This document shows positions 1 to 64,000 of a DNA stretch of 64,000 bases, piece after piece (position 1 is the first letter of the stretch; the number at the start of each line of letters is the position of its first letter). A program made the translations under genes and the position numbers. The notes beneath the pieces were generated by a model. It made no database searches, had not been told where the DNA came from, and was given only the letters and a program-made list of their open reading frames with translations. Location of the stretch: NCBI RefSeq assembly GCF_003206615.1, contig NZ_PZJW01000007.1:1-64000 (forward strand), written 5' to 3'. This stretch comes from Salinicola acroporae. GTDB lineage: Bacteria; Pseudomonadota; Gammaproteobacteria; Pseudomonadales; Halomonadaceae.

Positions 1-384
1 TGCTGCTGGGCAAGATCAGTGCTACCCATACTATCCAGTTTCGCAACCAAATCCTCCGCCCGAAGATGCGTATACCGCCTCAGCATCTGCATTGACTTGT
101 GGCCACTGATCGCGGCGACCTCCTGGTCGGATAGCCCCGCCTCTACCAAGCGGCTGACGGCCTCATGGCGTAGATCATGAAAGCGAAAGTCATCGAGCCT
201 GGCCTGCTTCTTCGCCTGGTTCCAGAGCTTGGTGTAGGCGTAGGGGGGCGCGCTTTCCATCCTTTCCAGGCTCACCGAAGAACACCAGGTCGCAGTCGAG
301 CGGGCGCACCGGATTGTTCAGCGCCTGCTTGAATACTTCGGTAGCCGCCTGGGTCAGCGGTACCAGGCGGGCTTCGTTGTTCAC
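1..384 (-). pseudogene. Truncated, frameshifted tyrosine integrase copy
   Basis: The translation matches residues from about 233 to the C terminus of the intact integrase encoded at 1465-2526, with many scattered synonymous differences, so it is a diverged relative and not an assembly duplicate. Homology starts abruptly at the codons for NNEARLVPLTQ. An extra G in a G-run near 241-246 shifts the frame after the GKDGKR motif. The distal part still carries the conserved C-terminal region, and reading runs off the left window edge with a different tail. With no N-terminal half and a frameshift it cannot make active recombinase. Confidence 0.85.
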
Positions 385-426
385 AAGTTTTAGACAAGGA
401 GGCTATGCCATTAGCTGCCCGTGAAT

Positions 427-1245
427 TCAGTTATAATTACTTCTCCCCCTCCTCACGGACAAAGGCTTTGGCTTAAGCTCGTAAGCATCTAATATCTTTT
501 TAGCTACTCGCCTGCTTATAACCTTCCCTTTTATTCTTTTTAACACCTCCGACTTATACTCCATCGACCTGAATAGCAATAGGTGGTAGGCTTCTTTCTT
601 AAACTCATAGCTAAGCAACTCATCAGTTGCTACTTTCATATATGCTTTAGCCATGTGCTCCCATACCTTAATCTCTCTTTCAGGCTCTTTGTCACGGGAG
701 AAAGACTCGCCCATCTCATCCAAAGATATAGGAAAAACCTCTTTCAAAACCTCATTAATCACTGCAATTCTTGCTTTTTGACCATCATCAATCACGCTGG
801 TCCCTATAGGCGACTCACTTATCTCATCTATAGAACAAGAAACAAGCCTACCACCACCCTCTTTTTTAAGATGCCTTTTTACACTGCTTTCTTTTTTAAC
901 ATCAGCGCCGCTTACTTCTTCATCAATCACCACTTCCACTGCTGCGGAACCAAACAAGTTTTCACATACCGACCATAATGCATTCTTAGCAACCTTAAGT
1001 GGAATGTGAAAAAACTCTCTGCTTCCGTTTTTCCTATATGAAGAAAGAACCTTATGGATTGCATCCTCTGCGACAACACAGTCCGGAACCTGACAAACAT
1101 AAACCAGTTCAAAGTGCTCCGGCACACCCGTAGCGTTCCAATAAATCTGCTTGGCCCGTATTACCGGAGAATTTTTAGTCCTCCCGATTTTAAGCACATA
1201 TGGAAGATAAGACTGATTCTTCAGGATATAAACATATTCCACCAC
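427..1245 (-). CDS. T5orf172/MUG113-type GIY-YIG-superfamily protein
   Basis: The 272-residue product opens with YVYILKN and then VLKIGRT, the two strand motifs typical of the T5orf172 branch of the GIY-YIG nuclease fold. An AED-type acidic segment and REFFHI follow within the first ~95 residues. The rest is charged and helical and is not recognised. Members of this family are common cargo of phages and islands and are often suspected of DNA cleavage; catalysis here is inference. The gene is clearly AT-rich compared with its GC-rich neighbours, which indicates recent acquisition. It sits between the broken and intact integrase copies, in the same orientation as both, and so has the position of captured cargo. 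Confidence 0.7.
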   Translation of the reverse strand: MVEYVYILKNQSYLPYVLKIGRTKNSPVIRAKQIYWNATGVPEHFELVYVCQVPDCVVAEDAIHKVLSSYRKNGSREFFHIPLKVAKNALWSVCENLFGSAAVEVVIDEEVSGADVKKESSVKRHLKKEGGGRLVSCSIDEISESPIGTSVIDDGQKARIAVINEVLKEVFPISLDEMGESFSRDKEPEREIKVWEHMAKAYMKVATDELLSYEFKKEAYHLLLFRSMEYKSEVLKRIKGKVISRRVAKKILDAYELKPKPLSVRRGRSNYN

Positions 1246-1464
1246 AACACCTCAACCAAAGAAACATGAAACAAATTCATATCATACTAACAATGCGCAG
1301 CATACTGGCAACTCCATTTTGACTCAACATAAAGCACTGACATTAAACAAAAAAAGCAATATAACCACCCACTAACTAATAATGCACTCACCCCAAACCG
1401 CTAAAATTTCGCGACATTGTCATCATCTTTCAAACAAAAGGGCTATATTTTTTTCGGTCTTGAA

Positions 1465-2526
1465 CTATATTTCACTAATCCTATCCAGCTTGGCGACTAA
1501 ATCCTCCGCTCTCAAATGTGTATACCGCCTCAGCATCTGCATCGACTTGTGCCCACTGATCGCGGCGACCTCCTGGTCGGATAGCCCCGCCTCTACCAGC
1601 CGGCTGACGGCCTCATGGCGTAGGTCATGAAAGCGAAAGTCATCGAGCATGGCCTGCTTCTTCGCCTGGTTCCAGAGCTTGGTGTAGGCGTAGGGGCCGC
1701 GCTTTCCATCCTTTCCAGGCTCGCCAAAGAACACCAGATCACAATCGAGCGGGCGCACCGGGTTGTTCAGCGCCTGCTTGAACACCTCGGTGGCGACCTG
1801 AGTCAGCGGCACCAGGCGGGCTTCGTTGTTTTTGGTGTCCGTGAGGCGCACCACGCGGCGTTTCACGTCGACCCGGGAGCGAGTGAGGGTCAGGATCTCT
1901 GAGGAGCGCATGCCCGTCTCCAGGGCGATTCTGGCGATCCAGGCCAGCATGGGATTGCTGTGCTGCCGTAGCACGGCGAACAGGCGCTTCTCCTCGTCGG
2001 CGCTCAGGCGCCGGTCGCGCCCTTCTCCAGGGCTGGGTTTGCGGATGTTCTGGACGGGGTTGTAGGTCAGGCCCAGTCCCCACTCCTGGATGGCTACGGT
2101 GTAGAGGTGCCCGAGCAGCGCGAGCTCCAGGCGCACGGTATTGGGGCTGATGGGCTGGCCCCGATACCCGAGGCTGTTCAGCCGGTCATCGCGGTAGTTG
2201 GCCACCAGGTCTGGCGTCAGGGCCGCGAGGGAGTACTTGCCCAGGTGCTCAACCAGCGTGTTGGCCTTGTGGCGTTCGCTCTTTTGGGTGCTGGGCTTCT
2301 TGGTGGGAGTAACGTCGGCCAGGTAGCGCTTGAGCGCGGCTTCGAGCGTCATGCGCTCCGAGGCACTGCGCTGGATATAGACGCCACGCACCATTTCATC
2401 TTCGGTACGGCGTGCCCAGTCCTGAGCGTCTCGTTTGGTACGGAAGGTCTTGGCGGTGGTGGGCCAGCCGGTCTTGCGGATGACGGCTTTCCAGCTACCG
2501 GCAGGGGTCTTGACAATGGTGGCCAT
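1465..2526 (-). CDS. Tyrosine recombinase/phage integrase of the left element
   Basis: This is a 353-residue site-specific recombinase. The full tyrosine-recombinase set is visible: Arg207 in TGMRSSE, Lys232 in DTKNNEA, the H-x-x-R pair His300/Arg303 in HDLRHE, His326 in SGHKSM and the nucleophile Tyr335 in RRYTHL. An N-terminal arm-binding segment and a SAM-like core-binding region (about 60-160) precede the catalytic domain. It is a different family from the P4-type integrase at 2818. The start ATG at 2526 lies close to two ACTGTACC repeats and then the 48-bp att repeat, so it most likely catalysed insertion of the element extending to the left. A partial relative of this gene lies at 1-384. 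Confidence 0.92.
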   Translation of the reverse strand: MATIVKTPAGSWKAVIRKTGWPTTAKTFRTKRDAQDWARRTEDEMVRGVYIQRSASERMTLEAALKRYLADVTPTKKPSTQKSERHKANTLVEHLGKYSLAALTPDLVANYRDDRLNSLGYRGQPISPNTVRLELALLGHLYTVAIQEWGLGLTYNPVQNIRKPSPGEGRDRRLSADEEKRLFAVLRQHSNPMLAWIARIALETGMRSSEILTLTRSRVDVKRRVVRLTDTKNNEARLVPLTQVATEVFKQALNNPVRPLDCDLVFFGEPGKDGKRGPYAYTKLWNQAKKQAMLDDFRFHDLRHEAVSRLVEAGLSDQEVAAISGHKSMQMLRRYTHLRAEDLVAKLDRISEI

Positions 2527-2555
2527 GAAAGTCTCCAGGGGGCTGAAGGATCGGC

Positions 2556-2574
2556 ACTGTACCGAAACTGTACC
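2556..2574. repeat. Paired ACTGTACC repeats, candidate integrase arm sites
   Basis: ACTGTACC occurs at 2556-2563 and again at 2567-2574, an 11-bp period, between the left integrase start and the att repeat. Spaced short direct repeats in this position are typical arm-type binding sites of tyrosine integrases. The assignment is by position and pattern only. Confidence 0.45.
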
Positions 2575-2622
2575 CTTGGACTATGGGACTCACCACAGAA
2601 AATTCTTAAGTAGCTGATTTGA

Positions 2623-2670
2623 ATGGTGGGCCCAGTAGGACTTGAACCTACGACCAAGGGATTATGAGTC
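2623..2670. repeat. attL: 48-bp tRNA 3'-end repeat
   Basis: The sequence is identical to 51673-51720 and equals the 3' part of the CAU tRNA, from the anticodon loop to the encoded CCA. Beyond 2670 the match to the tRNA stops at once, so this copy is a displaced fragment and not a functional tRNA. It probably also serves as an attachment remnant of the element to the left. Confidence 0.93.
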
Positions 2671-2776
2671 GATTACATCGACTGTGGCAGGATGGGACTA
2701 AGTGAGTAACGGCGCGGCCTGCGACGTGGCTTAGCGGGGAATGGTTGTGTAAGCTGACCCCATCATGTGGCGACCT

Positions 2777-2800
2777 AACAGCCCCCCATACAGCCCCCTG
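2777..2800. repeat. Left-arm ACAGCCCCC direct repeats (P4-type integrase arm sites)
   Basis: Two tandem ACAGCCCCC-type units spaced 12 bp apart lie between attL and the integrase start. The block ACCTAACAGCCCCC from 2773 recurs exactly at 51601, just inside attR, followed there by a second similar unit. The same pair at both ends, in the same orientation, is what arm-type integrase sites of one attP would look like after integration. Confidence 0.65.
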
Positions 2801-2817
2801 GATAATCCCCTAGTCTC

Positions 2818-4053
2818 ATGCTCAACGAGAAACAGCTGCGGGCCCTAAAGCCGCGAGAAAAAGAGTTCACGCTCTCGGATGACGGGCAGCGTGGCGTCGG
2901 TCGTTTGCAGATCCGGGTCAGGCCCGGCGGCGCCAAGGACTGGCTATACGTCTACTACCTCAACAAGCGCCGACGCAAGGTCGGCATCGGTGCCTATCCA
3001 TCCATCAGTCTCGCCGACGCGCGCCGGAAAGCCGCAGAGCTATCCGGCCACCTCTCTGATGGAGACGACCCGGCAAAGATCGTACGCGAGAAGCGCGCCG
3101 CCAGCGAAACCTCTTACGGCACCCTGGGCGACCTGATCCAAGCATACACCGCCGACATGAAGGAGCGCGGGCGGAACACTGCCGACGAGGTGATGGAGCG
3201 CTGCCAGCGGTACGTGAAAGGGCCCTTCCCTGCCCTGTGGTCGAAACCAGCGAAGGAAGTCACCAGCGGCGATATCCGTGACATCCTCGCCCATCACATC
3301 AAGCGTGGACTGACGACCACCACCAACCGCCTTCGCTCTTGGCTGCACACCGCCTACCAGTACGGGCTGGCGATCGAGCATGATCCGCGGCGCCAGTCCG
3401 TAATCCGCTGGGAGCTGGAGACTAATCCGGTGTCGGTGGTGCCCCGGCAAGCGGATTGGGAGCGCCAGGGCGAGCGCGTCGTTTCCGGTAATGAGCTGTC
3501 AGCGGCTTGGCACGGCCTACCCCAATACTCGCCCGCGGCAATGGCGCTTCGCCTCGTCATGACCACAGCCGGCCAGCGCCCCCAGTCGTTGCTGAGGCTC
3601 CGGGTCGAAAACATCGACTTTGATCAGGGCATCATCGAAATCCCAGCGGCCGCCAGCAAGAACGGCCAGCCCCACGTTGTGCCGCTCAACGAGTATTCGC
3701 GCGACATCCTCACCTACCTTTGCGAGAAGGCGCTGGCTCGTCACTCTCCGCTGCTCTTCGCCAGCCCGAAGAATCCCGACGAGCACATCGGCATTACCTC
3801 CGTGCCTCATCTGTTAGGCAAGTGGCAGCGCGATGGCAAACGGGAAAGGTGGTCGCCGCGGGACGTCAGGCGAACCGCTAAGACGGTGCTTGGGCAACTC
3901 GGCGTCTCGAAGGAAGATCGTGACCGACTGCATGGGCACGCGATGCACGACGTCTCGAGCAGGCATTACGATCGCTACGACTACCTAGCGGAGAAGCGGG
4001 CAGCTATGCAGGTTTGGGCCGCCTGGCTGAATGGAGTCATCAACCAGGTATGA
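2818..4053 (+). CDS. int: P4-type tyrosine integrase of the prophage
   Basis: The 411-residue integrase has an N-terminal DUF4102 arm-binding domain (about 1-90, with the typical KVGIGAYPSISLADAR segment), a core-binding domain (about 100-200) and a catalytic domain. Catalytic residues are Arg254 in AGQRPQ, Lys281 in SKNGQ, Arg351 in SPRDVRRT, His372 in LHGHA and probably Tyr384 in RHYDRYDY, followed by the usual EKRAAM helix. Length is normal for the family. It lies about 150 bp inside attL and reads away from it, with arm-type repeats between. It should catalyse insertion at, and with a partner excision from, the tRNA at 51674. The likely excisionase is at the opposite prophage end. Confidence 0.95.
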   Translation: MLNEKQLRALKPREKEFTLSDDGQRGVGRLQIRVRPGGAKDWLYVYYLNKRRRKVGIGAYPSISLADARRKAAELSGHLSDGDDPAKIVREKRAASETSYGTLGDLIQAYTADMKERGRNTADEVMERCQRYVKGPFPALWSKPAKEVTSGDIRDILAHHIKRGLTTTTNRLRSWLHTAYQYGLAIEHDPRRQSVIRWELETNPVSVVPRQADWERQGERVVSGNELSAAWHGLPQYSPAAMALRLVMTTAGQRPQSLLRLRVENIDFDQGIIEIPAAASKNGQPHVVPLNEYSRDILTYLCEKALARHSPLLFASPKNPDEHIGITSVPHLLGKWQRDGKRERWSPRDVRRTAKTVLGQLGVSKEDRDRLHGHAMHDVSSRHYDRYDYLAEKRAAMQVWAAWLNGVINQV

Positions 4054-4092
4054 AATAGAAGCGAACAAATTTAAAAACGAGGACGATAAAAC

Positions 4093-4674
4093 ATGTCACC
4101 AGAGATCCAACAAGCTTTAATAGGCGGCGGGGCTTCCATAGTTGGAGCTTTCTTAGGCTCAGGTATCGTTTCCTACATGACAGGGATTATGTCTGAAAAG
4201 AAGCAGGCTGATATTTCAACCTACCTATCCATCAAAAAGCTGTGCTCAAACAACTCTTTAACTTATATCAAGAATGCCGACTTCTTCGACGGATTGCCCC
4301 AGTGGGTTGTGTATCCAATCTATGACATAGCCAGGCTCGACGACAATAAGAACAACTGGCACTTCCACGATAGGAAACTACACGAAGCGCTGCGAAGAGT
4401 GATAGCGGCCGCCGAAGAGTTTTCGAAGGAGGTTCCGTCAAGAACGACTCCGGAGGGTCAGCGACCTAACGCGATTATAACCACGATGTCTAATAGGTCC
4501 AGGGCGGACCATCATGAGAAGCAACGCTGTCGGCGAGAAAGCGAGGAGCTTGTGGATGTTTCTAACCGTTTTTACGATAGCGTGATTGAGTTTGATAGCA
4601 TTGCCATAAGGAGGCTCAGATTATCGTCTGCTGACTCCCCTTCTCCTGCGCCAGAGGATTTGGTTCAGATCTAG
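4093..4674 (+). CDS. Membrane-anchored protein of unknown function
   Basis: The 193-residue product begins with a glycine-rich hydrophobic segment (about 8-33) that should span the inner membrane once. The remainder is charged and soluble, presumably cytoplasmic, and matches no family I recognise. The gene follows the integrase by 39 bp and is moderately AT-rich compared with the phage core. Its place beside attL, outside the conserved phage modules, marks it as lysogen-expressed cargo. A second small membrane-protein gene follows at 4884, and the two may act together; no function can be assigned. Confidence 0.6.
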   Translation: MSPEIQQALIGGGASIVGAFLGSGIVSYMTGIMSEKKQADISTYLSIKKLCSNNSLTYIKNADFFDGLPQWVVYPIYDIARLDDNKNNWHFHDRKLHEALRRVIAAAEEFSKEVPSRTTPEGQRPNAIITTMSNRSRADHHEKQRCRRESEELVDVSNRFYDSVIEFDSIAIRRLRLSSADSPSPAPEDLVQI

Positions 4675-4883
4675 CTATTACAGCGGATTTTGAATCCGTT
4701 TCCAATATGATCCACGGCCGCGCTTGCAACGGGCCTTTCTATATAAATCAGTTAGTTAGACAGTCCCACAAGTCACACCGCAATCGTCGCGGTCGCAGCA
4801 TCTGCGACCAAAATGCGACCACTATCTATTCCCACCAGCGTCACAGTGACTTACATTCCCCGCGTGCGCTTGGGGAGAATTGC

Positions 4884-5150
4884 ATGCTCAACATAATTGG
4901 ACTCATAGCTGGCTTCATTGGGGCCATATGCCTGCTGATTGATCCGAACAGTTGGATCTTGGGGAAGTTCACGAAGGTCTATATCGAAAAGAAAGACTCA
5001 GAGTTGACTGTTCCCGAGTACAACGCCTGCAGTCGTAGATGGCTGATAGCCCAGCGGCTCGTCCGTCGAGCAGGCATCTTTCTAATCGCTGCCGGTTTCG
5101 CTCTTCAGCTGCTGGCCGCTTTGAGTGATCGGCTAGGACCTTGGTGGTGA
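4884..5150 (+). CDS. Small two-helix membrane protein
   Basis: The 88-residue protein has hydrophobic segments near residues 3-20 and 62-80 separated by a polar loop with VYIEKKDSELTVPEYN. I chose the ATG at 4884 because GGGGAGA lies just upstream (4872-4877) and the first helix then starts at the N terminus. A longer in-frame reading from 4707 lacks coding character upstream. Function is unknown. It is probably cargo linked to the preceding membrane-protein gene. Confidence 0.55.
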   Translation: MLNIIGLIAGFIGAICLLIDPNSWILGKFTKVYIEKKDSELTVPEYNACSRRWLIAQRLVRRAGIFLIAAGFALQLLAALSDRLGPWW

Positions 5151-5432
5151 TGGTTCGATAACATCCAGCATACGCCAATGATGCTGCGCACTGTCGGTTT
5201 ATCCAGCGCCGAAACGGCGTAAGCCGCGCCATATCTGGCCTCAGCACTGCCAGACTATATCCTTCGACAGCGCCAAATTGGCATAGTTTGGCGCTCGGTT
5301 TGCCCCATTTTTGCCCCATGGTTTTGTACGCCTGCCGGCCTGGACGACATTGGCCAATAGACGCGTCAATGCATGACTCCGGGCAATGGCCTAATTCCTC
5401 TATCAGGCCCACCGCCGGCGCCATAGAATGAA
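5151..5432. other. Gap with an inverted repeat and doubled TTTGCCCCA
   Basis: No gene is evident. GCGCCAAA (5270-5277) and TTTGGCGC (5287-5294) form an 8-bp stem with a 9-nt loop, possibly a terminator between the converging 4884 and 5433 genes. Just after it, TGCCCCA occurs twice about 13 bp apart near 5300-5320. Such doublets are often seen near integrase attachment regions; here the meaning is unclear. Confidence 0.35.
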
Positions 5433-6443
5433 TCAAGCCAGCCTTTCCAACTCCTCGTACAGTGGCATCGGAATCGTCACGCCGCGCTCAAGACTCCGCT
5501 CACGCGCTTCGAAACGACGCTGAGAAGGTAGCCGTGCGCCCTGGTCCAGAATCCGATCGAACAGCCCTTCAGCATGGATGAGTTGAGACTCGCTCTGTGC
5601 ACCGAGGAACGTCTCTGGCGAGAACGCGATGACGATCTCGCCATGCTGCGGTCTGCCGGTACCAGCATCATTGGCGGGTGATGTCTCGTGGCTCAGGGCA
5701 TCACCGATCAACGGGCCAGCAAGCAGCTCGATCATCGTGGAAAGCGCTGCCCCCTTGTGGCCGCCGAAAGGGAGCATGGCTCCCTCAAGGGCCGCGGCAG
5801 GATCTGTGGTCGGCTCCCCCTCTGAGTTCAGCGCCCACCCTTCCGGGATCGAGTCGCCGGCGCGCCGATGCAGCTCGATCTCCCCGCGTGCCACGACACT
5901 CGTGGCGAAGTCGAAAACGTAGGGCAACCGACCCGGTCGTGGCCAGGCAAAGGCAAAGGGGTTGGTGCCGAGCAGAGGGTTTGATCCGCCGGTCGGCGCG
6001 ACAAAGGCGTGAGTCGGGTTCATCGCCAGCGCTGCAAGACCCAATTCGGCTAGCGCCTCCACCTCGGACCAGAGTGCGGAGAAGTGAAAGCAATGATTGA
6101 TGCCTAGCACCGCTACACCGTTGCGCTCCGCCTTCTCTTTCAGGTGCGCCTTGCCGGTCTCGAACGACAGTAGCGAGCATCCGCCACAAGCGTCGATCTT
6201 GACGACGCCCGGCGCTTGGTCACGAACTACCGGTTCGGCCTGGGGATCCAGTCCGCCCTTTCTCGCGGCATCCACACAATTGATCAGGCGATAGAGCCCG
6301 TGGGAATGACACTCATCGCGCTGGGCTGCAACGACGCTGCGCGTGATGGCATTCGCATGGGCTGGGCTGAATCCCGCTTTGTCCAGAATGCGGAGACTCA
6401 GCGACTCGGCCTCTTCAAGGCGGAGAGAAACATCGTGGGTCAT
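5433..6443 (-). CDS. Ldh2-family oxidoreductase (DpkA/malate-lactate dehydrogenase type)
   Basis: The 336-residue product is a member of the NAD(P)H-dependent malate/L-lactate/ureidoglycolate dehydrogenase-2 family, which has a non-Rossmann fold. The conserved SHG motif at residues 47-49, the GTNPFAFAWP segment, the FDFATS segment and GGHKGAALSTMIELLAG near 225-245 are all present. Relatives include piperideine-2-carboxylate/pyrroline-2-carboxylate reductase (DpkA) of D-lysine and D-proline catabolism, which the sequence resembles most; the substrate cannot be fixed from sequence. It is full length. It is unusual cargo for a lambdoid prophage and has no metabolic neighbours, so it looks like a transferred lysogenic-conversion gene. 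It is transcribed divergently from the SOS operon at 6605. Confidence 0.8.
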   Translation of the reverse strand: MTHDVSLRLEEAESLSLRILDKAGFSPAHANAITRSVVAAQRDECHSHGLYRLINCVDAARKGGLDPQAEPVVRDQAPGVVKIDACGGCSLLSFETGKAHLKEKAERNGVAVLGINHCFHFSALWSEVEALAELGLAALAMNPTHAFVAPTGGSNPLLGTNPFAFAWPRPGRLPYVFDFATSVVARGEIELHRRAGDSIPEGWALNSEGEPTTDPAAALEGAMLPFGGHKGAALSTMIELLAGPLIGDALSHETSPANDAGTGRPQHGEIVIAFSPETFLGAQSESQLIHAEGLFDRILDQGARLPSQRRFEARERSLERGVTIPMPLYEELERLA

Positions 6444-6564
6444 CGTCGACTCGACCTCAGGTATTTGTCATACATCATAAGTTCGAGGCCACGTGACTGG
6501 CTATCCTCATGCGCTAGACGAAAGTGGCACGCATTGATTTGCCTCCTGCGGGCTCCTTGCCTGA

Positions 6565-6584
6565 TACTGTACGTGCATACAGTA
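6565..6584 (+). promoter_or_regulatory. LexA (SOS) box upstream of the umuDC operon
   Basis: TACTGTACGTGCATACAGTA is a near-perfect LexA site (CTG-N10-CAG with extended symmetry), ending 20 bp before the first gene of the operon at 6605. Confidence 0.93.
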
Positions 6585-6604
6585 TTCTTAGGGAGCACGC
6601 TGTC

Positions 6605-6853
6605 ATGTCTGCACAGTTCAAAGCCGCCGCGTCATACCAGCGCTCGGCCAAGCGCATCCAGCAGCAGATCGCCCGGGCGCGCGATCGCAAGCAGTACGCG
6701 GTCACCGTCTACCGCTTCGATGAAGACGACCCCGCAGCGTGGGATCGCATGCTCAACGAGTTCGAGGAGCTGGACTATGTCACGGTCAGCCGCGTCGGCG
6801 TGGCCGAGGCGCTGATCACCTGGAATGCAGCGGAAGCGGAGGCGGCGTCATGA
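6605..6853 (+). CDS. Small conserved-looking leader protein of the SOS operon
   Basis: The 82-residue charged protein starts at the ATG 20 bp after the LexA box and ends in an ATGA overlap with umuD, so it is translationally coupled to it. The N-terminal half is basic and helical (RSAKRIQQQIARARDR); the C-terminal half is acidic. I recognise no domain. Its place as first gene of a LexA-controlled umuDC operon suggests a role in DNA-damage tolerance, perhaps modulating Pol V or RecA. That is inference from context. Confidence 0.65.
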   Translation: MSAQFKAAASYQRSAKRIQQQIARARDRKQYAVTVYRFDEDDPAAWDRMLNEFEELDYVTVSRVGVAEALITWNAAEAEAAS

Positions 6854-7293
6854 ATACCGTCGTCGATGTTTTAGGCCAGGCCGACCTGGGCGCGCCGGTC
6901 GCTTCCATTCCTCTCGCCGCGGGAGAGGTCCGCGCGGGCTTTCCCTCGCCCGCGGATGACTATCTGGAGACGACGCTCGATCTCAACGAGCTGCTGATCC
7001 CGCACCCGACGGCGACGTTCTTCGTCAGGGCCAAAGGCCACTCAATGGAGCGTCACGGAATCTACGACGGCGACCTGCTAATCGTCGATCGATCCCTGGA
7101 GGCTGGCGTTGGCGATGTGCTAATCATGGCGGTGGACGGCGAGCTGACGTGCAAGCAGATGCAGAAAATCGGCCAGCGCTACTACCTGTGCTCGGGCAAT
7201 GAACACTTCCCGCCGATCCCGCTCGCAGGGTGCGAGTGCCATTGCTGGGGTGTGGTGACAGACAACGTCCATTCGCTGCGCAGAAAGCGGTAG
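6850..7293 (+). CDS. umuD: UmuD, DNA polymerase V accessory subunit (S24 peptidase fold)
   Basis: The 147-residue protein matches UmuD throughout. The self-cleavage site is A29-G30 in EVRAGFP, with catalytic Ser65 in KGHSMERHG and Lys102 in ELTCKQM. The spacing among these equals that in E. coli UmuD (24/25, 60, 97). RecA filament-stimulated cleavage would give UmuD', which joins UmuC in Pol V. The start ATG overlaps the preceding stop, which excludes a longer reading. It is under the LexA box at 6565. A 109-bp gap separates it from umuC, wider than in most umuDC operons. Confidence 0.95.
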   Translation: MNTVVDVLGQADLGAPVASIPLAAGEVRAGFPSPADDYLETTLDLNELLIPHPTATFFVRAKGHSMERHGIYDGDLLIVDRSLEAGVGDVLIMAVDGELTCKQMQKIGQRYYLCSGNEHFPPIPLAGCECHCWGVVTDNVHSLRRKR

Positions 7294-7402
7294 GAGGCGT
7301 CCCTGCCAATGGAGCTCCTTTGCCCCCGCACTGGAGGGCAGCTTCGAGTGTCCACTCATAAACCAGATGGTCAAGATAACTATAGTCGTATGAGGTAGCG
7401 CG

Positions 7403-8674
7403 ATGATCGGATTGGTCGACTGCAACAACTTCTACGCCTCGTGCGAACGGGTCTTCCGCCCGGACTGGGGAGGCCGGCCTATCGCGGTGCTGTCGAACAA
7501 CGACGGTTGCGTGATCGCCAGATCGAACGAAGCGAAGGAATTGGTCGAGATGGGCGCGCCGACATTTAAGATACCGCCGGCGGCGCGGCGCGAGCTGATC
7601 CTGGTCTCGTCGAACTACACGCTCTATGGCGACATGAGCCGGCGCGTGACGGCGACGCTTCGCGAGTTCACACCCTACGTCGAGATCTACAGCATCGACG
7701 AGTCGTTCTTGGGATTCGAGGGTTTCCCGGTCGAGCAGCTCGAGGACCATTGCCAGCGGCTACGCTACGTCGTCCGTCGCAACACCGGTATTCCGGTGAG
7801 CGTGGGCCTATCGACTAGCCGAACGCTGGCCAAGGCTGCCAACCGTCTGGCGAAGAAGATCCCGGCCTATGAGGGCGTTTGTCTGCTCCAGCCGGACAGC
7901 GATATCACGCGGCAGATACTCGAAGACATGCCCGTCACTGACCTGTGGGGCGTCTCCGGCCGGCTCGGCCAGCGGCTGGCGCAGATGGGCATCGTCACTG
8001 CCTGGCAGCTGAGAGAGGCAGATCCAAAGCGGATCCGGTCCAGATTCTCGGTAGTGCAGGAGCGACTCGTCTACGAGCTACGCGGCATCGACTGCATCGA
8101 CACCGATGACTACGGCGAGCCGAAGAAGAACATCATGACCAGCCGATCGTTTGGGCGGCTGACGAGTGACCGCCATGAAGTCGAGCAGGCGATCCGTGCG
8201 CATGCGGCCCGCGGCGCCGAGAAGCTGAGGAAACAGGGATCGGTCGCCCGGGCAATCCAGGTGCACCTGAAAACCAACAAGCACAGGGAAGACCTGGCGC
8301 AATACCACCCCGCCCTGGTCGTCCAACTCCCCCACCCCAGCAACGACACGCGCGTGATCGTTGGCTCCGCCCAAGCCGCGCTCACACGGATCTACCGCGG
8401 CGGCTATCGCTACATGAAGGCCGGCGTGATGATGCTCGATCTATGCCAGAGCGATTCTCTGCAGCACGACATATTCGATTCACCAGAGAGCGATGCCGAG
8501 CGAGAGCGATCGGCCAAGGCCAGCGCGGTGATGGACGAGCTGAACCGACGCATGGGGCTTGGCACGGTAAGGCTGGGCGGAACGAAGGGAAAGGCAGATT
8601 GGAAGTTGAAAGCAGAGCTTCTGACGCAGCGCTACACAACGCGGTGGGATGAACTGCCGGTGGCCAAACTGTAG
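7403..8674 (+). CDS. umuC: UmuC, Y-family translesion DNA polymerase
   Basis: This is a 423-residue Pol V catalytic subunit. The metal-binding residues are visible as Asp6 in LVDCNNFY and Asp99-Glu100 in YSIDESFLGF. The thumb helix-hairpin-helix region (LWGVSGRLGQRL) and the little-finger domain follow, with normal full length. It has a GAGG ribosome site just before the ATG. Together with UmuD it should bypass lesions during the SOS response of the lysogen, raising survival and mutation. A strong stem-loop follows the stop. I see no broken motif, so the phage-borne Pol V is probably functional. Confidence 0.96.
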   Translation: MIGLVDCNNFYASCERVFRPDWGGRPIAVLSNNDGCVIARSNEAKELVEMGAPTFKIPPAARRELILVSSNYTLYGDMSRRVTATLREFTPYVEIYSIDESFLGFEGFPVEQLEDHCQRLRYVVRRNTGIPVSVGLSTSRTLAKAANRLAKKIPAYEGVCLLQPDSDITRQILEDMPVTDLWGVSGRLGQRLAQMGIVTAWQLREADPKRIRSRFSVVQERLVYELRGIDCIDTDDYGEPKKNIMTSRSFGRLTSDRHEVEQAIRAHAARGAEKLRKQGSVARAIQVHLKTNKHREDLAQYHPALVVQLPHPSNDTRVIVGSAQAALTRIYRGGYRYMKAGVMMLDLCQSDSLQHDIFDSPESDAERERSAKASAVMDELNRRMGLGTVRLGGTKGKADWKLKAELLTQRYTTRWDELPVAKL

Positions 8675-8686
8675 GAGAAAATAAAA

Positions 8687-8716
8687 GAGGGCCAATGCGC
8701 ATGCGCGAGGGCCCTC
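8687..8716 (+). terminator. Stem-loop after umuC
   Basis: GAGGGCC (8687-8693) pairs with GGCCCTC (8710-8716), enclosing a perfect GCGCATGCGC palindrome. There is no clear U-tract, so termination efficiency is uncertain, but the position directly after the operon fits. Confidence 0.55.
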
Positions 8717-9272
8717 AGTCAGCACTGCCGATAGGTGCTGCTATCACGGCCCTCGCATCCGTACGTCCTTGGCACAGGGAAATCCGTTTCCGGGTTCCTA
8801 GCGAGCGTCCATTCCGTGGACGAGCACAGGCTACGCGCAAAGAATGATTAGCGATACTGATACAGATCAAGTTTCGAGAGAGATTTGTAACCGAGGGTAC
8901 AAGAAAGCCGGCTGTTGCCAGCCGGACCAATCCACGCCCAGTGAGTCAAGGCATCCATGCCCAGCGTCCCGATTCACCGGATCGAGGACTCGGCGCCGGT
9001 CCATGGCGCCGAACTCAATGTGGCCCACGAACTCGAATCCCGCCATAGAAAAACCCGGCCCCACGAGGGGCCGGGTCATCATTCCACCCAACAATATCGC
9101 CAGGCGCGGAGAGAGTCGCTCCTGACAAAGAGACTATCGGCGACTGTCTGGCTTGATTGAGTAAGACATTACCTCCAAGGGTTGTAGGAGATTGGCTGCA
9201 TCTCATCGCTAACAGTCAGGTTAAAATCAAGAACAGACTCGTGATAAATTACTACACCATTACAGCCGTTGA
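8717..9272. other. Intergenic stretch with two minus-oriented hairpins
   Basis: I see no convincing gene in these ~550 bp. CCGGCTG/CAGCCGG (8908-8914/8919-8925) forms one hairpin. CCCGGCCCC-ACGA-GGGGCCGGG (9054-9075) forms a strong one, preceded on the plus strand by an A-run (9047-9053), so it is an intrinsic terminator for minus-strand transcription. No minus-strand gene now sits upstream of it before 9804, which suggests a lost gene or read-through from the SRAP gene. Base composition falls sharply toward AT after about 9200. Confidence 0.5.
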
Positions 9273-9797
9273 TTGGAAAAACATCATAACCACACCTATG
9301 GAAGAGCCGTGAACATACCCAGCATACCAACAGACAATCTATATAAATTTTTTGCCATAACAGGCATTTTTATCTTTTTCGGTACGTTAGGAGCAAGCGC
9401 TTACCTCAACTTCACAATTACAAAAGAGTTAGATATTCAAGACATGAATCAGGCAATATTAGGAAAAAGAATTGACTACAACACATCTGATGTGGAAAGG
9501 CTCAACAAAATGCGTGATGCAGCCGAAAAGTCCAACCAAGTCTCTAAAGCAAAAATAGACAATCTGGTAAAAAGAGTTAAAAAAGTCAACCAAGAAAACG
9601 CGATAGCAAATATTAAAAATAAATACCACACAAAAAGAATCAAAGCGCTAATCCGATACGAGGACAAGGTAAAGCTTGTCAAGTGGGCACTATTGGCAAT
9701 CGGCTTGTTTTTTATATTGGCGGGATTCCTGCTTTGGTATTTTATGTTGCAAAATCCCATTGATAAAAAATTAAAAGCAGAGGCTTCTAAAGAGTGA
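9273..9797 (+). CDS. Two-TM protein with central coiled coil, unknown function
   Basis: The 174-residue product has a membrane segment near 26-46, a long charged helical stretch (about 50-130, with heptad-like lysine/asparagine-rich sequence) and a second membrane segment near 138-158. The topology is TM-coil-TM, with the coil on one side of the membrane. The coding start is uncertain: TTG at 9273 is the longest, and GTG at 9309 has GGAAGAG but only two bases of spacing. The gene is far more AT-rich than its surroundings, a sign of separate acquisition. No family is recognised. Such architecture occurs in phage-exclusion and membrane-sensing proteins, but no function can be claimed. Confidence 0.6.
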   Translation: MEKHHNHTYGRAVNIPSIPTDNLYKFFAITGIFIFFGTLGASAYLNFTITKELDIQDMNQAILGKRIDYNTSDVERLNKMRDAAEKSNQVSKAKIDNLVKRVKKVNQENAIANIKNKYHTKRIKALIRYEDKVKLVKWALLAIGLFFILAGFLLWYFMLQNPIDKKLKAEASKE

Positions 9798-9803
9798 CCG
9801 TAA

Positions 9804-10466
9804 TTACAGTGGGTCGATCAGCGCCGGGCCCCCATTATCGCCGGGGCGATTGACAGCGGTGCTCACCGTCCAGTGTTGTATCAGTTCGGCGCCGATGTGA
9901 CGGATGACACCACGGATCGCCTCGCGCTCCGTGAAATGCGGATCGAGCCACGGTTCGAGCGAGTCATCGTCGAGCGCCAGCGGCATCCGGTCGTGAACCT
10001 CGCGAGCAGTACCCCGCGCCGGCTCGGTGATGATCGCCACCCCGGGCGGCTTGTCATCACCCCGCTCGGTCCAGACCCCGGCAAGATACAGCGTCTGGTT
10101 ATCCACCCGCGTCAGGTAGTGCGGCTGCTTGCGCCCGTCCACGTTGAGCCACTCATACCAGCCATCAACCGGGATCAGGCAGCGGTGACGCTTGAAGGCA
10201 GGTGCGAAGTAATGGCTGGTGGCAATGGTTTCGGCTTTGGCATTGATCGGCTGTGGGGCTTTGGCATCCGCCCAGTAGGGCTGGTACCCCCACCAAAGCT
10301 GTTCAATCGTTACTGGCGCCTCAGCCGCAACACGGCGCGCAACGCTGATCAGCGTGCCTGGCGGCACGTTGTAGCGAGGCTCGGCGTCAACGAACAGGTC
10401 GTGCTGATGGACGGCCTTGGCGAGCGTTGAGAGGTCGAGTGAATGGAAAGCGAATCGGCCGCACAT
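9804..10466 (-). CDS. SRAP-domain protein (YedK/HMCES family)
   Basis: The 220-residue protein is a single SRAP domain. After removal of Met1, Cys2 is the residue that forms the thiazolidine crosslink with abasic sites in single-stranded DNA. The other active-site residues are visible: Asn33 in PRYNVPPG, Glu105 in GWYEW and His158 in REVHDRMP. Family members shield abasic sites at replication forks. Its location near LexA-controlled umuDC suggests a combined DNA-damage-tolerance cassette on the prophage; whether it is SOS-induced is not evident, as I see no LexA box before it. SRAP genes are known phage cargo. Confidence 0.92.
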   Translation of the reverse strand: MCGRFAFHSLDLSTLAKAVHQHDLFVDAEPRYNVPPGTLISVARRVAAEAPVTIEQLWWGYQPYWADAKAPQPINAKAETIATSHYFAPAFKRHRCLIPVDGWYEWLNVDGRKQPHYLTRVDNQTLYLAGVWTERGDDKPPGVAIITEPARGTAREVHDRMPLALDDDSLEPWLDPHFTEREAIRGVIRHIGAELIQHWTVSTAVNRPGDNGGPALIDPL

Positions 10467-10529
10467 ACCCGCAGCATAGCCGATGAATAGCTAGCCGTAA
10501 CAAACGCGCAATGGGAAGCTTGAAGGAAA

Positions 10530-10550
10530 CCCCGGCCGTAGTGGCCGGGG
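10530..10550 (-). terminator. Intrinsic-type hairpin after the lipoprotein gene
   Basis: CCCCGGCC-GTAGT-GGCCGGGG forms a perfect 8-bp stem. On the minus strand it is followed by GTTTCC, a short U-rich tail. It lies 28 bp past the stop of the 10579-10725 gene. Confidence 0.6.
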
Positions 10551-10578
10551 AGTCAGTTACAGCGGGAGATATGCATCC

Positions 10579-10725
10579 TCAAGGGTGCCCGCTGCCGCCT
10601 CCAGGGCCGCCACCATGGCTATGGCCGCCACCATGATCAGAACCACCGTGGTGTGGTCCCCACCAAGCGCACCCACTCAAGGATAGCGCGAGTGCAGCCA
10701 TGAGAACGAACGTCAATTTCCGCAT
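10579..10725 (-). CDS. 48-residue Gly/His-rich lipoprotein
   Basis: This small gene has a strong AGGAGA ribosome site six bases before its ATG. The product has a signal peptide with a lipobox LSGC (Cys19), so it should be lipidated and exported. The mature ~30 residues are almost entirely Gly, His, Ser and Pro with two Trp, a pattern suggesting metal binding or an unstructured periplasmic tail. A terminator follows. The unit stands alone between the SRAP gene and the tail-fibre genes and is probably expressed in the lysogen. Similar short Gly/His-rich lipoproteins exist in gammaproteobacteria, but I know no function. Confidence 0.7.
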   Translation of the reverse strand: MRKLTFVLMAALALSLSGCAWWGPHHGGSDHGGGHSHGGGPGGGSGHP

Positions 10726-10827
10726 TATCTATCTCCTAAAGTCGATGACCACGCGGCGAGGACACTAATCAGAGATAGAGACGGAATCGGGTACGAAGCG
10801 AGGAAAAACACGGCAAGCGTCAGCTAA

Positions 10828-11418
10828 CTATCCCACCGCCAGACTCTCCCACGTCACCGCCTGGGCCTCCTCCACCGTCTCGGCCGCCTGAATCATCCAC
10901 TCCCCTCTCTGGCGCAGGCCGGTGTATTCCTGCCATTGTATGAACGCCTCGGCATTGCGCAGCACGGCGGCTACGAGATCCGCCAGGGACTCTGTACCGT
11001 CAGTGCCGTTCCTGCCCTTGAGGATCGCAGAGAGCGCCGGCGTCGCGGGCATATCGCCTTCGCTGCCAGAGTCCAGCCACGCCTGATACGCTGTCGCCTC
11101 GTTCTGCTGCTGGGTCCAACTCAGGCGCTCGATCGTCGGGTACTCGCGCAGTAACGGCGTGGCAGCGGCTTCGTAGTCAGCGTTGAGTTCCACTAAGGCC
11201 TGATTGCGGGCGCGGTTCAAATTACGATTCGGCGCAATCAGTTTGTCGAGAGTCTCCTGGTCTTCCTCTATCCATTTGCCGTTAAGCCACCGGGGCTTAA
11301 CGCAAGGCTGAGGCGGCCTAACATCAATAACATTTGATGGTAGCGACTCATCAGCACCATCAAAAATTACATCACCGACAAAATACCCATCACTATCTAT
11401 TTCAAATAATAGTTTCAT
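10828..11418 (-). CDS. Tail fibre assembly-type protein
   Basis: The 196-residue product resembles phage tail-fibre assembly proteins: an N-terminal region beginning MKLLFEIDSDGYFVG, the PRWLNGKWIEE segment, then a helical C-terminal half with alternating Q/E/A. It is the last gene of the late operon and lies four bases after the fibre gene at 11422, the usual place of a fibre chaperone. It would assist trimerisation or attachment of the distal fibre. The family call rests on pattern and position. Confidence 0.65.
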   Translation of the reverse strand: MKLLFEIDSDGYFVGDVIFDGADESLPSNVIDVRPPQPCVKPRWLNGKWIEEDQETLDKLIAPNRNLNRARNQALVELNADYEAAATPLLREYPTIERLSWTQQQNEATAYQAWLDSGSEGDMPATPALSAILKGRNGTDGTESLADLVAAVLRNAEAFIQWQEYTGLRQRGEWMIQAAETVEEAQAVTWESLAVG

Positions 11419-11421
11419 TGG

Positions 11422-12270
11422 TTACCTTTCTGCTCGAAATGTAATACCAGACAAGCTCACCCAATCGACGTTTGTTGGATCATCTCCCCAGGCCCCGCTG
11501 CCACCGTTCACCCCGCCACCACTCGTAATATCAAGTCGACCAACGTTGACGTTAGACGCACCTTCGTCGCAGAACACCAAATGAATTTGATTATCTCCAG
11601 GGCGGAAACCACTGGGCAGGTTGAAAATATTAGTTTTGTACCACCCCTCGAAGGTTCTCAACAAACCTTTAAGATGCACATACCCCAAGGCGTCACGACG
11701 ATATTGCACAGTGTCATATGACCCACTGCTATAATTAGTCCAGCCACTATTCAACGTTGGTGATATCCAGCCGGAATCCTGGGTAGAGTTATAATATGTA
11801 TACCAATCACCCCACCCGGTTGATCCGTATGCCCGCGTTCTCAATTGAGCTGCTGAGAACGTCACTTCCACTAGAATCATAGAACCAACACCCGAGTTAT
11901 ATGATGACCAGAGGACAGTGCCTTGATATGAAAAATTGCTTGTGACGCGATATAAACCGGAGGGCACACTAGTTGGATCAGAATCTAGATTTTCTAGCGG
12001 CCATGTCGGAGGGGTAGTACTAGTCCCAATACCGTATTTTTGCATTTCAGATAAAGAAGCACCTGCAAAATTTATTTTCGAACGTAGCGTTGATGCATTA
12101 CCGACTTCTGCTGCTGAGAGCGTATCAAATAGTGACAGCTCTCCTAGCGTGCGATCGTCGACGACCTGGGCAGCCGCTAGGATCTTGGCGATCATTTGAC
12201 TGGCTGTCTGGTATGCCTCGTCGATCGTCGCTTGCAGCTGCTGCTGGTCGACCGTGCCGTCGTTTGCCAT
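11422..12270 (-). CDS. Tail fibre/receptor-binding protein
   Basis: This 282-residue protein has a helical N-terminal region (about 1-45) and then a Ser/Thr/Gly/Trp/Tyr-rich beta region containing WPLENLDSD and repeated W-x-x-YYNS/GWTNYSSG motifs, as in distal fibre domains. It is encoded just before a fibre-assembly gene. Base composition is lower in GC than the tail genes upstream, which points to a swapped host-recognition module. The receptor is unknown. Confidence 0.7.
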   Translation of the reverse strand: MANDGTVDQQQLQATIDEAYQTASQMIAKILAAAQVVDDRTLGELSLFDTLSAAEVGNASTLRSKINFAGASLSEMQKYGIGTSTTPPTWPLENLDSDPTSVPSGLYRVTSNFSYQGTVLWSSYNSGVGSMILVEVTFSAAQLRTRAYGSTGWGDWYTYYNSTQDSGWISPTLNSGWTNYSSGSYDTVQYRRDALGYVHLKGLLRTFEGWYKTNIFNLPSGFRPGDNQIHLVFCDEGASNVNVGRLDITSGGGVNGGSGAWGDDPTNVDWVSLSGITFRAER

Positions 12271-12283
12271 AGTTCCTCCGGGA

Positions 12284-13012
12284 TCAAAAGTTTGTCAAAT
12301 CAACGACTAGGTATAGGAAAGAGAAGTCTTCCTTAGAGGCTGGCTGCTCTGATGTGCTATTAGCAACCTGCTGTACAGACGATCCACCACGCTCCACGCG
12401 AACGTCGTCACTATTAGCCGACGAGACGGGAAATATGTTGATGGTGAGTAGGTATGTCGGAATGCTGCCAGGGTTGAGAATCTGATATGTCGCTCCCGCC
12501 TGCCTGGTCGCGGGAAGCATTCCCACAATTCGCCCGGGATAGCTCCGTGAGATAGACCCGCCGTTGATGATGTCGCCTCTATCGCCTGATATTACGTCGA
12601 TGATTCTCAGATATTTGTTACGTGAGTCAAAAATGGTCGAGTTGTTTGAAGGGTTTAAAACTTGGATTCCATAGTTGGTGTTGAACTTTTCACCATAGCG
12701 GGGCTTGTCGAATATCCATACGGTAATGTTTTTTGGATTAGGGCTATCATCACTTCGATTCGCGATGACATAAAACGTAAAGCCATTGCCATCTTTCTCT
12801 ATCAGACGAACAAAAGCGGGGTCACCCGTGAGGACTATTGCCGGGGTATCGCACTGCCTTGAAAATTGCTTTGTGTACCCAGTGGCAGAACCCGGGCTTT
12901 CATCAACGGATACATTGAACTTGTATCTTAAGCACAGATTTTCGTATGAGCCGTTAACCAAAATCTCGCTTTGATCATTAACTATACTTATTCCGTAATC
13001 AGCCATTGACAT
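12284..13012 (-). CDS. Tail-tip protein of unknown function
   Basis: The 242-residue product is beta-rich and polar (many Ser, Asn, Gly, Val), without signal peptide or membrane segment. It lies between the small 12999 gene and the fibre gene in a locally AT-richer block. A distal structural role is likely from position. The sequence opens MSMADYGISIVN, so Met1 or Met3 could be the start. No family is recognised. Confidence 0.55.
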   Translation of the reverse strand: MSMADYGISIVNDQSEILVNGSYENLCLRYKFNVSVDESPGSATGYTKQFSRQCDTPAIVLTGDPAFVRLIEKDGNGFTFYVIANRSDDSPNPKNITVWIFDKPRYGEKFNTNYGIQVLNPSNNSTIFDSRNKYLRIIDVISGDRGDIINGGSISRSYPGRIVGMLPATRQAGATYQILNPGSIPTYLLTINIFPVSSANSDDVRVERGGSSVQQVANSTSEQPASKEDFSFLYLVVDLTNF

Positions 13013-13286
13013 AAAACCCGTAATAGAAAGAGGTGTTTATCCTTGTATATTCTCTTGGATCAAACACCCAGCTTATCGTCATGCCGTTGATCGAAAACGC
13101 TGGAACGAACATTCCAGTGGAATTTCCTTGAAGGGAAAAGAGGAATGCCTTCCCATTGCCGGGAACTGTTAACGATCCGTTCGATGTGCCTGTGCTGGCA
13201 ATCCCGAGTATTCGGCTGAACGAGGTTGAAAGGTCGTAGAGCACATCACCGCTAGGGGAGAGGAACTGAAATCCGTAAGTCGCCAT
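12999..13286 (-). CDS. Small tail-tip protein downstream of gpJ
   Basis: The 95-residue product opens with MATYGFQFLSPSGDVLYDLS, a start like that of the next protein (ADYGISIVNDQSEIL), so the two may be tandem relatives. It is beta-rich and overlaps the next gene by 14 bp and gpJ by one base, showing tight coupling. Its role is probably in the tail tip or receptor-binding complex. No known family is recognised. Confidence 0.55.
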   Translation of the reverse strand: MATYGFQFLSPSGDVLYDLSTSFSRILGIASTGTSNGSLTVPGNGKAFLFSLQGNSTGMFVPAFSINGMTISWVFDPREYTRINTSFYYGFYVNG

Positions 13287-16237
13287 CAGTCCAGTCTCCC
13301 CTCGCGAATTACAGCGCGTCCTTGCGAGTCCAAGACCTCACGCGTGCTGCCGTTCCATCTGATCCCGCCGCCGCTGGAGTCGAGAGAGTTGAACTCGAAC
13401 GTACCGTTTTTGCGCAAGGCGAATGTCGGGCGCCCATTCGCAGCATTGATGCTAGAGATGACCTCGCGCGCCGTGATGTTGTCGGCATCCAGGAACTTCG
13501 CCTTGATCTTCCCGTTCTGGATCAGGACTTCACCGGTATCGCTGACCAGTTTGCTAAATTTCACCGTGCCGATCAGCGCCTCGGGGATGACGACGCGGCC
13601 GCCCTCCACGACGAACGCCAGCACCATCTCACCCGATACTTCGTTGTAGATGTAAAAGCGATTGGCAACGGCGCCGATCTCCGCAACCTGGCCATCCGAC
13701 CGCATTCCCAGCACGGCCTTCTTGCCGCCGACTTCGACGACACGCAGCGCAGTCGAGGTAAACGAATTCGTCTGCGGGTCCCACATCGCGTAGAACTCGT
13801 CCTGCACGTTCGCCTGGGCCGTCTTGACCTGGTTGATCAGCGTGGCCTGGCTGCCCTGTGTGGTCTCCACCGCGGAGAGCCGGGTATTGGCCTGCGCCTG
13901 CCCGGCCTCGAGCTCGTTTGTCAGCTCAGCGAGCGACCCTTGCGCGTTCTCGGCGACGGTCATTCGCTGCACCAGGCTCGACTGCCCGGTCTGCAGCGTC
14001 GTGACCTGCTGCGCCAGCCCGGCGCGAACGACCTGCTCAACGCGCAAGGTTGAGGCTGACGCCTCGCCACCGGCCTTGATCAACAGCAGCTTGAGGGCGG
14101 TTTCCTGATCGGCGTGCTGCAGCTCACCAATCGACTCCGTGTTCGCATCGAGCTTGTCACGGAACGGCGCCACAGCTTCCTCCGCCGCTTCCGTGATCTG
14201 CCCACCAACCTGTTCGATCACGCCCGGCGAAACACCGTTGACCATGGCCTCGTAAAGCGAGCCTTCGGCTTCGATGTCGGACTGAATGGCGCCGAAGATC
14301 TCGGTGAAATCCGACGTCGTCGCTACTTCCTGGAAGTACAGGTCGCTGTGCCCGTAAGCGTTGACGCTCTCGACCCAGTAGTAATAGGTCGTGCCGAAGG
14401 CGCGGCCCGTGTGGACGAGGCTGGCGCCGGTGCTTAGCAGCTGGGCCGAGCCGCGCACCTGGTTGATGTCGAGCAGTGTCGGCGAGTAGTAGAACCGGAA
14501 CGAGACCGGGGTGCCGTTCCACGCCAGTTGCGGGATCAGCGTCACTTCGTTGTTCGTGACCTGGACGATGACGCGGTCCGGCATCGGCGGCGCGTTGACA
14601 CTGAACGTGACCGTGGCCGCGCCGGACTGGCCGAAGCTGCCCCGGGTGCGCACCTCGGCGACGTACTGCCCGGCCGGCAGCCCACCGACGGTGCAGGTGG
14701 TCGCGCTGGGTGGCACCTCGATCGCTTGCACGGCCTGGCCGTTGGATCGCAGCACGACGCTATAGCTCTGCGCGCCGGTGACGGCGGACCAGTCGAGCCG
14801 GCCCTGCACCGTCTCCCCGATCGATTCGAGGGTGTAGATCAGCCCGGAGGGCGCGGCAATGCCACCGGTCGGCAGCGAGATGAAGCCCAACGGGTCATAG
14901 GGCTCGCCCACCGCGTCGTCGTAGATCTCAGGATCTTCCGCCGAGAGCGTCACTTTGCAGCCGCTGTCGCCGTGGAAGTCCCAGTCCGTAATCCGGAACT
15001 CGCCGTCGATGTTGATCGACGGCAGGTAGACGCGCACGACCCGGCCCGGCCGGCAGGCATAGCCACGGAAGTTGAGCGTCAGCGACAGCGAGCCGCCGGC
15101 GCGCTTCTTGCGAAGCGCGATGTTGGCCAGCCGCTGGGCCTGATACGGCGAGAACACGTACTGCAGGTCGAGCGAATCCTCGATCGGGCCGCCGTCGGCT
15201 TCGATCCACTCCGCCACGCTCACGGCCGGATAGTCGGTCTCGCTCCAGCGCTGGTCCGGGTCGATGAATTTGCCGGTCATGGTGTTGACCGCGTCTGCCT
15301 GGGCCACCTCGGTCTGGCCGCTGACGGCGCCGATCACTATGTCTTCGTCGATGGTCAGCTCGTAGGGCCCGTAGTAGGCCCCGGCCATCAGTCCGAACTT
15401 GCCGCCGATTCTCACCACCTGGCCACCGCCGGCGGCTTCCATATCGGCCAGGACGCGGTCCTTGCGCGTATCGGCCTTGAAGCCACCGCCGATGGTGTAG
15501 CGCCGCTCGGTCCCGCCGTCCGGTGTCGTCACGGTCTCGTCGCTGACGTTGGCCGCCGAGATGAACATGTCCCAGATGATCTCGTCATCGGGCACGCCAA
15601 GCCGGGTGCGCAGGTACCAGAGGATCACCAGCGCCCAGTTATCGCTATAGCCGGTGGTCTCGGTGCGAGGGTCGTAGATCTCCCGATTGCCACGCATCAC
15701 GAACAGCGGTGTGGGGATGCCCGACGCCCAGTAGTCGCGGTCGTACTTGAGCGACATGCGAACGTAGCTCAGGCCCTTACCGATCTGGCTGTCTCGCCAG
15801 TCCGGAGAGTTGTCGAGCAGGTACTGGTTGGCCGTGCTGGGGCTTCGGATCAGCGCGTACTGGACCAGGTCGTCGGCATCGGCCGCCGGCTCCTGGTTGA
15901 GATAGAGCTCGTCGAGGGATTCGATATCGCCCTCGCTCAGGACGTAGACCAGGTGCAACCACTCGCGCTTGGATTGGTCGCCCTCTTCCTCCTGTGCCCA
16001 AGCCAGCAGGCCACCGACCGCACAGCGGCCGAACTGGTAGTGGGCCGGCTCCTTGCTCGAGCGGATGACCTGCTTGAGTTCAGTCTGGGTCGACGCGCCG
16101 ATGTTGGCCTCCGGCGTCAGCGACGACGAGGCGAACATCGCCCCGCCGGCGAGCACGCCGAGATACGGATTGCCGGTGGCGAATCCGACGGCCACACCGA
16201 CCGCGACGCTGGCTACCGCCTTGACCGCCTTACCCAT
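13286..16237 (-). CDS. gpJ-like tail tip / host specificity protein
   Basis: This 983-residue protein is the central tail-tip component of lambda-like phages. The N-terminal ~430 residues hold the hub-like portion (LVYVLSEGDIESLDELYLN and later VYLPSINIDGEFRITDWDF). Two fibronectin-type III-like domains follow (about 450-640). A long helical stretch with repeated AQAN/TLQTGQSSL-type heptads leads to a C-terminal domain near 800-983. It sits after tape-measure and tip genes, in lambda order. It determines attachment and begins DNA ejection in the family. Confidence 0.9.
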   Translation of the reverse strand: MGKAVKAVASVAVGVAVGFATGNPYLGVLAGGAMFASSSLTPEANIGASTQTELKQVIRSSKEPAHYQFGRCAVGGLLAWAQEEEGDQSKREWLHLVYVLSEGDIESLDELYLNQEPAADADDLVQYALIRSPSTANQYLLDNSPDWRDSQIGKGLSYVRMSLKYDRDYWASGIPTPLFVMRGNREIYDPRTETTGYSDNWALVILWYLRTRLGVPDDEIIWDMFISAANVSDETVTTPDGGTERRYTIGGGFKADTRKDRVLADMEAAGGGQVVRIGGKFGLMAGAYYGPYELTIDEDIVIGAVSGQTEVAQADAVNTMTGKFIDPDQRWSETDYPAVSVAEWIEADGGPIEDSLDLQYVFSPYQAQRLANIALRKKRAGGSLSLTLNFRGYACRPGRVVRVYLPSINIDGEFRITDWDFHGDSGCKVTLSAEDPEIYDDAVGEPYDPLGFISLPTGGIAAPSGLIYTLESIGETVQGRLDWSAVTGAQSYSVVLRSNGQAVQAIEVPPSATTCTVGGLPAGQYVAEVRTRGSFGQSGAATVTFSVNAPPMPDRVIVQVTNNEVTLIPQLAWNGTPVSFRFYYSPTLLDINQVRGSAQLLSTGASLVHTGRAFGTTYYYWVESVNAYGHSDLYFQEVATTSDFTEIFGAIQSDIEAEGSLYEAMVNGVSPGVIEQVGGQITEAAEEAVAPFRDKLDANTESIGELQHADQETALKLLLIKAGGEASASTLRVEQVVRAGLAQQVTTLQTGQSSLVQRMTVAENAQGSLAELTNELEAGQAQANTRLSAVETTQGSQATLINQVKTAQANVQDEFYAMWDPQTNSFTSTALRVVEVGGKKAVLGMRSDGQVAEIGAVANRFYIYNEVSGEMVLAFVVEGGRVVIPEALIGTVKFSKLVSDTGEVLIQNGKIKAKFLDADNITAREVISSINAANGRPTFALRKNGTFEFNSLDSSGGGIRWNGSTREVLDSQGRAVIREGRLD

Positions 16238-16240
16238 CCG

Positions 16241-16666
16241 TTATTCCTCGTTCTGCTCGTCGCGGGCCTCGACCCGCCAGGCGATCAGCGGCGCGGCTTT
16301 CGCCCGGGCCGCGCCCTCTTCCGTCACACACCAGATCCCGCCGGACCAGACCACCCCGATGCAGCGGCCCAGAGGGGCATCGAACAGCACCACGTCACCG
16401 CGCATCGCTTGGGTCACCGGCACCCGCTCGAAGCACGCATCCCATGCCGCCTCGAGGCTGCCGTGGGTGTTGGCCAGCACGCGCTTGGCACCAACGGCCG
16501 TGTGGTACCGGCCGCGATAATCGGCAGCCGGGTCGACGCCACAGATGGCGACGCAGCAGTCCGCGGCAAACAGGCAGCAGTCGTTTTCGCCCCACGAAAA
16601 AGCCGCCTCGCGGGCGGCTTGTAGGGCTTGCTGTAGCTGGCGTGGCCAGTTGGGGTATCGGTTCAT
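16241..16666 (-). CDS. DUF6950/NlpC-like tail tip protein (gpK position)
   Basis: The 141-residue protein contains WGENDCCLFAADCC near residues 25-38, the Cys-containing motif of the DUF6950/NlpC-P60-like tail family, and later GDVVLFD and CIGVVW. It occupies the gpK position just before gpJ. Family members are presumed cell-wall hydrolases or tip-assembly factors. Its start overlaps the end of the 16663 gene by four bases. Confidence 0.75.
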   Translation of the reverse strand: MNRYPNWPRQLQQALQAAREAAFSWGENDCCLFAADCCVAICGVDPAADYRGRYHTAVGAKRVLANTHGSLEAAWDACFERVPVTQAMRGDVVLFDAPLGRCIGVVWSGGIWCVTEEGAARAKAAPLIAWRVEARDEQNEE

Positions 16667-17139
16667 TTTTCGGGATCTATCCCTAGCAGACCACGCCCAG
16701 TCGAAAGGGCATCGTCGAGTATCTGCAGAGCTTCTTGATACGCTTCAGGAGTCGCTGACTCCAGCCGGGAGAATGTCCCTCCAGGCTTTATATCCTCCAC
16801 AACAGCCATGATCGACATATAGAACGAGATAAGGCCAATCACATCCTCCCGATTTAAGAGACCGATATCTCCAATCAAACTGTCGTAGACAACTCTGTAG
16901 CTGTTGGGTATCACAGCCGTGAGTGTATCGACATCACCCTCAGCTCGAAGACGAATCATTTCCCGATAGTTACGCTTTTCGATAATCCCAATGATTGATG
17001 CGACCTCAGTGAATAGCGCATATCGCACAGCGTCTTTTCGTTTGCTCTTATCAAGGAAGTGCTTTAGGACAATCGCGCCGAATGCCGCCAGTAACGTGAA
17101 GACACCGGTCAGCACCTGGGGATATAGAGCCGGGGGCAT
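16663..17139 (-). CDS. Membrane-anchored protein inserted in the tail-tip genes
   Basis: The 158-residue product has an N-terminal hydrophobic helix (about 8-27, TGVFTLLAAFGAIVLKHFL) and a cytoplasmic helical domain. It is unlike a virion protein. It sits between the gpL-like and gpK-like genes, where lambda-like phages have no extra gene, so it is best seen as a moron, possibly acting in superinfection exclusion. That function is speculative. It is locally less GC-rich than its neighbours. Confidence 0.55.
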   Translation of the reverse strand: MPPALYPQVLTGVFTLLAAFGAIVLKHFLDKSKRKDAVRYALFTEVASIIGIIEKRNYREMIRLRAEGDVDTLTAVIPNSYRVVYDSLIGDIGLLNREDVIGLISFYMSIMAVVEDIKPGGTFSRLESATPEAYQEALQILDDALSTGRGLLGIDPEK

Positions 17140-17142
17140 AGA

Positions 17143-17739
17143 TCACCTCGGATACGTGAATGAGGGAGCATCCTTCTTCGCTCCCCAATATATCGGCCAA
17201 TCGGCAAGCTGAGCCACCGCGAAGAAGAATCGGTCGCCGGGGTGGCGCTGCCGGTGGTTTTCGTCGGTCCAGCGCTCGGTGCCCTTCCGCTGCCAATCGG
17301 CCATCCGATCCGTGATCGCCACGCTGATCGCGTTGTCGTCGTCGCTGCCGGCATAACTGAACTGGGGTGCATCCATCTTGCCGCTGAACAGGATGTCGGC
17401 GGCATAGCTGCCGTCGTCATCGATCGCCACCAGCAGCAGGCGACCGAAGCGGCCACGGCACCGCTCTACCTGGGTGCCGGCGATCAGCTCGGCGTCCAGG
17501 CCGGAGAGCGTCAGCGTCACGCTGGCCGGCGATCCGCTATCGAGCTTCTCGTTCGTCGAGGAGATATCCCCGAACGTGCCGACGCCGTCGAACGTCTCGC
17601 CGTTGATGATCAGCGGGCCGGTACCGGTATGCGCCCGCACCATGCCACTCACGAAATCCAGCTCGCAGGCATAAGCCAGTTTCACGTTGGGCCGGCTCAG
17701 CAGCTCCACCACCGGATCAGAAAACGGGAATGCCGACAT
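17143..17739 (-). CDS. Tail tip/hub protein, DUF2163-like (gpL position)
   Basis: This 198-residue protein lies directly after the 17739 gene (one-base overlap) in the gpM-gpL-gpK order. It has beta-rich sequence with SVTLTLSGLDAELIAG and a C-terminal FSYAGSDDDNAISVAITD segment typical of tail-hub proteins of this class. It should bridge the tape measure tip and gpJ. The family call is moderate. Confidence 0.6.
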   Translation of the reverse strand: MSAFPFSDPVVELLSRPNVKLAYACELDFVSGMVRAHTGTGPLIINGETFDGVGTFGDISSTNEKLDSGSPASVTLTLSGLDAELIAGTQVERCRGRFGRLLLVAIDDDGSYAADILFSGKMDAPQFSYAGSDDDNAISVAITDRMADWQRKGTERWTDENHRQRHPGDRFFFAVAQLADWPIYWGAKKDAPSFTYPR

Positions 17740-18320
17740 CAGAACGCCTCCCGGCAGTCGAGCGTGCCATCCGCCATCGCGCTACGAATCGTGTTCTCTT
17801 CGTCGTCGCTCGTGAGCCTCATGATCGCGAATGGTCGTGTGTAGTTGATTTCCGTGCCATCGGCCGGCGGCAAGCGTAGCCAGGGCGCCACCTGAATGGT
17901 GGCGTTCCCTTGACCATTGCTCGTCACGTCAGCCAGCACCTCGAGGAGTTGGTCATTGACCGTAATGTAATCACCCATGCGAAGCACTAATGTGCTTGGC
18001 TGCCAGCCCCGGCTAGGCAGCGTCCCTGAGGCATTTCCATTGCCGTTGACCCGAACGGTGCCATGATCTGGACGGCCCGAGCGCCGCCAGGGATACAGCT
18101 TGAAGGTGCCAGCCATTCCCTGAAGGGAGCCAACCAGCGTCGTAAGCAGCCGCTCCTCACGATCATTGAGGTTCTGGAACTGCATCGTGCACTTCCAGTA
18201 AGCCCCCGGATAGGTACGGATCTGCTGAGCATTCGTGAATACCGAGGTGAACGCCTTATTGTTGAACGCCCGGCCCCAGCGCATCCGGTCGCAGTACAGA
18301 CCTTCCGGCCATTCGATCAT
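17739..18320 (-). CDS. Distal tail protein (gpM position)
   Basis: The 193-residue protein starts with MIEWPEGLYCDRMRWGR and is predominantly beta. Position immediately downstream of the tape measure gene (three-base gap) matches the gpM/distal tail slot. It would cap the distal end of the tail tube. There are no enzymatic motifs. Confidence 0.6.
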   Translation of the reverse strand: MIEWPEGLYCDRMRWGRAFNNKAFTSVFTNAQQIRTYPGAYWKCTMQFQNLNDREERLLTTLVGSLQGMAGTFKLYPWRRSGRPDHGTVRVNGNGNASGTLPSRGWQPSTLVLRMGDYITVNDQLLEVLADVTSNGQGNATIQVAPWLRLPPADGTEINYTRPFAIMRLTSDDEENTIRSAMADGTLDCREAF

Positions 18321-18323
18321 TGG

Positions 18324-20942
18324 TTACACCCTCAATTGCCGGCGAATGGGCCCATTAGTCTTGGCGTCCTGGAAAACCCTTCGATACGCGTTTTCCTCGG
18401 CTTGCTCGATCCGCTGAAGCGTCGCTTCATCAACCTGCCCTTGGATATGGAAGGTGTTGGTGACAACCGTCCTCGCTTCGCTACCGCTAGAGGTGCCGGC
18501 CGCATTCGTCTCACTGCGCGCGTTCGCTCGATCCAGATATTGCTTGAGATCTGCGTTGGTGCGGCGATCAACGACGCGCTCGTTCTTCTGCAGGTTCCAG
18601 GTGCCGTCGGCAGGGATGCTGTCGATGCCGTCGTGAGCCTGGCCTGACAATGTGATGCCCTGAACCGCTGCCGCCTGGGCTACCTGTGCCGCAGCGGCAG
18701 CCGCGCCCGCTGCCGGTGCCAAAACCGGACCCACGTAGGGGATGCCGATCATGGCGTCGTATGCCTTGGAATAGGAAGACGGCACGTTCATCAGTGCCTG
18801 GGCCACGGCAAACGCTTTCTGCGTTGCGAATAGCGTGCGGTAAAGTCCTGACTGCTCGCCGGCAAAGGCGCTGGTCAGCCCCGCGAGATCGCCGAACATC
18901 GAGGACCAGCCCGCGAGCCGGGCCTGCTGGGTCTGCATGTCGATCTGCTGCAGCTGCGTGGCCCGCTGCCGCTCGAGATCCGCGATCACCGCGCCATACT
19001 CGTCGGCCTTGTCGGCTTCGGCGGACTTGAAGTCCTCGTACATCGCGATGCGTTCGGCGTACCACGCCTGCAGCTGCGCGCGTTCCTGCTCGATGCGGTT
19101 GGCTTCACCGAACGCGCCCGAATACTGCGCGTCAAGCCCCTGCATCTGCGGCGCGCCTTCGCGAGCCTGATCGGTGATCGCCTTGCCCACGTTGCGCTCG
19201 GCGATGCGTCCGGTCGCTCCGCCGATCTGCTGCGCCTGATTCCGTGCGTCGAACAAGTCCGAAAGGCTCGCCGAATTGACGTAGTTGTCGAGCAGGTCCT
19301 GGCGCTGCTGGAGTAGATCGACCTCTTTCGCTCGGTTCCGCAGCAGTTTCTTCTGGTCAGGATCGAGGTCTTTCAGCGCTCCCGATTCGACCTCGTAATT
19401 GATGCGCGCCAGATTCGACGTCTTGCCCATCAGCGCGATCTGCTGAGCTAGGCTCTGCGCCGTCGACTCATAGCGGCTTTTGAGTTGATCGGAGAGTTTC
19501 TGGGCTTCTGACTTCGTCGTGCTCTGCGTGCCATTCAGCTTTTTCAGCTGATCATCGATGTTGGCAATCGAGCGACGGATTGCCTCGGCTTTCTCAGGCT
19601 CTTTATCGAGCGCATCAGTCAACGTCTTGCGATCAGCGATCAGTTGCTGACGCTTGGCATGGTCGGCGTCGTAGGTGGTCAGCAGCGGCTTGAGGGCGCT
19701 GGTCAGCCTGTCCGTTGCGGCGGCATCTTCATCGGTCGCATCGGCGTGCGCCTTTGCGGCACCGTTGGCGACACCGATTCCCGAAACAAGCGACCCGAAA
19801 CTGTCGAACACCCGACCGTTGACCGCTGCCAGCTCGGCTTGCTTCTCAGCCAGCTTTTCGTTGACCGCCTCGACACTGGCATAGCCGTTGCTGATACGGT
19901 CAAACCAGTTTCCGTTGGCCAGCGTCTGCAGGTAGTCGATCTCGGTGCGCAGGGCATTGGTCCGAGACATATCCACGCTGAAATCGTCGCCAATGCCGAA
20001 CTGATCGGACGCCCAGACGCGGAGCTTGTCATCGATCGTACCCACCTCACGCACCAGCTGGAGTGAGCCCTTAGCCAGCCCCTGGGCCATCTTGGCGCCG
20101 ATGCTGGCGACATCGTTCAGCGCCTGCTGGAAACCCGGGTCAGAGACGAGATCGTTCAGCTCGCCAAGGTTGTTTGTGGTCTCAGTGATCGCCGGCGCAA
20201 CCGCGATGGTCATACGATTGGCGAAGCCTTCGGCAAAACCGGTCAGGCGCGTCAGGCCATTGCCGGCATCGACGAGCGCCTTGTTCTGCTCCTCATCCAA
20301 CGCGTAGCCGAAGTCTCGCGCCTCATCGGCTGCGGCTTTCAGCCCGGCCGCGTTGTTCTCCAGCAGCGGCAGCAGGCGCGATAGATCGTTGCCCAACGAT
20401 TCCAGCGCGTTGATCCGGGCCGCACGCGGTAGCTCGTTGAGCCGCGCGGAAATCGCCAGCAGCTGCTCGTCGGGCCGCAGGTTGATCAGATCCTGAACCG
20501 ACAAGCCCAGATTGTTGATGACGTCCAACGCCTCCCCGCCACCGTTGGCATAGGCGTCACCGATCTTGTCGGAGACGTCCTTGAGAATGTCGCCCATGGC
20601 GTCACTCTCGAGCCCTACACTTTTGGCTGCGTATTGCAGCTCCTGCAGCCGTCCAGTGGACACACCGATAGAACTGGCCAAAGCTGCCGTTTCACGGGCC
20701 GCGCTGGCCTGACGCGTCACCATGGCCGCAAAGCCAGCGGCGGAGAGACCCAAGGCGCTTGTCAGTCCGCCAACGACACGCGTCGCCGTACTCCAACTGT
20801 TCGAGAGACTTTCGGTGCTACTGCGTGACTGCCTGGACTGACGGTCAAACCGCTCGAGCTCTTCACGGTTCGCTTTGATGGCGCGCACGCCACCCTTGCC
20901 GTCACCCGAGATTATGATGCCGGTTTCGAATTTCTTGGCCAT
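18324..20942 (-). CDS. Tail tape measure protein
   Basis: This 872-residue protein is rich in Ala, Gln, Asp and Leu and almost wholly helical with long coiled-coil stretches. It has hydrophobic segments near 55-80 and 740-790 (AAAAAQVAQAAAV region), the usual features of siphovirus tape measures. At about 1.5 angstrom per residue, a tail of roughly 130 nm is expected (inference). It is preceded by an intrinsic terminator and two cargo genes that separate it from the G/GT chaperone genes. Confidence 0.9.
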   Translation of the reverse strand: MAKKFETGIIISGDGKGGVRAIKANREELERFDRQSRQSRSSTESLSNSWSTATRVVGGLTSALGLSAAGFAAMVTRQASAARETAALASSIGVSTGRLQELQYAAKSVGLESDAMGDILKDVSDKIGDAYANGGGEALDVINNLGLSVQDLINLRPDEQLLAISARLNELPRAARINALESLGNDLSRLLPLLENNAAGLKAAADEARDFGYALDEEQNKALVDAGNGLTRLTGFAEGFANRMTIAVAPAITETTNNLGELNDLVSDPGFQQALNDVASIGAKMAQGLAKGSLQLVREVGTIDDKLRVWASDQFGIGDDFSVDMSRTNALRTEIDYLQTLANGNWFDRISNGYASVEAVNEKLAEKQAELAAVNGRVFDSFGSLVSGIGVANGAAKAHADATDEDAAATDRLTSALKPLLTTYDADHAKRQQLIADRKTLTDALDKEPEKAEAIRRSIANIDDQLKKLNGTQSTTKSEAQKLSDQLKSRYESTAQSLAQQIALMGKTSNLARINYEVESGALKDLDPDQKKLLRNRAKEVDLLQQRQDLLDNYVNSASLSDLFDARNQAQQIGGATGRIAERNVGKAITDQAREGAPQMQGLDAQYSGAFGEANRIEQERAQLQAWYAERIAMYEDFKSAEADKADEYGAVIADLERQRATQLQQIDMQTQQARLAGWSSMFGDLAGLTSAFAGEQSGLYRTLFATQKAFAVAQALMNVPSSYSKAYDAMIGIPYVGPVLAPAAGAAAAAAQVAQAAAVQGITLSGQAHDGIDSIPADGTWNLQKNERVVDRRTNADLKQYLDRANARSETNAAGTSSGSEARTVVTNTFHIQGQVDEATLQRIEQAEENAYRRVFQDAKTNGPIRRQLRV

Positions 20943-20964
20943 GGGAACCTCAAACGACAGGCAT

Positions 20965-20986
20965 AAAAAAACCCGCCGAAGCGGGG
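20965..20986 (-). terminator. Intrinsic terminator inside the tail operon
   Basis: On the minus strand CCCGC-TTCG-GCGGG is followed by a run of seven T. It lies between the 21011 gene and the tape measure gene. Late transcription must pass it, so it probably ends a separate lysogen-expressed transcript and is overridden by late antitermination. Confidence 0.85.
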
Positions 20987-21010
20987 TAGCATTTGGTGTG
21001 GCCTATAATC

Positions 21011-21373
21011 TCAATTGAGGATAGTTAAAAACATGATGACCACGAAAATGATAATTATAATCAAGAGAAATTTAGCACTGTCTCTCTCTTTCTCTTCCTT
21101 CTCGGTAAACTTAGGGGGAGCTTGAATATCTCTCACGATCGCTTTGCTTTCTTCGACGTATAGGGTCTCGAAAGTACGTTGATCTTCTTCAGTCATGAGA
21201 TCCAGTCGATCCTGGATGTTCTGCTCCATTTGCAACCCCAAGCGCTCCCCCTCAGCGCTATCGAAGCCTACTGAACGCTGTATACGTATCTGAGCCAGTA
21301 TCAGTTCTCTGATTCCCTCTCGATCAAGCGGCAAGAGCTGATCATCGTTCATTGCTGGAACTCCAGAAGCCAC
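21011..21373 (-). CDS. C-terminally anchored membrane protein (moron candidate)
   Basis: The 120-residue protein has a charged helical body and a single strongly hydrophobic C-terminal helix (FLLIIIIIFVVIMFLTIL), so it is a tail-anchored membrane protein. It overlaps the preceding gene by 25 bp and is followed at once by an intrinsic terminator. It does not belong to the lambda tail order. With the 21349 gene it forms a likely lysogenic-conversion pair. Function is unknown. Confidence 0.65.
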   Translation of the reverse strand: MASGVPAMNDDQLLPLDREGIRELILAQIRIQRSVGFDSAEGERLGLQMEQNIQDRLDLMTEEDQRTFETLYVEESKAIVRDIQAPPKFTEKEEKERDSAKFLLIIIIIFVVIMFLTILN

Positions 21374-21717
21374 TGAATAGCTTTAGGTGAGCACTCGAGC
21401 GTGAGCCGCTTGCCACCCTCGATATCCAGCTCTGCAACGTTCCGTTTCTCGCGCAGAAAGCCAATGCCAAAGCCCATGAGGAGGCCCACAATAGCGCCCA
21501 GCAGGTGAAGCACCACTAGACCGATACCACCCAATATCAGCATTGCCACCAAACCCTTCGAAGCATTGAAGCCGCTGTCGCTTTCGACGCGGGTGTCAAT
21601 GCTAGTGACCTGTTCGGGTTTGAAAAGATGCTTTTTCCCCGTCTTTACCACCAACGTGTTGTCCCGGCTGATATGGGCCGATCCGCTGGTGCCAAACGAT
21701 CCTCCAATGACTTTCAT
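21349..21717 (-). CDS. Membrane protein with Gly-zipper helices (moron candidate)
   Basis: The 122-residue product starts at MKVIGGSFGTSG. I preferred this ATG over an upstream one because GGGGGAA precedes it. It has a beta-like N-terminal domain (IGGSFGTSGSAHISRDNTLVV) and then two adjacent hydrophobic Gly-rich helices (about 58-90), and ends with a short soluble part. It is placed between the tail chaperone and tape measure genes with the 21011 partner and a terminator. No family is recognised; a short-hairpin membrane effector is plausible. Confidence 0.6.
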   Translation of the reverse strand: MKVIGGSFGTSGSAHISRDNTLVVKTGKKHLFKPEQVTSIDTRVESDSGFNASKGLVAMLILGGIGLVVLHLLGAIVGLLMGFGIGFLREKRNVAELDIEGGKRLTLECSPKAIQWLLEFQQ

Positions 21718-21789
21718 CAATTCCCCCGCGCGTGTCGCTTTGTATCGTATCCGCAACACTAGGCCACGATGCGCCCGATATGGCAACGG

Positions 21790-22469
21790 TCACTCGTTGA
21801 TCACTTCCATGGCCCCGCGCTCGATCTCCTGAATCTGAGCAAGCCGCTTCTCCTGATCTTCCCAGCCGAGCCGCGCATAGCGCGGGTGGCCGTACACTGC
21901 CTCGTAGACCAGCCCCTGGTAGATGATCGACTTGGCGCCCGCGATGGTGCGCCACTGGGAGCCGCACGACAGGAACACCTGCAGTGCATCCCAGTGTTCC
22001 GGCCAGCAGTCGCACGTCTCCGGCTCGAAATAGCTATCAGGCAATGAAACGCCGAGGATCTCGGCGTCGCTGGCCAGCTCGTTCTTGCCACCTGAGCCAG
22101 CGCCGGCCCAATGCCGGCCCAGGTCTCTCAGTTTTTTTGCGCGGCCGAGGCGTACCCCTCTTGGGCGCGGAACCACGACGTAATCAGCGGTCGACGCGTG
22201 TGGGGCCACCTGAGGAACCACGCCCGCAGGTCGGCATCATCATCGACCGCCTTGCCCTTGTCGTCGGTGATGCCGATCAGCTCGACCAGGTCATCCTCGA
22301 CCAGCTGCTCGTCGCTGACGTTGCCGGCGTTGATCTCCTTGACCCTCGCCTGACTGTCATCGACCGGGTACAGCTTCCAGCGAGCCTGGCAGGTCGCCGG
22401 CTCGCCGCTTTCCGGGTCGACGATAGTCACGTCGACCTTGATGGTGGTGCTATCGCTCTTGACGATCAT
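21790..22469 (-). CDS. gpGT-type tail assembly chaperone (-1 frameshift product)
   Basis: This is a composite of the 22128-22469 frame and the -1 frame downstream. Slippage on A AAA AAC (22137-22131) continues the chain as LRDLGRHWAGAG and on to 21793, giving 226 residues (113+113). The downstream part resembles the DUF1799 tail-chaperone family (YFEPETCDCWPEHWDALQVFL). In lambda, gpG and gpGT at a fixed ratio coat the tape measure protein; the same mechanism is inferred here. The shift site is exactly before the stop of the upstream frame, as in known cases. Confidence 0.85.
22128..22469 (-). CDS. gpG-type tail assembly chaperone
   Basis: The 113-residue acidic protein lies directly after the tail tube gene in lambda order and ends SAAQKN-stop immediately after a slippery heptamer. 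It is the normal-frame product of the G/GT pair. It should bind the tape measure protein and recruit tube subunits and is absent from virions in relatives. The 0-frame sequence has a beta-rich first half (TIKVDVTIVDPESGEPATCQARW). Confidence 0.85.
   Translation of the reverse strand: MIVKSDSTTIKVDVTIVDPESGEPATCQARWKLYPVDDSQARVKEINAGNVSDEQLVEDDLVELIGITDDKGKAVDDDADLRAWFLRWPHTRRPLITSWFRAQEGYASAAQKN
22131..22137 (-). promoter_or_regulatory. -1 ribosomal frameshift slippery site
   Basis: The minus strand reads GCG CAA AAA AAC TGA. The heptamer A AAA AAC is a classical X-XXY-YYZ site in the correct register and is followed directly by the 0-frame stop. The -1 frame is open for 113 further codons. 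Confidence 0.88.
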
Positions 22470-22483
22470 GCGCGCTCCAAGGC

Positions 22484-23416
22484 TCAGGTGTATTTGATGG
22501 TGAACTCGTCATCGCCCTGGTCGGGGTTCAGACGCATGTCCATCGTGTAGTGAACGGTACCGCTGCTATCGCTGCGGCTGATCGTGGACAGCTGAACTTT
22601 CGGCGCGGCGACCGTAACGATGTTGCCGGGATTCGTGCCGTGCACGAGCGTGACCGGCTCCAGCGTAATCACCTCGTGGCTCTCGATCGCCTCGAAGTAG
22701 TTCTTCGTCGTGATGTCAGGCGCTTCAATCTCGACGCTTCCAGCACCCTCTCGATTGGTTACCTCAGACTGTTCTTTTCCCAACTTCGAAACGAACTCAA
22801 CAGTGTTTCCCACATTCAGACTGAGCGATTGAAGAACAGCCTTAAAGCCGTGAACGCTGCGATCAGGCGTGTTTTGGTTATTCACGATCAGCTCGGCAAT
22901 AGTGTTGGTCGGCTGTTTATTGATTGGGTTGGTCAGCGCTTCGGGACGCTTGTAGAGGCCCGTGAAGGTGAATGACATCGTCGGGTACTGCTTGACCGTG
23001 AAAGACCATTCCACCGTGCCGCGAGCCCCTGGGACTTTCTGAAGCTGCCCGTCTTCGACGAACCAAAGGCACACGGATTCAGCATTGTTTGTTGCCGGTT
23101 GATAGGTAACCGAAACACCTTCCTCGATGCTCTCCGACATCGAGCAGGCACGCAGCAGCAAGCCATAGGCCGGAGGCGTACCCACGGTACCGGAGCCCGC
23201 AATGGGAACCGTCGCCGTCACAGTGGCGTATGGCGCGGCGTTGGCTTCGGGCACGGCACCGAAATACTCCCGCAGCCTGTCTCTGGTGACTCGATCCCCT
23301 TCATAGGGACTGTTGTCCAGCTCGGAAACGGTGATAACGACGGCATTTTGTAGGTCAGCGCCTGCGTCATCTTCAGCTTCCGGGGCAACGAGCAGCAGCT
23401 TTTTACGCGTCTTCAT
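22484..23416 (-). CDS. Major tail tube protein
   Basis: The 310-residue protein has a beta-rich tail-tube type sequence (VEWSFTVKQYPTMSFTFTGLYKRP; later GFKAVLQSLSLNVGNTVEFVS and LEPVTLVHGTNPGNIVTV) and sits directly upstream of the G/GT chaperones, matching gpV. It is longer than gpV of lambda (246), in the range of related phages. It polymerises into the non-contractile tail tube. Confidence 0.85.
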   Translation of the reverse strand: MKTRKKLLLVAPEAEDDAGADLQNAVVITVSELDNSPYEGDRVTRDRLREYFGAVPEANAAPYATVTATVPIAGSGTVGTPPAYGLLLRACSMSESIEEGVSVTYQPATNNAESVCLWFVEDGQLQKVPGARGTVEWSFTVKQYPTMSFTFTGLYKRPEALTNPINKQPTNTIAELIVNNQNTPDRSVHGFKAVLQSLSLNVGNTVEFVSKLGKEQSEVTNREGAGSVEIEAPDITTKNYFEAIESHEVITLEPVTLVHGTNPGNIVTVAAPKVQLSTISRSDSSGTVHYTMDMRLNPDQGDDEFTIKYT

Positions 23417-23573
23417 CGGCGTCGGGCTCCTGGGAGGGTTCGGGTTCGACGGCCGTTACCGGCGCGTCCTCGGTGTCTGGCTGCGGCTCGGCTTGCTTCT
23501 TGCCGCCGCTGAAATGGGCAAGCTCACGCTTGCCGCCGCGCAGCACATAGCTGCCGCCGGATCTTGCGGGCAT
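23403..23573 (-). CDS. Small acidic phage protein next to the tail tube gene
   Basis: The 56-residue product begins MPARSGGSYVLRGGKREL, with GAGGAA upstream of the ATG at 23573. An upstream in-frame start is rejected because it would overlap the neighbouring gene without need. The C-terminal half is Pro/Glu/Asp-rich and disordered. It overlaps the tube gene by 14 bp. Short proteins with this start are common beside tail tube genes of related phages. Role unknown. Confidence 0.6.
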   Translation of the reverse strand: MPARSGGSYVLRGGKRELAHFSGGKKQAEPQPDTEDAPVTAVEPEPSQEPDADEDA

Positions 23574-23587
23574 GGGGATTCCTCGCG

Positions 23588-23995
23588 TTAGCGAATGTGT
23601 GTGTCGGTCGACCACATCTCGAGCCACCAGACATAGCGGCCCTTCACGTCCGCCTGCTGGCCACTCTGATACTCCATGGGGTCGTGATAGGGGCTGAAGT
23701 CGTGGCCGAACAGCGCGCGGCGAACCTGCTGGCGCAGCTCACGGAACTGGTCGCGCGGCGAGACGATCCAGATGCCATAGACCTGTTTGACCGCTTGCAC
23801 GGGTCGCAGCGTCTCCGCCGCGCCTTCGGCCGCATCGTTCTCGATGTAGACGAACGCGGCGGGTAGTTCTTCGCTGAGGTCATCGATCGGCTCGGCGAAC
23901 CAGGCTTCATTGACGCTCTGCAGCAAGGTGCACTCGGCGCGCAGGCGCTCGATCACCTCCAGCGTCAGATCGTCGCCACTGGCTATCTCGCTCAT
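23588..23995 (-). CDS. Tail terminator-like protein (gpU position)
   Basis: The 135-residue product lies between the gpZ-like and tail tube genes, the gpU slot. The sequence has an N-terminal helix, then FVYIENDAAEGA and VYGIWIVSPRDQFRELRQQVRRALFG, as in tail-completion proteins that stop tube growth. It overlaps the gpZ-like stop by four bases. The family assignment is from position plus general pattern. Confidence 0.65.
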   Translation of the reverse strand: MSEIASGDDLTLEVIERLRAECTLLQSVNEAWFAEPIDDLSEELPAAFVYIENDAAEGAAETLRPVQAVKQVYGIWIVSPRDQFRELRQQVRRALFGHDFSPYHDPMEYQSGQQADVKGRYVWWLEMWSTDTHIR

Positions 23996-24579
23996 TTTTT
24001 GCCTTCCTCCTCGAGCAGCACCTCCATGCGCCGCGAGAATTCTCGCGGTAGCACGTCGCGCGCTACATCGGTCGCGCCGGTGATCACGGATTCATGCGCG
24101 ACCATGCCGGGGATCGAGGGGCCATACTGGATGCGTGGCGATCCGTCCTTGGCCCGGCGCATGATCTCGCCCTTGGCGTACCAACCGCCGGCAACCAGCT
24201 GCCGGCCCTTGTCCCTGCGGATCGCGACTGAGACGCCCCGACGCCGTGCCATGCTGCCCTTGCGCGGTCCGCTCTTGACCTTGCGGCGGGAACTGACCGT
24301 CACCCAGCGGGTCTTGGGCGCGAACTGTTCCAGCGGCAATCGTCTGCCGGTATAGATCAGCGCGCGGGTTGCCATCTGCCGATATTTGCGGATCTGCACC
24401 TTGCCGTTGAGATCCTTGGCGCGCAGCGGATACACGCCGCGAACCTCGCGCGAGATATAGGTCCGCACGCGGCTCGTCGCCGTGGCCACCGACTGGCGTA
24501 GCGATTTCTCGACCACACCATCGTTGAAGCGCTTTTTCAGGCTGTTGAGACGGTTGATGTCGTGCTTGTACTCGATCAT
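23992..24579 (-). CDS. Minor tail protein Z-like
   Basis: The 195-residue basic protein fits the gpZ family: an N-terminal helical region with many Lys/Arg, ATSRVRTYISREVRGVYPLRAKDLNGK, and a C-terminal acidic helix. It overlaps both neighbours by four bases. In lambda gpZ is needed for proper DNA positioning at the connector-tail junction. Order and composition support the call. Confidence 0.75.
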   Translation of the reverse strand: MIEYKHDINRLNSLKKRFNDGVVEKSLRQSVATATSRVRTYISREVRGVYPLRAKDLNGKVQIRKYRQMATRALIYTGRRLPLEQFAPKTRWVTVSSRRKVKSGPRKGSMARRRGVSVAIRRDKGRQLVAGGWYAKGEIMRRAKDGSPRIQYGPSIPGMVAHESVITGATDVARDVLPREFSRRMEVLLEEEGKK

Positions 24580-24881
24580 CCGACCTCCAGTTGGCGAAAA
24601 TCGCCGTCGTCGGTGAGCGTGCCCAGCACCTCCCAGGTCTTGCCGTCGATGACGATCTCGTCGCCGCGCTGGTACGTCGGCACCAGCGCCACGGGGATCT
24701 CGACCGCCTTGACCGACGTGGGGAGCTGATCGCCTTCGCGGTACACCTCGAACGAAAGGTCCAGCTCATACGGCACGCCCGCGATCGTCTCGCCGTTGGC
24801 GCGCCGGTAGGTGGCCAGGCCGTCGGCGAGATGGTCAGTCACAGCGGCATTGAGCCGCCGTGTCAGGTCGCGGAATGTCAC
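24576..24881 (-). CDS. Head-tail joining protein (gpFII-like position)
   Basis: The 101-residue protein follows the capsid gene. Its beta-rich C-terminal part (YQRGDEIVIDGKTWEVLGTLTDDG) is typical of small head-tail connectors. It overlaps the capsid gene and the gpZ-like gene by four bases each. It would attach the finished tail to the head. Confidence 0.7.
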   Translation of the reverse strand: MTFRDLTRRLNAAVTDHLADGLATYRRANGETIAGVPYELDLSFEVYREGDQLPTSVKAVEIPVALVPTYQRGDEIVIDGKTWEVLGTLTDDGDFRQLEVG

Positions 24882-25870
24882 GATCCGGATTCGACCAGCT
24901 TGATGGTCGCCCCGGGGCGGGTGTTGAGGTGGATCGGATTAGACTGCGCTTCTAGATCGATGCCCTTGTTGTGGGGCAGCGGTTCGGCGCTCGAGTAGAG
25001 CGGCAGGCCAACGGTGTTGACCGTCTCGAGGTAGTCGCCCGGCGCGAAGCGGGTGATGAGCTTGTCGACGGTACCGGTCGGCTCGACGTAGGCCGCGGTG
25101 TCCTCGACGAACGCCTGGCCCTTCACCGTGCCGCGGTAGCGCTCCCAGACGATGCCGCCGAACTCGAACGATTCACGGGCGTCATCACGCAGGCGCTGGC
25201 TCATCTGGTAGCGGTAGGTCTCTTTCACGCTGGAGTGAGAGATCAGCTTGCGCCAGAACGACTTGCCACAGAGCGCGTGCGCGCCCGCGAAGATGGTTTC
25301 GCCCATCCCCTCTTCGATCGCTTCCAGCACGTCCAGACACTTCATCTGCACATCAGTGCTGGCCGTGCCGAGCGCGAAGTTGATCGTCTTCTGCTCGATG
25401 CCGAATGCGCTGTAGAGATCCACCAGCACCGTGATGCCGTCGGCATCGAGGATCTTGCCCTTGATGGCGCCGATACGATGGTACTCGTGAGTAACGTCGA
25501 TGCTACGAGCCATCTTCGTCAGGCGCTGGTTGCGCAGGGTCTCGATGGCTTGCAGCTGGTTTTCGGTACCAAAGGCCCGGACGTTCTGCGTCTCGTCCGC
25601 CAGTAGCGTGGCGCGGGTCGGCAGGTGCAGCGCGGAGAACGTCACGCCGTGGCGTTTGTCACCGGCGAATACCGTGCCGGGTGCACCGCGCTCCTTGGTC
25701 GGCACCAGCTGCAGCTGGCCGCCGGATTTCTCGATCACCATGGAGGTGGTCGTGAGCCCTTCGGCCTGGAACCAGCCAAGCTCGCCGAGACGACGCGGAA
25801 CGTATTCCTGCTCGTTGATGGCCGCCGTCAGGCTGGTGACCGTGAACAGGTCGGTTTCAAACAGATTCAT
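24878..25870 (-). CDS. Major capsid protein, gpE family
   Basis: The 330-residue protein matches the phage major capsid protein E family along its length (MNLFETDLFTVTSLTAAIN start; LPTRATLLADETQNVRAFG; FGGIVWERYRG near the C terminus). Length is close to lambda gpE (341). It follows the decoration-protein gene in transcription order and forms the HK97-fold shell. Confidence 0.93.
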   Translation of the reverse strand: MNLFETDLFTVTSLTAAINEQEYVPRRLGELGWFQAEGLTTTSMVIEKSGGQLQLVPTKERGAPGTVFAGDKRHGVTFSALHLPTRATLLADETQNVRAFGTENQLQAIETLRNQRLTKMARSIDVTHEYHRIGAIKGKILDADGITVLVDLYSAFGIEQKTINFALGTASTDVQMKCLDVLEAIEEGMGETIFAGAHALCGKSFWRKLISHSSVKETYRYQMSQRLRDDARESFEFGGIVWERYRGTVKGQAFVEDTAAYVEPTGTVDKLITRFAPGDYLETVNTVGLPLYSSAEPLPHNKGIDLEAQSNPIHLNTRPGATIKLVESGS

Positions 25871-25932
25871 GAGGCGTTGCTCCTGAGATTTTGCGAGATT
25901 TCAGCTCTGCGGCGGCAGAGAGGTTGATTCGA

Positions 25933-26292
25933 TCAGCGGACGACGATGCCGGCGCCGTCCAGCGCTTTGAGCGCAGTGGTCTTCTGGGCATCAGTGATGC
26001 CGTCCGGCCAGGCCAGGCACTCGTCGTGAACTTCGCAGTCGCGGGCGTGGACGACACAGGGAACGGGGCCTTCGCTGGCGTCGGTGGGCGCGTAGAGAAT
26101 CGCGGCGGCGGTCTTGGTTGCGTCGTTAGCCCCAGGCGCCAGCGCGACGAAATCGCCATCGGCGTTTTTTGCCAGCACGGTGCCGGCGGCATGCTTGCCT
26201 GCTGCCAGAATGCCCTGCTCACGCGAGCGCTGGCCGTTGGCTTCGGACACGACGTGTTCCCCCGTCCAGCGGGGTTCGGTGATCATTGCCAT
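25933..26292 (-). CDS. Head decoration protein (gpD-like)
   Basis: The 119-residue protein includes GILAAGKHAAGTVLAKNADGDFVAL and a C-terminal ALKALDGAGIVVR, as in lambda gpD-type capsid stabilisers. It lies between the protease and capsid genes, as in lambda. It should form trimers on the capsid exterior. Confidence 0.9.
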   Translation of the reverse strand: MAMITEPRWTGEHVVSEANGQRSREQGILAAGKHAAGTVLAKNADGDFVALAPGANDATKTAAAILYAPTDASEGPVPCVVHARDCEVHDECLAWPDGITDAQKTTALKALDGAGIVVR

Positions 26293-26346
26293 GAGTTGCT
26301 ACCTCTGGGATGGAGTGGCGCAAGGCGCCGGGGGAATGTGCCGGCG

Positions 26347-27453
26347 TCAGGCCGACGGTTTGCGATTGAAGCGGCTGTAGATCTTGGAGTGATCCAGCGC
26401 CGCGGCCTGGCCGCCACCCTCAGGCGAGTGATGGCCGTTGATGTTCAGCCGATTGCCATGCGCGGCAGCCACGTCGTAGACGTACTCGGACGCCTGAGCC
26501 TCGGCCATGCCGTTGTCGATGAGCTTCTCGAGCAGTTGCGGCTGACCGGTGGTCTGGCATGCTTTGACGATAGCGACCGCTCGGCCCCGCTCGGCAGTGA
26601 CGGCCGCTTGCGCCTGTTCCTGCCCGCTCACGCTGGCCTCGATCTCGGCGACCAGATCAGGATGAGATTCACGCAGGCTCGCCACGGTTGGCGTCGCGAT
26701 CAGCGCGACGATGCGATCGCCCAGATCCGCCGCTTGGGCCTCGGCCTCTTCAGGCGTGAGATCGAAGGCGAGTGCCAGCGCATCGGCGGCCGTCATCGGT
26801 GCATTGTGCCGGCTTGCCAGCTTGGCCTTGGCCTGCTCGGCACCGTGGGCCATCGCCTTGGCGAGACCCGCGAGGGAGGCTGCGGCCTTCGTTTCAACCA
26901 TGACCGAGTCGGCCAGACCGAGCTCGACGACCTCTTCGGCGGAGAGGATCGTGCCCTGGCCGTCGTCACCCTTGATCAGCGTCTGCATGCGCTCGCGATT
27001 GTCAGCACCTACACGGGCGACGTAATGCGCCATGATGCCGTCGGCGATCTTGTCGAGATCGCCCGCCAACGCGCGCAGCTCATCGGCGTTACCGATCGCC
27101 ACCGTCCACGGGTTGTGGACCATCATCCAGGCACCGAGGCCCATATTGACCGTGTCCCCAGCGGATGCGATGACAGACGCGATGCTGGATGCCTGTCCCA
27201 ACACGTTGACTGTCACGTTCGCCTGGTGGTCGCGCAGGTAGTTGGCGATGGCGATACCGTCGGTGACGCTTCCGCCGGGACTGTTGATGTCGATGGCGAT
27301 CTCGTCGAGCACACCCAGCCCTTTGACCGCTGACATGAACGCCTTGGACGAAACGCCGCTGTCATCCCACCAGCTCTCACCGATCTCGCCGTCGATGGTG
27401 ATATGCGCTGCCTTGGAGTTGCCGGCTTGCGCCTTGGCCGTGAACCATTTCAT
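26347..27453 (-). CDS. ClpP-type head maturation protease with C-terminal scaffold
   Basis: The 368-residue protein has an N-terminal ClpP-fold serine protease (about 1-195): INSPGGSVTDG oxyanion region, nucleophile Ser in GQASSIASVIASAG (about residue 90) and MMVHNPW with the catalytic His. A helical, Ala/Glu-rich C-terminal half follows (about 200-368), probably serving as internal scaffold, as in gpC/Nu3-type fusions. It lies between portal and decoration genes. It cleaves scaffold and portal during prohead maturation in relatives. Confidence 0.9.
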   Translation of the reverse strand: MKWFTAKAQAGNSKAAHITIDGEIGESWWDDSGVSSKAFMSAVKGLGVLDEIAIDINSPGGSVTDGIAIANYLRDHQANVTVNVLGQASSIASVIASAGDTVNMGLGAWMMVHNPWTVAIGNADELRALAGDLDKIADGIMAHYVARVGADNRERMQTLIKGDDGQGTILSAEEVVELGLADSVMVETKAAASLAGLAKAMAHGAEQAKAKLASRHNAPMTAADALALAFDLTPEEAEAQAADLGDRIVALIATPTVASLRESHPDLVAEIEASVSGQEQAQAAVTAERGRAVAIVKACQTTGQPQLLEKLIDNGMAEAQASEYVYDVAAAHGNRLNINGHHSPEGGGQAAALDHSKIYSRFNRKPSA

Positions 27454-28958
27454 TCGTCGTTTTCCTCATCTTCGGTGGAAAGAGCCTCGACGGCGGCCTG
27501 CAGCGCGCCGTTCTTGCCGGTGGTGCGCGGGTCGGAGTCGAGCACCAGGCTGTAGCGCTCGGCGCTCTTGTTGCCCTTGTCGATCTCGGCATCAAGCTGC
27601 TCGAGCGACCAGCCGCGTTCGCCGGCGGCTTCGCTGCGTGGCTTGAAGCCGGCGCGAACTTCCATGACGTCGGCGGTGACTTCCTTGAGCGGATCAACCC
27701 ACGCCCACTTCGGTGCGATCCAGTCGATGGCGAGCAGGTCATCGCGTCGCTGCCAGTAGTTGGCAATGCGGAGTGCCCCACTGGTGATGGCGACATCGAG
27801 CCACTTGGCGGCGATACGCCGACACCACTGGTGCACGATGAGATGCGCCTGGAGCGCCTCGGCGCGCCGGCGGAACTCCAGCAGACCAGCACGGATGGAG
27901 GAGTAGTTGACGCCCTTGAGATCGCCGGTCAGCTGCTCGTAGGTGATACCGGCACCCTTGGCCAGTGCCAGCAGCTCGGTGCGCAGCCACTCGGTGTATT
28001 GAGATTGGATGTCCGGCGGGGTCGAGAATGACACTTCCTCGTCGTCTTCCAGGTAGTGGATGCCGCCAGGCGTGAATTCGCTGATCGGATCGTTCTCGGC
28101 TTCGCCCGGCATGGTGACCAGCGTGCCGAAATCAGGCCCTTCATCATCGGTATCTGCCGTCGTCTTGCGCTTGACGAATGTGCCGAACAGCTGTCCAAGC
28201 TTCTGCCGAGCCAGCGTGGCGTCCTGCATTTCGTCAATCTCGTAGAGACGCACGATGACACTGGTCAACTCTGGCACGCCGCGGAGTTGCCCGGGCCGAG
28301 TGCGGCGGTACATGTGAACGACGGAGTCCGCAGGCACCGGCACTCGCCGATTGATCTCGGCGGTAAGCTGCTCATGCGGGTGATAGCGCCATAGGTGGTA
28401 GGCCGTGCGGGTGCCGATGGCATCGAACTCGATGCCCATCTTGACCAGCCGGCCGCTCAGCAGGCTGTTGTAGTTGGGGTCGAGATGCTCCGATTCGATC
28501 AGTTGCACCTGGAGCGGAACGCTCAGGCCGTCGCTGGTACGTCGGTAGCGGAACCGCGCCAGCGCCTCGCCGGCCTCAAACTGGGAGCCGGTCGCCAGAG
28601 ACGTCAGACCGTAGAAGTCGTCGATGCCGTCGGCGTCGCATTCCTTGACCCACCGATCCCAGAGCGCCTGAATCTGGGCATCACCCCACTGGGGTTTGAT
28701 ACCGGTACCGATCAGGTTGGTGACGTAGCTCTCTTTCGCACCGCCCGCGTAGGGGTTGTTGCGGATGGCGTTGTGGCTGCGGGACTGCAGCAGCGGCAGC
28801 GAGTGCGCGATGGGCATGTTCGGGCCGCTCAGCACATTGCCTTTGCCTGCCATCCGGCGGCCAGACGATCCGCCCTCGTAGGCCTGGTTTCTGACGGGCA
28901 CGAGCTGCCCGCCGCGCATCGTCATCCGGATGCGCGGTTTGGCGACGTGTGCGGTCAT
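27450..28958 (-). CDS. Portal protein, lambda family
   Basis: The 502-residue protein shows lambda-family portal motifs: RSHNAIRNNPYAGGAKESYVTNLIGTGI in the N-terminal quarter, the IESEHLDPNY segment, and KGVNYSSIRAGLLEFRRRAE in the C-terminal third. It starts where gpW ends (one-base overlap) and overlaps the protease gene by four bases. It forms the dodecameric DNA-entry ring. Confidence 0.93.
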   Translation of the reverse strand: MTAHVAKPRIRMTMRGGQLVPVRNQAYEGGSSGRRMAGKGNVLSGPNMPIAHSLPLLQSRSHNAIRNNPYAGGAKESYVTNLIGTGIKPQWGDAQIQALWDRWVKECDADGIDDFYGLTSLATGSQFEAGEALARFRYRRTSDGLSVPLQVQLIESEHLDPNYNSLLSGRLVKMGIEFDAIGTRTAYHLWRYHPHEQLTAEINRRVPVPADSVVHMYRRTRPGQLRGVPELTSVIVRLYEIDEMQDATLARQKLGQLFGTFVKRKTTADTDDEGPDFGTLVTMPGEAENDPISEFTPGGIHYLEDDEEVSFSTPPDIQSQYTEWLRTELLALAKGAGITYEQLTGDLKGVNYSSIRAGLLEFRRRAEALQAHLIVHQWCRRIAAKWLDVAITSGALRIANYWQRRDDLLAIDWIAPKWAWVDPLKEVTADVMEVRAGFKPRSEAAGERGWSLEQLDAEIDKGNKSAERYSLVLDSDPRTTGKNGALQAAVEALSTEDEENDE

Positions 28959-29194
28959 CAGAGTCCCTTCGTGGTCCGGGTGAGTCGGGTGCGGCTGCGC
29001 CGGCGGCGGCTGGGATCATGTAGCGCGACCTCGGCAGCGATGTCTCTCTCCAACGTCCGCAGCTTGTCGATGTCGGAGGCGGCGTACTGAACGGTGCGCC
29101 CGTTATGGGTGACGCTGGTGACGCGTGCGCCGCTGGCGAGATCCACGATCGCCTGCTTGACCCGCGCCAGATCCTTTGCGGTGTAGGCGGCCAT
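28958..29194 (-). CDS. gpW-like head-tail joining protein
   Basis: The 78-residue protein starts MAAYTAKDLARVKQAIVDLASGARVTSVTHNG, the gpW family pattern of helix, hairpin, helix, and ends in a basic tail. It lies between terminase and portal genes exactly as lambda W. It closes the head-tail connector. Confidence 0.85.
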   Translation of the reverse strand: MAAYTAKDLARVKQAIVDLASGARVTSVTHNGRTVQYAASDIDKLRTLERDIAAEVALHDPSRRRRSRTRLTRTTKGL

Positions 29195-29203
29195 GGTGAC
29201 TCC

Positions 29204-31300
29204 TCAGATTCTGGGTTTGAGCACGCGCGGGCGCTTGCGGCGCTTACGCGTGGGTTCAGCGGCGGGCGCCTCGACTCTCTGTGTCTCGCCTTCTGGCGTC
29301 AGGACGAGCATGTTCCGTTCCCACTCCTCCGCCCACGCCGGCGGTGCCTGCCAGTCGATCTTCTCAGCGTTGAGCAGGATGTAGATCGCCAGCGCGTAAA
29401 CGCAGAGGTCGAACGCCTCATTGGGGCGCTTGCCTGGACGCGACCACTTGCCAGTGCCGGGATCGCGGATTTCGTAGGTCAGCTCTTCGTACCACCAGCG
29501 CCCGAGCCAATGCGGCGTATGGATGTAGCCGGCTCCGGGATCGTCTCGGTCGATCATCTGCGCGACCACGTCCTTGAGCAGATCGGTGCCGAGCAGATAG
29601 AGAGGCACGTCGCCGCGAGCACTGCTCTTGCGATTCTTGCGACCTGAGTTGTCCGGCCAGGTCTTGCGCACCCGGTGCATGGTCTTGGCGCTGCCGCCCT
29701 TGAACAGATACACGCGGCTCTGCAGGCCGTCGCGCGCAAGACGGCGGTACCAGTCATAGGCCTGAGACGTCACGGACTCGGTGCCGTCGCCCTCGCCGCC
29801 GGTATCAACGCCCATCGCAGCGATCGGCATGCGCCGGTCACTGCCATCCGCCAGCCGGTAGGTACGGTGCAGCACGTCACGCGTCAGCAGGTCCCAATCC
29901 TCAGGCTGCGTTGCCGGGCTGATCGAACGCGGCGGGCGATCATTGTTCGGCCCGCGGTCTTCCTTGATGTTGAAGCGGTCGACCACCCAGGTCTCGCGAT
30001 CCGGCCCCCATCCGTGAATCTGCACGACGAAGCGGCGATTCTTCCCCCCCTGCACATCGACCGATGCGGTGAGGAAGCGAACGCCGGCCGGAACCGTGCG
30101 GTGCTCGATTTGCTCGGCGCGGTCGAGCAGCCGCTGGCTACTGCGCTGGGTGGTCGCGCGGCGGAATTTGTACGGGCGGCCCCAGTCGGTATTGATCACC
30201 GTCTGCAGGCTCTGCTGGCTGTCGGTGAGTTGATAGGTCTCTTCGGCGCGCGCCAGCTTGTCCGCTAGCGAGCGCCATGTCTGAAACGCAGCGGCCGGGC
30301 CTTCCATCCAGAATGAGGCGATGCGCGTCTTGCGCGGGGTACCGATGAGCTCGCCATCGACCGTGAGTGACTGCCCTTCAGGTACCCACCGACCGTTGAG
30401 GTTGAGCGCTCGTTTTTCCCGCGGATCGATTTCAACCGAACAGTGCGGGCAGAATGCGACGGCGCTCCCGAGGTTGAACGTTTCCAGCACCGGCATGAAC
30501 CAGCGCCGACAGGATGACTGCGGGCACTGCCAGAACCACCGTCGCCGGTCACCCTGGTTGTAGAGATCGAGAATGCCGGATGTTGGCGGCGCCATGTGAG
30601 GCTCGCCATCCGGCTGCCGCCAGTCCTCATTGGTGATCAACCGGCCCGGCGATGACTCCGCCAGCGTCATGCCGGTGGAGCCGAACGTCTGCGTTCGTTT
30701 GCTGCCCATCAGAAACGCCGAACCTTCACCGTCGACATCATCCTCGATACGGTCGTAGTCGGTGATCAGCACGAACTGATAATCGGAGCTGGCCAGCACG
30801 TTCTTCGAGGGCCACTTGATGCCTAGGTAGTTGCCAGCGCGAAACGTCTTGTCATGGACGTTGTTGTCATGCCCGCGCGGGCTGAGCCGTGCATTCAGCT
30901 TCGGCGAATAGGCAAGCATCCGATCGATGCGCTTCTTACTGAATTCGCGGGCCTTGTCCTCGGATATCTGAACGATGAGACCGTCGCCCGGATCGCACTC
31001 GATCTTGTAGGCGACGTATCCATCGACCAGCGCATTCGTCTTGCCCGTCCGTGCCGGGCCGACGAAGATCACCGCGTCGTAGCGGCGCGAGCCCATGCAA
31101 TCTAGAGGCTCTGTCATGTAGGGCGTGGCGTCTGGGCTCCAGTCGCGAACCGTGCCATCGCCACCGACCACCTTCATCACGTCCGCGGCCGCCTCGCTGG
31201 CCCGGATCCGCCGCGGGGGTCGGATCAGCTCGGCAACGTCTCTCCGGATCATCGCGGCACTGGCAAAGCTACCCATGCGCGATCTCCGTATAGTCGTCAT
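29204..31300 (-). CDS. Terminase large subunit, GpA family
   Basis: This 698-residue protein is the packaging ATPase/nuclease. The ATPase domain has a Walker A-type motif GPARTGKT near residues 81-88 and LITDYDRIEDD as a Walker B-type acidic stretch near 180. A CPQSSCRRWF/CPHC zinc-like site near 255-285 and a C-terminal nuclease domain (SVDVQGGKNRRF; MGVDTGG) follow. Length and order match lambda gpA (641). A basic tail (RKRRKRPR) ends it. It indicates cos-type packaging as in lambda (inference). Confidence 0.95.
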   Translation of the reverse strand: MTTIRRSRMGSFASAAMIRRDVAELIRPPRRIRASEAAADVMKVVGGDGTVRDWSPDATPYMTEPLDCMGSRRYDAVIFVGPARTGKTNALVDGYVAYKIECDPGDGLIVQISEDKAREFSKKRIDRMLAYSPKLNARLSPRGHDNNVHDKTFRAGNYLGIKWPSKNVLASSDYQFVLITDYDRIEDDVDGEGSAFLMGSKRTQTFGSTGMTLAESSPGRLITNEDWRQPDGEPHMAPPTSGILDLYNQGDRRRWFWQCPQSSCRRWFMPVLETFNLGSAVAFCPHCSVEIDPREKRALNLNGRWVPEGQSLTVDGELIGTPRKTRIASFWMEGPAAAFQTWRSLADKLARAEETYQLTDSQQSLQTVINTDWGRPYKFRRATTQRSSQRLLDRAEQIEHRTVPAGVRFLTASVDVQGGKNRRFVVQIHGWGPDRETWVVDRFNIKEDRGPNNDRPPRSISPATQPEDWDLLTRDVLHRTYRLADGSDRRMPIAAMGVDTGGEGDGTESVTSQAYDWYRRLARDGLQSRVYLFKGGSAKTMHRVRKTWPDNSGRKNRKSSARGDVPLYLLGTDLLKDVVAQMIDRDDPGAGYIHTPHWLGRWWYEELTYEIRDPGTGKWSRPGKRPNEAFDLCVYALAIYILLNAEKIDWQAPPAWAEEWERNMLVLTPEGETQRVEAPAAEPTRKRRKRPRVLKPRI

Positions 31301-31775
31301 CGGCCATCACGGCCTGATACATCTGCTCGCGCAGGTTATCGGTCACCCGCTCGACCAGCTCCAATCCCTCCGGCGCCAGGCCGGCATCGCGTTCGAGTAG
31401 ATCAGGCAGGGAGTCCAGCGCGCTCGCCATCGCCTTGGCAAGTCGGCTCATTTCGCGATGCGCATCCTCAACGGGGACCAAGAGGCGCATCTCCCGTTCG
31501 AGCTTCACGCGCTCATTTTCGGACTGGAACCACGCCTTGCGATCCTGGGGTGGATAATCGTCGGGAGAGAGGCCGGCGGATCCGATCCGATCAGAGAACA
31601 GCGCCGGGCCAGCATCTTTGAGCGCGTAGAGATTGGCACCGTTGCGGCTGCCCGCCGGCACGACGCCGGCTTCCTTCAGTCGCTTGCGGACGGTATCGCG
31701 ATGCAGCCCAAACGCGTCGGCCAGTCTGGATATGTTCCAGTTGTAGGCCTCTTCAAGGCGATTGATCTCTGCCAC
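31269..31775 (-). CDS. Terminase small subunit, Nu1/DUF1441-like
   Basis: The 168-residue protein begins with a helix-turn-helix (WNISRLADAFGLHRDTVRKRLKEAG, about 13-37), followed by a helical oligomerisation region. It overlaps the large subunit by 32 bp. It would recognise the packaging site, presumably in the 31776-32400 region. Confidence 0.85.
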   Translation of the reverse strand: MAEINRLEEAYNWNISRLADAFGLHRDTVRKRLKEAGVVPAGSRNGANLYALKDAGPALFSDRIGSAGLSPDDYPPQDRKAWFQSENERVKLEREMRLLVPVEDAHREMSRLAKAMASALDSLPDLLERDAGLAPEGLELVERVTDNLREQMYQAVMADDDYTEIAHG

Positions 31776-32049
31776 ACGCTGGTCATCCTATGTTCGGCAC
31801 CGTCCCCTTATCCGCTTCGGCACCATCGGCACCCCTGAACTAAGCAGCCATGCGCCCTGCAGCCCGGTGCTGCTGCCGACCCAGTGCTGCCGAAAAAATG
31901 TCGAATTCCGCGCTGCTGCGTCCCCGTGGCGTAGCCGCCGCTGGCGGGAAGGACCCGCGATTTTTTGCACCATCGAGGTGCATGCCTTGAGGTCGCTCAG
32001 TCGCGTCCACTTCGATATCCTTTGGTGCTCTCGAGACCGGAGTCGATCA
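31776..32049. other. Packaging-region candidate with two hairpins
   Basis: There is no gene between the terminase and the 32050 gene. GCGGG-AAGGA-CCCGC (31944-31958) is followed by GATTTTTT, an intrinsic terminator on the plus strand. TGCACC-ATCGA-GGTGCA (31966-31982) follows. By analogy with lambda, cos should lie near the small terminase gene. I cannot locate the nick site. Confidence 0.4.
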
Positions 32050-32397
32050 ATGGACAACAGCGCTGAGGTAGCGTCAGCCCTGCAGCAGATTCAGGATGAA
32101 ATCGACAGCATCATGCAGGGGATTGAGGAATCACCCCCGAGGGAGGCAACCGACATCCAAAGCCGTTATGGCGCACTTAAGCAACGACTCATTGCATCCG
32201 CAAAGGCTGGGACAGTGACTGGCGATAGGCGGCCGCTCACCGAGTCCGAAGAGTTCTTCTACCAGCCGGCCCTAGAGGGGGCAGAACGAAGACTCAGGGC
32301 GAGATCAAACGGCAGCACTCCTGACATCTTCAGAAGTCTGGACGATGCACGCGTCGACATCGCCACGATGCTCTCCCAGGTGCAAGATGCCTCCTGA
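32050..32397 (+). CDS. Plus-strand gene of unknown function between terminase and lysis genes
   Basis: The 115-residue acidic, helical protein is encoded against the direction of the late operon that surrounds it. The stop codon abuts the stop of the converging Rz1-like gene. The sequence (SALQQIQDEIDSIMQGIEESP at the N terminus; FFYQPALEGAERRLRAR later) looks soluble and matches nothing I know. Opposite orientation inside a late operon suggests lysogenic or early expression from its own promoter, thus cargo. Confidence 0.6.
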   Translation: MDNSAEVASALQQIQDEIDSIMQGIEESPPREATDIQSRYGALKQRLIASAKAGTVTGDRRPLTESEEFFYQPALEGAERRLRARSNGSTPDIFRSLDDARVDIATMLSQVQDAS

Positions 32398-32655
32398 TCA
32401 GGGGGCATCACACAACTCCCCGAGCATCCCGCGCATCTCGAACGCCCAGTCGGTCAGCCGGCGCTCGCGGTCCTGCAGCATCCAGTAGTCATCGTCGGCC
32501 AGGCACTGCAGCTGGCTCGACTTGATCACCGGCAGCACCGGCATCTCTGGAACAGAGCACTTAGGGCTGGTCGGTGTTGGTGCTGTCGTCGCGCAACCGG
32601 GGATCGCCGAACAGCTCAGGGCGAAAACCAGCGCGGCGCTGGGCCATCTGTTCAC
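32398..32655 (-). CDS. Rz1-like outer membrane spanin lipoprotein
   Basis: The product has a signal sequence ending in a lipobox SAIPGC and a Pro-rich mature start (TTAPTPTSPK), as in Rz1. The gene overlaps the Rz-like gene in another frame, the hallmark of Rz/Rz1 pairs. I prefer the GTG at 32655 (GAGG upstream), giving about 85 residues with the lipid-modified Cys at 21; an ATG at 32700 is also possible. It joins Rz to fuse the membranes at lysis. Confidence 0.8.
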   Translation of the reverse strand: MNRWPSAALVFALSCSAIPGCATTAPTPTSPKCSVPEMPVLPVIKSSQLQCLADDDYWMLQDRERRLTDWAFEMRGMLGELCDAP

Positions 32656-32872
32656 GCTCGACCTCCCGTGCTTGTGCCTGATCAGCGCGCTGGCGCTCAT
32701 CGATTCGTCGCTCTACCGCTCGTGCTGCCTCGACGCCCTTGGTCCTAGCCTTGGCCTTGTCTAGCTCGTCACGAGCGGCGTCTCGCTGCCCACGCATGAG
32801 GAGAGCCAGAGATGCGAGCGCGCCCATGGCAACGGCCACACCGGCAGCCAGCCAGCCATAGAGCCGACTCAT
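32561..32872 (-). CDS. Rz-like inner membrane spanin
   Basis: The 103-residue protein starts MSRLYGWLAAGVAVAMGAL with one N-terminal membrane helix, followed by a long charged coiled coil (RDAARDELDKAKARTK...), typical of i-spanins. The start overlaps the stop of the 32869 gene (ATGA). Its 3' third overlaps the Rz1-like gene. It spans the periplasm with Rz1 for the last step of lysis. Confidence 0.82.
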   Translation of the reverse strand: MSRLYGWLAAGVAVAMGALASLALLMRGQRDAARDELDKAKARTKGVEAARAVERRIDERQRADQAQAREVEREQMAQRRAGFRPELFGDPRLRDDSTNTDQP

Positions 32873-33096
32873 TGCAGCCGGCTCCGGATGTGCTCGTCGA
32901 TGGCCTTCTGCGGGACCAGCCGGGCGACGGCGCCGGCGACACCCACCACGGACGCCAGCACCGTGTAGGCCCACTCGGGTAGCAGGCCCTCCCAATGCGG
33001 CAGCACGTCATGCAGCGCGAAGATCAGCGTCGAGAGGATCGCCAGCCGCACCGACCACAGCTTGTGTGCCTTGCGCGCTTCCGGTACCAGCTTCAT
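32869..33096 (-). CDS. DUF7940-like small membrane protein, putative holin
   Basis: The 75-residue protein has a basic N terminus (KLVPEARKAHKLWSVR) and two hydrophobic segments around 18-35 and 43-62 with the LPHWEGLLPEWAY loop between them, a pattern common in lambdoid lysis cassettes. It is tightly coupled to the Rz-like gene and the 33093 gene. It may be a holin or antiholin. Confidence 0.65.
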   Translation of the reverse strand: MKLVPEARKAHKLWSVRLAILSTLIFALHDVLPHWEGLLPEWAYTVLASVVGVAGAVARLVPQKAIDEHIRSRLQ

Positions 33097-33455
33097 CGCT
33101 TCCGCTCCGTTCTCAGCAGCAGCTCACCGGTGAACCCGTCATCGGTGGTCATGTTCGTGGTGGCTTGGCAGGCAGCCAGCCGCGTATCGGCAACGCCCAG
33201 CTGGTAACGCAGGTCGGCCAGCTTCTCGCGTGCGATGTTGCGTTGAGCCTCGAACCCGCCGGCCTTGTCCTGCTCCTCGACCAGCGCGTACCAGAGGCCA
33301 TATCCCACGGCCTGCTGATAGTCCTGCGCAGCATCCAAGCGCTTGCCCGCGTCGCTCGCCTGCATCTGCGACATCACCGCCCAGGCCACCGCCACCGACG
33401 CCACCAGCAGATGCGAGCGGCTATCGCGGCTCAGCCTCCCGATCCATTGAATCAT
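33093..33455 (-). CDS. Membrane-anchored coiled-coil lysis-region protein
   Basis: The 120-residue protein starts at ATG 33455 (MIQWIGRLSRDS). An upstream in-frame start is rejected because it would lie inside the holin gene. It has one N-terminal membrane helix (HLLVASVAVAWAVMSQM) and a periplasmic helical body. The pattern resembles an i-spanin, so it could be an alternative or additional spanin. It overlaps both neighbours by four bases. Confidence 0.55.
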   Translation of the reverse strand: MIQWIGRLSRDSRSHLLVASVAVAWAVMSQMQASDAGKRLDAAQDYQQAVGYGLWYALVEEQDKAGGFEAQRNIAREKLADLRYQLGVADTRLAACQATTNMTTDDGFTGELLLRTERKR

Positions 33456-33784
33456 TTCCGCCTCAGTGCCGACGCAACGTCGGCGATGTTGTCCAGCAGC
33501 CGATCGACACGCTTCTCGAAGCCGTGCACGCCGATGTACCCCAGGAAAGCCGCGAAGAATCGGCCGGTGTCGGCCTCGTATCCCCAATGCTGAATGAATG
33601 GCAGCGAGGTCCAGGCCAGGAAGCCGACCATCAGCGTCTCTATCCAACGCTTCGGCTTGCGTAGCCCGCCAGACGTCAGCACGCGCAACGACGACATGAA
33701 GATCGCGCAGAGGGCCGCAGACTGGGCAGGCTCTCGGGCGAACGCGGAAACGGTCAGCCAGAGCTCAGTGATTTGGTCCGGCAT
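33452..33784 (-). CDS. Holin-like protein, lambda holin type
   Basis: The 110-residue protein has hydrophobic segments around 20-36, 50-66 and 78-92, a basic loop (LRKPKRWIETLM) and a charged C terminus (RVDRLLDNIADVASALRRK), consistent with three-TM class I holins of the lambda family. It lies in the lysis cassette between endolysin and spanin genes. It would permeabilise the membrane at a set time. Confidence 0.7.
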   Translation of the reverse strand: MPDQITELWLTVSAFAREPAQSAALCAIFMSSLRVLTSGGLRKPKRWIETLMVGFLAWTSLPFIQHWGYEADTGRFFAAFLGYIGVHGFEKRVDRLLDNIADVASALRRK

Positions 33785-33809
33785 CTCGATCCCCGGTTAT
33801 GTCGCGCGG

Positions 33810-34085
33810 CTACCCTCGTTTGTGCGAAGCCCGGTGAATCAGTATCCAGGCGGGGATCATCGACAGGTTGAGCAGGAATCGGCCAATGGCCGTTCGGTCG
33901 CTCAGTGCGATGTCCACCGCCACGTCGGCGCCACGAAACGCCAACAGCCCGCCGGCGGTCGCGATTACCAGGTGGATGGCGAAGCGGGTCCAGCCGTCAT
34001 CGACGCGGTTGAGGGCGATCAGGCACTGGATGATGAGACCGGCAGCGATCAGGAAGTTGGCCGCTGCCATCAGGGAACCGATCAT
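33810..34085 (-). CDS. Small membrane protein of the lysis cassette
   Basis: The 91-residue protein has three hydrophobic segments (about 5-22, 36-52 and 70-86) and a basic end (HRASHKRG). It overlaps the endolysin stop by four bases. It could be an antiholin or second holin. No family is recognised with confidence. Confidence 0.55.
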   Translation of the reverse strand: MIGSLMAAANFLIAAGLIIQCLIALNRVDDGWTRFAIHLVIATAGGLLAFRGADVAVDIALSDRTAIGRFLLNLSMIPAWILIHRASHKRG

Positions 34086-34678
34086 GCCGCCTCCTCTGCT
34101 TGCCAGACATCGCGTGAATTGATCGCCAGTTGCCCCTCGATCAGCATCGCCTGCACGCGCTGGGCCGCCTCGTCCTTCGTGATGCGGCCATCGGTGTTTG
34201 CGTCGAGCCCGGCGTTCTGCCGATATGCGGTGGTGCCGTCGGTGAACATCACCGTGCCGCCAGGGCGCGAGACATAGGCCGGCATCAGGATCGCCAGGTA
34301 CATGTCAGCCAGCGTGTTGATGCGCCGGTGATAAGGGCGGAAGTAGGCCTCGACATACTCGAGCTGTTCGATGTCGGTCATCGCCGCCAGCCGCTCGGTA
34401 GTCGTGCCCAGTCCGCGGGCCGTCAGAGGCATGAACTGAATCAACCCGGTGGCGCCCGACCCGGCCAGGTTCTTCTGGGCCGGGTCGAACGTCCGACCGG
34501 TCTCGAATGCCATACAGGCCATCAGCCAGTTGACGTGATCCAACGACCATCCGAAACCGGCCGCCAGCGCGAACAGCGCATCGACGAAGGCATCGGACAC
34601 ATGGGCGCCCCAGGCGAGGCGCACGCGCAGCGGATAGCGTCCGCTACCGATCATCTCGACATCGCGCATGAATCGCAT
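34082..34678 (-). CDS. Endolysin, lytic transglycosylase type
   Basis: The 198-residue protein has an SLT-like domain: catalytic Glu59 in MAFETGRTF and the GATGLIQFMP motif near 73-83, followed by the EAYFRPYHRR helix region. A C-terminal EF-hand-like segment, GLDANTDGRITKDEA, may bind calcium or be structural. No clear signal peptide is seen, so release presumably depends on the holin. GGAG precedes the ATG. It is the first gene of the lysis cassette after the leader terminator. Confidence 0.85.
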   Translation of the reverse strand: MRFMRDVEMIGSGRYPLRVRLAWGAHVSDAFVDALFALAAGFGWSLDHVNWLMACMAFETGRTFDPAQKNLAGSGATGLIQFMPLTARGLGTTTERLAAMTDIEQLEYVEAYFRPYHRRINTLADMYLAILMPAYVSRPGGTVMFTDGTTAYRQNAGLDANTDGRITKDEAAQRVQAMLIEGQLAINSRDVWQAEEAA

Positions 34679-34691
34679 GGGGAACTCCAGG

Positions 34692-34716
34692 CAAAGAAAA
34701 GCCGCCAGCAGGCGGC
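34692..34716 (-). terminator. Leader terminator before the lysis genes (tR'-like)
   Basis: On the minus strand GCCGCC-TGCT-GGCGGC is followed by TTTTCTTT. It lies between the phage tRNA and the endolysin gene, the place of lambda tR', which Q protein overrides. Confidence 0.8.
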
Positions 34717-34812
34717 AAGATCGCGCAGCAAGCCAGGTGGCGCGAATAAGTTGCCACCCATGCCCTGGGAAACGTGGGGGAGCACGCGGGAGCGAGGCAA
34801 GGGCGGCGAACG

Positions 34813-34886
34813 TGGTAGCGGGTGCTGGAGTTGAACCAACTTCTCCGGGTTATGAGCCCAGCGTCTTGCCGTCTGACCCACCCGCT
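34813..34886 (-). tRNA. Prophage tRNA with CAU anticodon
   Basis: The folded sequence gives a 7-bp acceptor (AGCGGGT/ACCCGCT), a 3-bp D stem, a 5-bp anticodon stem CTGGG/CCCGG with loop CTCATAA, a T stem GTTGG/CCAGC with canonical loop TTCAACT, and encoded CCA. Length is 74 nt. G8-G9 replace the usual U8-A9, so it is divergent. CAU may be Met or lysidine-modified Ile2; sequence alone does not settle this. It is encoded in the late leader between the Q-position gene and the lysis genes. Confidence 0.85.
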
Positions 34887-34895
34887 GAAACGACA

Positions 34896-34927
34896 GCGCC
34901 CTGGACGGTTGGAACCGTCCAGGGCGC
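34896..34927. other. Perfect 15-bp hairpin upstream of the phage tRNA
   Basis: GCGCCCTGGACGGTT (34896-34910) pairs fully with 34913-34927 across a 2-base loop. There is no U-tract on either strand. It lies just upstream of the tRNA on the minus strand, in the late leader region, and may act in processing or as a pause element. Confidence 0.6.
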
Positions 34928-34986
34928 AGAAATCACATAGTAGCTGAACTGTACCTGCTCTCCCCCTCTTTTACAACATCTTGTGT

Positions 34987-35697
34987 TCAAGCAGCCATTA
35001 GAGCTTGTTGACCGACCACATCCAGTAGTTTGGCCCGCGCTTTCTCGGCGACTCTCTCTAGCGCCTTCTTCGTCGCGAACACCTCCCTCTCATACGTCCG
35101 CAGGCACGTCATCCGGGCCCGTTGGCGCTGGCGGGAGAATTTCGGCGAGAGCCGCCAAGTCTTGCGCCGGAACGCTGGGAACTGATCGACACCGTACCCG
35201 GCGAATACCGGCCACCCCAGTCGCTGCAGCACGATCAACTGGGCGTCTCGAACCTCCGCCAGCGTCAGCCCGCGAGATCCGTTCTTGATCGCCTGCACTC
35301 GCGCCATATCGGTATCGAACACTTGGGCCCACCGCTGCGCCGGGATCGCATAACCCGCCAGCAGCAACGCCATCCGCTGCCGCTCGTTGACGTGACCCAG
35401 CAGCGCCTGGGCCATGGACCGCCAGCGGCAGGCATACCGGAATCGCTCGGCGGCCTCGCCCACATGGTCGACACGCCCCGTCATATCCCCGCGCCCCTCG
35501 CCCATGTTCGCGATCGTGCTCACGTTGTGATGCCCGAGGTTGAGATGCCGATAGTCGATCCGCCACTCGATCTCGACCTCGATCAGCTCATCAAGGCACC
35601 GGCGCAACGCCCGGGCCCTCAATTCGCTCTCTGCCGGCTCGCGACGAATCACCGCCAGCAGTTGATTGATCCCCATCAGCTCCAGTTGCCGCATCAT
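34987..35697 (-). CDS. Q-position phage protein, candidate late regulator
   Basis: The 236-residue basic protein begins MMRQLELMGINQ; an upstream reading is rejected because it overlaps the VRR-NUC gene. It is rich in Arg, Leu and Ala and carries HHNVSTIANMGEGRG and RQRMALLLAGYAIPAQRWAQVF, a probable helix-turn-helix region. Its place, last before the leader-terminator-lysis segment, is that of lambda Q, so a late antiterminator is likely. The sequence does not clearly match a Q family that I know. Confidence 0.55.
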   Translation of the reverse strand: MMRQLELMGINQLLAVIRREPAESELRARALRRCLDELIEVEIEWRIDYRHLNLGHHNVSTIANMGEGRGDMTGRVDHVGEAAERFRYACRWRSMAQALLGHVNERQRMALLLAGYAIPAQRWAQVFDTDMARVQAIKNGSRGLTLAEVRDAQLIVLQRLGWPVFAGYGVDQFPAFRRKTWRLSPKFSRQRQRARMTCLRTYEREVFATKKALERVAEKARAKLLDVVGQQALMAA

Positions 35698-36179
35698 CCC
35701 CTCCAATTGCTCCCCAGCGTCATCTCGTTGCGCCCGGGCGTGATCGTCAGCTCCCACGACGCGTACTCCCTCAGTACAGCTTTGGCCTCCTCCAGTCCCC
35801 GGCACAGCACCGCGCAGTAGCCCCGGTGATCAGCTTTCTCCAGCCACTCTCGCTGGCTTGCGGCCGTGGCCGCATGCTTGGGCGGCGTCGCCTTGAACTC
35901 CAGGTACAGGCCCAGCCAGCCGCCGCGGCCTTCCATCACCACCAGGTCCGAGACACCTGACTTCACTCCCTGGCGCTTGAGATCCGCCGCCGTCTTCTTG
36001 TTGCGCTGCCCCCCGTTGGGCACGTGGTAGATGACCTCGTAGAACGCCCCGACCGGCTCGCCCCGCTGCTGCTCGCCGTAGAGCCACCGAATCAGCGCCA
36101 TCTGCTCGACGCCCTCGTGATCGATGCGTGGGGCGCGAGTGGTCCGAACTGGGCGTCGCCGCATTGCCGACGTAGTCAT
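35694..36179 (-). CDS. VRR-NUC domain nuclease
   Basis: The 161-residue protein carries the VRR-NUC core: HVPNGGQRNKKTAADLKRQGVKSGVSDLVV with the acidic metal ligand in SDLVV and the LYLEFK strand (E and K) near 105-112. It belongs to the PD-(D/E)XK superfamily; phage members are thought to resolve branched DNA. It is equivalent in place to lambda nin-region nucleases such as Rap. It overlaps both neighbours by four bases. Confidence 0.85.
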   Translation of the reverse strand: MTTSAMRRRPVRTTRAPRIDHEGVEQMALIRWLYGEQQRGEPVGAFYEVIYHVPNGGQRNKKTAADLKRQGVKSGVSDLVVMEGRGGWLGLYLEFKATPPKHAATAASQREWLEKADHRGYCAVLCRGLEEAKAVLREYASWELTITPGRNEMTLGSNWRG

Positions 36180-36322
36180 TGGGGACCTCCAGCCATCCTG
36201 ATGGCCAGCACCGCCAGCGGAACCATAACCACAGCACCCGACCAGTTACCGGTGATGACCACTCCCCAGAACGATTGGCACAACGCGATGCCCGCCAGCA
36301 CGAGTAGTAGCTTGTCCTCCAT
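36176..36322 (-). CDS. 48-residue membrane protein
   Basis: The small product starts MEDKLLLVLAGIALCQSFWG with two hydrophobic stretches covering most of its length. Its ATG shares a base with the stop of the upstream gene (TGATG), implying coupling. A longer upstream reading is out of keeping with that gene. Function unknown. Confidence 0.55.
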   Translation of the reverse strand: MEDKLLLVLAGIALCQSFWGVVITGNWSGAVVMVPLAVLAIRMAGGPQ

Positions 36323-36606
36323 CACCACCCCCTCGCCTGCCGGCGTTCCCATGCTTGATAGTCGGCCACGATGCGGTCCAGCATCTGGCGCGCGTCGTCG
36401 TTCGTGTCGAGCTCGCGACGACTCTCGACGCCGCAGGCCTGGCGGATGGCGTCCGCGGCGTCCTGCTCGTCGTGAGTGCCATCCGGTAGCTGATCGGGCG
36501 TCAGGCCCTCCCTGTGCCGACGGCGATGGTCGAGATAGAGCCGGAAGCGTGGATTGGTGCCGATCAACGCCGCCCGGCGTGCCTGGGTGCTGCTGTGTCG
36601 TGTCAT
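36322..36606 (-). CDS. Early-region phage protein of unknown function
   Basis: The 94-residue protein is rich in Arg, Asp and Gln with RLYLDHRRRHREGLTPDQLPDGTHDEQDAADAIR, probably an all-helical DNA- or RNA-associated protein. It is coupled to both neighbours by overlapping stop and start codons. No family is recognised. Confidence 0.55.
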   Translation of the reverse strand: MTRHSSTQARRAALIGTNPRFRLYLDHRRRHREGLTPDQLPDGTHDEQDAADAIRQACGVESRRELDTNDDARQMLDRIVADYQAWERRQARGW

Positions 36607-37043
36607 CGGCCAGCCTCACGGCTACCAGAAAACAGATTCATGTGTGAAACCGCTTGCTCGACAGTCTCGCCGAACCGTTTGACCCGGACATAGGTATGCA
36701 CGTTGTTGTACCGCTGGCAGTTTTCCACAAGATGCCAGAACCCCGGAGGGACCTCCCGACGAAAGCACGCAAGTTCGAAGTCGTAGTAGCGCTCTAGAGC
36801 GACGTTCTCTCCAAAGGAGTTGCACCGCAGATCGACGGGGTAACCTGAGCCATCCCACGGATGGACCATCGCGACTGCTTGCCCGCCTGTAAATCCACCA
36901 GGGCATCTCCCGATATAGTCCACCACCTCACCCTTCTCGACATATGGCTGTCGAGAGCTGGCGAGCGCGGGGATTTTTACACCAGCAGCAGAGAGCCCTG
37001 CTAGCAACTGAAGAAACCGACGTCGGCTGAACTTGATTGTCAT
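36603..37043 (-). CDS. Exported protein with Tat signal peptide
   Basis: From ATG 37043 the 146-residue product begins MTIKFSRRRFLQLLAGLSAAG, a textbook twin-arginine (S-R-R-x-F-L-Q) signal with an A-L-A-S cleavage region near 30. The mature domain holds several Cys, Trp and Tyr residues (YIGRCPGGFTGGQ; PVDLRCNSFGENV; FELACFRREV). No known fold is recognised. A Tat-exported folded protein encoded in the minus-strand early operon is unusual; most phage proteins of this region are cytosolic. Confidence 0.65.
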   Translation of the reverse strand: MTIKFSRRRFLQLLAGLSAAGVKIPALASSRQPYVEKGEVVDYIGRCPGGFTGGQAVAMVHPWDGSGYPVDLRCNSFGENVALERYYDFELACFRREVPPGFWHLVENCQRYNNVHTYVRVKRFGETVEQAVSHMNLFSGSREAGR

Positions 37044-37189
37044 AAAATCCCCCTTCGGCTGCGGCACAGCGCGCACAGGCTGGAACCGGGCTCGTAGGCC
37101 AGCGCGTCACGTGCCTGCCCGCACAGTCCGCAATGGCGGCGAGCCGGCCGCCGGCGGCGCGGGCGATTGGGTCGTGTCGATCGCGTCAT
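37040..37189 (-). CDS. Small Cys4 zinc-finger-like protein
   Basis: The 49-residue basic protein has CGLCGQ and CALCRSRRG, two CxxC pairs about 19 residues apart, preceded by an Arg-rich stretch. It is encoded between overlapping genes (four bases with each). It is probably a zinc-stabilised nucleic-acid-binding protein of the nin-like region. Confidence 0.6.
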   Translation of the reverse strand: MTRSTRPNRPRRRRPARRHCGLCGQARDALAYEPGSSLCALCRSRRGIL

Positions 37190-37341
37190 GCCATGTACCT
37201 CCGGCCACGGTAGTGCGGGCGATGCTTGCTCAGTTGGCAATCGACGCAGGAAGGCAGCACCTCGCCCTGGCGCTTCATCTTGCCCAGCGACTTGAACTCC
37301 CGGCAGGTCGGGCACTGGATCTTGTGGCGTAGCGGGTTCAT
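37186..37341 (-). CDS. 51-residue zinc-ribbon-like protein
   Basis: The product begins MNPLRHKIQCPTCREFKSLG and ends with KHRPHYRGRRYMA. CPTC and CVDC pairs give a Cys4 site. The ATG at 37341 overlaps the preceding stop by four bases and its stop overlaps the next ATG, so the gene is bound into the operon. It is a second small zinc protein beside that at 37040. Confidence 0.6.
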   Translation of the reverse strand: MNPLRHKIQCPTCREFKSLGKMKRQGEVLPSCVDCQLSKHRPHYRGRRYMA

Positions 37342-37640
37342 GCCGACACCTCGTTCTCGCCGCCAGCGAGCGAGCCGGCCAGCTTGTCAGCCTCCAAATC
37401 CATGCGACCAGCACGCTCGGCTAACCAGTCTCGAAAGATGCCCCTCTCAGCAGCGTCCATCGTGATTTCTTGGCTCACGACCTTGCTATGCCGAAAACGG
37501 CGCTTCACCACCACCGGTGTTACCGCCACGAGCTCAAAGTCCATGCCCAGCCAGCCGGTGGCCATCCTCCGGCATGTATCTGCATCGGCCCTCAGGCGAT
37601 CGATGGTTTCCAACTTCTCTCGAATCTGTCGCTCGTTCAC
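37338..37640 (-). CDS. Early-region phage protein, helical
   Basis: The 100-residue protein starts at GTG 37640, overlapping the stop of the Rha gene (GTGA). It begins VNERQIREKLETIDRLRADADTC and has a central beta segment (FELVAVTPVVVKRRFRHSKVV), likely DNA-interacting. No family is recognised. Confidence 0.55.
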   Translation of the reverse strand: MNERQIREKLETIDRLRADADTCRRMATGWLGMDFELVAVTPVVVKRRFRHSKVVSQEITMDAAERGIFRDWLAERAGRMDLEADKLAGSLAGGENEVSA

Positions 37641-38425
37641 GCCGCTTCCTCCCGCAGCACGTCGGCCACGCTCTCCGGCCACTTGAGTTGCTGCACTGCC
37701 ACCCCGTCGCCGTGCTTCTTGCCGGTATCCATCATCCGGCCGCCAGCAGCACGACCGCGCTCGGTCATGACCCAGTAGGCCTTGCCCTTGGCGTCGCGCT
37801 CCTGGCGCTGGTAACCCAGGTCGCGAAGTGCGCGATTGACGGCAACCGCACTCATGTCGAACGGCAGGCCCAGATCGGTCGGTGTGAGATAGCGCTCATT
37901 GACCGGGCTGAGGAGATGCGTTGCGCCCAACTCACCCAGCAGGTTGACCCCGGTACGCTTCTGCACGGCCTGATTGACCGAGAGCAGCCGCATGTTGTCG
38001 TCGAGCCCAAGCGCTCGCGCGGCACCGTCGAGAACGCTGGCGATGGCAGATGCACGGGAGAGAGCCGTCGTGTCATCCATCTGCACTGTTGCCGGCTTCA
38101 TGTGGATCTGGTCGCGCATCTCGTAGAACGTGCGCACCAGTCGTTTCTTGAATGCCCGCACGATGTCGCTGTTGCGCATGAACGTCAGCAGCAGCGTCGA
38201 TTGCGGCTCGTTGAGGCTGGCCACCTCGCGACGCTGGGTTCCACCGGCGGTGGTGAAGGGTACGATTTCAAATCCGACCCTTCCGAAATCCTCCAGGTCT
38301 TCCATGTGCTCGCGCACAAGGCGGATCACCGAGGCGTGGTCACGATCGACACCTTCGGCAATCGCCGCCGTGGTGGTCAGTAGCTCGCCGGAATCACCGG
38401 CAATCACGATATCCGTCATCATCAC
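37637..38425 (-). CDS. Rha-family phage regulatory protein
   Basis: The 262-residue protein has an N-terminal Rha domain (HASVIRLVREHMEDLEDFGRVGFE, EPQSTLLLTFMRNSDIVRAFKKRLVRTFYEMRDQ; about 25-110) and a C-terminal winged-helix-like part (MSAVAVNRALRDLGYQRQ...WVMTERGR). Rha proteins interfere with phage growth in IHF-deficient hosts or act as regulators. Its place after the P-like gene in the early operon fits a phage-specific regulator. Confidence 0.85.
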   Translation of the reverse strand: MMMTDIVIAGDSGELLTTTAAIAEGVDRDHASVIRLVREHMEDLEDFGRVGFEIVPFTTAGGTQRREVASLNEPQSTLLLTFMRNSDIVRAFKKRLVRTFYEMRDQIHMKPATVQMDDTTALSRASAIASVLDGAARALGLDDNMRLLSVNQAVQKRTGVNLLGELGATHLLSPVNERYLTPTDLGLPFDMSAVAVNRALRDLGYQRQERDAKGKAYWVMTERGRAAGGRMMDTGKKHGDGVAVQQLKWPESVADVLREEAA

Positions 38426-39189
38426 ACCCTCCCCGTGGCGGCTTTCAGTGCGGCCAGCCCCTGGCTGGCATTCATCCGGTGCGGCAAGCCGGCGGCCTCC
38501 GCTTGCTGCTGGGCCTGCTCCCGGCTGGCTCGCTCCGCCAGCTCGGCCCGGTTGCGCGTCGCATCGTTCTCGATCAGCCCCTGCGCCTGCAGCGGTTGGC
38601 CGGCCATCACCCGGTTGACCAGGGCGCCGTATTCCCGCTCGAAGCGCTTCTCCAGCCGGGCCCGGACCGACTGAGCCGTGGTGCCGTGGATTTCCCGCCA
38701 GCCCACCGTCTGCCCGGCCATCCGCACCGCCTCATGACTCCAGCGCCAGCCGTCCGGGGCGTGGCAATGGGCGCAGGCTTCGCGCCATGCCGCGTCTACG
38801 GTTGGTAGCCCGACGTCTTCCGGGCGCGGCTCGCACAGGCCAGCGAGTGCCACCGGCTGCGGCGGCCATGCCTCGTCGCCGCTCTTCGCAGCGTCACGGA
38901 CCTGCTGGCGGAGACGCGCCAGGCCCAGTTCGATATGCCGCTCGCTCAGGTGGCCTAGTTCCGCCAGCCATGAACCGTCGTCGTAGGTGCCCCACTGCGA
39001 GCTGAACTTGTTACCGAACAGCTGACCCATGGCATCGAACAAGTGGTCGACGTTGCGCTCAGTGACCAGGGCGCCATTCGCCTTCGAAGCACTGCCCGCC
39101 GGCTGGCTGTTCGCGTTGCTGGCGATCTCGTTCCCGCGCTTCGGCAGCTGTGAGACGGCGCGAGGGAGTACGTTGGCGGCCGTTTGCAT
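38422..39189 (-). CDS. Replication protein P-like helicase loader
   Basis: The 255-residue protein starts at ATG 39189, which has GGAGG five bases upstream, inside the end of the O-like gene. Motifs such as DHLFDAMGQLFGNKF, RHIELGLARLRQQ and EAVRMAGQTVGW resemble lambda P proteins, which deliver host DnaB to the origin. The long overlap (about 130 bp) with the O-like gene is real given the ribosome site. Confidence 0.78.
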   Translation of the reverse strand: MQTAANVLPRAVSQLPKRGNEIASNANSQPAGSASKANGALVTERNVDHLFDAMGQLFGNKFSSQWGTYDDGSWLAELGHLSERHIELGLARLRQQVRDAAKSGDEAWPPQPVALAGLCEPRPEDVGLPTVDAAWREACAHCHAPDGWRWSHEAVRMAGQTVGWREIHGTTAQSVRARLEKRFEREYGALVNRVMAGQPLQAQGLIENDATRNRAELAERASREQAQQQAEAAGLPHRMNASQGLAALKAATGRV

Positions 39190-39928
39190 GGGCACCTCCG
39201 GTCGGTTTCGTGTGGGATTGGCTCAGGTCGCGGCGGATCCAGTCGACGAGCTTCTGGGTCCAGGCCATTGCGCCGTAGCGGCGGCCGCTGTCGGCATGGT
39301 GGGCGGTGAAGTTCGCCAGTTGGGCCGGGTTGATCATGGTTTCGAACGGCAGACCGGCTCGGAGGCAAGCCGCGGTGAACTGTTCCGAATCCGGTTGCCA
39401 GTCCAGCGTCATCGGGAACTGGCGAGCACCGGTCAGCGGTTGGCCGTCGTCGGCCAAGGCCGAGTAATCGAGAAGCGCATCCGGCCCCGCGGTGTGAGTG
39501 TTGGGGTTGGTGGTAGATTCATTGGTAGATTCAAGGGGTGTCACCGGTGACACCCTCCCCCTGTCAGGACTGTCACCCCGGGGTGTCATATTGTCACCCT
39601 CCCCCGAATTGGTAGAGGTAGTGGGGGTGTCAGATTGACACCCTCCCCCAACGGCCAGCCGATACCGGTTCGATTGCTGGCGCCCCGTCCTGTCCTGGCG
39701 ACTCTCGACCACCACCAGACCGCGCTCCTCGAGGAGATCGATGGCACGCTGGACGCTGCGCACTGAACAGCCCATCTCGTCCGACATGGCGCGGATCGAC
39801 GGCCAGCAGACATGCTGCTCGTTGGCGTAATCCGCCAGCAGCATCAGCGCCAAGCGCGATGGGGTTTTGACGTCCGTGGGCAGCGTCTTGAGGGACTGAC
39901 GCGCCCAGCTCATGGCGAGGAGGCTCAT
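39059..39928 (-). CDS. Replication initiator: HTH plus DnaT-like C-terminal domain (O-like)
   Basis: The 289-residue protein has an N-terminal winged helix (ALMLLADYANEQHVCWPSIRAMSDEMGCSVRSVQRAIDLLEERGLV, about 27-75), a disordered Ser/Thr/Pro linker encoded by the iteron repeats, and a C-terminal DnaT-type domain (DWQPDSEQFTAACLRAGLPFE...MAWTQKLVDWI, about 180-240). It matches the lambda O slot with its origin inside the gene. It should bind the iterons at 39535-39649 and recruit the P-like loader. RRLTAAEARERDRQQ ends it. Confidence 0.85.
   Translation of the reverse strand: MSLLAMSWARQSLKTLPTDVKTPSRLALMLLADYANEQHVCWPSIRAMSDEMGCSVRSVQRAIDLLEERGLVVVESRQDRTGRQQSNRYRLAVGGGCQSDTPTTSTNSGEGDNMTPRGDSPDRGRVSPVTPLESTNESTTNPNTHTAGPDALLDYSALADDGQPLTGARQFPMTLDWQPDSEQFTAACLRAGLPFETMINPAQLANFTAHHADSGRRYGAMAWTQKLVDWIRRDLSQSHTKPTGGAHANGRQRTPSRRLTAAEARERDRQQREQPAGGQCFEGEWRPGH
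39535..39649. repeat. Iteron array, candidate prophage replication origin
   Basis: TGWCACCCTCCCCC occurs at 39548-39561, 39592-39605 and 39636-39649, each exactly 44 bp apart. Each copy is preceded by an inverted half GGGGTGTCA (39535, 39580, 39624) 3-4 bases away, so three dyads form. A further TGTCACCCC half is at 39571. The array lies inside the initiator gene, over its linker, as in lambda ori. Confidence 0.85.
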
Positions 39929-40257
39929 ACCCTCACCTGCCCCATGGCGTCCGCGTCATGTCGCTGGAGGAACTCGGTACCGAGCGCCACGGAGAAGTAG
40001 CGGTCACGCTCCTTGCGGTTCCATGCCTTGGCCTTCTCGACACGGGCAGCGGCCTCCTTGTCGAAGGGCTCGGTCAACTCCAGCAGCGCCAGCATCGCGG
40101 CGTGATAACGCGCACCGGCCGTGGCGATCTTCACCCGTCGGGCGTTGGCATCGCCGGGCTCGCCGGATAGCTTTGCCTGGATAGAGGCCTGCTTGTGGGT
40201 CTCGTCGAGCAGAGCGTCCCGCGTCCACTGCGAATAGTCCGGAATGTGTACTGTCAT
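39925..40257 (-). CDS. Early phage protein of unknown function before the O-like gene
   Basis: The 110-residue helical protein begins MTVHIPDYSQWTRDALLDETHKQ, with GGGGGAG before the ATG at 40257. Its end overlaps the O-like start by four bases. Content is rich in Ala, Lys and Glu with EAAARVEKAKAWNRKERDRYF. It may be an accessory to replication by position. No family is recognised. Confidence 0.55.
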   Translation of the reverse strand: MTVHIPDYSQWTRDALLDETHKQASIQAKLSGEPGDANARRVKIATAGARYHAAMLALLELTEPFDKEAAARVEKAKAWNRKERDRYFSVALGTEFLQRHDADAMGQVRV

Positions 40258-40376
40258 AGCGTGCTCCCCCGAGACGTTCCCGAGATCAGCGAACGGCCAA
40301 TCTCCGGGCAATAGAGGGCCATGCCGCCAGCGGTTACAGTGGGAGTTCTCACACAACCGACTGAAGGGCCGGCGAC

Positions 40377-40856
40377 ATGGCCAAACCGGATATGAATTTG
40401 GGAAATGAGTTGCTCGAAAAGGCAGCCGACAAAAATCCTCAGCCATTGCCGATCGACGACTACAACAAGGCTCTGGGCAAAGACGTTGTTACGCCGACCG
40501 TGTCTTACTTGGTTCAGCACGGATTGGCCGAAGGTCCTGCACGGCGACGGATGGGAACTCTCGATAGCTACGCCGAGATAACCATCACCGCCAAGGGGCT
40601 TGACCACATCAGCGAAGACGGTGGACTGACCGCGCAGGGCAAAGTCATCACCGTGCGTCTGGAGGCGCAGACGATCCGCGATCTCGTCATGGCTCAGGTT
40701 GAGCTTTCGCAGGCACCTAAGCATGAGAAGACCCTGATTCGCCGCCAGCTAGAGGCGCTCCCGGAAGAGGGCCTGAAGCATCTAACCAGCCAATTGGTTC
40801 AGCTAGCCCTTCAGGCAACACCGAATGCCATCCAGACGCTGAAAACACTGCTCTAG
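40377..40856 (+). CDS. Plus-strand protein inside the minus-strand early operon
   Basis: The 159-residue protein has a winged-helix-like region (TPTVSYLVQHGLAEGPAR...AEITITAKGLDHISEDGGL) and a helical C terminus (LVMAQVELSQAPKHEKTLIRRQLEALP). It runs against the surrounding operon, divergent from the 40257 gene, with the 3' end overlapping the converging 40717 frame. It is probably a regulator or cargo expressed separately. In another frame just after its stop the sequence still looks coding on the plus strand (40861-41013), suggesting a lost extension. Confidence 0.6.
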   Translation: MAKPDMNLGNELLEKAADKNPQPLPIDDYNKALGKDVVTPTVSYLVQHGLAEGPARRRMGTLDSYAEITITAKGLDHISEDGGLTAQGKVITVRLEAQTIRDLVMAQVELSQAPKHEKTLIRRQLEALPEEGLKHLTSQLVQLALQATPNAIQTLKTLL

Positions 40857-41376
40857 ACCGCACGAAGTCGAGGAGATCAAAGACGAGATAGCCGCCATTG
40901 AGGCAGAAAATGAGTGTTTGGAAAGGCTGAGGGCGGCAGGCGAAGCGAAGCTCGAGCTTTCCGGAGGCGCCCTCTTCGAACCACAGACGGCTCTGCAGCA
41001 TATGCTCAGCTGAAGGGAAGCCTGATCGGTCATTGTCGAAGAAGTGTGTGCCTGGTAAAGGTCCCCTCGATTCCAGGATGAAACTCGATTGTGGGGTGCC
41101 TGGCTCAGCGGTCGGCACATCGTGAGACGCCGTGCGCTCCTGCGTGGCCTCCAAAGCCAGCTCCGGCCACATCTCACGCCAGTCATCCGGACGAAGCTGC
41201 TGGCGAGTTGCCGCGCCTTTAGAGACGGTCTCGATACGCACTGCCATCTCGACGGAAGCGGTCTTGTGTCCGTAACCGATCTGTCGCAGGTAATCGCGAG
41301 TCGTGCCGGTACTGCCGATCTCGGCATCCGTTGCTGTCTTTGCCCAGGCCAACAGGCCTTCGTTTCGCTCTGTCAT
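40717..41376 (-). CDS. YdaS/Cro-like HTH protein with uncertain C-terminal extension
   Basis: The N-terminal ~75 residues (LLAWAKTATDAEIGSTGTTRDYLRQIGYGHKTASVEMAVRIETVSKG...RPDDWREMWPEL) fit the YdaS-like Cro domain with its typical R-x-D-W-x-x-x-W-P-E-L end. The ~145 residues after it are low in coding character, partly antisense to the 40377 gene and to plus-strand coding-like sequence. The real protein may be fused to non-native sequence after a rearrangement. It follows the Cro-like gene at 41398 in the early operon. Confidence 0.55.
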   Translation of the reverse strand: MTERNEGLLAWAKTATDAEIGSTGTTRDYLRQIGYGHKTASVEMAVRIETVSKGAATRQQLRPDDWREMWPELALEATQERTASHDVPTAEPGTPQSSFILESRGPLPGTHFFDNDRSGFPSAEHMLQSRLWFEEGASGKLELRFACRPQPFQTLIFCLNGGYLVFDLLDFVRSRAVFSASGWHSVLPEGLAEPIGWLDASGPLPGAPLAGGESGSSHA

Positions 41377-41397
41377 AGTCGTGCTCCCCCTTCCCCG

Positions 41398-41661
41398 TCA
41401 GGCGCCGATCTTCTCGGGCGCCGTATCTCGTCTTCCCAGCAAGCGCACTTCCCACACGTCGACCTCCCCCGTCAGGCCCGCCAGCGCCAGCAGCTTGACC
41501 GCGTAATCGGTCTCGCCTTTCAGGTCGCTGTCGGGGAGACGGCCAGCACGCAACCAGTGCGATACGGCACCGGATGTCAGCCCGCATTCGCGCGCGACAC
41601 GGTTTGTGCCACCAGCACGGTCAATGAGCATCGAGAGATTGAGTTCGGGGATTAGTTGCAT
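41398..41661 (-). CDS. Cro-like repressor
   Basis: The 87-residue protein starts MQLIPELNLSMLIDRAGGTNRVA. The helix-turn-helix is TNRVARECGLTSGAVSHWLRAG (about 18-39). A further in-frame ATG lies upstream at 41706 but would fall inside the operator, so I chose 41661. It is first in the minus-strand early operon and divergent from the repressor gene at 41800, the Cro slot. It should bind the dyads at 41671-41716. Confidence 0.8.
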   Translation of the reverse strand: MQLIPELNLSMLIDRAGGTNRVARECGLTSGAVSHWLRAGRLPDSDLKGETDYAVKLLALAGLTGEVDVWEVRLLGRRDTAPEKIGA

Positions 41662-41670
41662 GGAATACGC

Positions 41671-41716
41671 CCAACTGTTGGTCAACAAAGCATACTGAAT
41701 GCTCAACTGTTGAGCA
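41671..41716. promoter_or_regulatory. Right operator: two repressor dyads
   Basis: CCAAC-T-GTTGG (41671-41681) and TGCTCAAC-T-GTTGAGCA (41700-41716, perfect 8+1+8) lie between the Cro-like and CI-like genes, centres 32 bp apart. A further dyad GAATGC-TGA-GCATTC (41764-41778) lies nearer the repressor start. Similar dyads recur at 43653 and 43684. Confidence 0.8.
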
Positions 41717-41799
41717 ACTTATGTATTGGAAGCGCAATATAGGCACGGTCGACGCAACTGGTAGAATGCTGAGCATTCGCTAAACCAAGGACCGCGAAG

Positions 41800-42300
41800 A
41801 TGGCTGACGAGCCGTTCAAGGTGGCAAGCCCGGAGTGGGCCAAGAAGGAATTTCCGAAGCGTCTGAAGATGCTCGCTGAGGCGAAGTACCGGAAGTCAGG
41901 GAACTCGAGCTACGGCTGGCAGACGCAGCTTGCCAATGAACTGGTGATCGACAAAAGCAACGTGTCGCGCTGGATGCGGGGCTCGCTGCCAGGCGTTGAG
42001 AATCTGCTACGGATAGCCGAGCTTCTGGAGTGCGATCCGGCGTACCTCGTTGGCAACGATGACGCACCCTCTGGCGATTTTTCGCAGCAGGCGCTGGACG
42101 AACGCATACCCAGAGATCTGCTTCTGCACGTGCTGGCGATGATGGCAGAGCTGCGCTCCATCTCGCGCGATGTCAGCGACCAGCAGTTTGCCAAGGCGAC
42201 GGTGGAACTGCTCGATCGCGTCGCCGAGCGCCCGGAAATGAACGAGAACGAGATGACCGGACTCGGGCTGGCGTTGCTGAAAAAAACTGGAGGCGAGTAG
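41800..42300 (+). CDS. CI-type prophage repressor lacking a peptidase domain
   Basis: The 166-residue protein has an N-terminal HTH (SYGWQTQLANELVIDKSNVSRWMRGSLPGVENLLRIAELLECDPAYLVG, about 38-86). The C-terminal part (about 95-166) is all-helical and has no S24 peptidase Ser/Lys motifs, so it cannot self-cleave with RecA as lambda CI does. AAGGA precedes the ATG. It is divergent from cro and should silence both early operons through the dyads on its two sides. Induction must come from another factor. Confidence 0.85.
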   Translation: MADEPFKVASPEWAKKEFPKRLKMLAEAKYRKSGNSSYGWQTQLANELVIDKSNVSRWMRGSLPGVENLLRIAELLECDPAYLVGNDDAPSGDFSQQALDERIPRDLLLHVLAMMAELRSISRDVSDQQFAKATVELLDRVAERPEMNENEMTGLGLALLKKTGGE

Positions 42301-42322
42301 CCAAGCCGCGGCTAATCTGGTT

Positions 42323-42360
42323 AAGCTCACTTCGAATACAAAAAGATACATAGTGAGCTT
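42323..42360 (+). promoter_or_regulatory. Inverted repeat abutting the 42361 start codon
   Basis: AAGCTCACT (42323-42331) and AGTGAGCTT (42352-42360) are perfect 9-bp arms with a 20-nt A-rich loop. The second arm contains the only ribosome-site-like bases and touches the ATG. It may sequester translation or be an operator. Confidence 0.5.
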
Positions 42361-43257
42361 ATGACGATAGCGTGCCCACCCGGATCAATGTCAGCTATGG
42401 GCCTGAGGTATGAAGGCCTCTCTTCTGACCGACATATTCTTGATAGCCTTGAGTACGCTAAATCGCTTGAAGGGAGCTCAAGGATCTATCGGCTCGTGGC
42501 CCATTACTGCTTGCACGGTGAAGTGTTGAGGCCACGCTCACGATCTGATCTTCGTTGCTACACCCTGCCCGCAAAGTCTGGCTCATACGAAGCACTACTG
42601 GTTATACTTACAGCTGCTGCGCATGAGATCCCCGCCTTCTCAGACGTCTACAAGTCAGCACTCGACTGGTTGATATCCAAGCTGGTGGGTTTCATCAAAG
42701 ACAAGCTTTCGGGGCAAGGTGACGTGAACGAGCTCGTAGAAGTTATCAAGCTTCAGGCTGAGAAAAATTCTGAGCTGAATACGATTCTTGCCAACGGCTT
42801 GATAAAGTCCAACGAGCGGCATGCGGATCTGAGTGAACGCCTTCTGGATACCCTGCCTTCACTTATCGCTGCAGCTCAATCTGGCATGCGAAAGGCCGTC
42901 GCGCCGGTTGGTTCAAGCTGCAGTACGATGACTCAATTTCATGACCTGCCTGAACCAGTAAGCGTCTCTGAGCCAGAGGCTATGGCGATCAGATCGCAGG
43001 AGGAGTTAGTGGTGGGCAAGCCTGGACCGTTCATCGTCAATCGGATTCATTCACTTAGCCTCGATACAGGTGCCTGCACAATCGAGATTGAGGGTTTCGA
43101 AGGCCTCGTGAACGGCAAGGTCGATGACATCGGGTTGAAACAGCCCGGCAACCCCTATTCACGTGCGCTTGATGCCCACTCCCCACTGAGGGTGAGGGGT
43201 CGTCCAGTGTTCAAGCAGGATCAACTGCACAAATTATTTATCACAGAATCGGAATAG
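42361..43257 (+). CDS. Immunity-region protein of unknown function
   Basis: The 298-residue soluble protein is encoded just after the repressor on the same strand and may share its lysogenic transcript. The N-terminal half begins GLRYEGLSSDRHILDSLEYAKSLEG and is followed by helical KSALDWLISKLVGFIKDKLSG. The C-terminal ~80 residues are beta-rich (FIVNRIHSLSLDTGACTIEIEGFEGLVNG...SPLRVRGRPVF). The start may instead be an internal Met (residue 10 or 13). I do not recognise a characterised family. Lysogenic location suggests immunity or superinfection exclusion. A strong terminator follows. Confidence 0.65.
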   Translation: MTIACPPGSMSAMGLRYEGLSSDRHILDSLEYAKSLEGSSRIYRLVAHYCLHGEVLRPRSRSDLRCYTLPAKSGSYEALLVILTAAAHEIPAFSDVYKSALDWLISKLVGFIKDKLSGQGDVNELVEVIKLQAEKNSELNTILANGLIKSNERHADLSERLLDTLPSLIAAAQSGMRKAVAPVGSSCSTMTQFHDLPEPVSVSEPEAMAIRSQEELVVGKPGPFIVNRIHSLSLDTGACTIEIEGFEGLVNGKVDDIGLKQPGNPYSRALDAHSPLRVRGRPVFKQDQLHKLFITESE

Positions 43258-43275
43258 GTTTTCTGGATTTTCATG

Positions 43276-43297
43276 AACCCGCTACGGCGGGTTTTTT
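43276..43297 (+). terminator. Intrinsic terminator of the repressor transcript
   Basis: AACCCGC-TACG-GCGGGTT followed by a T-run, 19 bp after the stop of the 42361 gene. Confidence 0.9.
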
Positions 43298-43384
43298 ATT
43301 GCCTGTCAGTCACATACGTTGTGAATAGCCAATCTCCTACACGTTCAACGGTTCCATCCGCCAGCCGCATCGCTATACTGGTTA

Positions 43385-43404
43385 TGCTGTATATATATCC
43401 AGTA
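43385..43404 (+). promoter_or_regulatory. LexA (SOS) box in the immunity region
   Basis: TGCTGTATATATATCCAGTA matches the LexA consensus at 18 of 20 positions (CTG-N10-CAG). It lies 20 bp before the GTG of the small gene at 43424. Confidence 0.85.
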
Positions 43405-43423
43405 ACAAGAAGCGAGGTGTGTT

Positions 43424-43567
43424 GTGACTTCCAATCCCGACCAGGATGAACGTCTCCGTCGCGCAAGCGACCGCCTACGCCAACTCGAACGCTCGGACCC
43501 CACGCTGAGCCCCCTCCTAGTGTTGATCGTTGCAGTTAAGGGCAGAGAGGTCCGAAACCCGGGCTGA
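43424..43567 (+). CDS. 47-residue SOS-controlled protein, candidate antirepressor
   Basis: The small gene starts at GTG with GCGAGG upstream. It lies between a LexA box and an intrinsic terminator, so it forms its own short SOS transcript of about 200 nt. The product has a charged helix (DQDERLRRASDRLRQLERSD) and a hydrophobic stretch (PLLVLIVAVKG). It shows no similarity to DinI or Tum that I can see. Next to a non-cleavable repressor, the logic of Gifsy- and 186-type phages suggests a LexA-controlled antirepressor. The coding call is less certain than the transcription unit; an sRNA is possible. Confidence 0.55.
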   Translation: MTSNPDQDERLRRASDRLRQLERSDPTLSPLLVLIVAVKGREVRNPG

Positions 43568-43601
43568 GCCTGCCAAATCGCTACCGAAATCAGGACTTGA
43601 T

Positions 43602-43631
43602 GCCAGCGGAGAGAATCTTCGCTGGCTTTTT
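43602..43631 (+). terminator. Intrinsic terminator of the SOS-controlled unit
   Basis: GCCAGCG (43602-43608) pairs with CGCTGGC (43620-43626), followed by TTTTT. It is placed 35 bp after the 43424 gene and before the left operator. Confidence 0.85.
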
Positions 43632-43645
43632 GTTGCGCAACTCTG

Positions 43646-43691
43646 TTGACACTGTTGAACGCTTAGGATTAACTAAGCGCAACAGTTGATC
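43646..43691. promoter_or_regulatory. Left operator: two repressor dyads
   Basis: Dyads resembling those at 41671-41716 are centred at 43653 (GACAC-T-GTTGAAC, imperfect) and 43684 (CGCAAC-A-GTTGATC), 31 bp apart. Between them CGCTTAG-GATTAA-CTAAGCG (43660-43679) is a perfect dyad. They precede the plus-strand early operon. Confidence 0.7.
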
Positions 43692-43706
43692 AACAAGAGT
43701 CAAGTG

Positions 43707-44048
43707 ATGAACAACCTTACTCCTCGACAAGCATCAATCACCACACTGGTTGCTCAGGGCTTGTCGGCCAAGCAGATCGCCGTGATTGCCGGCATCACCG
43801 AGAACACCGCCCGCATCACGCTGCAGCAGGCCCGCGAGCGTGTTGGCGCTAGAACGCTTGCCCAGCTGGTGGCGCTGGCTATCTCAAAGGGCTGGATAGC
43901 CCCGCTACTGCTTGCCATTACGGTCAGCGCTATTTCGCCCGACGTTCACATGCAGCGCCTGCGCTCCAGCGGCAGCCGCCAGACGATCAGCATCACCAAG
44001 CTGAGCCGTCGGCAGGAGAGCCACGAATTCTCGGGGATCGCGGCATGA
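43707..44048 (+). CDS. LuxR-type HTH protein, first gene of the plus-strand early operon
   Basis: The 113-residue protein starts MNNLTPRQASITTLVAQGLSAKQIAVIAGITENTARITLQQARERVG, a GerE/LuxR helix-turn-helix (about 4-50), followed by a hydrophobic stretch (WIAPLLLAITVSAIS) and a basic C terminus. There is no sensor domain. Being first behind the left operator, it could regulate the operon. The ATG at 43707 is preferred over TTG at 43686, which lies in the operator. Confidence 0.65.
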   Translation: MNNLTPRQASITTLVAQGLSAKQIAVIAGITENTARITLQQARERVGARTLAQLVALAISKGWIAPLLLAITVSAISPDVHMQRLRSSGSRQTISITKLSRRQESHEFSGIAA

Positions 44049-44350
44049 CCTTGGACGCGCCCACCTTCTGCTACCCGGCCCGCCAGATCAGCGCCGCCTA
44101 TGACGCCCACATTTGCACCGACGGGGTGCCTGACGTCGAGACCCAGTACCTGGCGCGGGATCGCGAGAACGGCACGCCGAGCAGCGGCTACCGCCCCGCT
44201 CTCTACGTGCCGAGCAAGAACCATCGAATCGTGATCATCGACAAGTGCTTCGGGAGAGAGGGCAACGCCCGCGCCTGGATCGCCGACCAGGTCCGCCTGA
44301 TCGCCATCACCCGCAAGCGCCAGAAGGAGAACAACCCATGCGCCAACTGA
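44045..44350 (+). CDS. Early phage protein of unknown function
   Basis: The 101-residue protein (MTLDAPTFCYPARQISAAYDAHICTDG start) overlaps the LuxR-like stop by four bases and the next gene by 13. C-terminal ARAWIADQVRLIAITRKRQ is basic and helical. It is probably a DNA- or protein-binding early accessory. No family is recognised. Confidence 0.55.
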   Translation: MTLDAPTFCYPARQISAAYDAHICTDGVPDVETQYLARDRENGTPSSGYRPALYVPSKNHRIVIIDKCFGREGNARAWIADQVRLIAITRKRQKENNPCAN

Positions 44351-44622
44351 TCACCCACCCGGCCGCAGGCATCGCCAGCGCGATCGCCACCCTGGCGCTG
44401 CTGACAGTCGCCTCGGTCGGCCTGACCGGCCCCAGCGACTACGACGTCCAGCTGATGCAGCAGGACAAGTACTGCGAAAGCGTCGCGACATGGAATGCCG
44501 AAGCCGCCCGCGGCGTGGCACCAGCCCGCCGCTACGGCCACCCGGATTACGACGGCATCGCCGCCGAGGTCTGCGCCCCCGTGCTCTCACCGGTCGACGG
44601 CAGCGCCTACGCCAGCAATTGA
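44338..44622 (+). CDS. Small exported or membrane-anchored early protein
   Basis: The 94-residue product begins MRQLITHPAAGIASAIATLALLTVASV, a single N-terminal hydrophobic helix, then a polar part with two Cys (KYCESV, AEVCAPV). It may be anchored in the inner membrane facing the periplasm. The ATG at 44338 is inside the end of the previous gene. Function unknown. Confidence 0.55.
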   Translation: MRQLITHPAAGIASAIATLALLTVASVGLTGPSDYDVQLMQQDKYCESVATWNAEAARGVAPARRYGHPDYDGIAAEVCAPVLSPVDGSAYASN

Positions 44623-44690
44623 ACGACGCAGCCGCCAGCGTATGGCGGCCTGTATCCGAGAGCGCCTACCGGGCGCTGCCTGATGCAGTA

Positions 44691-44702
44691 GCTCTTTAAC
44701 AA
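44691..44702 (+). promoter_or_regulatory. boxA-like antitermination element
   Basis: GCTCTTTAACAA matches the ribosomal RNA-type boxA core exactly on the transcribed plus strand. It lies just before a structured RNA and terminator, where Nus-dependent antitermination would be needed to reach the downstream genes. Confidence 0.7.
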
Positions 44703-44720
44703 CTCGGACCCCACGCAGTG

Positions 44721-44824
44721 CCAGCGGTGCGTAATCCGCTGGCCATCGGGGAGGGCTTTGCAGCGTCGGTGGCTTAACCACCGGGTGAATCTGCGGGCCC
44801 GGTGAAGCAGAGCCCTCCCCGATG
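44721..44824 (+). ncRNA. Structured RNA element between early genes
   Basis: A first hairpin CCAGCG/CGCTGG (44721-44726/44737-44742) is followed by an 18-bp stem between 44744-44761 and 44807-44824 with a single G-U pair. Inside it, CGGTGG-CTTAA-CCACCG (44767-44783) forms a hairpin. CACCGGG can alternatively pair with CCCGGTG (44798-44804), so two exclusive folds exist. An intrinsic terminator follows at 44849. It could be an attenuator, a put-like antiterminator RNA, or a stable phage sRNA. Confidence 0.65.
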
Positions 44825-44848
44825 CTGCGGCATCTCCTGCGTACCTTC

Positions 44849-44875
44849 GCCCGGCCCCGCGCCGGGCTCTTTTTT
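44849..44875 (+). terminator. Intrinsic terminator in the early operon
   Basis: GCCCGGC-CCCGC-GCCGGGC followed by TCTTTTTT. It lies 74 bp before the next start codon, inside the plus-strand operon. Confidence 0.9.
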
Positions 44876-44948
44876 CCACCACCAGCACAGCGGCGAGCGC
44901 CCCAGTCCGGGTGCTGGCCTCTGTGCTGCACACCCACCGGAGTCAGCC

Positions 44949-45227
44949 ATGCCGATCTACCTGCCGACCCGGCGGCATTGCCGATGCCGGGTGTGCGGCG
45001 CCCGACAGACGAAACCCATGCACCCCGACGAATACGTGCGCGGGCCGCGGTGCCGCAACTGCCACCGAGTCAACACGCTGCGCATCGACAAGTGGGCCGA
45101 CGCCAAGCCCTGGCGCCAGCAGGTCTGCCGCTGCGACGGCTACCACTTCCCGCACCGGCGCGGCTCGCTCTGGTGCTACCACAACCCAGCTTACCCGGTA
45201 GACGAAGACCGGCGGCTGTTTGCCTGA
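44949..45227 (+). CDS. Zinc-binding early phage protein
   Basis: The 92-residue protein has CRCRVCG near the N terminus, CRNC in the middle and CRCDGYHFPHRRG near the C terminus, enough Cys/His for one or two zinc sites. Basic residues are abundant, suggesting nucleic-acid contact. The ATG at 44949 has CGGAG upstream. It is the first gene after the operon terminator. Short Cys-rich proteins ending in DGYHFPHR are known from phage early regions, without defined function. Confidence 0.65.
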   Translation: MPIYLPTRRHCRCRVCGARQTKPMHPDEYVRGPRCRNCHRVNTLRIDKWADAKPWRQQVCRCDGYHFPHRRGSLWCYHNPAYPVDEDRRLFA

Positions 45228-45258
45228 GCGCATGGGAAGACCCTGGAGATACGACAAC

Positions 45259-46614
45259 ATGACCAGTCTTGCACTCAACCTATGCCATGAGCAGACGGCG
45301 GATAACTTCGCTGGTGCCGGCGGCGCATCGGAGGGAATCGAGCAGGCCCTGGGCCGGCCTGTGGATCTCGCGATCAACCACGACGCCGTGGCTATTGCCG
45401 CGCACACTGCCAACCACCCCGGCACAAGGCATGCCGTCGCCGACGTCTGGGACATCAACCCCGACGAGGCCACAGGTGGCCAGCCAGTGGGTCTGGCGTG
45501 GTTCTCGCCCGATTGCCGACACCACTCCAAGGCCAAGGGCGGGCGCCCGGTGAGCAAGAGCGTGCGCGGCCTGGCCTGGGTGTCAGTGCGCTGGGCAGCG
45601 CGGGTGAAACCGCGTGCGATCATTCTGGAGAACGTCGAGGAGTTCCTCGACTGGGGCCCCCTGGTCAAGAACGCCAAGGGCCACCTGGTGCCAGACCCGA
45701 AGCGCAAGGGACAGATGTTCCGCGGCTTTGTACGCGCGCTCCAGCGCCACGGTTACGAGGTCGACTGGCGCATCCTACGAGCATGCGACTACGGCACGCC
45801 GACAATTCGTAAGCGGCTGTTCCTGATAGCGCGGCGCGACAGCCTGCCGATCTCCTGGCCGAAGGCCACCCACGGAGACCCGGCGGCACCGGCTGTCCAG
45901 CGCGGCAAGCTGGCGCCCTACCGCACCGCCGCAGAGTGCATTGACTGGTCGATACCGTGCCCCAGCATCTTCGGCCGGAAAAAAACGCTTGCAGCTGCCA
46001 CATTGGACCGTATCGCCAATGGCGTGATGCGCTTTGTCGTCCAGGCATCAGACCCATTCATAGCGCCGGTAATCGCTAGCGCTGAAGATCAGTCGTGCAA
46101 GGTCGCAGCTTTTGTGGCCAAGCATTACACCGGCGTGATCGGTGACGACTTACGCAAGCCGCTACCCACCATCACCGCCACCGACCATAACGGGCTCGTC
46201 ACCGTATCGCTTACGCCTGCCGCGCAAGCCAGTGGTGCCAAGCCAGCTCTGGTAGCCGCTTTCCTCGCACCGTACTACGGCACCGGGTCAGGCGAGACAG
46301 GGCGAGATCTGCGCAAGCCGCTCCCCACCATCACTACTACTGATCGCTTCCAGTTGGTCACCGTCACGATCGATGGCGAGAGCTACACCATTACAGACAT
46401 TGGCACGCGCATGTTCCAGCCACACGAGCTTGCGGCCGCCCAAGGCTTCCCTGCCAGCTACCAGTTCGCAGAGATCGACGGCAAGCCGGTGCCCAAGCGC
46501 ACTCAGGTGCGCCTGATCGGCAACAGCGTGTGCCCGCCCCTGGCCCGCGCTCTGGTCGAGGCCAACTTCACCCACGAGCAGAAATTCATGGCCGCGCCGG
46601 CGAACGCCGCGTGA
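45259..46614 (+). CDS. DNA (cytosine-5) methyltransferase, phage type
   Basis: The 451-residue enzyme has motif I DNFAGAGGASEG (about 15-26), the catalytic loop FSPDCRHHSKAKGG with Cys86 (phage-type variant of PPC), motif VI ENVEEF (about 125), and motif X-like RLIGNSVCPPLARAL near the C terminus. A target-recognition region lies between about 220 and 380 with two repeats of LRKPLPTIT-TTD. No restriction enzyme gene is nearby, so it is a solitary methylase that probably protects phage DNA from host restriction. Its start follows an ATG with GGAG upstream. Confidence 0.92.
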   Translation: MTSLALNLCHEQTADNFAGAGGASEGIEQALGRPVDLAINHDAVAIAAHTANHPGTRHAVADVWDINPDEATGGQPVGLAWFSPDCRHHSKAKGGRPVSKSVRGLAWVSVRWAARVKPRAIILENVEEFLDWGPLVKNAKGHLVPDPKRKGQMFRGFVRALQRHGYEVDWRILRACDYGTPTIRKRLFLIARRDSLPISWPKATHGDPAAPAVQRGKLAPYRTAAECIDWSIPCPSIFGRKKTLAAATLDRIANGVMRFVVQASDPFIAPVIASAEDQSCKVAAFVAKHYTGVIGDDLRKPLPTITATDHNGLVTVSLTPAAQASGAKPALVAAFLAPYYGTGSGETGRDLRKPLPTITTTDRFQLVTVTIDGESYTITDIGTRMFQPHELAAAQGFPASYQFAEIDGKPVPKRTQVRLIGNSVCPPLARALVEANFTHEQKFMAAPANAA

Positions 46615-46636
46615 CCGCCGCCAAGGAGGCTTACCC

Positions 46637-47572
46637 ATGTGGTTCAAGAACGCCCACCTATTCCGAGTCCATGACGCAGACATCATCGAGCTCGACGCCC
46701 TCGAAGCCGCCCTGGCCGAGTTCGCCTTCCGGCCGGTGTCGCCGCGAGAAGCTCGCCGGGTCGGCTGGACGACGCCGGCCGGCAAGCGCAGCCAGGTCCG
46801 CGTCCACGAGATCCAGGGGCACCGCCTGATCGCGATGCTGCGCCAGGAGCGTCTGCTCCCCGCCGCCGTGGTCAATGACGAAGTCAGCGAGCGCGCCGAG
46901 GCCAGGGAACTTGCCGAAGGCCAGCCGCTCTCCCGGCGGGAACGTCAGCTTCTCAAGGAGCAGGTGCTCGAGGAGCTGCTACCCCAGGCGTTCACCCGCA
47001 CCCAGCGTGTCGAGCTCTGGTGGGACACCACCCGCCACCTGATCGGCATCAACGCCTCCAGCCGCAAGCGTGCCGAGGAGGTGCTCGACCTGCTCCGCCA
47101 GACGCTGGGGTCGCTCAAAGTCACCCCGCTGGCCACTAAGACGCCGCCATCACGCGGCATGACGGCCTGGCTATCCGATCCCGGCCAACGCCCCGCCAGC
47201 CTGCTGCTGGGTGACCGGGTCGAGCTACGCGCCGCTGAGGATGAAGGCGTGATCGGCGCACGCTCGGTCGACCTCGACAGCGAGGAGATGCAGAGCCTGC
47301 TCGAAGGCGGCCGCCAAGTGTCCCGTCTGAGCCTGGGCAGCGAAGGCCAGCTTCGCGCTGTGCTGCATGACGACCTCGCGCTCAAGTCCCTGCAGTTCGA
47401 CGATGCCCTACTCGACGAAGCCAGCCAGACCGACGACGGCGACGACCCCGTGGTCAGCCTCGAAACCGACTTCGCCCTGATGACCGGCGCCCTCGTCACC
47501 TTCACCAACCAGCTGATCGAGTGGCTGGGCGGCGAGGCCGATCCGGCAGCGTCGATGGAGAAGACGCCATGA
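46637..47572 (+). CDS. rdgC: RdgC-like nucleoid/recombination protein
   Basis: The 311-residue protein matches RdgC: MWFKNAHLFRV start, VGWTTPAG near 45, QGHRLIAMLRQERLLPAAVVNDEV near 60-82, and LWWDTTRHLIGINASSRKRAEEVLDLLRQ in the middle. RdgC forms a ring on DNA and antagonises RecA loading. It has an excellent AAGGAGG ribosome site. Carrying RdgC in an early operon suggests the phage limits RecA action or protects replication intermediates. Confidence 0.93.
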   Translation: MWFKNAHLFRVHDADIIELDALEAALAEFAFRPVSPREARRVGWTTPAGKRSQVRVHEIQGHRLIAMLRQERLLPAAVVNDEVSERAEARELAEGQPLSRRERQLLKEQVLEELLPQAFTRTQRVELWWDTTRHLIGINASSRKRAEEVLDLLRQTLGSLKVTPLATKTPPSRGMTAWLSDPGQRPASLLLGDRVELRAAEDEGVIGARSVDLDSEEMQSLLEGGRQVSRLSLGSEGQLRAVLHDDLALKSLQFDDALLDEASQTDDGDDPVVSLETDFALMTGALVTFTNQLIEWLGGEADPAASMEKTP

Positions 47573-48129
47573 AAGTGATCGAGAAACAGGTGACACAGCT
47601 CACCATCGTAGGCGCGGGTCGGGCAACTGGCCTGGGCGAGATCGACCCCATCGATGTGATTCTCGAGGATCACGGCCCTGCTCGGGGCCAAATCACGATC
47701 AACGTCTTCGGGGAGGCCTGGAGCCATTACTGGCCGGCAATGGGCGACTTTGGCATCGAGTCGTTCGTTGCCAAGGTCAGCACCCACTACCTCGCCAACA
47801 AGCTGCGCCGGCCGGACGAGAAGTTCACCGAGATCGATGGTGACGAACTGGTCGCGAAGATGAAGCACGGCGTCATTACCGATCGGCGAGATAAGCAAAT
47901 TGATGAGCGTGAGGCGCGCGAACTTTGGGAGGAGATCGAAGCATTCGCGTCAGACGAGCGCTGGGGATCTATCGGCGAGAGCGAAGCCGAGCTGCTCCAC
48001 AAGACGCTCGGCGATGACTGGTGGGAATGCATGAGTGAGCGCACCAGCAGCCACGGCCAGTACGTTCTCGACATCTGTGCGGCGGTGCAGCAGGTGCTGG
48101 GCGAGCGCGTCGCCAAGGTGGCCGCATGA
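47569..48129 (+). CDS. Early phage protein of unknown function
   Basis: The 186-residue acidic protein begins MKVIEKQVTQLTIVGAGRATGLGEIDPIDVILEDHGPARGQITI, a beta-rich front, and continues as a helical rear with SYGVITDRRDKQIDERE-like charged sequence. It overlaps rdgC by four bases and the glutaredoxin gene by four, so it is co-translated. Such proteins are widespread in phage early regions. Role unknown. Confidence 0.65.
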   Translation: MKVIEKQVTQLTIVGAGRATGLGEIDPIDVILEDHGPARGQITINVFGEAWSHYWPAMGDFGIESFVAKVSTHYLANKLRRPDEKFTEIDGDELVAKMKHGVITDRRDKQIDEREARELWEEIEAFASDERWGSIGESEAELLHKTLGDDWWECMSERTSSHGQYVLDICAAVQQVLGERVAKVAA

Positions 48130-48368
48130 ACATCACCGTCTACACCGGTCCGGCCTGCCCGCGCTGCGAAGCCACCAAGCGCGCGCTCGACAAGGCGGGC
48201 CACGGGTACAGCACGTGGGACACCGGCGAATCAGATCGCGAGCGTTTCCGAGCCGCCGGCCACCGGTCACTGCCGGTGGTGGTCGTCACCAACGACCACG
48301 GCGAAACGCTCGACGAGTGGTCGGGTTTCCGCCCGGACAAGATCAACGCCCTGGAGGTGTCGTCATGA
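48126..48368 (+). CDS. Glutaredoxin-like NrdH protein
   Basis: The 80-residue protein has an N-terminal beta strand (MNITVYTGPACPRC) with the CPRC redox pair at 11-14, the S-L-P-V-V-V cis-proline motif near 47-53, and a C-terminal GFRPDKI helix, the NrdH pattern. It could provide electrons for ribonucleotide reductase during phage replication. No reductase gene is in the operon. Confidence 0.88.
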   Translation: MNITVYTGPACPRCEATKRALDKAGHGYSTWDTGESDRERFRAAGHRSLPVVVVTNDHGETLDEWSGFRPDKINALEVSS

Positions 48369-48871
48369 ATCGAGAGGTGCAACGCAACACGCCGGGCGGC
48401 TGGCTCCGAGGACTCGCCCTGGCGCTGGCTCACACCGGCAAGCGTCAAGAGATCGACACCGCGCCGATCCGCCCCTACCGGGCCAAGCGGCCGCCCTCGA
48501 ATGGCCGGGAACGCAAAGCCGCCGCCGAGGAACGCCGGGCACGGCGGAATGCCAAGCGCGCCGTGCACGCCCGTCGCCAGCGAGAAGGAGTGGAACAGTC
48601 TCATTACACCCCCGACATGGCCGGCAGCGGGCAGCACGGAATCTGCGCTCACTGCGGCAAGCCGCCAACGCCTGAGGGCCACGACGGGTGCCTCGGCACC
48701 CTCCCCGAGCAGGTTGTCATGAACGCCTGCTGCGGCCATGGCAACGATCGCCAGGCCTACGTCCAGCACTGGGACGGAACCGCCAGCCGCGGTGCCGATG
48801 CGCTTGAAGAGCAGCGCCGGCTGATCCACGGAACCATGGCCGTCCCTGCTCGATTGCTACAAGGGAGATGA
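48365..48871 (+). CDS. Early phage protein with Arg-rich linker and Cys/His motif
   Basis: The 168-residue protein begins MNREVQRNTPGGWLRGLALALAHTG, has a long Arg/Ala helix (ERKAAAEERRARRNAKRAVHARR), then GICAHCGKP...DGCLG...NACCGHG, a likely zinc site. It starts inside the glutaredoxin stop. It is probably nucleic-acid binding. No family is recognised. Confidence 0.6.
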   Translation: MNREVQRNTPGGWLRGLALALAHTGKRQEIDTAPIRPYRAKRPPSNGRERKAAAEERRARRNAKRAVHARRQREGVEQSHYTPDMAGSGQHGICAHCGKPPTPEGHDGCLGTLPEQVVMNACCGHGNDRQAYVQHWDGTASRGADALEEQRRLIHGTMAVPARLLQGR

Positions 48872-48875
48872 CCGT

Positions 48876-49172
48876 ATGAGCAACGCAACGATTATCGACC
48901 ACCCGATGACCGGCGAGCCGACCACGTTCTCGGAACTCGCCACCTTCTCCGGCATCGCCAAGGACACGCTCCGGTACCGCTACTACGACCTCAACCAGCG
49001 CGGCCCGGAGCTGATCGATCCGCCCACGGGTGATCACTACAAGCGCTCGCGGGCTACGACCAAGGCCGACCGCGTCCGCCGATTCCAGCGCGACCTGAAT
49101 GCCTGGCTTGTCTCTCCCAGTGGCCGACTCTCAACCCACCTATTCCGCGACTTCCGCCGAGGTGCTGCATGA
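48876..49172 (+). CDS. HTH-like early phage protein
   Basis: The 98-residue protein contains FSELATFSGIAKDTLRYRYYDLNQRG, a probable helix-turn-helix, followed by a basic stretch (HYKRSRATTKADRVRRFQRDLN). GGGAG precedes the ATG. It may act as a DNA-binding regulator. It overlaps the next gene by four bases. Confidence 0.55.
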   Translation: MSNATIIDHPMTGEPTTFSELATFSGIAKDTLRYRYYDLNQRGPELIDPPTGDHYKRSRATTKADRVRRFQRDLNAWLVSPSGRLSTHLFRDFRRGAA

Positions 49173-50038
49173 ACCACATCTGGAACCTGATCGCCTGGAT
49201 CGTCAGCCGCCGGCGTGTTGCCGATTGGCTGATCAAGCGCAGCCAGCGCACGCCCTACTTCGACATCGTGAAGGACGGCGAGACCTACATGCGCCGCTGG
49301 TGGCTGTTCAATCCGTACGGCTACGAGAGCCGCCAGCCGCGGCATCGGTGGTGCCCTATCTCGATCCGCGTGCATCACATCGTGAAGCCGGATGAAGACC
49401 GCCACCTGCACGACCACCCGTGGAGCGCCCGCACGATCATCCTGCGCGGGAGCTATCTCGAAGAACTGCCAACCGGTATTGACGGACGCCATCCGATCCG
49501 AGGGCATCGCTTGCACCGACAGCGTGTCGGTCAATTCCGCCAGCAAGGCGACACCGCCCGGATCGGCTTCGGCCAGTTCCATCGCATCGCTCACGTCAGC
49601 CACGGCGGCGTCTACACGCTCTTCATCTCCGGACCCAATCGCGGCAGTTGGGGCTTCCTCGTCGGCGGCGAGAAGGTGCCGTGGCGTGAGTATCTGGGCA
49701 TCCCCGAGCCCTTCCGGCTGGATCTCGCCGAGCACATCGCCCGCCAGCAGCGTTTCAGCGAGGCGACTTTCGGCCCAGGTGATCGCGCACAGGGTGTCGT
49801 TGACCACATCCGGAAGGAGCTGCGCGAGATCGAGTCAGCGCCAAGGGATCTAGAGGAGTGGATCGACGTGGCCACCCTCGCCCTCGACGGCGCTTGGCGC
49901 GCTGGCCACTCGCCGGACGATATCGCCCGAGCTCTCGACGCGAAGCTCACCAAGAACGAGAACCGCTCGTGGCCTGATTGGCGAACAGCCGATCGCAACA
50001 AAGCCATCGAGCATGACCGGACCGGAGAGACGGCATGA
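49169..50038 (+). CDS. Cupin-like domain fused to DUF550 nucleotide pyrophosphohydrolase
   Basis: The 289-residue protein has two parts. Residues ~60-175 form a cupin-like double-stranded beta helix with HLHDHPW, IILRGSYLEE, HRIAHVSHGGVYTLFISG motifs. Residues ~195-289 match the DUF550 MazG-like dATP/dGTP pyrophosphohydrolase domain (RFSEATFGPGDRAQGVVDHIRKELREIE...EWIDVATLALDG). The second part should hydrolyse dNTPs, possibly to shape nucleotide pools. The cupin His residues may bind a metal; its role is unknown. The ATG overlaps the previous gene by four bases. Confidence 0.8.
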   Translation: MNHIWNLIAWIVSRRRVADWLIKRSQRTPYFDIVKDGETYMRRWWLFNPYGYESRQPRHRWCPISIRVHHIVKPDEDRHLHDHPWSARTIILRGSYLEELPTGIDGRHPIRGHRLHRQRVGQFRQQGDTARIGFGQFHRIAHVSHGGVYTLFISGPNRGSWGFLVGGEKVPWREYLGIPEPFRLDLAEHIARQQRFSEATFGPGDRAQGVVDHIRKELREIESAPRDLEEWIDVATLALDGAWRAGHSPDDIARALDAKLTKNENRSWPDWRTADRNKAIEHDRTGETA

Positions 50039-50499
50039 GCCGATACGCCGAAAACACCTCGGTTTCGAGCGAGCGGAGCCGCGCCGAGATCGAGCAGACG
50101 CTTTCCCGCTATGGCGCCGACGGCTTCATGTACGGCTGGGACGGCGGTACCGCGGTACTGGCGTTCCAGATGCACGGTCGGCGGATTCGCTTCGACCTGC
50201 AGATGCCGGAGCGCAACGCCGAGGAGTTCACGAAGACCGAGACCGGCCGCGACCGATCGGCAGCCCAGGCCGCCAAAGCCTGGGAGCAGGCTTGCCGCCA
50301 GCGCTGGCGAGCCCTCGCCCTGGTCATCAAGGCCAAGCTCGAAGCGGTCGAGTCCGGCATCACGATGTTCGAAGAGGAGTTCCTCGCCCACATCGTCCTA
50401 CCCAATGGCAGCACGGTCGGCGGATGGATGCTCCCGCAGGTCAAGAAATCATACGACAGCGGCAGCATGCCGCCGCTGCTGCCGAAGCCAGGAGAGTGA
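50035..50499 (+). CDS. Conserved-type phage early protein
   Basis: The 154-residue protein starts MSRYAENTSVSSERSRAEIEQTLSRYGADGFMYGWDGG, continues with a strand-rich region (VLAFQMHGRRIRFDLQMP), then KAWEQACRQRWRALALVIKAKLEAVESGI. This pattern is seen in many lambdoid early operons, where the function is unknown. It overlaps the cupin-DUF550 gene by four bases. Confidence 0.7.
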   Translation: MSRYAENTSVSSERSRAEIEQTLSRYGADGFMYGWDGGTAVLAFQMHGRRIRFDLQMPERNAEEFTKTETGRDRSAAQAAKAWEQACRQRWRALALVIKAKLEAVESGITMFEEEFLAHIVLPNGSTVGGWMLPQVKKSYDSGSMPPLLPKPGE

Positions 50500-50500
50500 T

Positions 50501-51049
50501 ATGGGCGATGAAACTCAGGCAGAGACGCGGACCCATTCAGAACTTTGCCTGCGCGCCGAGAGGTGGCTGCGAAACTCAATCGGTTGTGGTGTGACCTTCG
50601 ATGATCGCTTCCAGGCGGCCACCCATAACGGCGAACAACCCGACGCCATCGGCTGGCGAGATGGGCTTTCTTTTCTGGTCGAGGTGAAGGTCAGCCGAGC
50701 AGATTTCCTTGCCGACAAGAAGAAACAATTCCGGAGCGATTCATCCCTCGGCATGGGCGACTGGCGCTTCTATATGTGTCCGCCAGGCATGATTGTTCCG
50801 AGCGAGCTACCCGAAGGCTGGGGACTACTCTACTGCCACGCCAGGAGGGTCGAGAAGGTTCACGGCGTGCCAAACAACACTCAATACTGGATGGGGAAGC
50901 CATTCAACGGCAATAAACTGCCTGAGATGCAGCTCATGTACTCCGCGCTACGCCGGCTCAAGCTGCGCGGGCGCTTCCATGAGATCTACTACCCGCTGCA
51001 TGTAACGGTAACTGAGAAGCTCGACACCACCGAGGGCGCCGATGGCTAA
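50501..51049 (+). CDS. PD-(D/E)XK-like phage nuclease candidate
   Basis: The 182-residue protein carries PDAIGWRDGLSFLVEVKVSRADFLADKKKQFR near 45-77, with an Asp followed by an E-x-K strand as in PD-(D/E)XK nucleases, and WRFYMCPPGM after it. Related proteins are common phage early products. Catalysis is inferred only from the motif. The start has GGAGAG upstream. Confidence 0.65.
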   Translation: MGDETQAETRTHSELCLRAERWLRNSIGCGVTFDDRFQAATHNGEQPDAIGWRDGLSFLVEVKVSRADFLADKKKQFRSDSSLGMGDWRFYMCPPGMIVPSELPEGWGLLYCHARRVEKVHGVPNNTQYWMGKPFNGNKLPEMQLMYSALRRLKLRGRFHEIYYPLHVTVTEKLDTTEGADG

Positions 51050-51392
51050 ATCCAAACCGCTCCACTGGAAAGAGCCGGAGACAGAGAACTGCCCGCAGTG
51101 CAACGGATCCGGCGAGTGGCGCGGCATGTTCGGCTCGGGGCCCTGCGCGATGTGTGACGGCACCGGGTTGGTTGGAGAGGACGGCGAGCCACTGCCCCGC
51201 GAGGATCTGCTCGCGATGATGCGCCGCCAGCGCGATCGGATAGCCGGCAAGCTCGAGGAGGCCCGCCAGCATTACCGCCAGCTACTGCATACCCCAGGGG
51301 TCCGAGAAGCGCTCGCCGCCGAGTATGAGCGAAAGCAAGAGCGGCAGCGTGACGAAGACATGGCGCATCGAAAGCGCCTGAGAGGAGGTTGA
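51042..51392 (+). CDS. DnaJ-type zinc-finger phage protein
   Basis: The 116-residue protein has CPQCNGSGEW and CAMCDGTGLV, two CxxCxGxG motifs as in the DnaJ central zinc domain, then a helical, Arg-rich C terminus (RRQRDRIAGKLEEARQHY). It may bind unfolded protein or nucleic acid. There is no J domain. Confidence 0.7.
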   Translation: MAKSKPLHWKEPETENCPQCNGSGEWRGMFGSGPCAMCDGTGLVGEDGEPLPREDLLAMMRRQRDRIAGKLEEARQHYRQLLHTPGVREALAAEYERKQERQRDEDMAHRKRLRGG

Positions 51393-51393
51393 G

Positions 51394-51594
51394 ATGATGG
51401 AACGATACAGCGACAACCCGATCATACGGGTAGGAGAAGCGGCGAAGTCATTGGGTATCAGCCGCAAGACGCTCTACAACTGGTGGGCGAAGTATGGTCG
51501 GTTTCCGCCGCCCACGGAGTATTCACCGGGCGTTCGCGGATGGAGGAAGGCAACGTTCGAAGAGTCAGTGAAGCGGATGGAGCAGACTCACTAA
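51394..51594 (+). CDS. AlpA/MerR-like HTH protein, putative excisionase
   Basis: The 66-residue protein has a winged helix (IIRVGEAAKSLGISRKTLYNWWAKYGRFPPP). It is the last gene before attR and, in the circular phage, sits just beside the integrase gene across attP. Size, fold and position all fit a Xis. The start may be Met1 or Met2 (51394/51397); AGGAGG lies upstream. Confidence 0.75.
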   Translation: MMERYSDNPIIRVGEAAKSLGISRKTLYNWWAKYGRFPPPTEYSPGVRGWRKATFEESVKRMEQTH

Positions 51595-51600
51595 GGGAAT

Positions 51601-51629
51601 ACCTAACAGCCCCCTGTACAGCCACCTAG
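51601..51629. repeat. Right-arm ACAGCCCCC direct repeats
   Basis: ACCTAACAGCCCCC is identical to the block at 2773, followed after two bases by TACAGCCACCT. This gives two arm-type units inside attR matching those inside attL. Confidence 0.65.
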
Positions 51630-51672
51630 CAAAATGCCAGAAAAGATAAATTGCGGTAAGATGTTGATTTTG

Positions 51673-51750
<78 letters not shown>

Positions 51751-51834
51751 TGAAACGCGGGAGCCGTATGATAACCAAAGCGGTCGGCACAGGCCAGCCG
51801 CTATTGAAGGCCATGAATGTCCAGGGAGGACACG

Positions 51835-52443
51835 ATGTCACCGAAACCGATCGTTCGCCGCGTCATGGGTATCGGCCTGGCCACCGGGCTGCTCCTGTCC
51901 TGCGGCCTGGCCCAGGCGGCGTGGCAGCTCGACCCCAATCAGTCCCGCGTCACGGCCACGGTGACCGAGATCACCAGCGGGGGCGAGTCGATCACCCACG
52001 AGCACGCCCTGCGCCGCATGGAGGGCCAGATCAGCGCGGACGGCACGCTGAAGCTGCCCATTCGGCTCAACCAGACCGATGTGCTGGATCGCCTCGGCGA
52101 TCTGCCGCCGTGGATGTCCTCGCTCACCAACACCACCCTGGTGACGGTCGTCACTCACCTGCCTCCGGAAAGGATCAACTCGCTGGCCGTCGGCCAGTCG
52201 ACGGTAGAAATACTAACGCTCCGCACCGATTCCAACGGCGAGCAGCGCCAGGAGAAGCTGCCGGTGCGCTTCACCCGCGAGGCCGCCGATGTCGTGCGCG
52301 CCCGCAATGCCGAGCCGGTGTCGTTGGACGGCAAGGAGCTGATGAAGAACCAGACCGTGCGTTCGATCCTCTCGCTGATGGGATACCAGCAGATTGGCGA
52401 CGAGGTGCCGGTCGAGCTGAATGCCGTCCTGGTCGATCGCTGA
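51835..52443 (+). CDS. YceI-like periplasmic protein
   Basis: This is the first host gene past attR. The 202-residue product has a signal peptide (MGIGLATGLLLSCGLAQAA, cleavage near 29) and the WQLDPNQSRVTATVTEI opening typical of YceI-type lipocalin-like domains. The family binds isoprenoid-like lipids. I chose ATG 51835 because GGGAGG precedes it. Exact role unknown. Confidence 0.8.
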   Translation: MSPKPIVRRVMGIGLATGLLLSCGLAQAAWQLDPNQSRVTATVTEITSGGESITHEHALRRMEGQISADGTLKLPIRLNQTDVLDRLGDLPPWMSSLTNTTLVTVVTHLPPERINSLAVGQSTVEILTLRTDSNGEQRQEKLPVRFTREAADVVRARNAEPVSLDGKELMKNQTVRSILSLMGYQQIGDEVPVELNAVLVDR

Positions 52444-52446
52444 GCG

Positions 52447-53193
52447 ATGTCCGGATTCGAAGCCGCTGTCACTGAATTGCCGCCAGGGTGCCACTCGCCA
52501 TTGAACGAGTGGCCCTGGCGCGAAGCCTTGCCCTGGGCGAGTTTCAGTGCCCTGCGTTTCGATACCGGGGTGCTGTGCGAGGCCGATCTCGATGGCTGGC
52601 ACCTTTCGCTGCCGGAACGCCTGGCGACGGCGGCGCCCAAGCGTCGGGCCGAGTTTCTGGCTGGCCGGCTGAGCGCCCGCCACGCGCTCGCCGAACTGAC
52701 GGGCTCGCCGGCGACACCGGCGCAGGACGCCGAGCGCCTCCCCCGGTGGCCAGCGGGTACCGTCGGTTCGATCACTCACAGCCGGGGGCTGGCGGCGGCG
52801 GTCGTCGCCGAGCGGGAAGCGTGTCGCGGCATCGGCCTGGACGCCGAGATGGAGATGACCGCTGAACGTGCGCGCCGCCTGGCGCCACAGATCCTGGTGG
52901 CATCGGAACGCGAATGGTTCGACGACCTGCCCGGTGAGCGACAGGGGGAGTTCCTCACCGTGGCGTTCTCGCTCAAGGAGAGCCTGTTCAAGGCGCTCTA
53001 CCCGCTGGTGCGCCGACGCTTCTACTTTCCCCATGCCCGGGTGACCGCCTGGGACGCCGAAGGCGGGACGGTGGCGATCGAGCTGCTCGAGACACTGTCG
53101 CCGGAGTGGCGGGCCGGTGCTCGACTGACCGGCCAGGTGGCGAAAATCGGCGACTATCTCTTGACGCTGATCGCGATCTCGCGAAAATCGTGA
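52447..53193 (+). CDS. 4'-Phosphopantetheinyl transferase, EntD type
   Basis: The 248-residue protein has the PPTase signatures: KRRAEFLAGRLSARHAL (about 65-80), GSITHSRG (about 107-114), GIGLDAE metal-binding motif near 130 and FSLKESLFKALYPL near 177. It transfers the phosphopantetheine arm from CoA to carrier proteins. EntD-type enzymes usually serve siderophore NRPS, but the siderophore genes here are NRPS-independent, so it must act elsewhere or be a general enzyme. It follows the YceI-like gene by three bases. Confidence 0.9.
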   Translation: MSGFEAAVTELPPGCHSPLNEWPWREALPWASFSALRFDTGVLCEADLDGWHLSLPERLATAAPKRRAEFLAGRLSARHALAELTGSPATPAQDAERLPRWPAGTVGSITHSRGLAAAVVAEREACRGIGLDAEMEMTAERARRLAPQILVASEREWFDDLPGERQGEFLTVAFSLKESLFKALYPLVRRRFYFPHARVTAWDAEGGTVAIELLETLSPEWRAGARLTGQVAKIGDYLLTLIAISRKS

Positions 53194-53260
53194 GCGGACA
53201 AACTAATTTCACTGAAGCGCGATCGCCCGTGGCGATTGGCTCGCCAGCGGAACCGATCCC

Positions 53261-54157
53261 ATGATCAAGTGGATACTGATACTGCTTTTCATCGCCAGTG
53301 TGCTCTACACGCACTATCGCGGGCGCGTGCGCCACAAGCCCTTGCGCCAGCTCTCCGATCACTCGACTTTCATGGCGCCGATCAACGCGCTGATGACGCT
53401 CTTCGGCCGCGACAAGGATCGCCCCTACCATGACCTGGGGAACTATCCGGAGCTCGAGCGCCTGACCGGCAACTGGGAGACGATCCGTGACGAAGCGCTG
53501 GCGCTGCAGGACCACATCAAGGCCTCGTCCCGCTACGACGATGCCGGTTTCAACTCCTTCTTCCGCCGGGGTTGGAAGCGCTTCTACCTGAAGTGGTACG
53601 GCGAGAGCCACGCCTCGGCAGAGCAGCTCTGCCCGCAGACCACGCAGCTGTTGGTGGGCATCCCCAACGTCAAGGCCGCGATGTTCGCCGAGCTGCCGGC
53701 GGGCAGTCATCTGACCCTGCACCGGGACCCGTATGCCGGCTCCCTGCGCTATCACCTGGGCCTGATCACCCCCAACGACGATCGCTGCTACATCGATGTC
53801 GATGGCGAGAAGTACAGCTGGCGCGACGGCGAGGCCGTGATGTTCGACGAGACCTATCTGCATCGCGCCGAAAACGGCTCCGAGCAGAATCGCATCATCC
53901 TGTTCTGCGACATCGAACGACCGATGAAATATGGCTGGGCCCGCAGTCTCAACCACTTCTTCGGCCGTACCGTGATGGCCGCCGCCAGTTCGCCCAACGA
54001 CGACAAAGATCGCACTGGCGGGCTGAATCGCGCCTTCAAGTACATCTACGCGGTTCGGCGCCAGGGCAAGGCGCTCAAGAAGCGCAACAAGACGCTCTAC
54101 TACGCCATCAAGTGGGCACTGTTCGCCCTGGTGATCATCGCCATCATCACCTGGTGA
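53261..54157 (+). CDS. LpxO-like lipid A / aspartyl beta-hydroxylase family protein
   Basis: The 298-residue protein has an N-terminal membrane helix (about 3-18), a 2-oxoglutarate/Fe(II) dioxygenase domain with HRDPYAG (His and Asp iron ligands, about 150) and a second His in YLHRAENG (about 203), and a C-terminal membrane helix (about 280-296). The pattern matches LpxO, which hydroxylates a lipid A secondary acyl chain. It is probably an inner-membrane enzyme. Confidence 0.85.
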   Translation: MIKWILILLFIASVLYTHYRGRVRHKPLRQLSDHSTFMAPINALMTLFGRDKDRPYHDLGNYPELERLTGNWETIRDEALALQDHIKASSRYDDAGFNSFFRRGWKRFYLKWYGESHASAEQLCPQTTQLLVGIPNVKAAMFAELPAGSHLTLHRDPYAGSLRYHLGLITPNDDRCYIDVDGEKYSWRDGEAVMFDETYLHRAENGSEQNRIILFCDIERPMKYGWARSLNHFFGRTVMAAASSPNDDKDRTGGLNRAFKYIYAVRRQGKALKKRNKTLYYAIKWALFALVIIAIITW

Positions 54158-54185
54158 ACATCGCCAAAGGGTCGGTAAACGCCGG

Positions 54186-54215
54186 CCCTTCCCTCTTCCC
54201 TCTTCCCTCTTCCCT
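54186..54215. repeat. CCCTCTT tandem microrepeat
   Basis: The 7-bp unit CCCTCTT is repeated about four times between the LpxO-like and receptor genes, next to an AGGGTCGG/CCGGCCCT hairpin (about 54171-54189). The hairpin may terminate the lpxO-like gene. Confidence 0.6.
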
Positions 54216-54329
54216 AGATCGTCGGCATTCGCCGCTCTCGTTGTAACGCCTCTCCCCTTTTTTGAAAAAAATCGTCATTGCGGTTCAGAAACCGGACTCC
54301 CCTACGTCTTCTTATTGGCAACATCCATG

Positions 54330-54348
54330 GATAAGAACGATTTTCATT
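54330..54348 (+). promoter_or_regulatory. Fur-box-like site before the receptor gene
   Basis: GATAAGAACGATTTTCATT resembles the Fur consensus GATAATGATAATCATTATC and lies 20 bp before the start codon of the siderophore receptor. The match is moderate. Confidence 0.55.
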
Positions 54349-54367
54349 CAAGGGGAGTCTGTCGTTC

Positions 54368-56503
54368 ATGCATTACGTTCTGCGCTATCCGGCAAGTGCA
54401 CTGGCCTGCGCCTGCCTGTCGTTTCCCGTCTGGGCCCAGCAGACGGGCGACAACACCGTCGCCACCACGGCGTCGGCTGAAACCGCCAACCTCGATACCG
54501 TCACGGTGACCGGGCAGTCGGCCGCGACCAAGACCGAGACGCCCATCGTCGAAACGCCGCAGACGGTATCCAACGTCGATCGCGCCGAGATGGACGAACG
54601 CGGAGTGCGCACGGTGCGCGAAGCGGCACAGTACACGCCCGGGGTCTATACCAACCAGGTCGGCGCGTCCAATCGTTACGACTACTTGGTCATGCGGGGG
54701 TTCTCCGACGGCAGCCTGAGCAACACCTATCTCGATGGGCTCAAGGTGATGGGCGACGCCAACAGCTACAGCTCGATGGTGATCGATCCGTGGTTCCTGG
54801 ATAACGTCGAGATCGTCAAGGGACCGGCCTCGGTGCTCTACGGGCGCTCGTCCCCCGGTGGTCTCGTGGCCTTGACCAGCAAGCAGCCGCTTTTCGAGAG
54901 CCGCAACGAGCTCCGTTTCAGCACCGGCACCAACAGCCAGCGCAGCGCCGCGTTCGACTTCACCGGCCCGCTGGACGACGAGCGGCGCGTCGCCTATCGC
55001 CTGGTCGGCATCGGCAGCAAGTCGGACACCCAGTTCGACCACGTCGAGGAGGAGCGCTACGCCATCGCGCCCTCGATCACCTGGGACGCCACCGACGACA
55101 CCAGCATCACCCTGATGGCCTACCTGCAGCACGATCCCGAAGGCAGCTATCACTCCGGCGTACCCTACGAGGGCGCCGTCAGTCGCCACAATGGCCGACA
55201 TATCAGCAACAACTTCTTCGACGGCGAGGCCGACTACGACAAGTACGAGCGCACCCAGCGCATGTTCGGCTACAACCTCGAGCACCGTTTCAGCGACAAC
55301 GTCACCGGTCGTCAGAAACTGCGCTACCTGAACTCGGACGTCGAGCTGAACCAGGTCTACGGCTTCGGCTGGGTATCGCCGGACTCCAACGAACTGAACC
55401 GCTACTACTCCGGCGGACGCGAGTCGCTGCAAGCGTGGACCGTCGACAACCAGGTGGAAGCAAAGCTCAAGGGCGGGTTCATCGACCACACCGTGCTGGT
55501 CGGCGTGGATTACCAGAAGCGCAAGAATGACGTCACCTGGACCTACGGTTCCTTCCCCAGTCTCGATGCCTTCGACCCCAGCTATGGTGCGGCCCCCCAA
55601 GCGCCGGGTATCTACACGATCGCGGACGAGCGTCATGAACTCAGCCAGACCGGGATCTACCTGCAGGATCAGATGGCGATCGACCAGTGGCGCCTCACCC
55701 TGGGCGGCCGCTACGACTGGGTCGACATCAAGAACAAGAACCATCTCACCGATAACGAGAGCACACTCGACGATACCCAGTTCAGCGGTCGTGTCGGCGC
55801 GCTCTACCTGTTCGACAACGGCCTCGCGCCGTACCTGAGCTACAACACCGCCTTCACGCCGACCAGTTTCGTCGATGCGGAAGGCGATCTGCTGGAACCC
55901 ATGGAGGGTGAACAGTGGGAAACCGGGCTCAAGTACCAGCCTCCAGGAAGCCGCGATCTCTATACCTTGTCGCTGTTCCGGATCAATCAGAAGAACGTGG
56001 CCACCAAGGAGCAACCCAGCGACCCCTATCGCTCCGTGGGCGAGATCCGTTCCCAGGGCGTCGAGCTGCAGGCCCGAACCTGGCTGACCGACAACTTCCG
56101 CCTGCAGGCCGGCTACAGCTACACCGACATTCGTTACACCAAGAGCGACGACCCGGAAGAGGACGGCAACTACGCCATCTATGCGCCGCGTCACCAGGCC
56201 AGCCTGTGGGGGCACTATGCGTTTGACCGTGGTGCGCTCGACGGGCTCGATGCCGGCCTGGGCGTGCGTTACTACGCGGATGTCTATGCCGATCGCGCCA
56301 ACACCGAAACGGTTCCCGACTACACCCTGGTGGATGCCGCGGTGGGTTATGACCTGAGTCAGGTCGGGCTGCAAGGGGTCAGCGCCCGGGTCAACGTCGG
56401 CAACCTGCTCGACAAGGAGTACGTGGCGTCGTGCAACTCGCTCGAGTACTGCTACTTCGGCGCGGAGCGTAACGTCACCGCCACCGTTTCCTATCAGTTC
56501 TGA
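54368..56503 (+). CDS. TonB-dependent siderophore receptor
   Basis: The 711-residue outer-membrane receptor has a signal peptide (cleavage after VWA), a TonB box-like LDTVTVTG near 43, a plug domain (TPIVETPQTVSNVDRAEMDERG... MRGFSDGSLSNTYLDGL... VEIVKGPASVLYGRSSPGG) and a 22-strand barrel ending in aromatic SYQF. It is FhuA/ferric hydroxamate-like in pattern. It has no N-terminal FecA-type signalling domain. It precedes the hydroxamate siderophore genes, so it likely imports their product. Confidence 0.93.
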   Translation: MHYVLRYPASALACACLSFPVWAQQTGDNTVATTASAETANLDTVTVTGQSAATKTETPIVETPQTVSNVDRAEMDERGVRTVREAAQYTPGVYTNQVGASNRYDYLVMRGFSDGSLSNTYLDGLKVMGDANSYSSMVIDPWFLDNVEIVKGPASVLYGRSSPGGLVALTSKQPLFESRNELRFSTGTNSQRSAAFDFTGPLDDERRVAYRLVGIGSKSDTQFDHVEEERYAIAPSITWDATDDTSITLMAYLQHDPEGSYHSGVPYEGAVSRHNGRHISNNFFDGEADYDKYERTQRMFGYNLEHRFSDNVTGRQKLRYLNSDVELNQVYGFGWVSPDSNELNRYYSGGRESLQAWTVDNQVEAKLKGGFIDHTVLVGVDYQKRKNDVTWTYGSFPSLDAFDPSYGAAPQAPGIYTIADERHELSQTGIYLQDQMAIDQWRLTLGGRYDWVDIKNKNHLTDNESTLDDTQFSGRVGALYLFDNGLAPYLSYNTAFTPTSFVDAEGDLLEPMEGEQWETGLKYQPPGSRDLYTLSLFRINQKNVATKEQPSDPYRSVGEIRSQGVELQARTWLTDNFRLQAGYSYTDIRYTKSDDPEEDGNYAIYAPRHQASLWGHYAFDRGALDGLDAGLGVRYYADVYADRANTETVPDYTLVDAAVGYDLSQVGLQGVSARVNVGNLLDKEYVASCNSLEYCYFGAERNVTATVSYQF

Positions 56504-56560
56504 TCCCACCGGGAGGAGACCACAGCTAGACCATTCGACCACGCGGACGCCTGGCTAAGC

Positions 56561-56710
56561 TCTGTCTGAAAAATCGGCGAGCGATAGCCAGACAAGGCAA
56601 AAATCGGCGAAAGACGGACCGGGCTGGCGCTCCAGTTTACGGGGTGTAAATGAGTATTTTGAGCCGATTTTTAACGCCGTATGGTTAAGCGCAGACATTT
56701 TTCAGACAAA
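56561..56710. repeat. MITE-like repeat element with nested inverted repeats
   Basis: TGTCTGAAAAAT (56563-56574) and ATTTTTCAGACA (56697-56708) are perfect 12-bp inverted ends of a ~150-bp non-coding element. Internally AAAAATCGGC faces GCCGATTTTT. Such elements are dispersed in related halophile genomes; the dispersal here is an expectation, not seen. The rest of 56504-56942 holds no gene I can support. Confidence 0.7.
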
Positions 56711-56942
56711 GCGTAGCGCCCGTCCGGCGAACCGGGAGGCAGGGACGCCTCCCCGTCTCGACTCGCCACGCGACAGTCCGGCCCGGCAACGCCAGCGGGC
56801 CATCAACGCATCACCGTATTCGAGGTTCATCAACGCGCGCCCACGGCGTCGCGTAGGCCGCGCCTTTGTCCGCAGGAACGTCATCCCGGCGCTTCCGGCC
56901 ATCGACCCAGGCGCCGAAGTGAGGCAATCAGGAGGATCTGCC

Positions 56943-58514
56943 ATGCGATACGACACGGAGCTTGCTCCCGCCATTGTGCTACGACGCTCCCGACCCGATA
57001 GCCGGGACCAACCGCCGGCCCTGTTCAACGAGCAGGCGCTGGAGGCCTACCGCAGTGGCATGCAGCGCTGCGTCGAGCGGGTCCGGGACACCCTGACCCG
57101 TGCCCGGAATCCCTGCAGCGGCATCGAGCCCCACGAACTGCAGCCCGCCTTCGAGGCGATCGATCTCGACCGTCCGCTCGACGATCTCGAGGCCAGTCTC
57201 GACGAACTGCAGCGGCTCTATCTCGATCACGCCGTTTACTTCCATCACCCGCGTTACGTCGCGCATCTCAACTGCCCGATCACGCTGCCGTCGATCCTGG
57301 CCGAGGCGATCGCCACGCCGCTCAACACGGCCGTGGAAACCTGGGACCAGAGCGCCGGCGCGACCCTGATCGAGCAGAAGCTGATCGACTGGACCGCGGC
57401 GCGTGTCGGCCTCGGCGAAGACGCCGACGGCGTGTTCACCAGCGGCGGTACCCAGTCCAACCTGATGGCCTTGAGCATCGCCCGCGACAGCGCCTGCGAA
57501 GCGATGCCCGGACACCCCGGCAATCGCCATCACGGGCTACCTCCGAACTACCGCCAGCTACGCATCCTCACTTCCGAGGTCAGCCACTTCAGCGTGCAGA
57601 AGGCGGCCGCGCTGCTGGGCCTCGGCTACGACGCCGTGATCACCGTGCCGAGCGACGCCAGCAAGTGCATGGATATCGGGGCGCTCGAGACGGCGCTGAA
57701 CGAGTGCGACGAGGCGGGTCTGATCCCGTTCGCGATCGTCGCCACCGCGGGCACCACCGACTTCGGCAGCATCGACCCAATCCCCGCCATCGCCGAACGC
57801 TGCCACCAGCGCGGCATCTGGCTGCATGTGGATGCGGCCTACGGCGGCGGGCTGCTGCTCTCCCGCCGACACCGTCACTGGCTCGCCGGGATCGAGCAGG
57901 CGGACTCGGTCAGCATCGACTACCACAAGACCTTCTTCCAGCCGGTGAGCTGCAGCGCCTGTCTGGTTCGCGACCGCCGCCAACTGCGCCATATCACCTA
58001 CCATGCCGACTACCTCAATCCTCGCGATCAAGCCGAGGAAGGCACCCCGGACCTGGTCAACAAGAGCCTTCAGACGACGCGGCGCTTCGACGCCCTGAAG
58101 CTCTGGATGACCCTGCGCACGCTGGGCGCCGAGCGCCTCGGCGACTATCTCGACGAGGTGATCGAACTGGCACAGCAGGCTTACCGGGCCATGCGCCAGA
58201 GAGACGACATCGAGGTACTGCTGCCGCCGGCATTGAGCACGCTGGTCTTCCGTTACCGTCCCGACGGCGTGGACGACGACAGCGATCTCGAAACGCTCAA
58301 TCAGCAGATCCGTCAGACCCTGTCGCGACGCGGCGAGGCGGTCGTCGCCGGCACGCGGGTCGACGGCCGCTTCCATCTCAAGTTCACGCTGCTCAACCCC
58401 ATGACCCGCCTCGAGGAACTGGTGGCGCTGGTCGCGGAGATCACCCGAGCCGGCGAGTCACTGGCCGCGTCTTCCAATCGTCCATCCCCCGTCTGGAGCC
58501 AGTCATCATGCTGA
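56943..58514 (+). CDS. PLP-dependent decarboxylase of the siderophore pathway (DesA/diaminobutyrate type)
   Basis: The 523-residue protein belongs to PLP decarboxylase group II. The PLP lysine is Lys329 in SIDYHKTFFQ, with Asp297 in HVDAAYGG. The ADGVFTSGGTQSNLMAL and NCPITLPSI motifs are present. In desferrioxamine/bisucaberin-type pathways such enzymes make cadaverine or putrescine from lysine/ornithine; relatives use diaminobutyrate. The substrate is inferred from the neighbours. The ATG at 56943 has AGGAGG upstream. Confidence 0.88.
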   Translation: MRYDTELAPAIVLRRSRPDSRDQPPALFNEQALEAYRSGMQRCVERVRDTLTRARNPCSGIEPHELQPAFEAIDLDRPLDDLEASLDELQRLYLDHAVYFHHPRYVAHLNCPITLPSILAEAIATPLNTAVETWDQSAGATLIEQKLIDWTAARVGLGEDADGVFTSGGTQSNLMALSIARDSACEAMPGHPGNRHHGLPPNYRQLRILTSEVSHFSVQKAAALLGLGYDAVITVPSDASKCMDIGALETALNECDEAGLIPFAIVATAGTTDFGSIDPIPAIAERCHQRGIWLHVDAAYGGGLLLSRRHRHWLAGIEQADSVSIDYHKTFFQPVSCSACLVRDRRQLRHITYHADYLNPRDQAEEGTPDLVNKSLQTTRRFDALKLWMTLRTLGAERLGDYLDEVIELAQQAYRAMRQRDDIEVLLPPALSTLVFRYRPDGVDDDSDLETLNQQIRQTLSRRGEAVVAGTRVDGRFHLKFTLLNPMTRLEELVALVAEITRAGESLAASSNRPSPVWSQSSC

Positions 58515-59830
58515 GCCGCATCTACGACTTCATCGCCGTCGGCCTGGGGCCGTTCAACCTCGGCCTCGCCTGCCTGACCGATCCCATCGACGATCTCGAC
58601 GGTCTGTTCCTCGAGCGCCGCTCGAGTTTCGACTGGCACCCCGGGCTGCTGCTCGAGGATGCCACCTTGCAGACGCCCTTCATGGCCGATCTGGTCACGC
58701 TGGCCGACCCAACCAACCGATTCAGTTTTCTCAACTACCTGAAATCCCAGGGGCGGCTCTACAACTTCTACATACGCGAGAACTTCTTCCTGCTGCGCAG
58801 CGAGTACAACCGGTACTGCCAGTGGGTCACCACGCAGCTCGAGTCTCTGCGCTTCAATCGCGATGTCCAGAGCATTACCTACGACGACGCCGAGCAGTGC
58901 TATCGCATCCGCTGCCGCGATACTCGAAAGAACGAAAACCGCATCTATCGCGCCCGCCGGCTGGTGCTGGGCACCGGTAACGAGCCGATGATTCCGGCCT
59001 GCTGCCAGCCGGTGGCGGAGCGGGTGGTGCACTCCTCTCGCTATCTCGATCACAAGGCCGCGCTGCAGGCGAAGTCGGCGATCACGATCGTCGGCAGCGG
59101 CCAGAGCGCCGCCGAGATCTATCTCGACCTGCTCGAGGGGATCGACACTCACGGTTATACCCTGAGCTGGGTCACCCGCTCGCCGCGATTCTTCCCGCTG
59201 GAGTACGGCAAGCTGACGCTCGAGATGACCTCGCCGGATTACATCGACTATTTCCACGCCCTGCCCGAGGCGACCCGGGACGAGCTGATGCGCCAGCAGA
59301 AGGGGCTCTACAAGGGCATCAATCTCGATCTCATCAATACCATCTACGACCGCCTTTACACCAAGAGCCTGCAAGGCAAGGTGGATACCCACCTGCTGAC
59401 CTGCGCCCAGCTCGATAGCTGTCGCTTCGATGCCGCCCATCGCCGCTTCGACCTGACCTTCACCCACACCGAGCAGGATCGACGCTTCGACCACCAGACG
59501 GAGGGCGTGATCCTGGCCACCGGCTACGCGGCCCAGACCCCGGCCTTCCTCGCCCCGATCGAGGAGCGGATCCGTCGGGACGGCGCCGGTCGCTATGCGG
59601 TGGGCCGCTACTACGGCATCGGCATCGACGACGACATCTTCGTCCAGAACGCCGAGCTGCATACCCACGGCCTGGTCGCCCCCGATCTCGGCATGGCGTG
59701 CTACCGCAACGCCTGCATCATCCGCGAACTCGCCGGCCGCGAGGTCTATCCCGTGGAGCGCGGCTTCACCTTCCAGGACTTCGGCGCGCCCGACGACCGC
59801 GTGTTCCAGCCCCAGCGAGCCACGGCATGA
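58508..59830 (+). CDS. Flavin-dependent amine N-monooxygenase (DesB/IucD-like)
   Basis: The 440-residue enzyme has a FAD motif VGLGPFNLGLA near 13-23, an NADPH-type GSGQSAAEIYLDLLEG near 196-211 and the ATGYA C-terminal motif near 340, all typical of lysine/ornithine/cadaverine N-hydroxylases. It overlaps the decarboxylase gene by seven bases. It should hydroxylate the primary amine of the diamine made upstream, the first hydroxamate step. Confidence 0.92.
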   Translation: MLSRIYDFIAVGLGPFNLGLACLTDPIDDLDGLFLERRSSFDWHPGLLLEDATLQTPFMADLVTLADPTNRFSFLNYLKSQGRLYNFYIRENFFLLRSEYNRYCQWVTTQLESLRFNRDVQSITYDDAEQCYRIRCRDTRKNENRIYRARRLVLGTGNEPMIPACCQPVAERVVHSSRYLDHKAALQAKSAITIVGSGQSAAEIYLDLLEGIDTHGYTLSWVTRSPRFFPLEYGKLTLEMTSPDYIDYFHALPEATRDELMRQQKGLYKGINLDLINTIYDRLYTKSLQGKVDTHLLTCAQLDSCRFDAAHRRFDLTFTHTEQDRRFDHQTEGVILATGYAAQTPAFLAPIEERIRRDGAGRYAVGRYYGIGIDDDIFVQNAELHTHGLVAPDLGMACYRNACIIRELAGREVYPVERGFTFQDFGAPDDRVFQPQRATA

Positions 59831-59882
59831 CCGCTGTCGCTCGCCAGTTCGCCATTTCCGTTTGCCGTCAGGAGAGAGACGC

Positions 59883-62420
59883 ATGAATCTACCGCAGAGC
59901 CGGCTTACCGCCGCCAGGATGGACGACGCCACGGGCAGCGTGAGCGACCACGAGACGAAGGCCCCGCCGCCCAGCAGCCTCTATTCGCCCGAGATTCGCT
60001 TTCGTCGCGACTGGCCGGGTATCGGCACCCTTGCTCTTCGCCCCCTCGCGCTGGATCAGGATATCGCGCTCGTATTCGACTGGGTCAGCAGCGAACGGGC
60101 CCGTTTCTGGGGCATGAATGGCGACACCCTGGATCAGGTCGCCGCCTTCTACCGGGACATGCAGCAGAGCGACGGCGCCCAGGCGTTCATCGGCCTCCAT
60201 GACGGCCAGCCGGCGTTTCTGGTCGAGTGCTACGACCCCCGTCAGGATCCGGTCGGCGAGCAGTACGCTGTCCAACCCGGCGACCGCGGCATGCACTTCC
60301 TGGTCGCGCCGAAAGCGCCGGCGGCCGCGCCGATCCACGGTTTCAGTCAGGCCGTGATCGATACCGTCGTGGCCTTCCTGTTCAGCGATCCGGAAACGCG
60401 CCGCATCGTCGTCGAACCGGACGTCACCAACGACAGGGTCCACCCGCTCAACCGCCGGGCGGGATTCGTCTACGAGGGCGAGATCCGGCTGGCGGAGAAG
60501 ACCGCTCGCCTGGGCTTCTGCACCCGCGAGCGGTTCGAGACGCTGCACGCCTCGCAGCGCCGCGACACTGCCATGGGCGAGGCCAGCGCCCACCTGCGGC
60601 CCGATCGCTGGCGGCGCGCCAACCGCGACCTGCTGTGCAAGGCGATCAGCGAGTTCGCCCACGAGCGACTGCTGCAGCCGGTCGCGGAAACCGAGATCGA
60701 CGCCAACGGCTGGGCCGATTACGCCCTCGCCACCGATAGCGACGATATCCGCTACCGGTTCCGCGCCCGGCGGATGGCACTGGATCACTGGCGGATCGAC
60801 AAGAGAACGCTGGCCAAGACGCGCGACGGCGCCTCCCAACCGCTGGACGTGGCGCAGTTCCTGCTCGAGTGCCGCGCGCGCCTGGGCATCGATCCCGACA
60901 ATCTGCCCACCTATCTGGAGGAGATCGCCAGCACCCTGGCCGGCATGGCCTACAAGTCAGGCCGTGACGTGCCGCCGGCCGGCGAACTGGCGCTGGCCGA
61001 CTTCCAGACCCTCGAGACAGCGATGAGCGAAGGTCACCCCTGTTTCGTCGCCAACAGCGGCCGGATCGGCTTCGATATCGAGGACTATCACCGCTACGCA
61101 CCGGAAGCCGGCGCCGCGATTCGCCCGCTGTGGCTGGCCGCCGCGCGCCACTGCACGGAGTACAGCGCCATCGAGGGCCTCGATGCCGAGACCCTGTTCG
61201 CCGAGGAGCTGGATGCGGACGTCCGCGAGCGTTTCGCCGACCGGCTGCGGGCGCTCGGGCTCGATCCCGATGACTACCTGCTGATGCCGGTCCACCCATG
61301 GCAATGGCGCCACAAGCTGGCGATCACCTTCGCCGGCGAAGTGGCCGAGCAGCGCCTGGTACTGCTCGGCGAGGCGGACGACGATTACCGCGCCCAGCAG
61401 TCGATCCGGACCTGGTTCAACGTCTCGCGGCCCCGGCGACGCTACGTCAAGTTCGCGCTGTCGATCCTCAACATGGGCTTCATGCGCGGGCTGTCGCCCC
61501 ACTACATGCGCGGCACGCCGGCCATCAATGCCTGGGTCGAGAACCTGGTCGCAAGCGACCCGGAACTGCAGGCACAGGGATTCAGCGTACTGCGTGAAGT
61601 CGCCACGCTGGGCTATCACCACGCCGGTTTCGAGGCCGCTACCGACAAGCAAAGTCCGTATCAGAAGATGCTGGCGTGCCTGTGGCGGGAGAGCCCCTAT
61701 ACCCGCATCGCGCCCCATCGGCGGCTGACGACCATGGCTGCGCTGCTGCACCGGGACGCCGATGGCGATGCGCTGCTGCCGGCTCTGATCGACGCCTCCG
61801 GCGTCGGCGCCCAGGCCTGGATCGAGCGCTATCTGGCGGCCTACATGACACCGCTGCTGCACTGCTTCTACGCCCATGACCTGGTGTTCATGCCCCACGG
61901 CGAGAACCTGATCCTGCAGCTCGAGGATCACCTGCCGGTCGGCGCGATCCTCAAGGACATCGGCGAGGAGACCGGCATCTTCGACAACGGCCAGTCGCTG
62001 CCGGAGGCGGCCCGCCGCATTGCGGTGGAGGTGCCGGAGCACCTGAAGATCCTGTCGATCTTCACCGACCTGTTCGACTGCTTCTTCCGTTTCCTCGCCG
62101 AGATCCTGGTGGCCTCGAACCAGCTTGAGGAGGATGACTTCTGGCGGTTGGTGGCGTCTTGCGTGATCGACTACCAGCGCCGTCATCCGCAATTCGCCGA
62201 CAAGTTCGCGCGCTTCGACCTGTTCGCGCCCGAGTTCACGCTGTCGTGCCTCAACCGCTTGCAGCTGCGCAACAACCGCCAGATGATCGATCTGGCCGAT
62301 CCGTCGAAGAACCTGCAGTTCGCCGGCACGCTGGTCAATCCCATCGCCGCCTATCGGCCCTCGAGTGACAGTAACAATCAGGAGGCGGGAAAGACCGGGA
62401 CGCTGACGACGACGAACTGA
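59883..62420 (+). CDS. Fused GNAT acyltransferase and NIS synthetase (BibC-like)
   Basis: The 845-residue protein has an N-terminal acetyltransferase domain of the IucB/RhbD type (about 45-215; HFLVAPKAPAAAPIHGFSQ, RRIVVEPDVTNDRVHPLNRRAGF) and a C-terminal IucA/IucC synthetase (about 245-830; GHPCFVANSGRIGFDIEDYHRYAPE, MPVHPWQWRHKL, LKDIGEETGIF). Acylation of the N-hydroxydiamine and then ATP-dependent amide formation would give a cyclic or linear hydroxamate. Such a fusion is known for bisucaberin synthase BibC, so a bisucaberin/desferrioxamine-like product is likely (inference). Confidence 0.9.
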   Translation: MNLPQSRLTAARMDDATGSVSDHETKAPPPSSLYSPEIRFRRDWPGIGTLALRPLALDQDIALVFDWVSSERARFWGMNGDTLDQVAAFYRDMQQSDGAQAFIGLHDGQPAFLVECYDPRQDPVGEQYAVQPGDRGMHFLVAPKAPAAAPIHGFSQAVIDTVVAFLFSDPETRRIVVEPDVTNDRVHPLNRRAGFVYEGEIRLAEKTARLGFCTRERFETLHASQRRDTAMGEASAHLRPDRWRRANRDLLCKAISEFAHERLLQPVAETEIDANGWADYALATDSDDIRYRFRARRMALDHWRIDKRTLAKTRDGASQPLDVAQFLLECRARLGIDPDNLPTYLEEIASTLAGMAYKSGRDVPPAGELALADFQTLETAMSEGHPCFVANSGRIGFDIEDYHRYAPEAGAAIRPLWLAAARHCTEYSAIEGLDAETLFAEELDADVRERFADRLRALGLDPDDYLLMPVHPWQWRHKLAITFAGEVAEQRLVLLGEADDDYRAQQSIRTWFNVSRPRRRYVKFALSILNMGFMRGLSPHYMRGTPAINAWVENLVASDPELQAQGFSVLREVATLGYHHAGFEAATDKQSPYQKMLACLWRESPYTRIAPHRRLTTMAALLHRDADGDALLPALIDASGVGAQAWIERYLAAYMTPLLHCFYAHDLVFMPHGENLILQLEDHLPVGAILKDIGEETGIFDNGQSLPEAARRIAVEVPEHLKILSIFTDLFDCFFRFLAEILVASNQLEEDDFWRLVASCVIDYQRRHPQFADKFARFDLFAPEFTLSCLNRLQLRNNRQMIDLADPSKNLQFAGTLVNPIAAYRPSSDSNNQEAGKTGTLTTTN

Positions 62421-62480
62421 GCCAGCCGTTACGCGAAACACGTCACCACCGGGCGGCACGAGGTGCCCGGTGGCAACTTA

Positions 62481-62499
62481 TTGCTAATGATTCTCATTT
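62481..62499 (+). promoter_or_regulatory. Fur-box-like site before the sigma factor gene
   Basis: TTGCTAATGATTCTCATTT contains AATGATTCTCATT, close to the Fur consensus, 48 bp before the ECF sigma gene start. Confidence 0.7.
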
Positions 62500-62547
62500 T
62501 TGCCATGATCGCGACACTTTTGTCGTTCTGCCCGCGGGGCCGCCCTC

Positions 62548-63060
62548 ATGCGCGAAGCAATGTTCGAATCCCTCTACCGTCAACACCACCACGAGCTGCT
62601 TGGCTTTCTCGATCGCCAACTCGGTTCTCGGGACCAGGCCGCCGATCTCTGCCATGACGCCTACCTGCGTCTGCTCGACGCGCCGGTACGCCGGGTGCTC
62701 GACAATCCGCGCGCCTACCTCTTCCGTATCGCTCGCAACCTGCTGATCGATCATCGGCGCCGCCAGCATCCCGAACTGATCGCCATCGACGCCCTGGAGC
62801 CGGTACTGGTCTGTCCGCGCGTCTGCCCGGAGACGGACGTATGCCAGCGGCAGTGTGTCCATCAGCTCACGCGAACGTTGGGCGCGCTCCCCGATCAGCT
62901 GCGCGAGGCACTGATCTGGCATCGCCTGGAAGGGTTGACCCAGCGCGAGATCGGCCAGCGCCTCGGTGTCTCGGAGCGTATGGCGGGACGCTATATCGCC
63001 CAGGCGGTGACCCGCTGCCAGGACGAGCTGGAGATGCTGGACGGCGAGCCACGCCACTGA
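62548..63060 (+). CDS. FecI-like ECF sigma factor
   Basis: The 170-residue protein has sigma region 2 (LYRQHHHELLGFLDRQLGSRDQAADLCHDAYLRLL, and NPRAYLFRIARNLLIDHRRR, about 7-75) and region 4 (LPDQLREALIWHRLEGLTQREIGQRLGVSERMAGRYI, about 115-155), the FecI subfamily pattern. A Fur-like box precedes it. No FecR anti-sigma gene follows; the next gene is a converging acetyltransferase. It may direct the receptor or siderophore genes under iron starvation. Confidence 0.9.
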   Translation: MREAMFESLYRQHHHELLGFLDRQLGSRDQAADLCHDAYLRLLDAPVRRVLDNPRAYLFRIARNLLIDHRRRQHPELIAIDALEPVLVCPRVCPETDVCQRQCVHQLTRTLGALPDQLREALIWHRLEGLTQREIGQRLGVSERMAGRYIAQAVTRCQDELEMLDGEPRH

Positions 63061-63078
63061 GGCCCGGTGATCGGCCAG

Positions 63079-63546
63079 TCAGCCTTCGGCCGACCGATGG
63101 CCGGCTCGGTCGGGATACCACGCCATGCCGATGGCATGCGTCAGCTCGAAACCGAACTGGGCGTAGAGCCGGTGGGCCTCGCCGTCTGCCAGCAGGCTGA
63201 CGAAGGCGTTTTCCGGCGCCTCGCGCAGAATATAGGCGCGGATCTCGGCCATGATCCGCTTGCCCAGGCCACGCCCCTGGTGTGCCGGCTGCACGGCGAT
63301 ATCCACCACTTGGTAGAAGCAACCGCCGTCGCCGACGACGCGGCCCATGCCCACCGTCTCGTTCCCCTCTTCCCCCTGATGGACGACCTGCACAGCAAAC
63401 AGGCTGCCGGGCAGGCCGCGTTCAGCACCGGCGGCACTGCGTGGGTTCATGCCGGCCTCGTGTCGAAGCCGCATATAGGTCTCGATATCGGGCGGTTCGA
63501 GAACCAGGCAATAGGCCTCGTCGTCATTGCAGGCTTCGTGTTTCAT
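63079..63546 (-). CDS. GNAT-family acetyltransferase
   Basis: The 155-residue protein starts at MKHEACNDDEAYCLVLEPPD. The GNAT acetyl-CoA loop is visible as VQPAHQGRGLGKRIM (about 90-105), with a C-terminal HRLYAQFGFEL strand. The upstream in-frame reading is rejected because it overlaps the 63543 gene. It is not obviously part of the siderophore pathway. Substrate unknown. Confidence 0.85.
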   Translation of the reverse strand: MKHEACNDDEAYCLVLEPPDIETYMRLRHEAGMNPRSAAGAERGLPGSLFAVQVVHQGEEGNETVGMGRVVGDGGCFYQVVDIAVQPAHQGRGLGKRIMAEIRAYILREAPENAFVSLLADGEAHRLYAQFGFELTHAIGMAWYPDRAGHRSAEG

Positions 63547-64000
63547 AGCATGGGATCCGTTCTCGCATCGTTTTCCGGTCGAGACTGCAGTGTGCCATCG
63601 CCAGGCGAGCGTTGCCTTTTCATCAGCCATCGCGGCATTCCCGAGGTCGCTCTCAGCAACGGCACCAGTAGCCACAGCAACGGCGCCAGCAACCAGCGAT
63701 AGACGAACCGGACCACGACCAGCAGCGGCAACAGCACCACCATCCAGAGCAGAAACTGTCCCAGCCATACCGGCCAGCCCAGCCATCGCGAGACATTGGC
63801 ACCCAGCGCACTGACGAGACTGGGGTGACGCACGACCATGTAGGCCGTGCCGGTGATCGCGGCGACCTTGGCCGCCCGCGAAAGGCTGACGAAGCGACCG
63901 CCGCCGGCCAGTACGCCGCGTCCGGCGGCCCGCGCGCCCTGCCCCTCCACAGCGGCGCCGGCTCGCACCACCCGGCCGGCCCGCAGCACCTTGATCGCGC
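63543..64000 (-). CDS. Partial membrane protein, runs off the window
   Basis: The frame is open to the right edge, so the start is not seen. The visible ~150 residues include a Gly/Ala/Arg-rich front and hydrophobic segments (about 90-130: WPVWLGQFLLWMVVLLPLLVVVRFVYRWLLAPLLWLLVPLL), indicating one or two membrane helices, and a charged C terminus. It overlaps the acetyltransferase gene by four bases. Function not recognised. Confidence 0.6.
   Translation of the reverse strand, partial: AIKVLRAGRVVRAGAAVEGQGARAAGRGVLAGGGRFVSLSRAAKVAAITGTAYMVVRHPSLVSALGANVSRWLGWPVWLGQFLLWMVVLLPLLVVVRFVYRWLLAPLLWLLVPLLRATSGMPRWLMKRQRSPGDGTLQSRPENDARTDPML

What the first reader, a model, noticed from the sequence alone, without database searches (positions are those of the whole stretch)
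43385..43631. LexA-controlled 47-codon gene beside a non-cleavable CI: candidate antirepressor switch
A near-consensus LexA box (18/20) lies 20 bp before a small GTG-start gene, and an intrinsic terminator ends the unit after ~200 nt. It sits between the repressor gene and the left operator. The repressor (41800-42300) has no S24 peptidase motifs, so RecA cannot trigger its self-cleavage. Known phages with this logic (Gifsy antirepressors, 186 Tum) use a LexA-repressed small antirepressor. This gene is much smaller than those and resembles neither to my eye, so it may be a new class, or the unit may encode an RNA.
Basis: partly seen in the sequence, partly recalled or inferred. Interest (0 to 1): 0.85.

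Follow-up and report, generated by a model that had tools for sequence, protein, structure and literature searches.

The report
SOS-triggered mini-antirepressor in Halomonadaceae prophages
A dormant virus in a salt-loving bacterium appears to use a tiny, DNA-damage-controlled protein to switch off its own master repressor, and related viruses carry differently built tiny proteins in the same slot when their repressor lacks the usual self-cutting part.

Summary
A near-consensus LexA box (43385-43404, 18/20) lies 19 nt before a 47-codon GTG gene (43424-43567). It is the second-best such site in the 4.37-Mb genome. A terminator follows (43602-43626). The repressor (41800-42300) has an HTH and an all-helical tail, without S24 peptidase.

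The unit recurs. Of 60 immunity regions that share the next gene (luxR/sigma-like), 11 have a LexA box (16-18/20) about 300-360 bp before it. All 11 have short S24-less repressors, and each box is followed by an open small ORF. None of the 44 S24-repressor loci has such a box in that stretch. With repressor searches, 17 of 19 loci carry box plus small ORF, and there is one tentative extra class.

The small proteins fall into three classes without obvious mutual similarity, each going with its own repressor type, even where the LexA-box leaders are 88% identical. Synonymous change dominates in the divergent class-B pairs, so the product there is a protein, not an RNA.

Best reading: an SOS-induced antirepressor that disables a non-cleavable repressor. 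The logic is known (Gifsy, 186, N15). The protein families, their position inside the immunity region and the head/body modularity look new. Binding and induction are untested.

The parts
41398..41706 (-). Cro-like HTH gene, first gene of the leftward early operon
   Evidence: YdaS/P22_Cro-like matches below Pfam cut-off; phrog_35 repressor match
41672..41718 (.). Right operator region (two CAACTGTTG sites)
   Evidence: All 3 CAAC.GTTG motifs of the 64-kb window are at 41672, 41704 and 43680
41800..42300 (+). Prophage repressor, 166 aa: HTH plus short all-helical C-terminal domain, no S24 peptidase
   Evidence: HTH families only; AlphaFold2 model without strands, mean pLDDT 80.8; C-terminal domain conserved in 4 relatives
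42361..43257 (+). Variable cargo gene between repressor and unit (DUF7946/DUF7947)
   Evidence: Pfam; other genes stand there in L041, L077 and L078
43275..43294 (+). Intrinsic terminator ending the repressor-side transcript
43374..43379 (+). Possible -10 element TATACT of the unit's promoter (by eye)
   Evidence: sequence; a TATACT overlaps the box in L044 and L077
43385..43404 (+). LexA (SOS) box, 18/20
   Evidence: conserved in position in relatives
43424..43567 (+). 47-aa small gene, class A candidate antirepressor, GTG start
   Evidence: predicted two-helix hairpin, mean pLDDT 87.8
43602..43631 (+). Intrinsic terminator of the unit
43680..43695 (.). Left operator (CAACAGTTGATCAACA)
43707..44048 (+). 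LuxR/sigma-region-4-like regulator, first gene of the rightward early operon; anchor gene of the survey
   Evidence: GerE and Sigma70_r4_2 over cut-off; phrog_3282

Best explanation
The unit is an SOS-induced antirepressor cassette. In the lysogen, host LexA keeps the small gene off while the S24-less repressor holds OR and OL. DNA damage removes LexA, the about 50-aa helical protein is made, binds the repressor (most likely its helical C-terminal domain) and releases it from the operators, so both early operons start. Shown by sequence: the box, the ORF, the terminator, the operators, the absence of S24, conservation of position, protein-level selection (class B), and matching of small-protein class to repressor class. 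Inferred: LexA binding, induction, direct binding to the repressor, and the C-terminal domain as target.
For: Box 18/20, second best in the genome. Of 60 luxR-anchored immunity regions, a box of 16-18/20 lies 304-361 bp before luxR in 11, all with short S24-less repressors; 44 loci have an S24 repressor and none has the box in those 700 bp (S24 confirmed by Pfam in 10 of 10 tested). Fisher p = 2.4e-9 on 11/14 versus 0/42, taking two pairs of near-copies once; not corrected for relatedness. A best site of >=15/20 in 10 of 3300 shuffles of the 11 regions, and at most 14/20 in 48 other loci. Repressor-led scan of viral contigs: box and small ORF in 6 of 6, of which two (L182, L183) are copies of L169 and L148 and four are new. 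Also in phages JY37/Yong-L1-251 and in L188, a class-C locus in which no luxR-like gene was seen in the stretch read after the unit (class). Box-to-start spacing 16-27 nt in 17 of 17. Selection: nine divergent class-B pairs pS 0.60-0.79, pN 0.17-0.38. Leader 82/93 identical between L077 (class A) and L148 (class B), ORF proteins 13/63. Small-protein similarity tracks the repressor C-terminal domain (r 0.90; partial 0.51) and not the HTH (partial -0.24).
Against: No experiment. The luxR neighbour explains small-protein similarity as well as the C-terminal domain does (partial 0.54 against 0.51), so part of the tracking may be plain linkage. QHHSV-1 has a class-C repressor and a related small gene but no LexA box, and L189 (repressor frame with a stop) has no box. 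L145, L149 and L151 have S24-less repressors of another kind and no such box. Two S24 loci have a 15/20 site elsewhere in the 5 kb (L166 at -1287, L176 at -4541). In the L170-type class-B loci the right half-site reads CAC instead of CAG. The window's own small protein differs from L041's after about residue 30. Weak or no purifying selection: L160/L184 dN/dS 1.04, L170/L180 0.75, WIN/L041 0.61.
Confidence: 0.76

Rival explanations
1. The small protein is an SOS-induced effector on the host or on the phage cycle (division, nuclease or membrane), not an antirepressor; it only travels with this immunity type.
For: LexA-controlled small proteins of other function exist in bacteria (recalled). The window copy has a hydrophobic stretch, LSPLLVLIV.
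Against: No LexA box stands in the slot in the 44 S24-repressor loci with the same neighbour gene. The ORF body changes with repressor class behind a shared leader. An unselective effector should not need to follow the repressor.
Confidence: 0.12
2. The unit makes a regulatory RNA and the ORF is incidental.
For: Short transcript of about 250 nt with a strong terminator.
Against: Synonymous changes dominate in divergent class-B pairs, and six class-B relatives keep a 47-codon frame (frames were picked as open ones, so openness alone proves little). No Rfam family lies over the unit; two sub-threshold matches lie upstream at 43220-43297.
Confidence: 0.04
3. The small protein needs ClpXP or another protease, or acts as an adaptor that gets the repressor degraded rather than sequestered.
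For: Predicted as a bare two-helix hairpin, a size compatible with an adaptor; such a mechanism is known for other mobile elements (recalled).
Against: No direct evidence either way.
Confidence: 0.15
4. The box binds the phage repressor or another phage regulator rather than LexA.
For: The box is inside the immunity region; some S24 loci carry CTGTN8ACAG motifs in their 5 kb, which may be operators.
Against: It matches host SOS boxes, including those of recA and a recN-like gene. The repressor's own operators are a different motif. The box motif is kept while the promoter region before luxR differs between classes.
Confidence: 0.04

Closest known systems
Gifsy antirepressors GftA, GfoA, GfhA with short non-cleaved repressors (Lemire 2011, PMC3121763; passages and section 9 seen)
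   Same: LexA-controlled small protein; GUG start in GftA; cognate repressor short (136 aa for the LT2 Gifsy-1/-2 repressor) and without cleavage motif; repressor released from DNA by binding
   Different: [quoted passage not shown] here the unit lies inside it, between repressor and left operator. No phage record matched the window protein better than E = 3. Several dissimilar protein classes share the slot here.
Coliphage 186 Tum and the N15 antirepressor (seen only as references in PMC10432266; details recalled)
   Same: SOS/LexA-controlled antirepressor against a non-cleavable repressor
   Different: Different proteins and gene positions; Tum is larger (recalled).
SPC32H Ant-Rep (papers seen only in a search listing; details recalled)
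   Same: LexA-type antirepressor against a repressor without S24 domain
   Different: None of the 14 PDB sequences matching the repressor profile, nor the one weak match to the small-protein profile, is named for SPC32H.
Qtip and TF-smORF modules of VP882 and Vibrio phages 72/63 (PMC10432266 and PMC11323111, passages seen)
   Same: Very small proteins of little mutual similarity that inactivate the cognate cI (smORF72 is 171 nt, Qtip 79 aa)
   Different: There a phage transcription factor activates a divergent gene independently of SOS, and that study did not consider non-proteolytic repressors. Here the input is a LexA box and the repressor is S24-less.

Membership tests
SOS-controlled antirepressor systems (functional kind) | Near-consensus LexA box directly before the gene | tested here: met
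   18/20, second best in genome; 17 of 19 relatives
SOS-controlled antirepressor systems (functional kind) | Cognate repressor lacks the S24 self-cleavage domain | tested here: met
SOS-controlled antirepressor systems (functional kind) | Product is a protein | tested here: met
   Purifying selection in divergent class-B pairs; L160/L184 neutral and the window pair weak, so for class A and C inconclusive
SOS-controlled antirepressor systems (functional kind) | Product binds and inactivates the repressor | not testable with these tools
   Needs an experiment or a complex prediction
Gifsy GftA/GfoA antirepressor family | Sequence homology to GftA/GfoA/FsoA | tested here: inconclusive
   No phage record matched better than E = 3, no Pfam or PHROG family over cut-off; the Gifsy sequences themselves were not compared
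Gifsy GftA/GfoA antirepressor family | Gene outside the immunity region | tested here: not met
   Unit lies between the repressor gene and the left operator
TF-smORF modules (Silpe 2023) | Divergent phage transcription factor activates the small gene | tested here: not met
   The gene before the unit is the co-directed DUF7946/DUF7947 gene; a LexA box is present
TF-smORF modules (Silpe 2023) | Target is an autoproteolytic cI (selection rule of that study) | tested here: not met
Non-coding SOS RNA | Rfam match over the unit or no coding constraint | tested here: not met

The most novel reading that the evidence does not exclude
Halomonadaceae prophages carry a plug-in SOS sensor: a head (promoter, LexA box, ribosome site) joined to an exchangeable 30-61-aa body chosen to fit whichever non-cleavable repressor is present. 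At least three, perhaps four, dissimilar mini-antirepressor families (classes A-C, and a 30-aa candidate in L062) fill the same slot, and the slot is filled only where the repressor cannot cut itself.
Probability: 0.6. Interest if true: 0.75.

Novelty: new variant of a known kind. Interest (0 to 1): 0.62.

Why it matters
It suggests a rule that can be checked in any genome: temperate phages with repressors that cannot self-cleave keep a separate SOS input, and that input can be a protein of only about 50 residues. The matched sets (three repressor classes, three small-protein classes, a leader shared across two of them) give ready-made cognate and non-cognate pairs to find out how so small a protein inactivates a repressor and how specificity evolves. 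The small genes are easily missed: in the two 'Synechococcus' phage records no feature on the right strand covers the ORF.

Tried and rejected
Direct sequence search of the 47-aa protein: 97 genomes (own included) gave only the own copy below E = 0.25; phages DNA none, protein best E = 3; a genome-contig scan with the 53-residue frame confirmed no relative. Window protein: Pfam and PHROGs nothing over cut-off, PADLOC nothing; seven relatives: Pfam nothing. Progress came from neighbour genes.

Considered a frameshift in the window copy relative to L041 (one extra T in the alignment). The sequences diverge completely after that point and the in-frame protein also shares 'PLL' with L077, so I leave this open and propose no change.

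L045 and L046 were dropped: their CTGTN8ACAG site lies inside a gene of another operon. CTGTN8ACAG motifs elsewhere in S24 loci and the 15/20 sites of L166 and L176 were not counted as units because they are not in the 700 bp before luxR; I did not look for small ORFs behind them. Of 27 genomes with a repressor-profile match at E <= 1e-5, 23 were weak (3e-7 to 1e-5). Their loci (L054-L076) were scanned: most look by eye like chromosomal XRE regulators without a box, L063 is the L151 type, and L062 showed a 15/20 box with a 30-codon ORF, kept as a candidate fourth class.

Class-level search with the class-B profile found nothing in 369 genomes, without a positive control. Order-level searches found only the own genome (1 of 390) or same-family genomes (2 of 390). 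Foldseek of the repressor model gave no match at E <= 0.001; the top rows are HTH proteins.

Not found in print. Titles and abstract starts of the listed rows were seen (one search listed 25 of 97, 15 of 105), plus passages of PMC3121763 (and its section 9), PMC10432266, PMC11323111 and PMC10580944. Subscription papers are mostly not held.

Full report
OBSERVATION. The unit exists as described. The LexA box TGCTGTATATATATCCAGTA lies at 43385-43404, the GTG start at 43424, the stop at 43565-43567 and the terminator at 43602-43626. The box is the only site with up to 3 mismatches in the window; none of 100 shuffles gives one. In the whole genome there are five such sites and none for the reversed control; this is the second best. 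Host SOS sites look alike: recA was placed and a box lies just before it; a recN-like gene (named by eye) has CTGTATAAACAACCAG, with the same CCAG arm; lexA has CTGGATACAATTCCAG upstream.

SURROUNDINGS. The layout is lambda-like: a leftward Cro-like gene (41398-41706), operators, the rightward repressor (41800-42300), a cargo gene (DUF7946/DUF7947, 42361-43257) with its own terminator, the unit, the left operator, then a rightward operon that begins with a luxR/sigma-like gene (43707-44048). CAAC.GTTG occurs three times in 64 kb, at 41672, 41704 and 43680, which places OR and OL and shows that the LexA box is a different motif. The repressor has an HTH and no S24 domain, and its model has no strand.

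RELATIVES. The 47-aa protein (as its 53-residue frame) finds one useful relative: L039/L041, a metagenome viral contig, 83% over 42 residues; the 100% match is a record of the window's own prophage (same letters over the stretch compared). The neighbours find more. Repressors with the same C-terminal domain occur in L041, L044 (= G264), L077 (G118) and L078 (G053). Of 275 genomes of the family, four including the own one have a strong match. All five class-A loci carry a LexA box and a small ORF in the same place.

SURVEY. With the luxR-like gene as anchor, 145 of 275 family genomes match at E <= 1e-6; the weaker ones are mostly in long frames, as in ordinary LuxR proteins. I took the 57 listed places at E <= 3.5e-12 (53 newly fetched with up to 5 kb upstream; 4 in hand) and added three viral contigs (L041, L042, L043), 60 loci in all. 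L127 is the same prophage as L043; L126 is very like L042, not letter-identical. In 44 of 60 a repressor with S24 domain lies upstream by a home-made profile; Pfam agrees in 10 of 10 tested, nine of them among the weaker hits. In 16 no S24 was found. Of these, 11 have a short repressor (153-180 aa) and a LexA box of 16-18/20 at 304-361 bp before luxR, followed by a small ORF. Three (L145, L149, L151) have another S24-less repressor and no box (Pfam HTH only). L162 is cut by the contig end. In L175 no repressor was recognised. In the 700 bp before luxR the other 48 loci (L162 left out) reach at most 14/20, and shuffles of the 11 positive stretches reach 15/20 in 10 of 3300. Elsewhere in the 5 kb, two S24 loci have a 15/20 site (L166 at -1287, L176 at -4541). 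Fisher's test on 11/14 versus 0/42 (L042/L126 and L043/L127 counted once) gives 2.4e-9, without correction for shared descent.

THREE CLASSES. Repressor profiles extended the set to 19 loci. Class A has 5. Class B has 9: L148 (= L183), L169 (= L182), L170, L171, L172, L179, L180, L181, and the phage records PP438427/OM868080, identical over the 5,456 bases compared. Class C has 4: L160, L184, L188 and Halomonas phage QHHSV-1 (L188 and QHHSV-1 are 41-53% identical to other class-C and 26-35% to class-B repressors). L189 is unclassed, with a stop in its repressor frame. Some are close kin (L160/L184, L170/L180/JY37). Box plus small ORF are present in 17 of the 19. The exceptions are QHHSV-1 (small ORF QHH_09, 39 aa, but no box; called virulent in a passage of PMC10580944) and L189 (no box). 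The small proteins are 47-61 aa in the 17; box end to start codon is 16-27 nt. Signatures read by eye: A, RLxxLExxDxxLxP (loosest in L077/L078); B, RRxIAxxxDxxxY near the C-terminus (L148 looser); C, AFD[LR]. A further S24-less repressor, L062, has a weaker box (15/20), a 30-codon ORF with a good ribosome site and a terminator; a candidate only.

PROTEIN, NOT RNA. In the nine divergent pairs among L170, L171, L172, L179 and L180, pS is 0.60-0.79 and pN 0.17-0.38; for L169/L181 they are 0.69 and 0.32. These pairs overlap and pS is near saturation. The close pairs L170/L180 and L170/JY37 give dN/dS 0.75 and 0.19 from few changes. L160/L184 is neutral (1.04, 17 changes) and WIN/L041 weak (0.61). 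So the case is strong for class B and indirect for the window's own copy. Rfam gives two sub-threshold matches, both upstream of the unit. The class-A protein is predicted as a two-helix hairpin, mean pLDDT 87.8 from five sequences.

HEAD AND BODY. L077, L078 (class A) and L148, L169 (class B) share a leader that includes TGAGGGGTGGCCAAA and the start region; it is not in the window, L041, L044 or the L170-type loci. The L077/L148 leaders are 82/93 identical while their ORF proteins match at 13/63; the other between-class pairs match at 10/61 to 10/68. Within classes the matches are 18/59 (A) and 21/64 (B). The coding part thus follows the repressor class more than the promoter. Over 16 loci, small-protein similarity correlates with repressor C-terminal-domain similarity (0.90), HTH (0.80) and luxR (0.90); partial correlations are 0.51, -0.24 and 0.54. 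This fits the C-terminal domain as target, but linkage with luxR fits equally well. In the window the HTH is closer to L077/L078, while the C-terminal domain, the small protein and luxR are closer to L041.

MECHANISM AND KNOWN KINDS. The most likely mechanism is SOS-induced antirepression, as shown for Gifsy prophages (PMC3121763, passages and section 9). [quoted passage not shown] here the unit is inside it. The TF-smORF modules (PMC10432266, passages) share the tiny size and lack of similarity but use a phage activator, and that study did not consider non-proteolytic repressors. No sequence relation to a known antirepressor was found, but the Gifsy proteins were not compared directly. I therefore call it a new variant of a known kind.

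LIMITS. Everything rests on sequence. Counts treat related prophages as separate. The survey is confined to one family; order- and class-level searches were thin samples. Gene names recN and HipA-like are by eye.

Noticed in passing
window 42361-43257: Cargo gene of DUF7946/DUF7947 between repressor and unit; other prophages have different genes there (HicA/HicB-like pair in L077, by eye).
   Followed up: partly
L145, L149, L151: Third kind of S24-less repressor (235-259-aa frames) with a HipA-like gene (by eye) beside it and no LexA box before luxR; how these prophages are induced is unclear.
   Followed up: partly
L192 (KX879752.1, QHHSV-1) 2869-3667: Phage described as virulent carries a class-C repressor and a related 39-aa small gene but no LexA box.
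   Followed up: partly
L190/L191 (PP438427.1, OM868080.1): Two 'Synechococcus' phage records have a repressor 86% identical to that of a Halomonadaceae prophage (L171) and contain the small ORF, which is not annotated; the stated host may deserve a check.
   Followed up: partly
L062 (G233), reverse strand 1477-2177: S24-less repressor followed by a 15/20 LexA-like box and a 30-codon ORF with terminator: possible fourth class.
   Followed up: partly
L166 oriented -1287 from luxR; L176 oriented -4541: 15/20 LexA-like sites in S24-repressor loci, outside the slot; L166's lies about 300 bp before its repressor gene.
   Followed up: no
window 37637-38425: Phage_pRha regulator in the leftward replication operon.
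   Followed up: no
window 46637-47572: RdgC homologue carried by the prophage, beside a DNA cytosine methylase (45220-46614).
   Followed up: no
G000:C30:69807-69826 and G000:C31:35333-35352: Two more near-consensus LexA boxes in the host genome; genes not identified.
   Followed up: no
L170, L171, L172, L179, L180, L190: Class-B boxes read CTGTATATAAATACAC or close variants, with CAC in place of CAG on the right arm; in five of the six a TATACAG follows.
   Followed up: no
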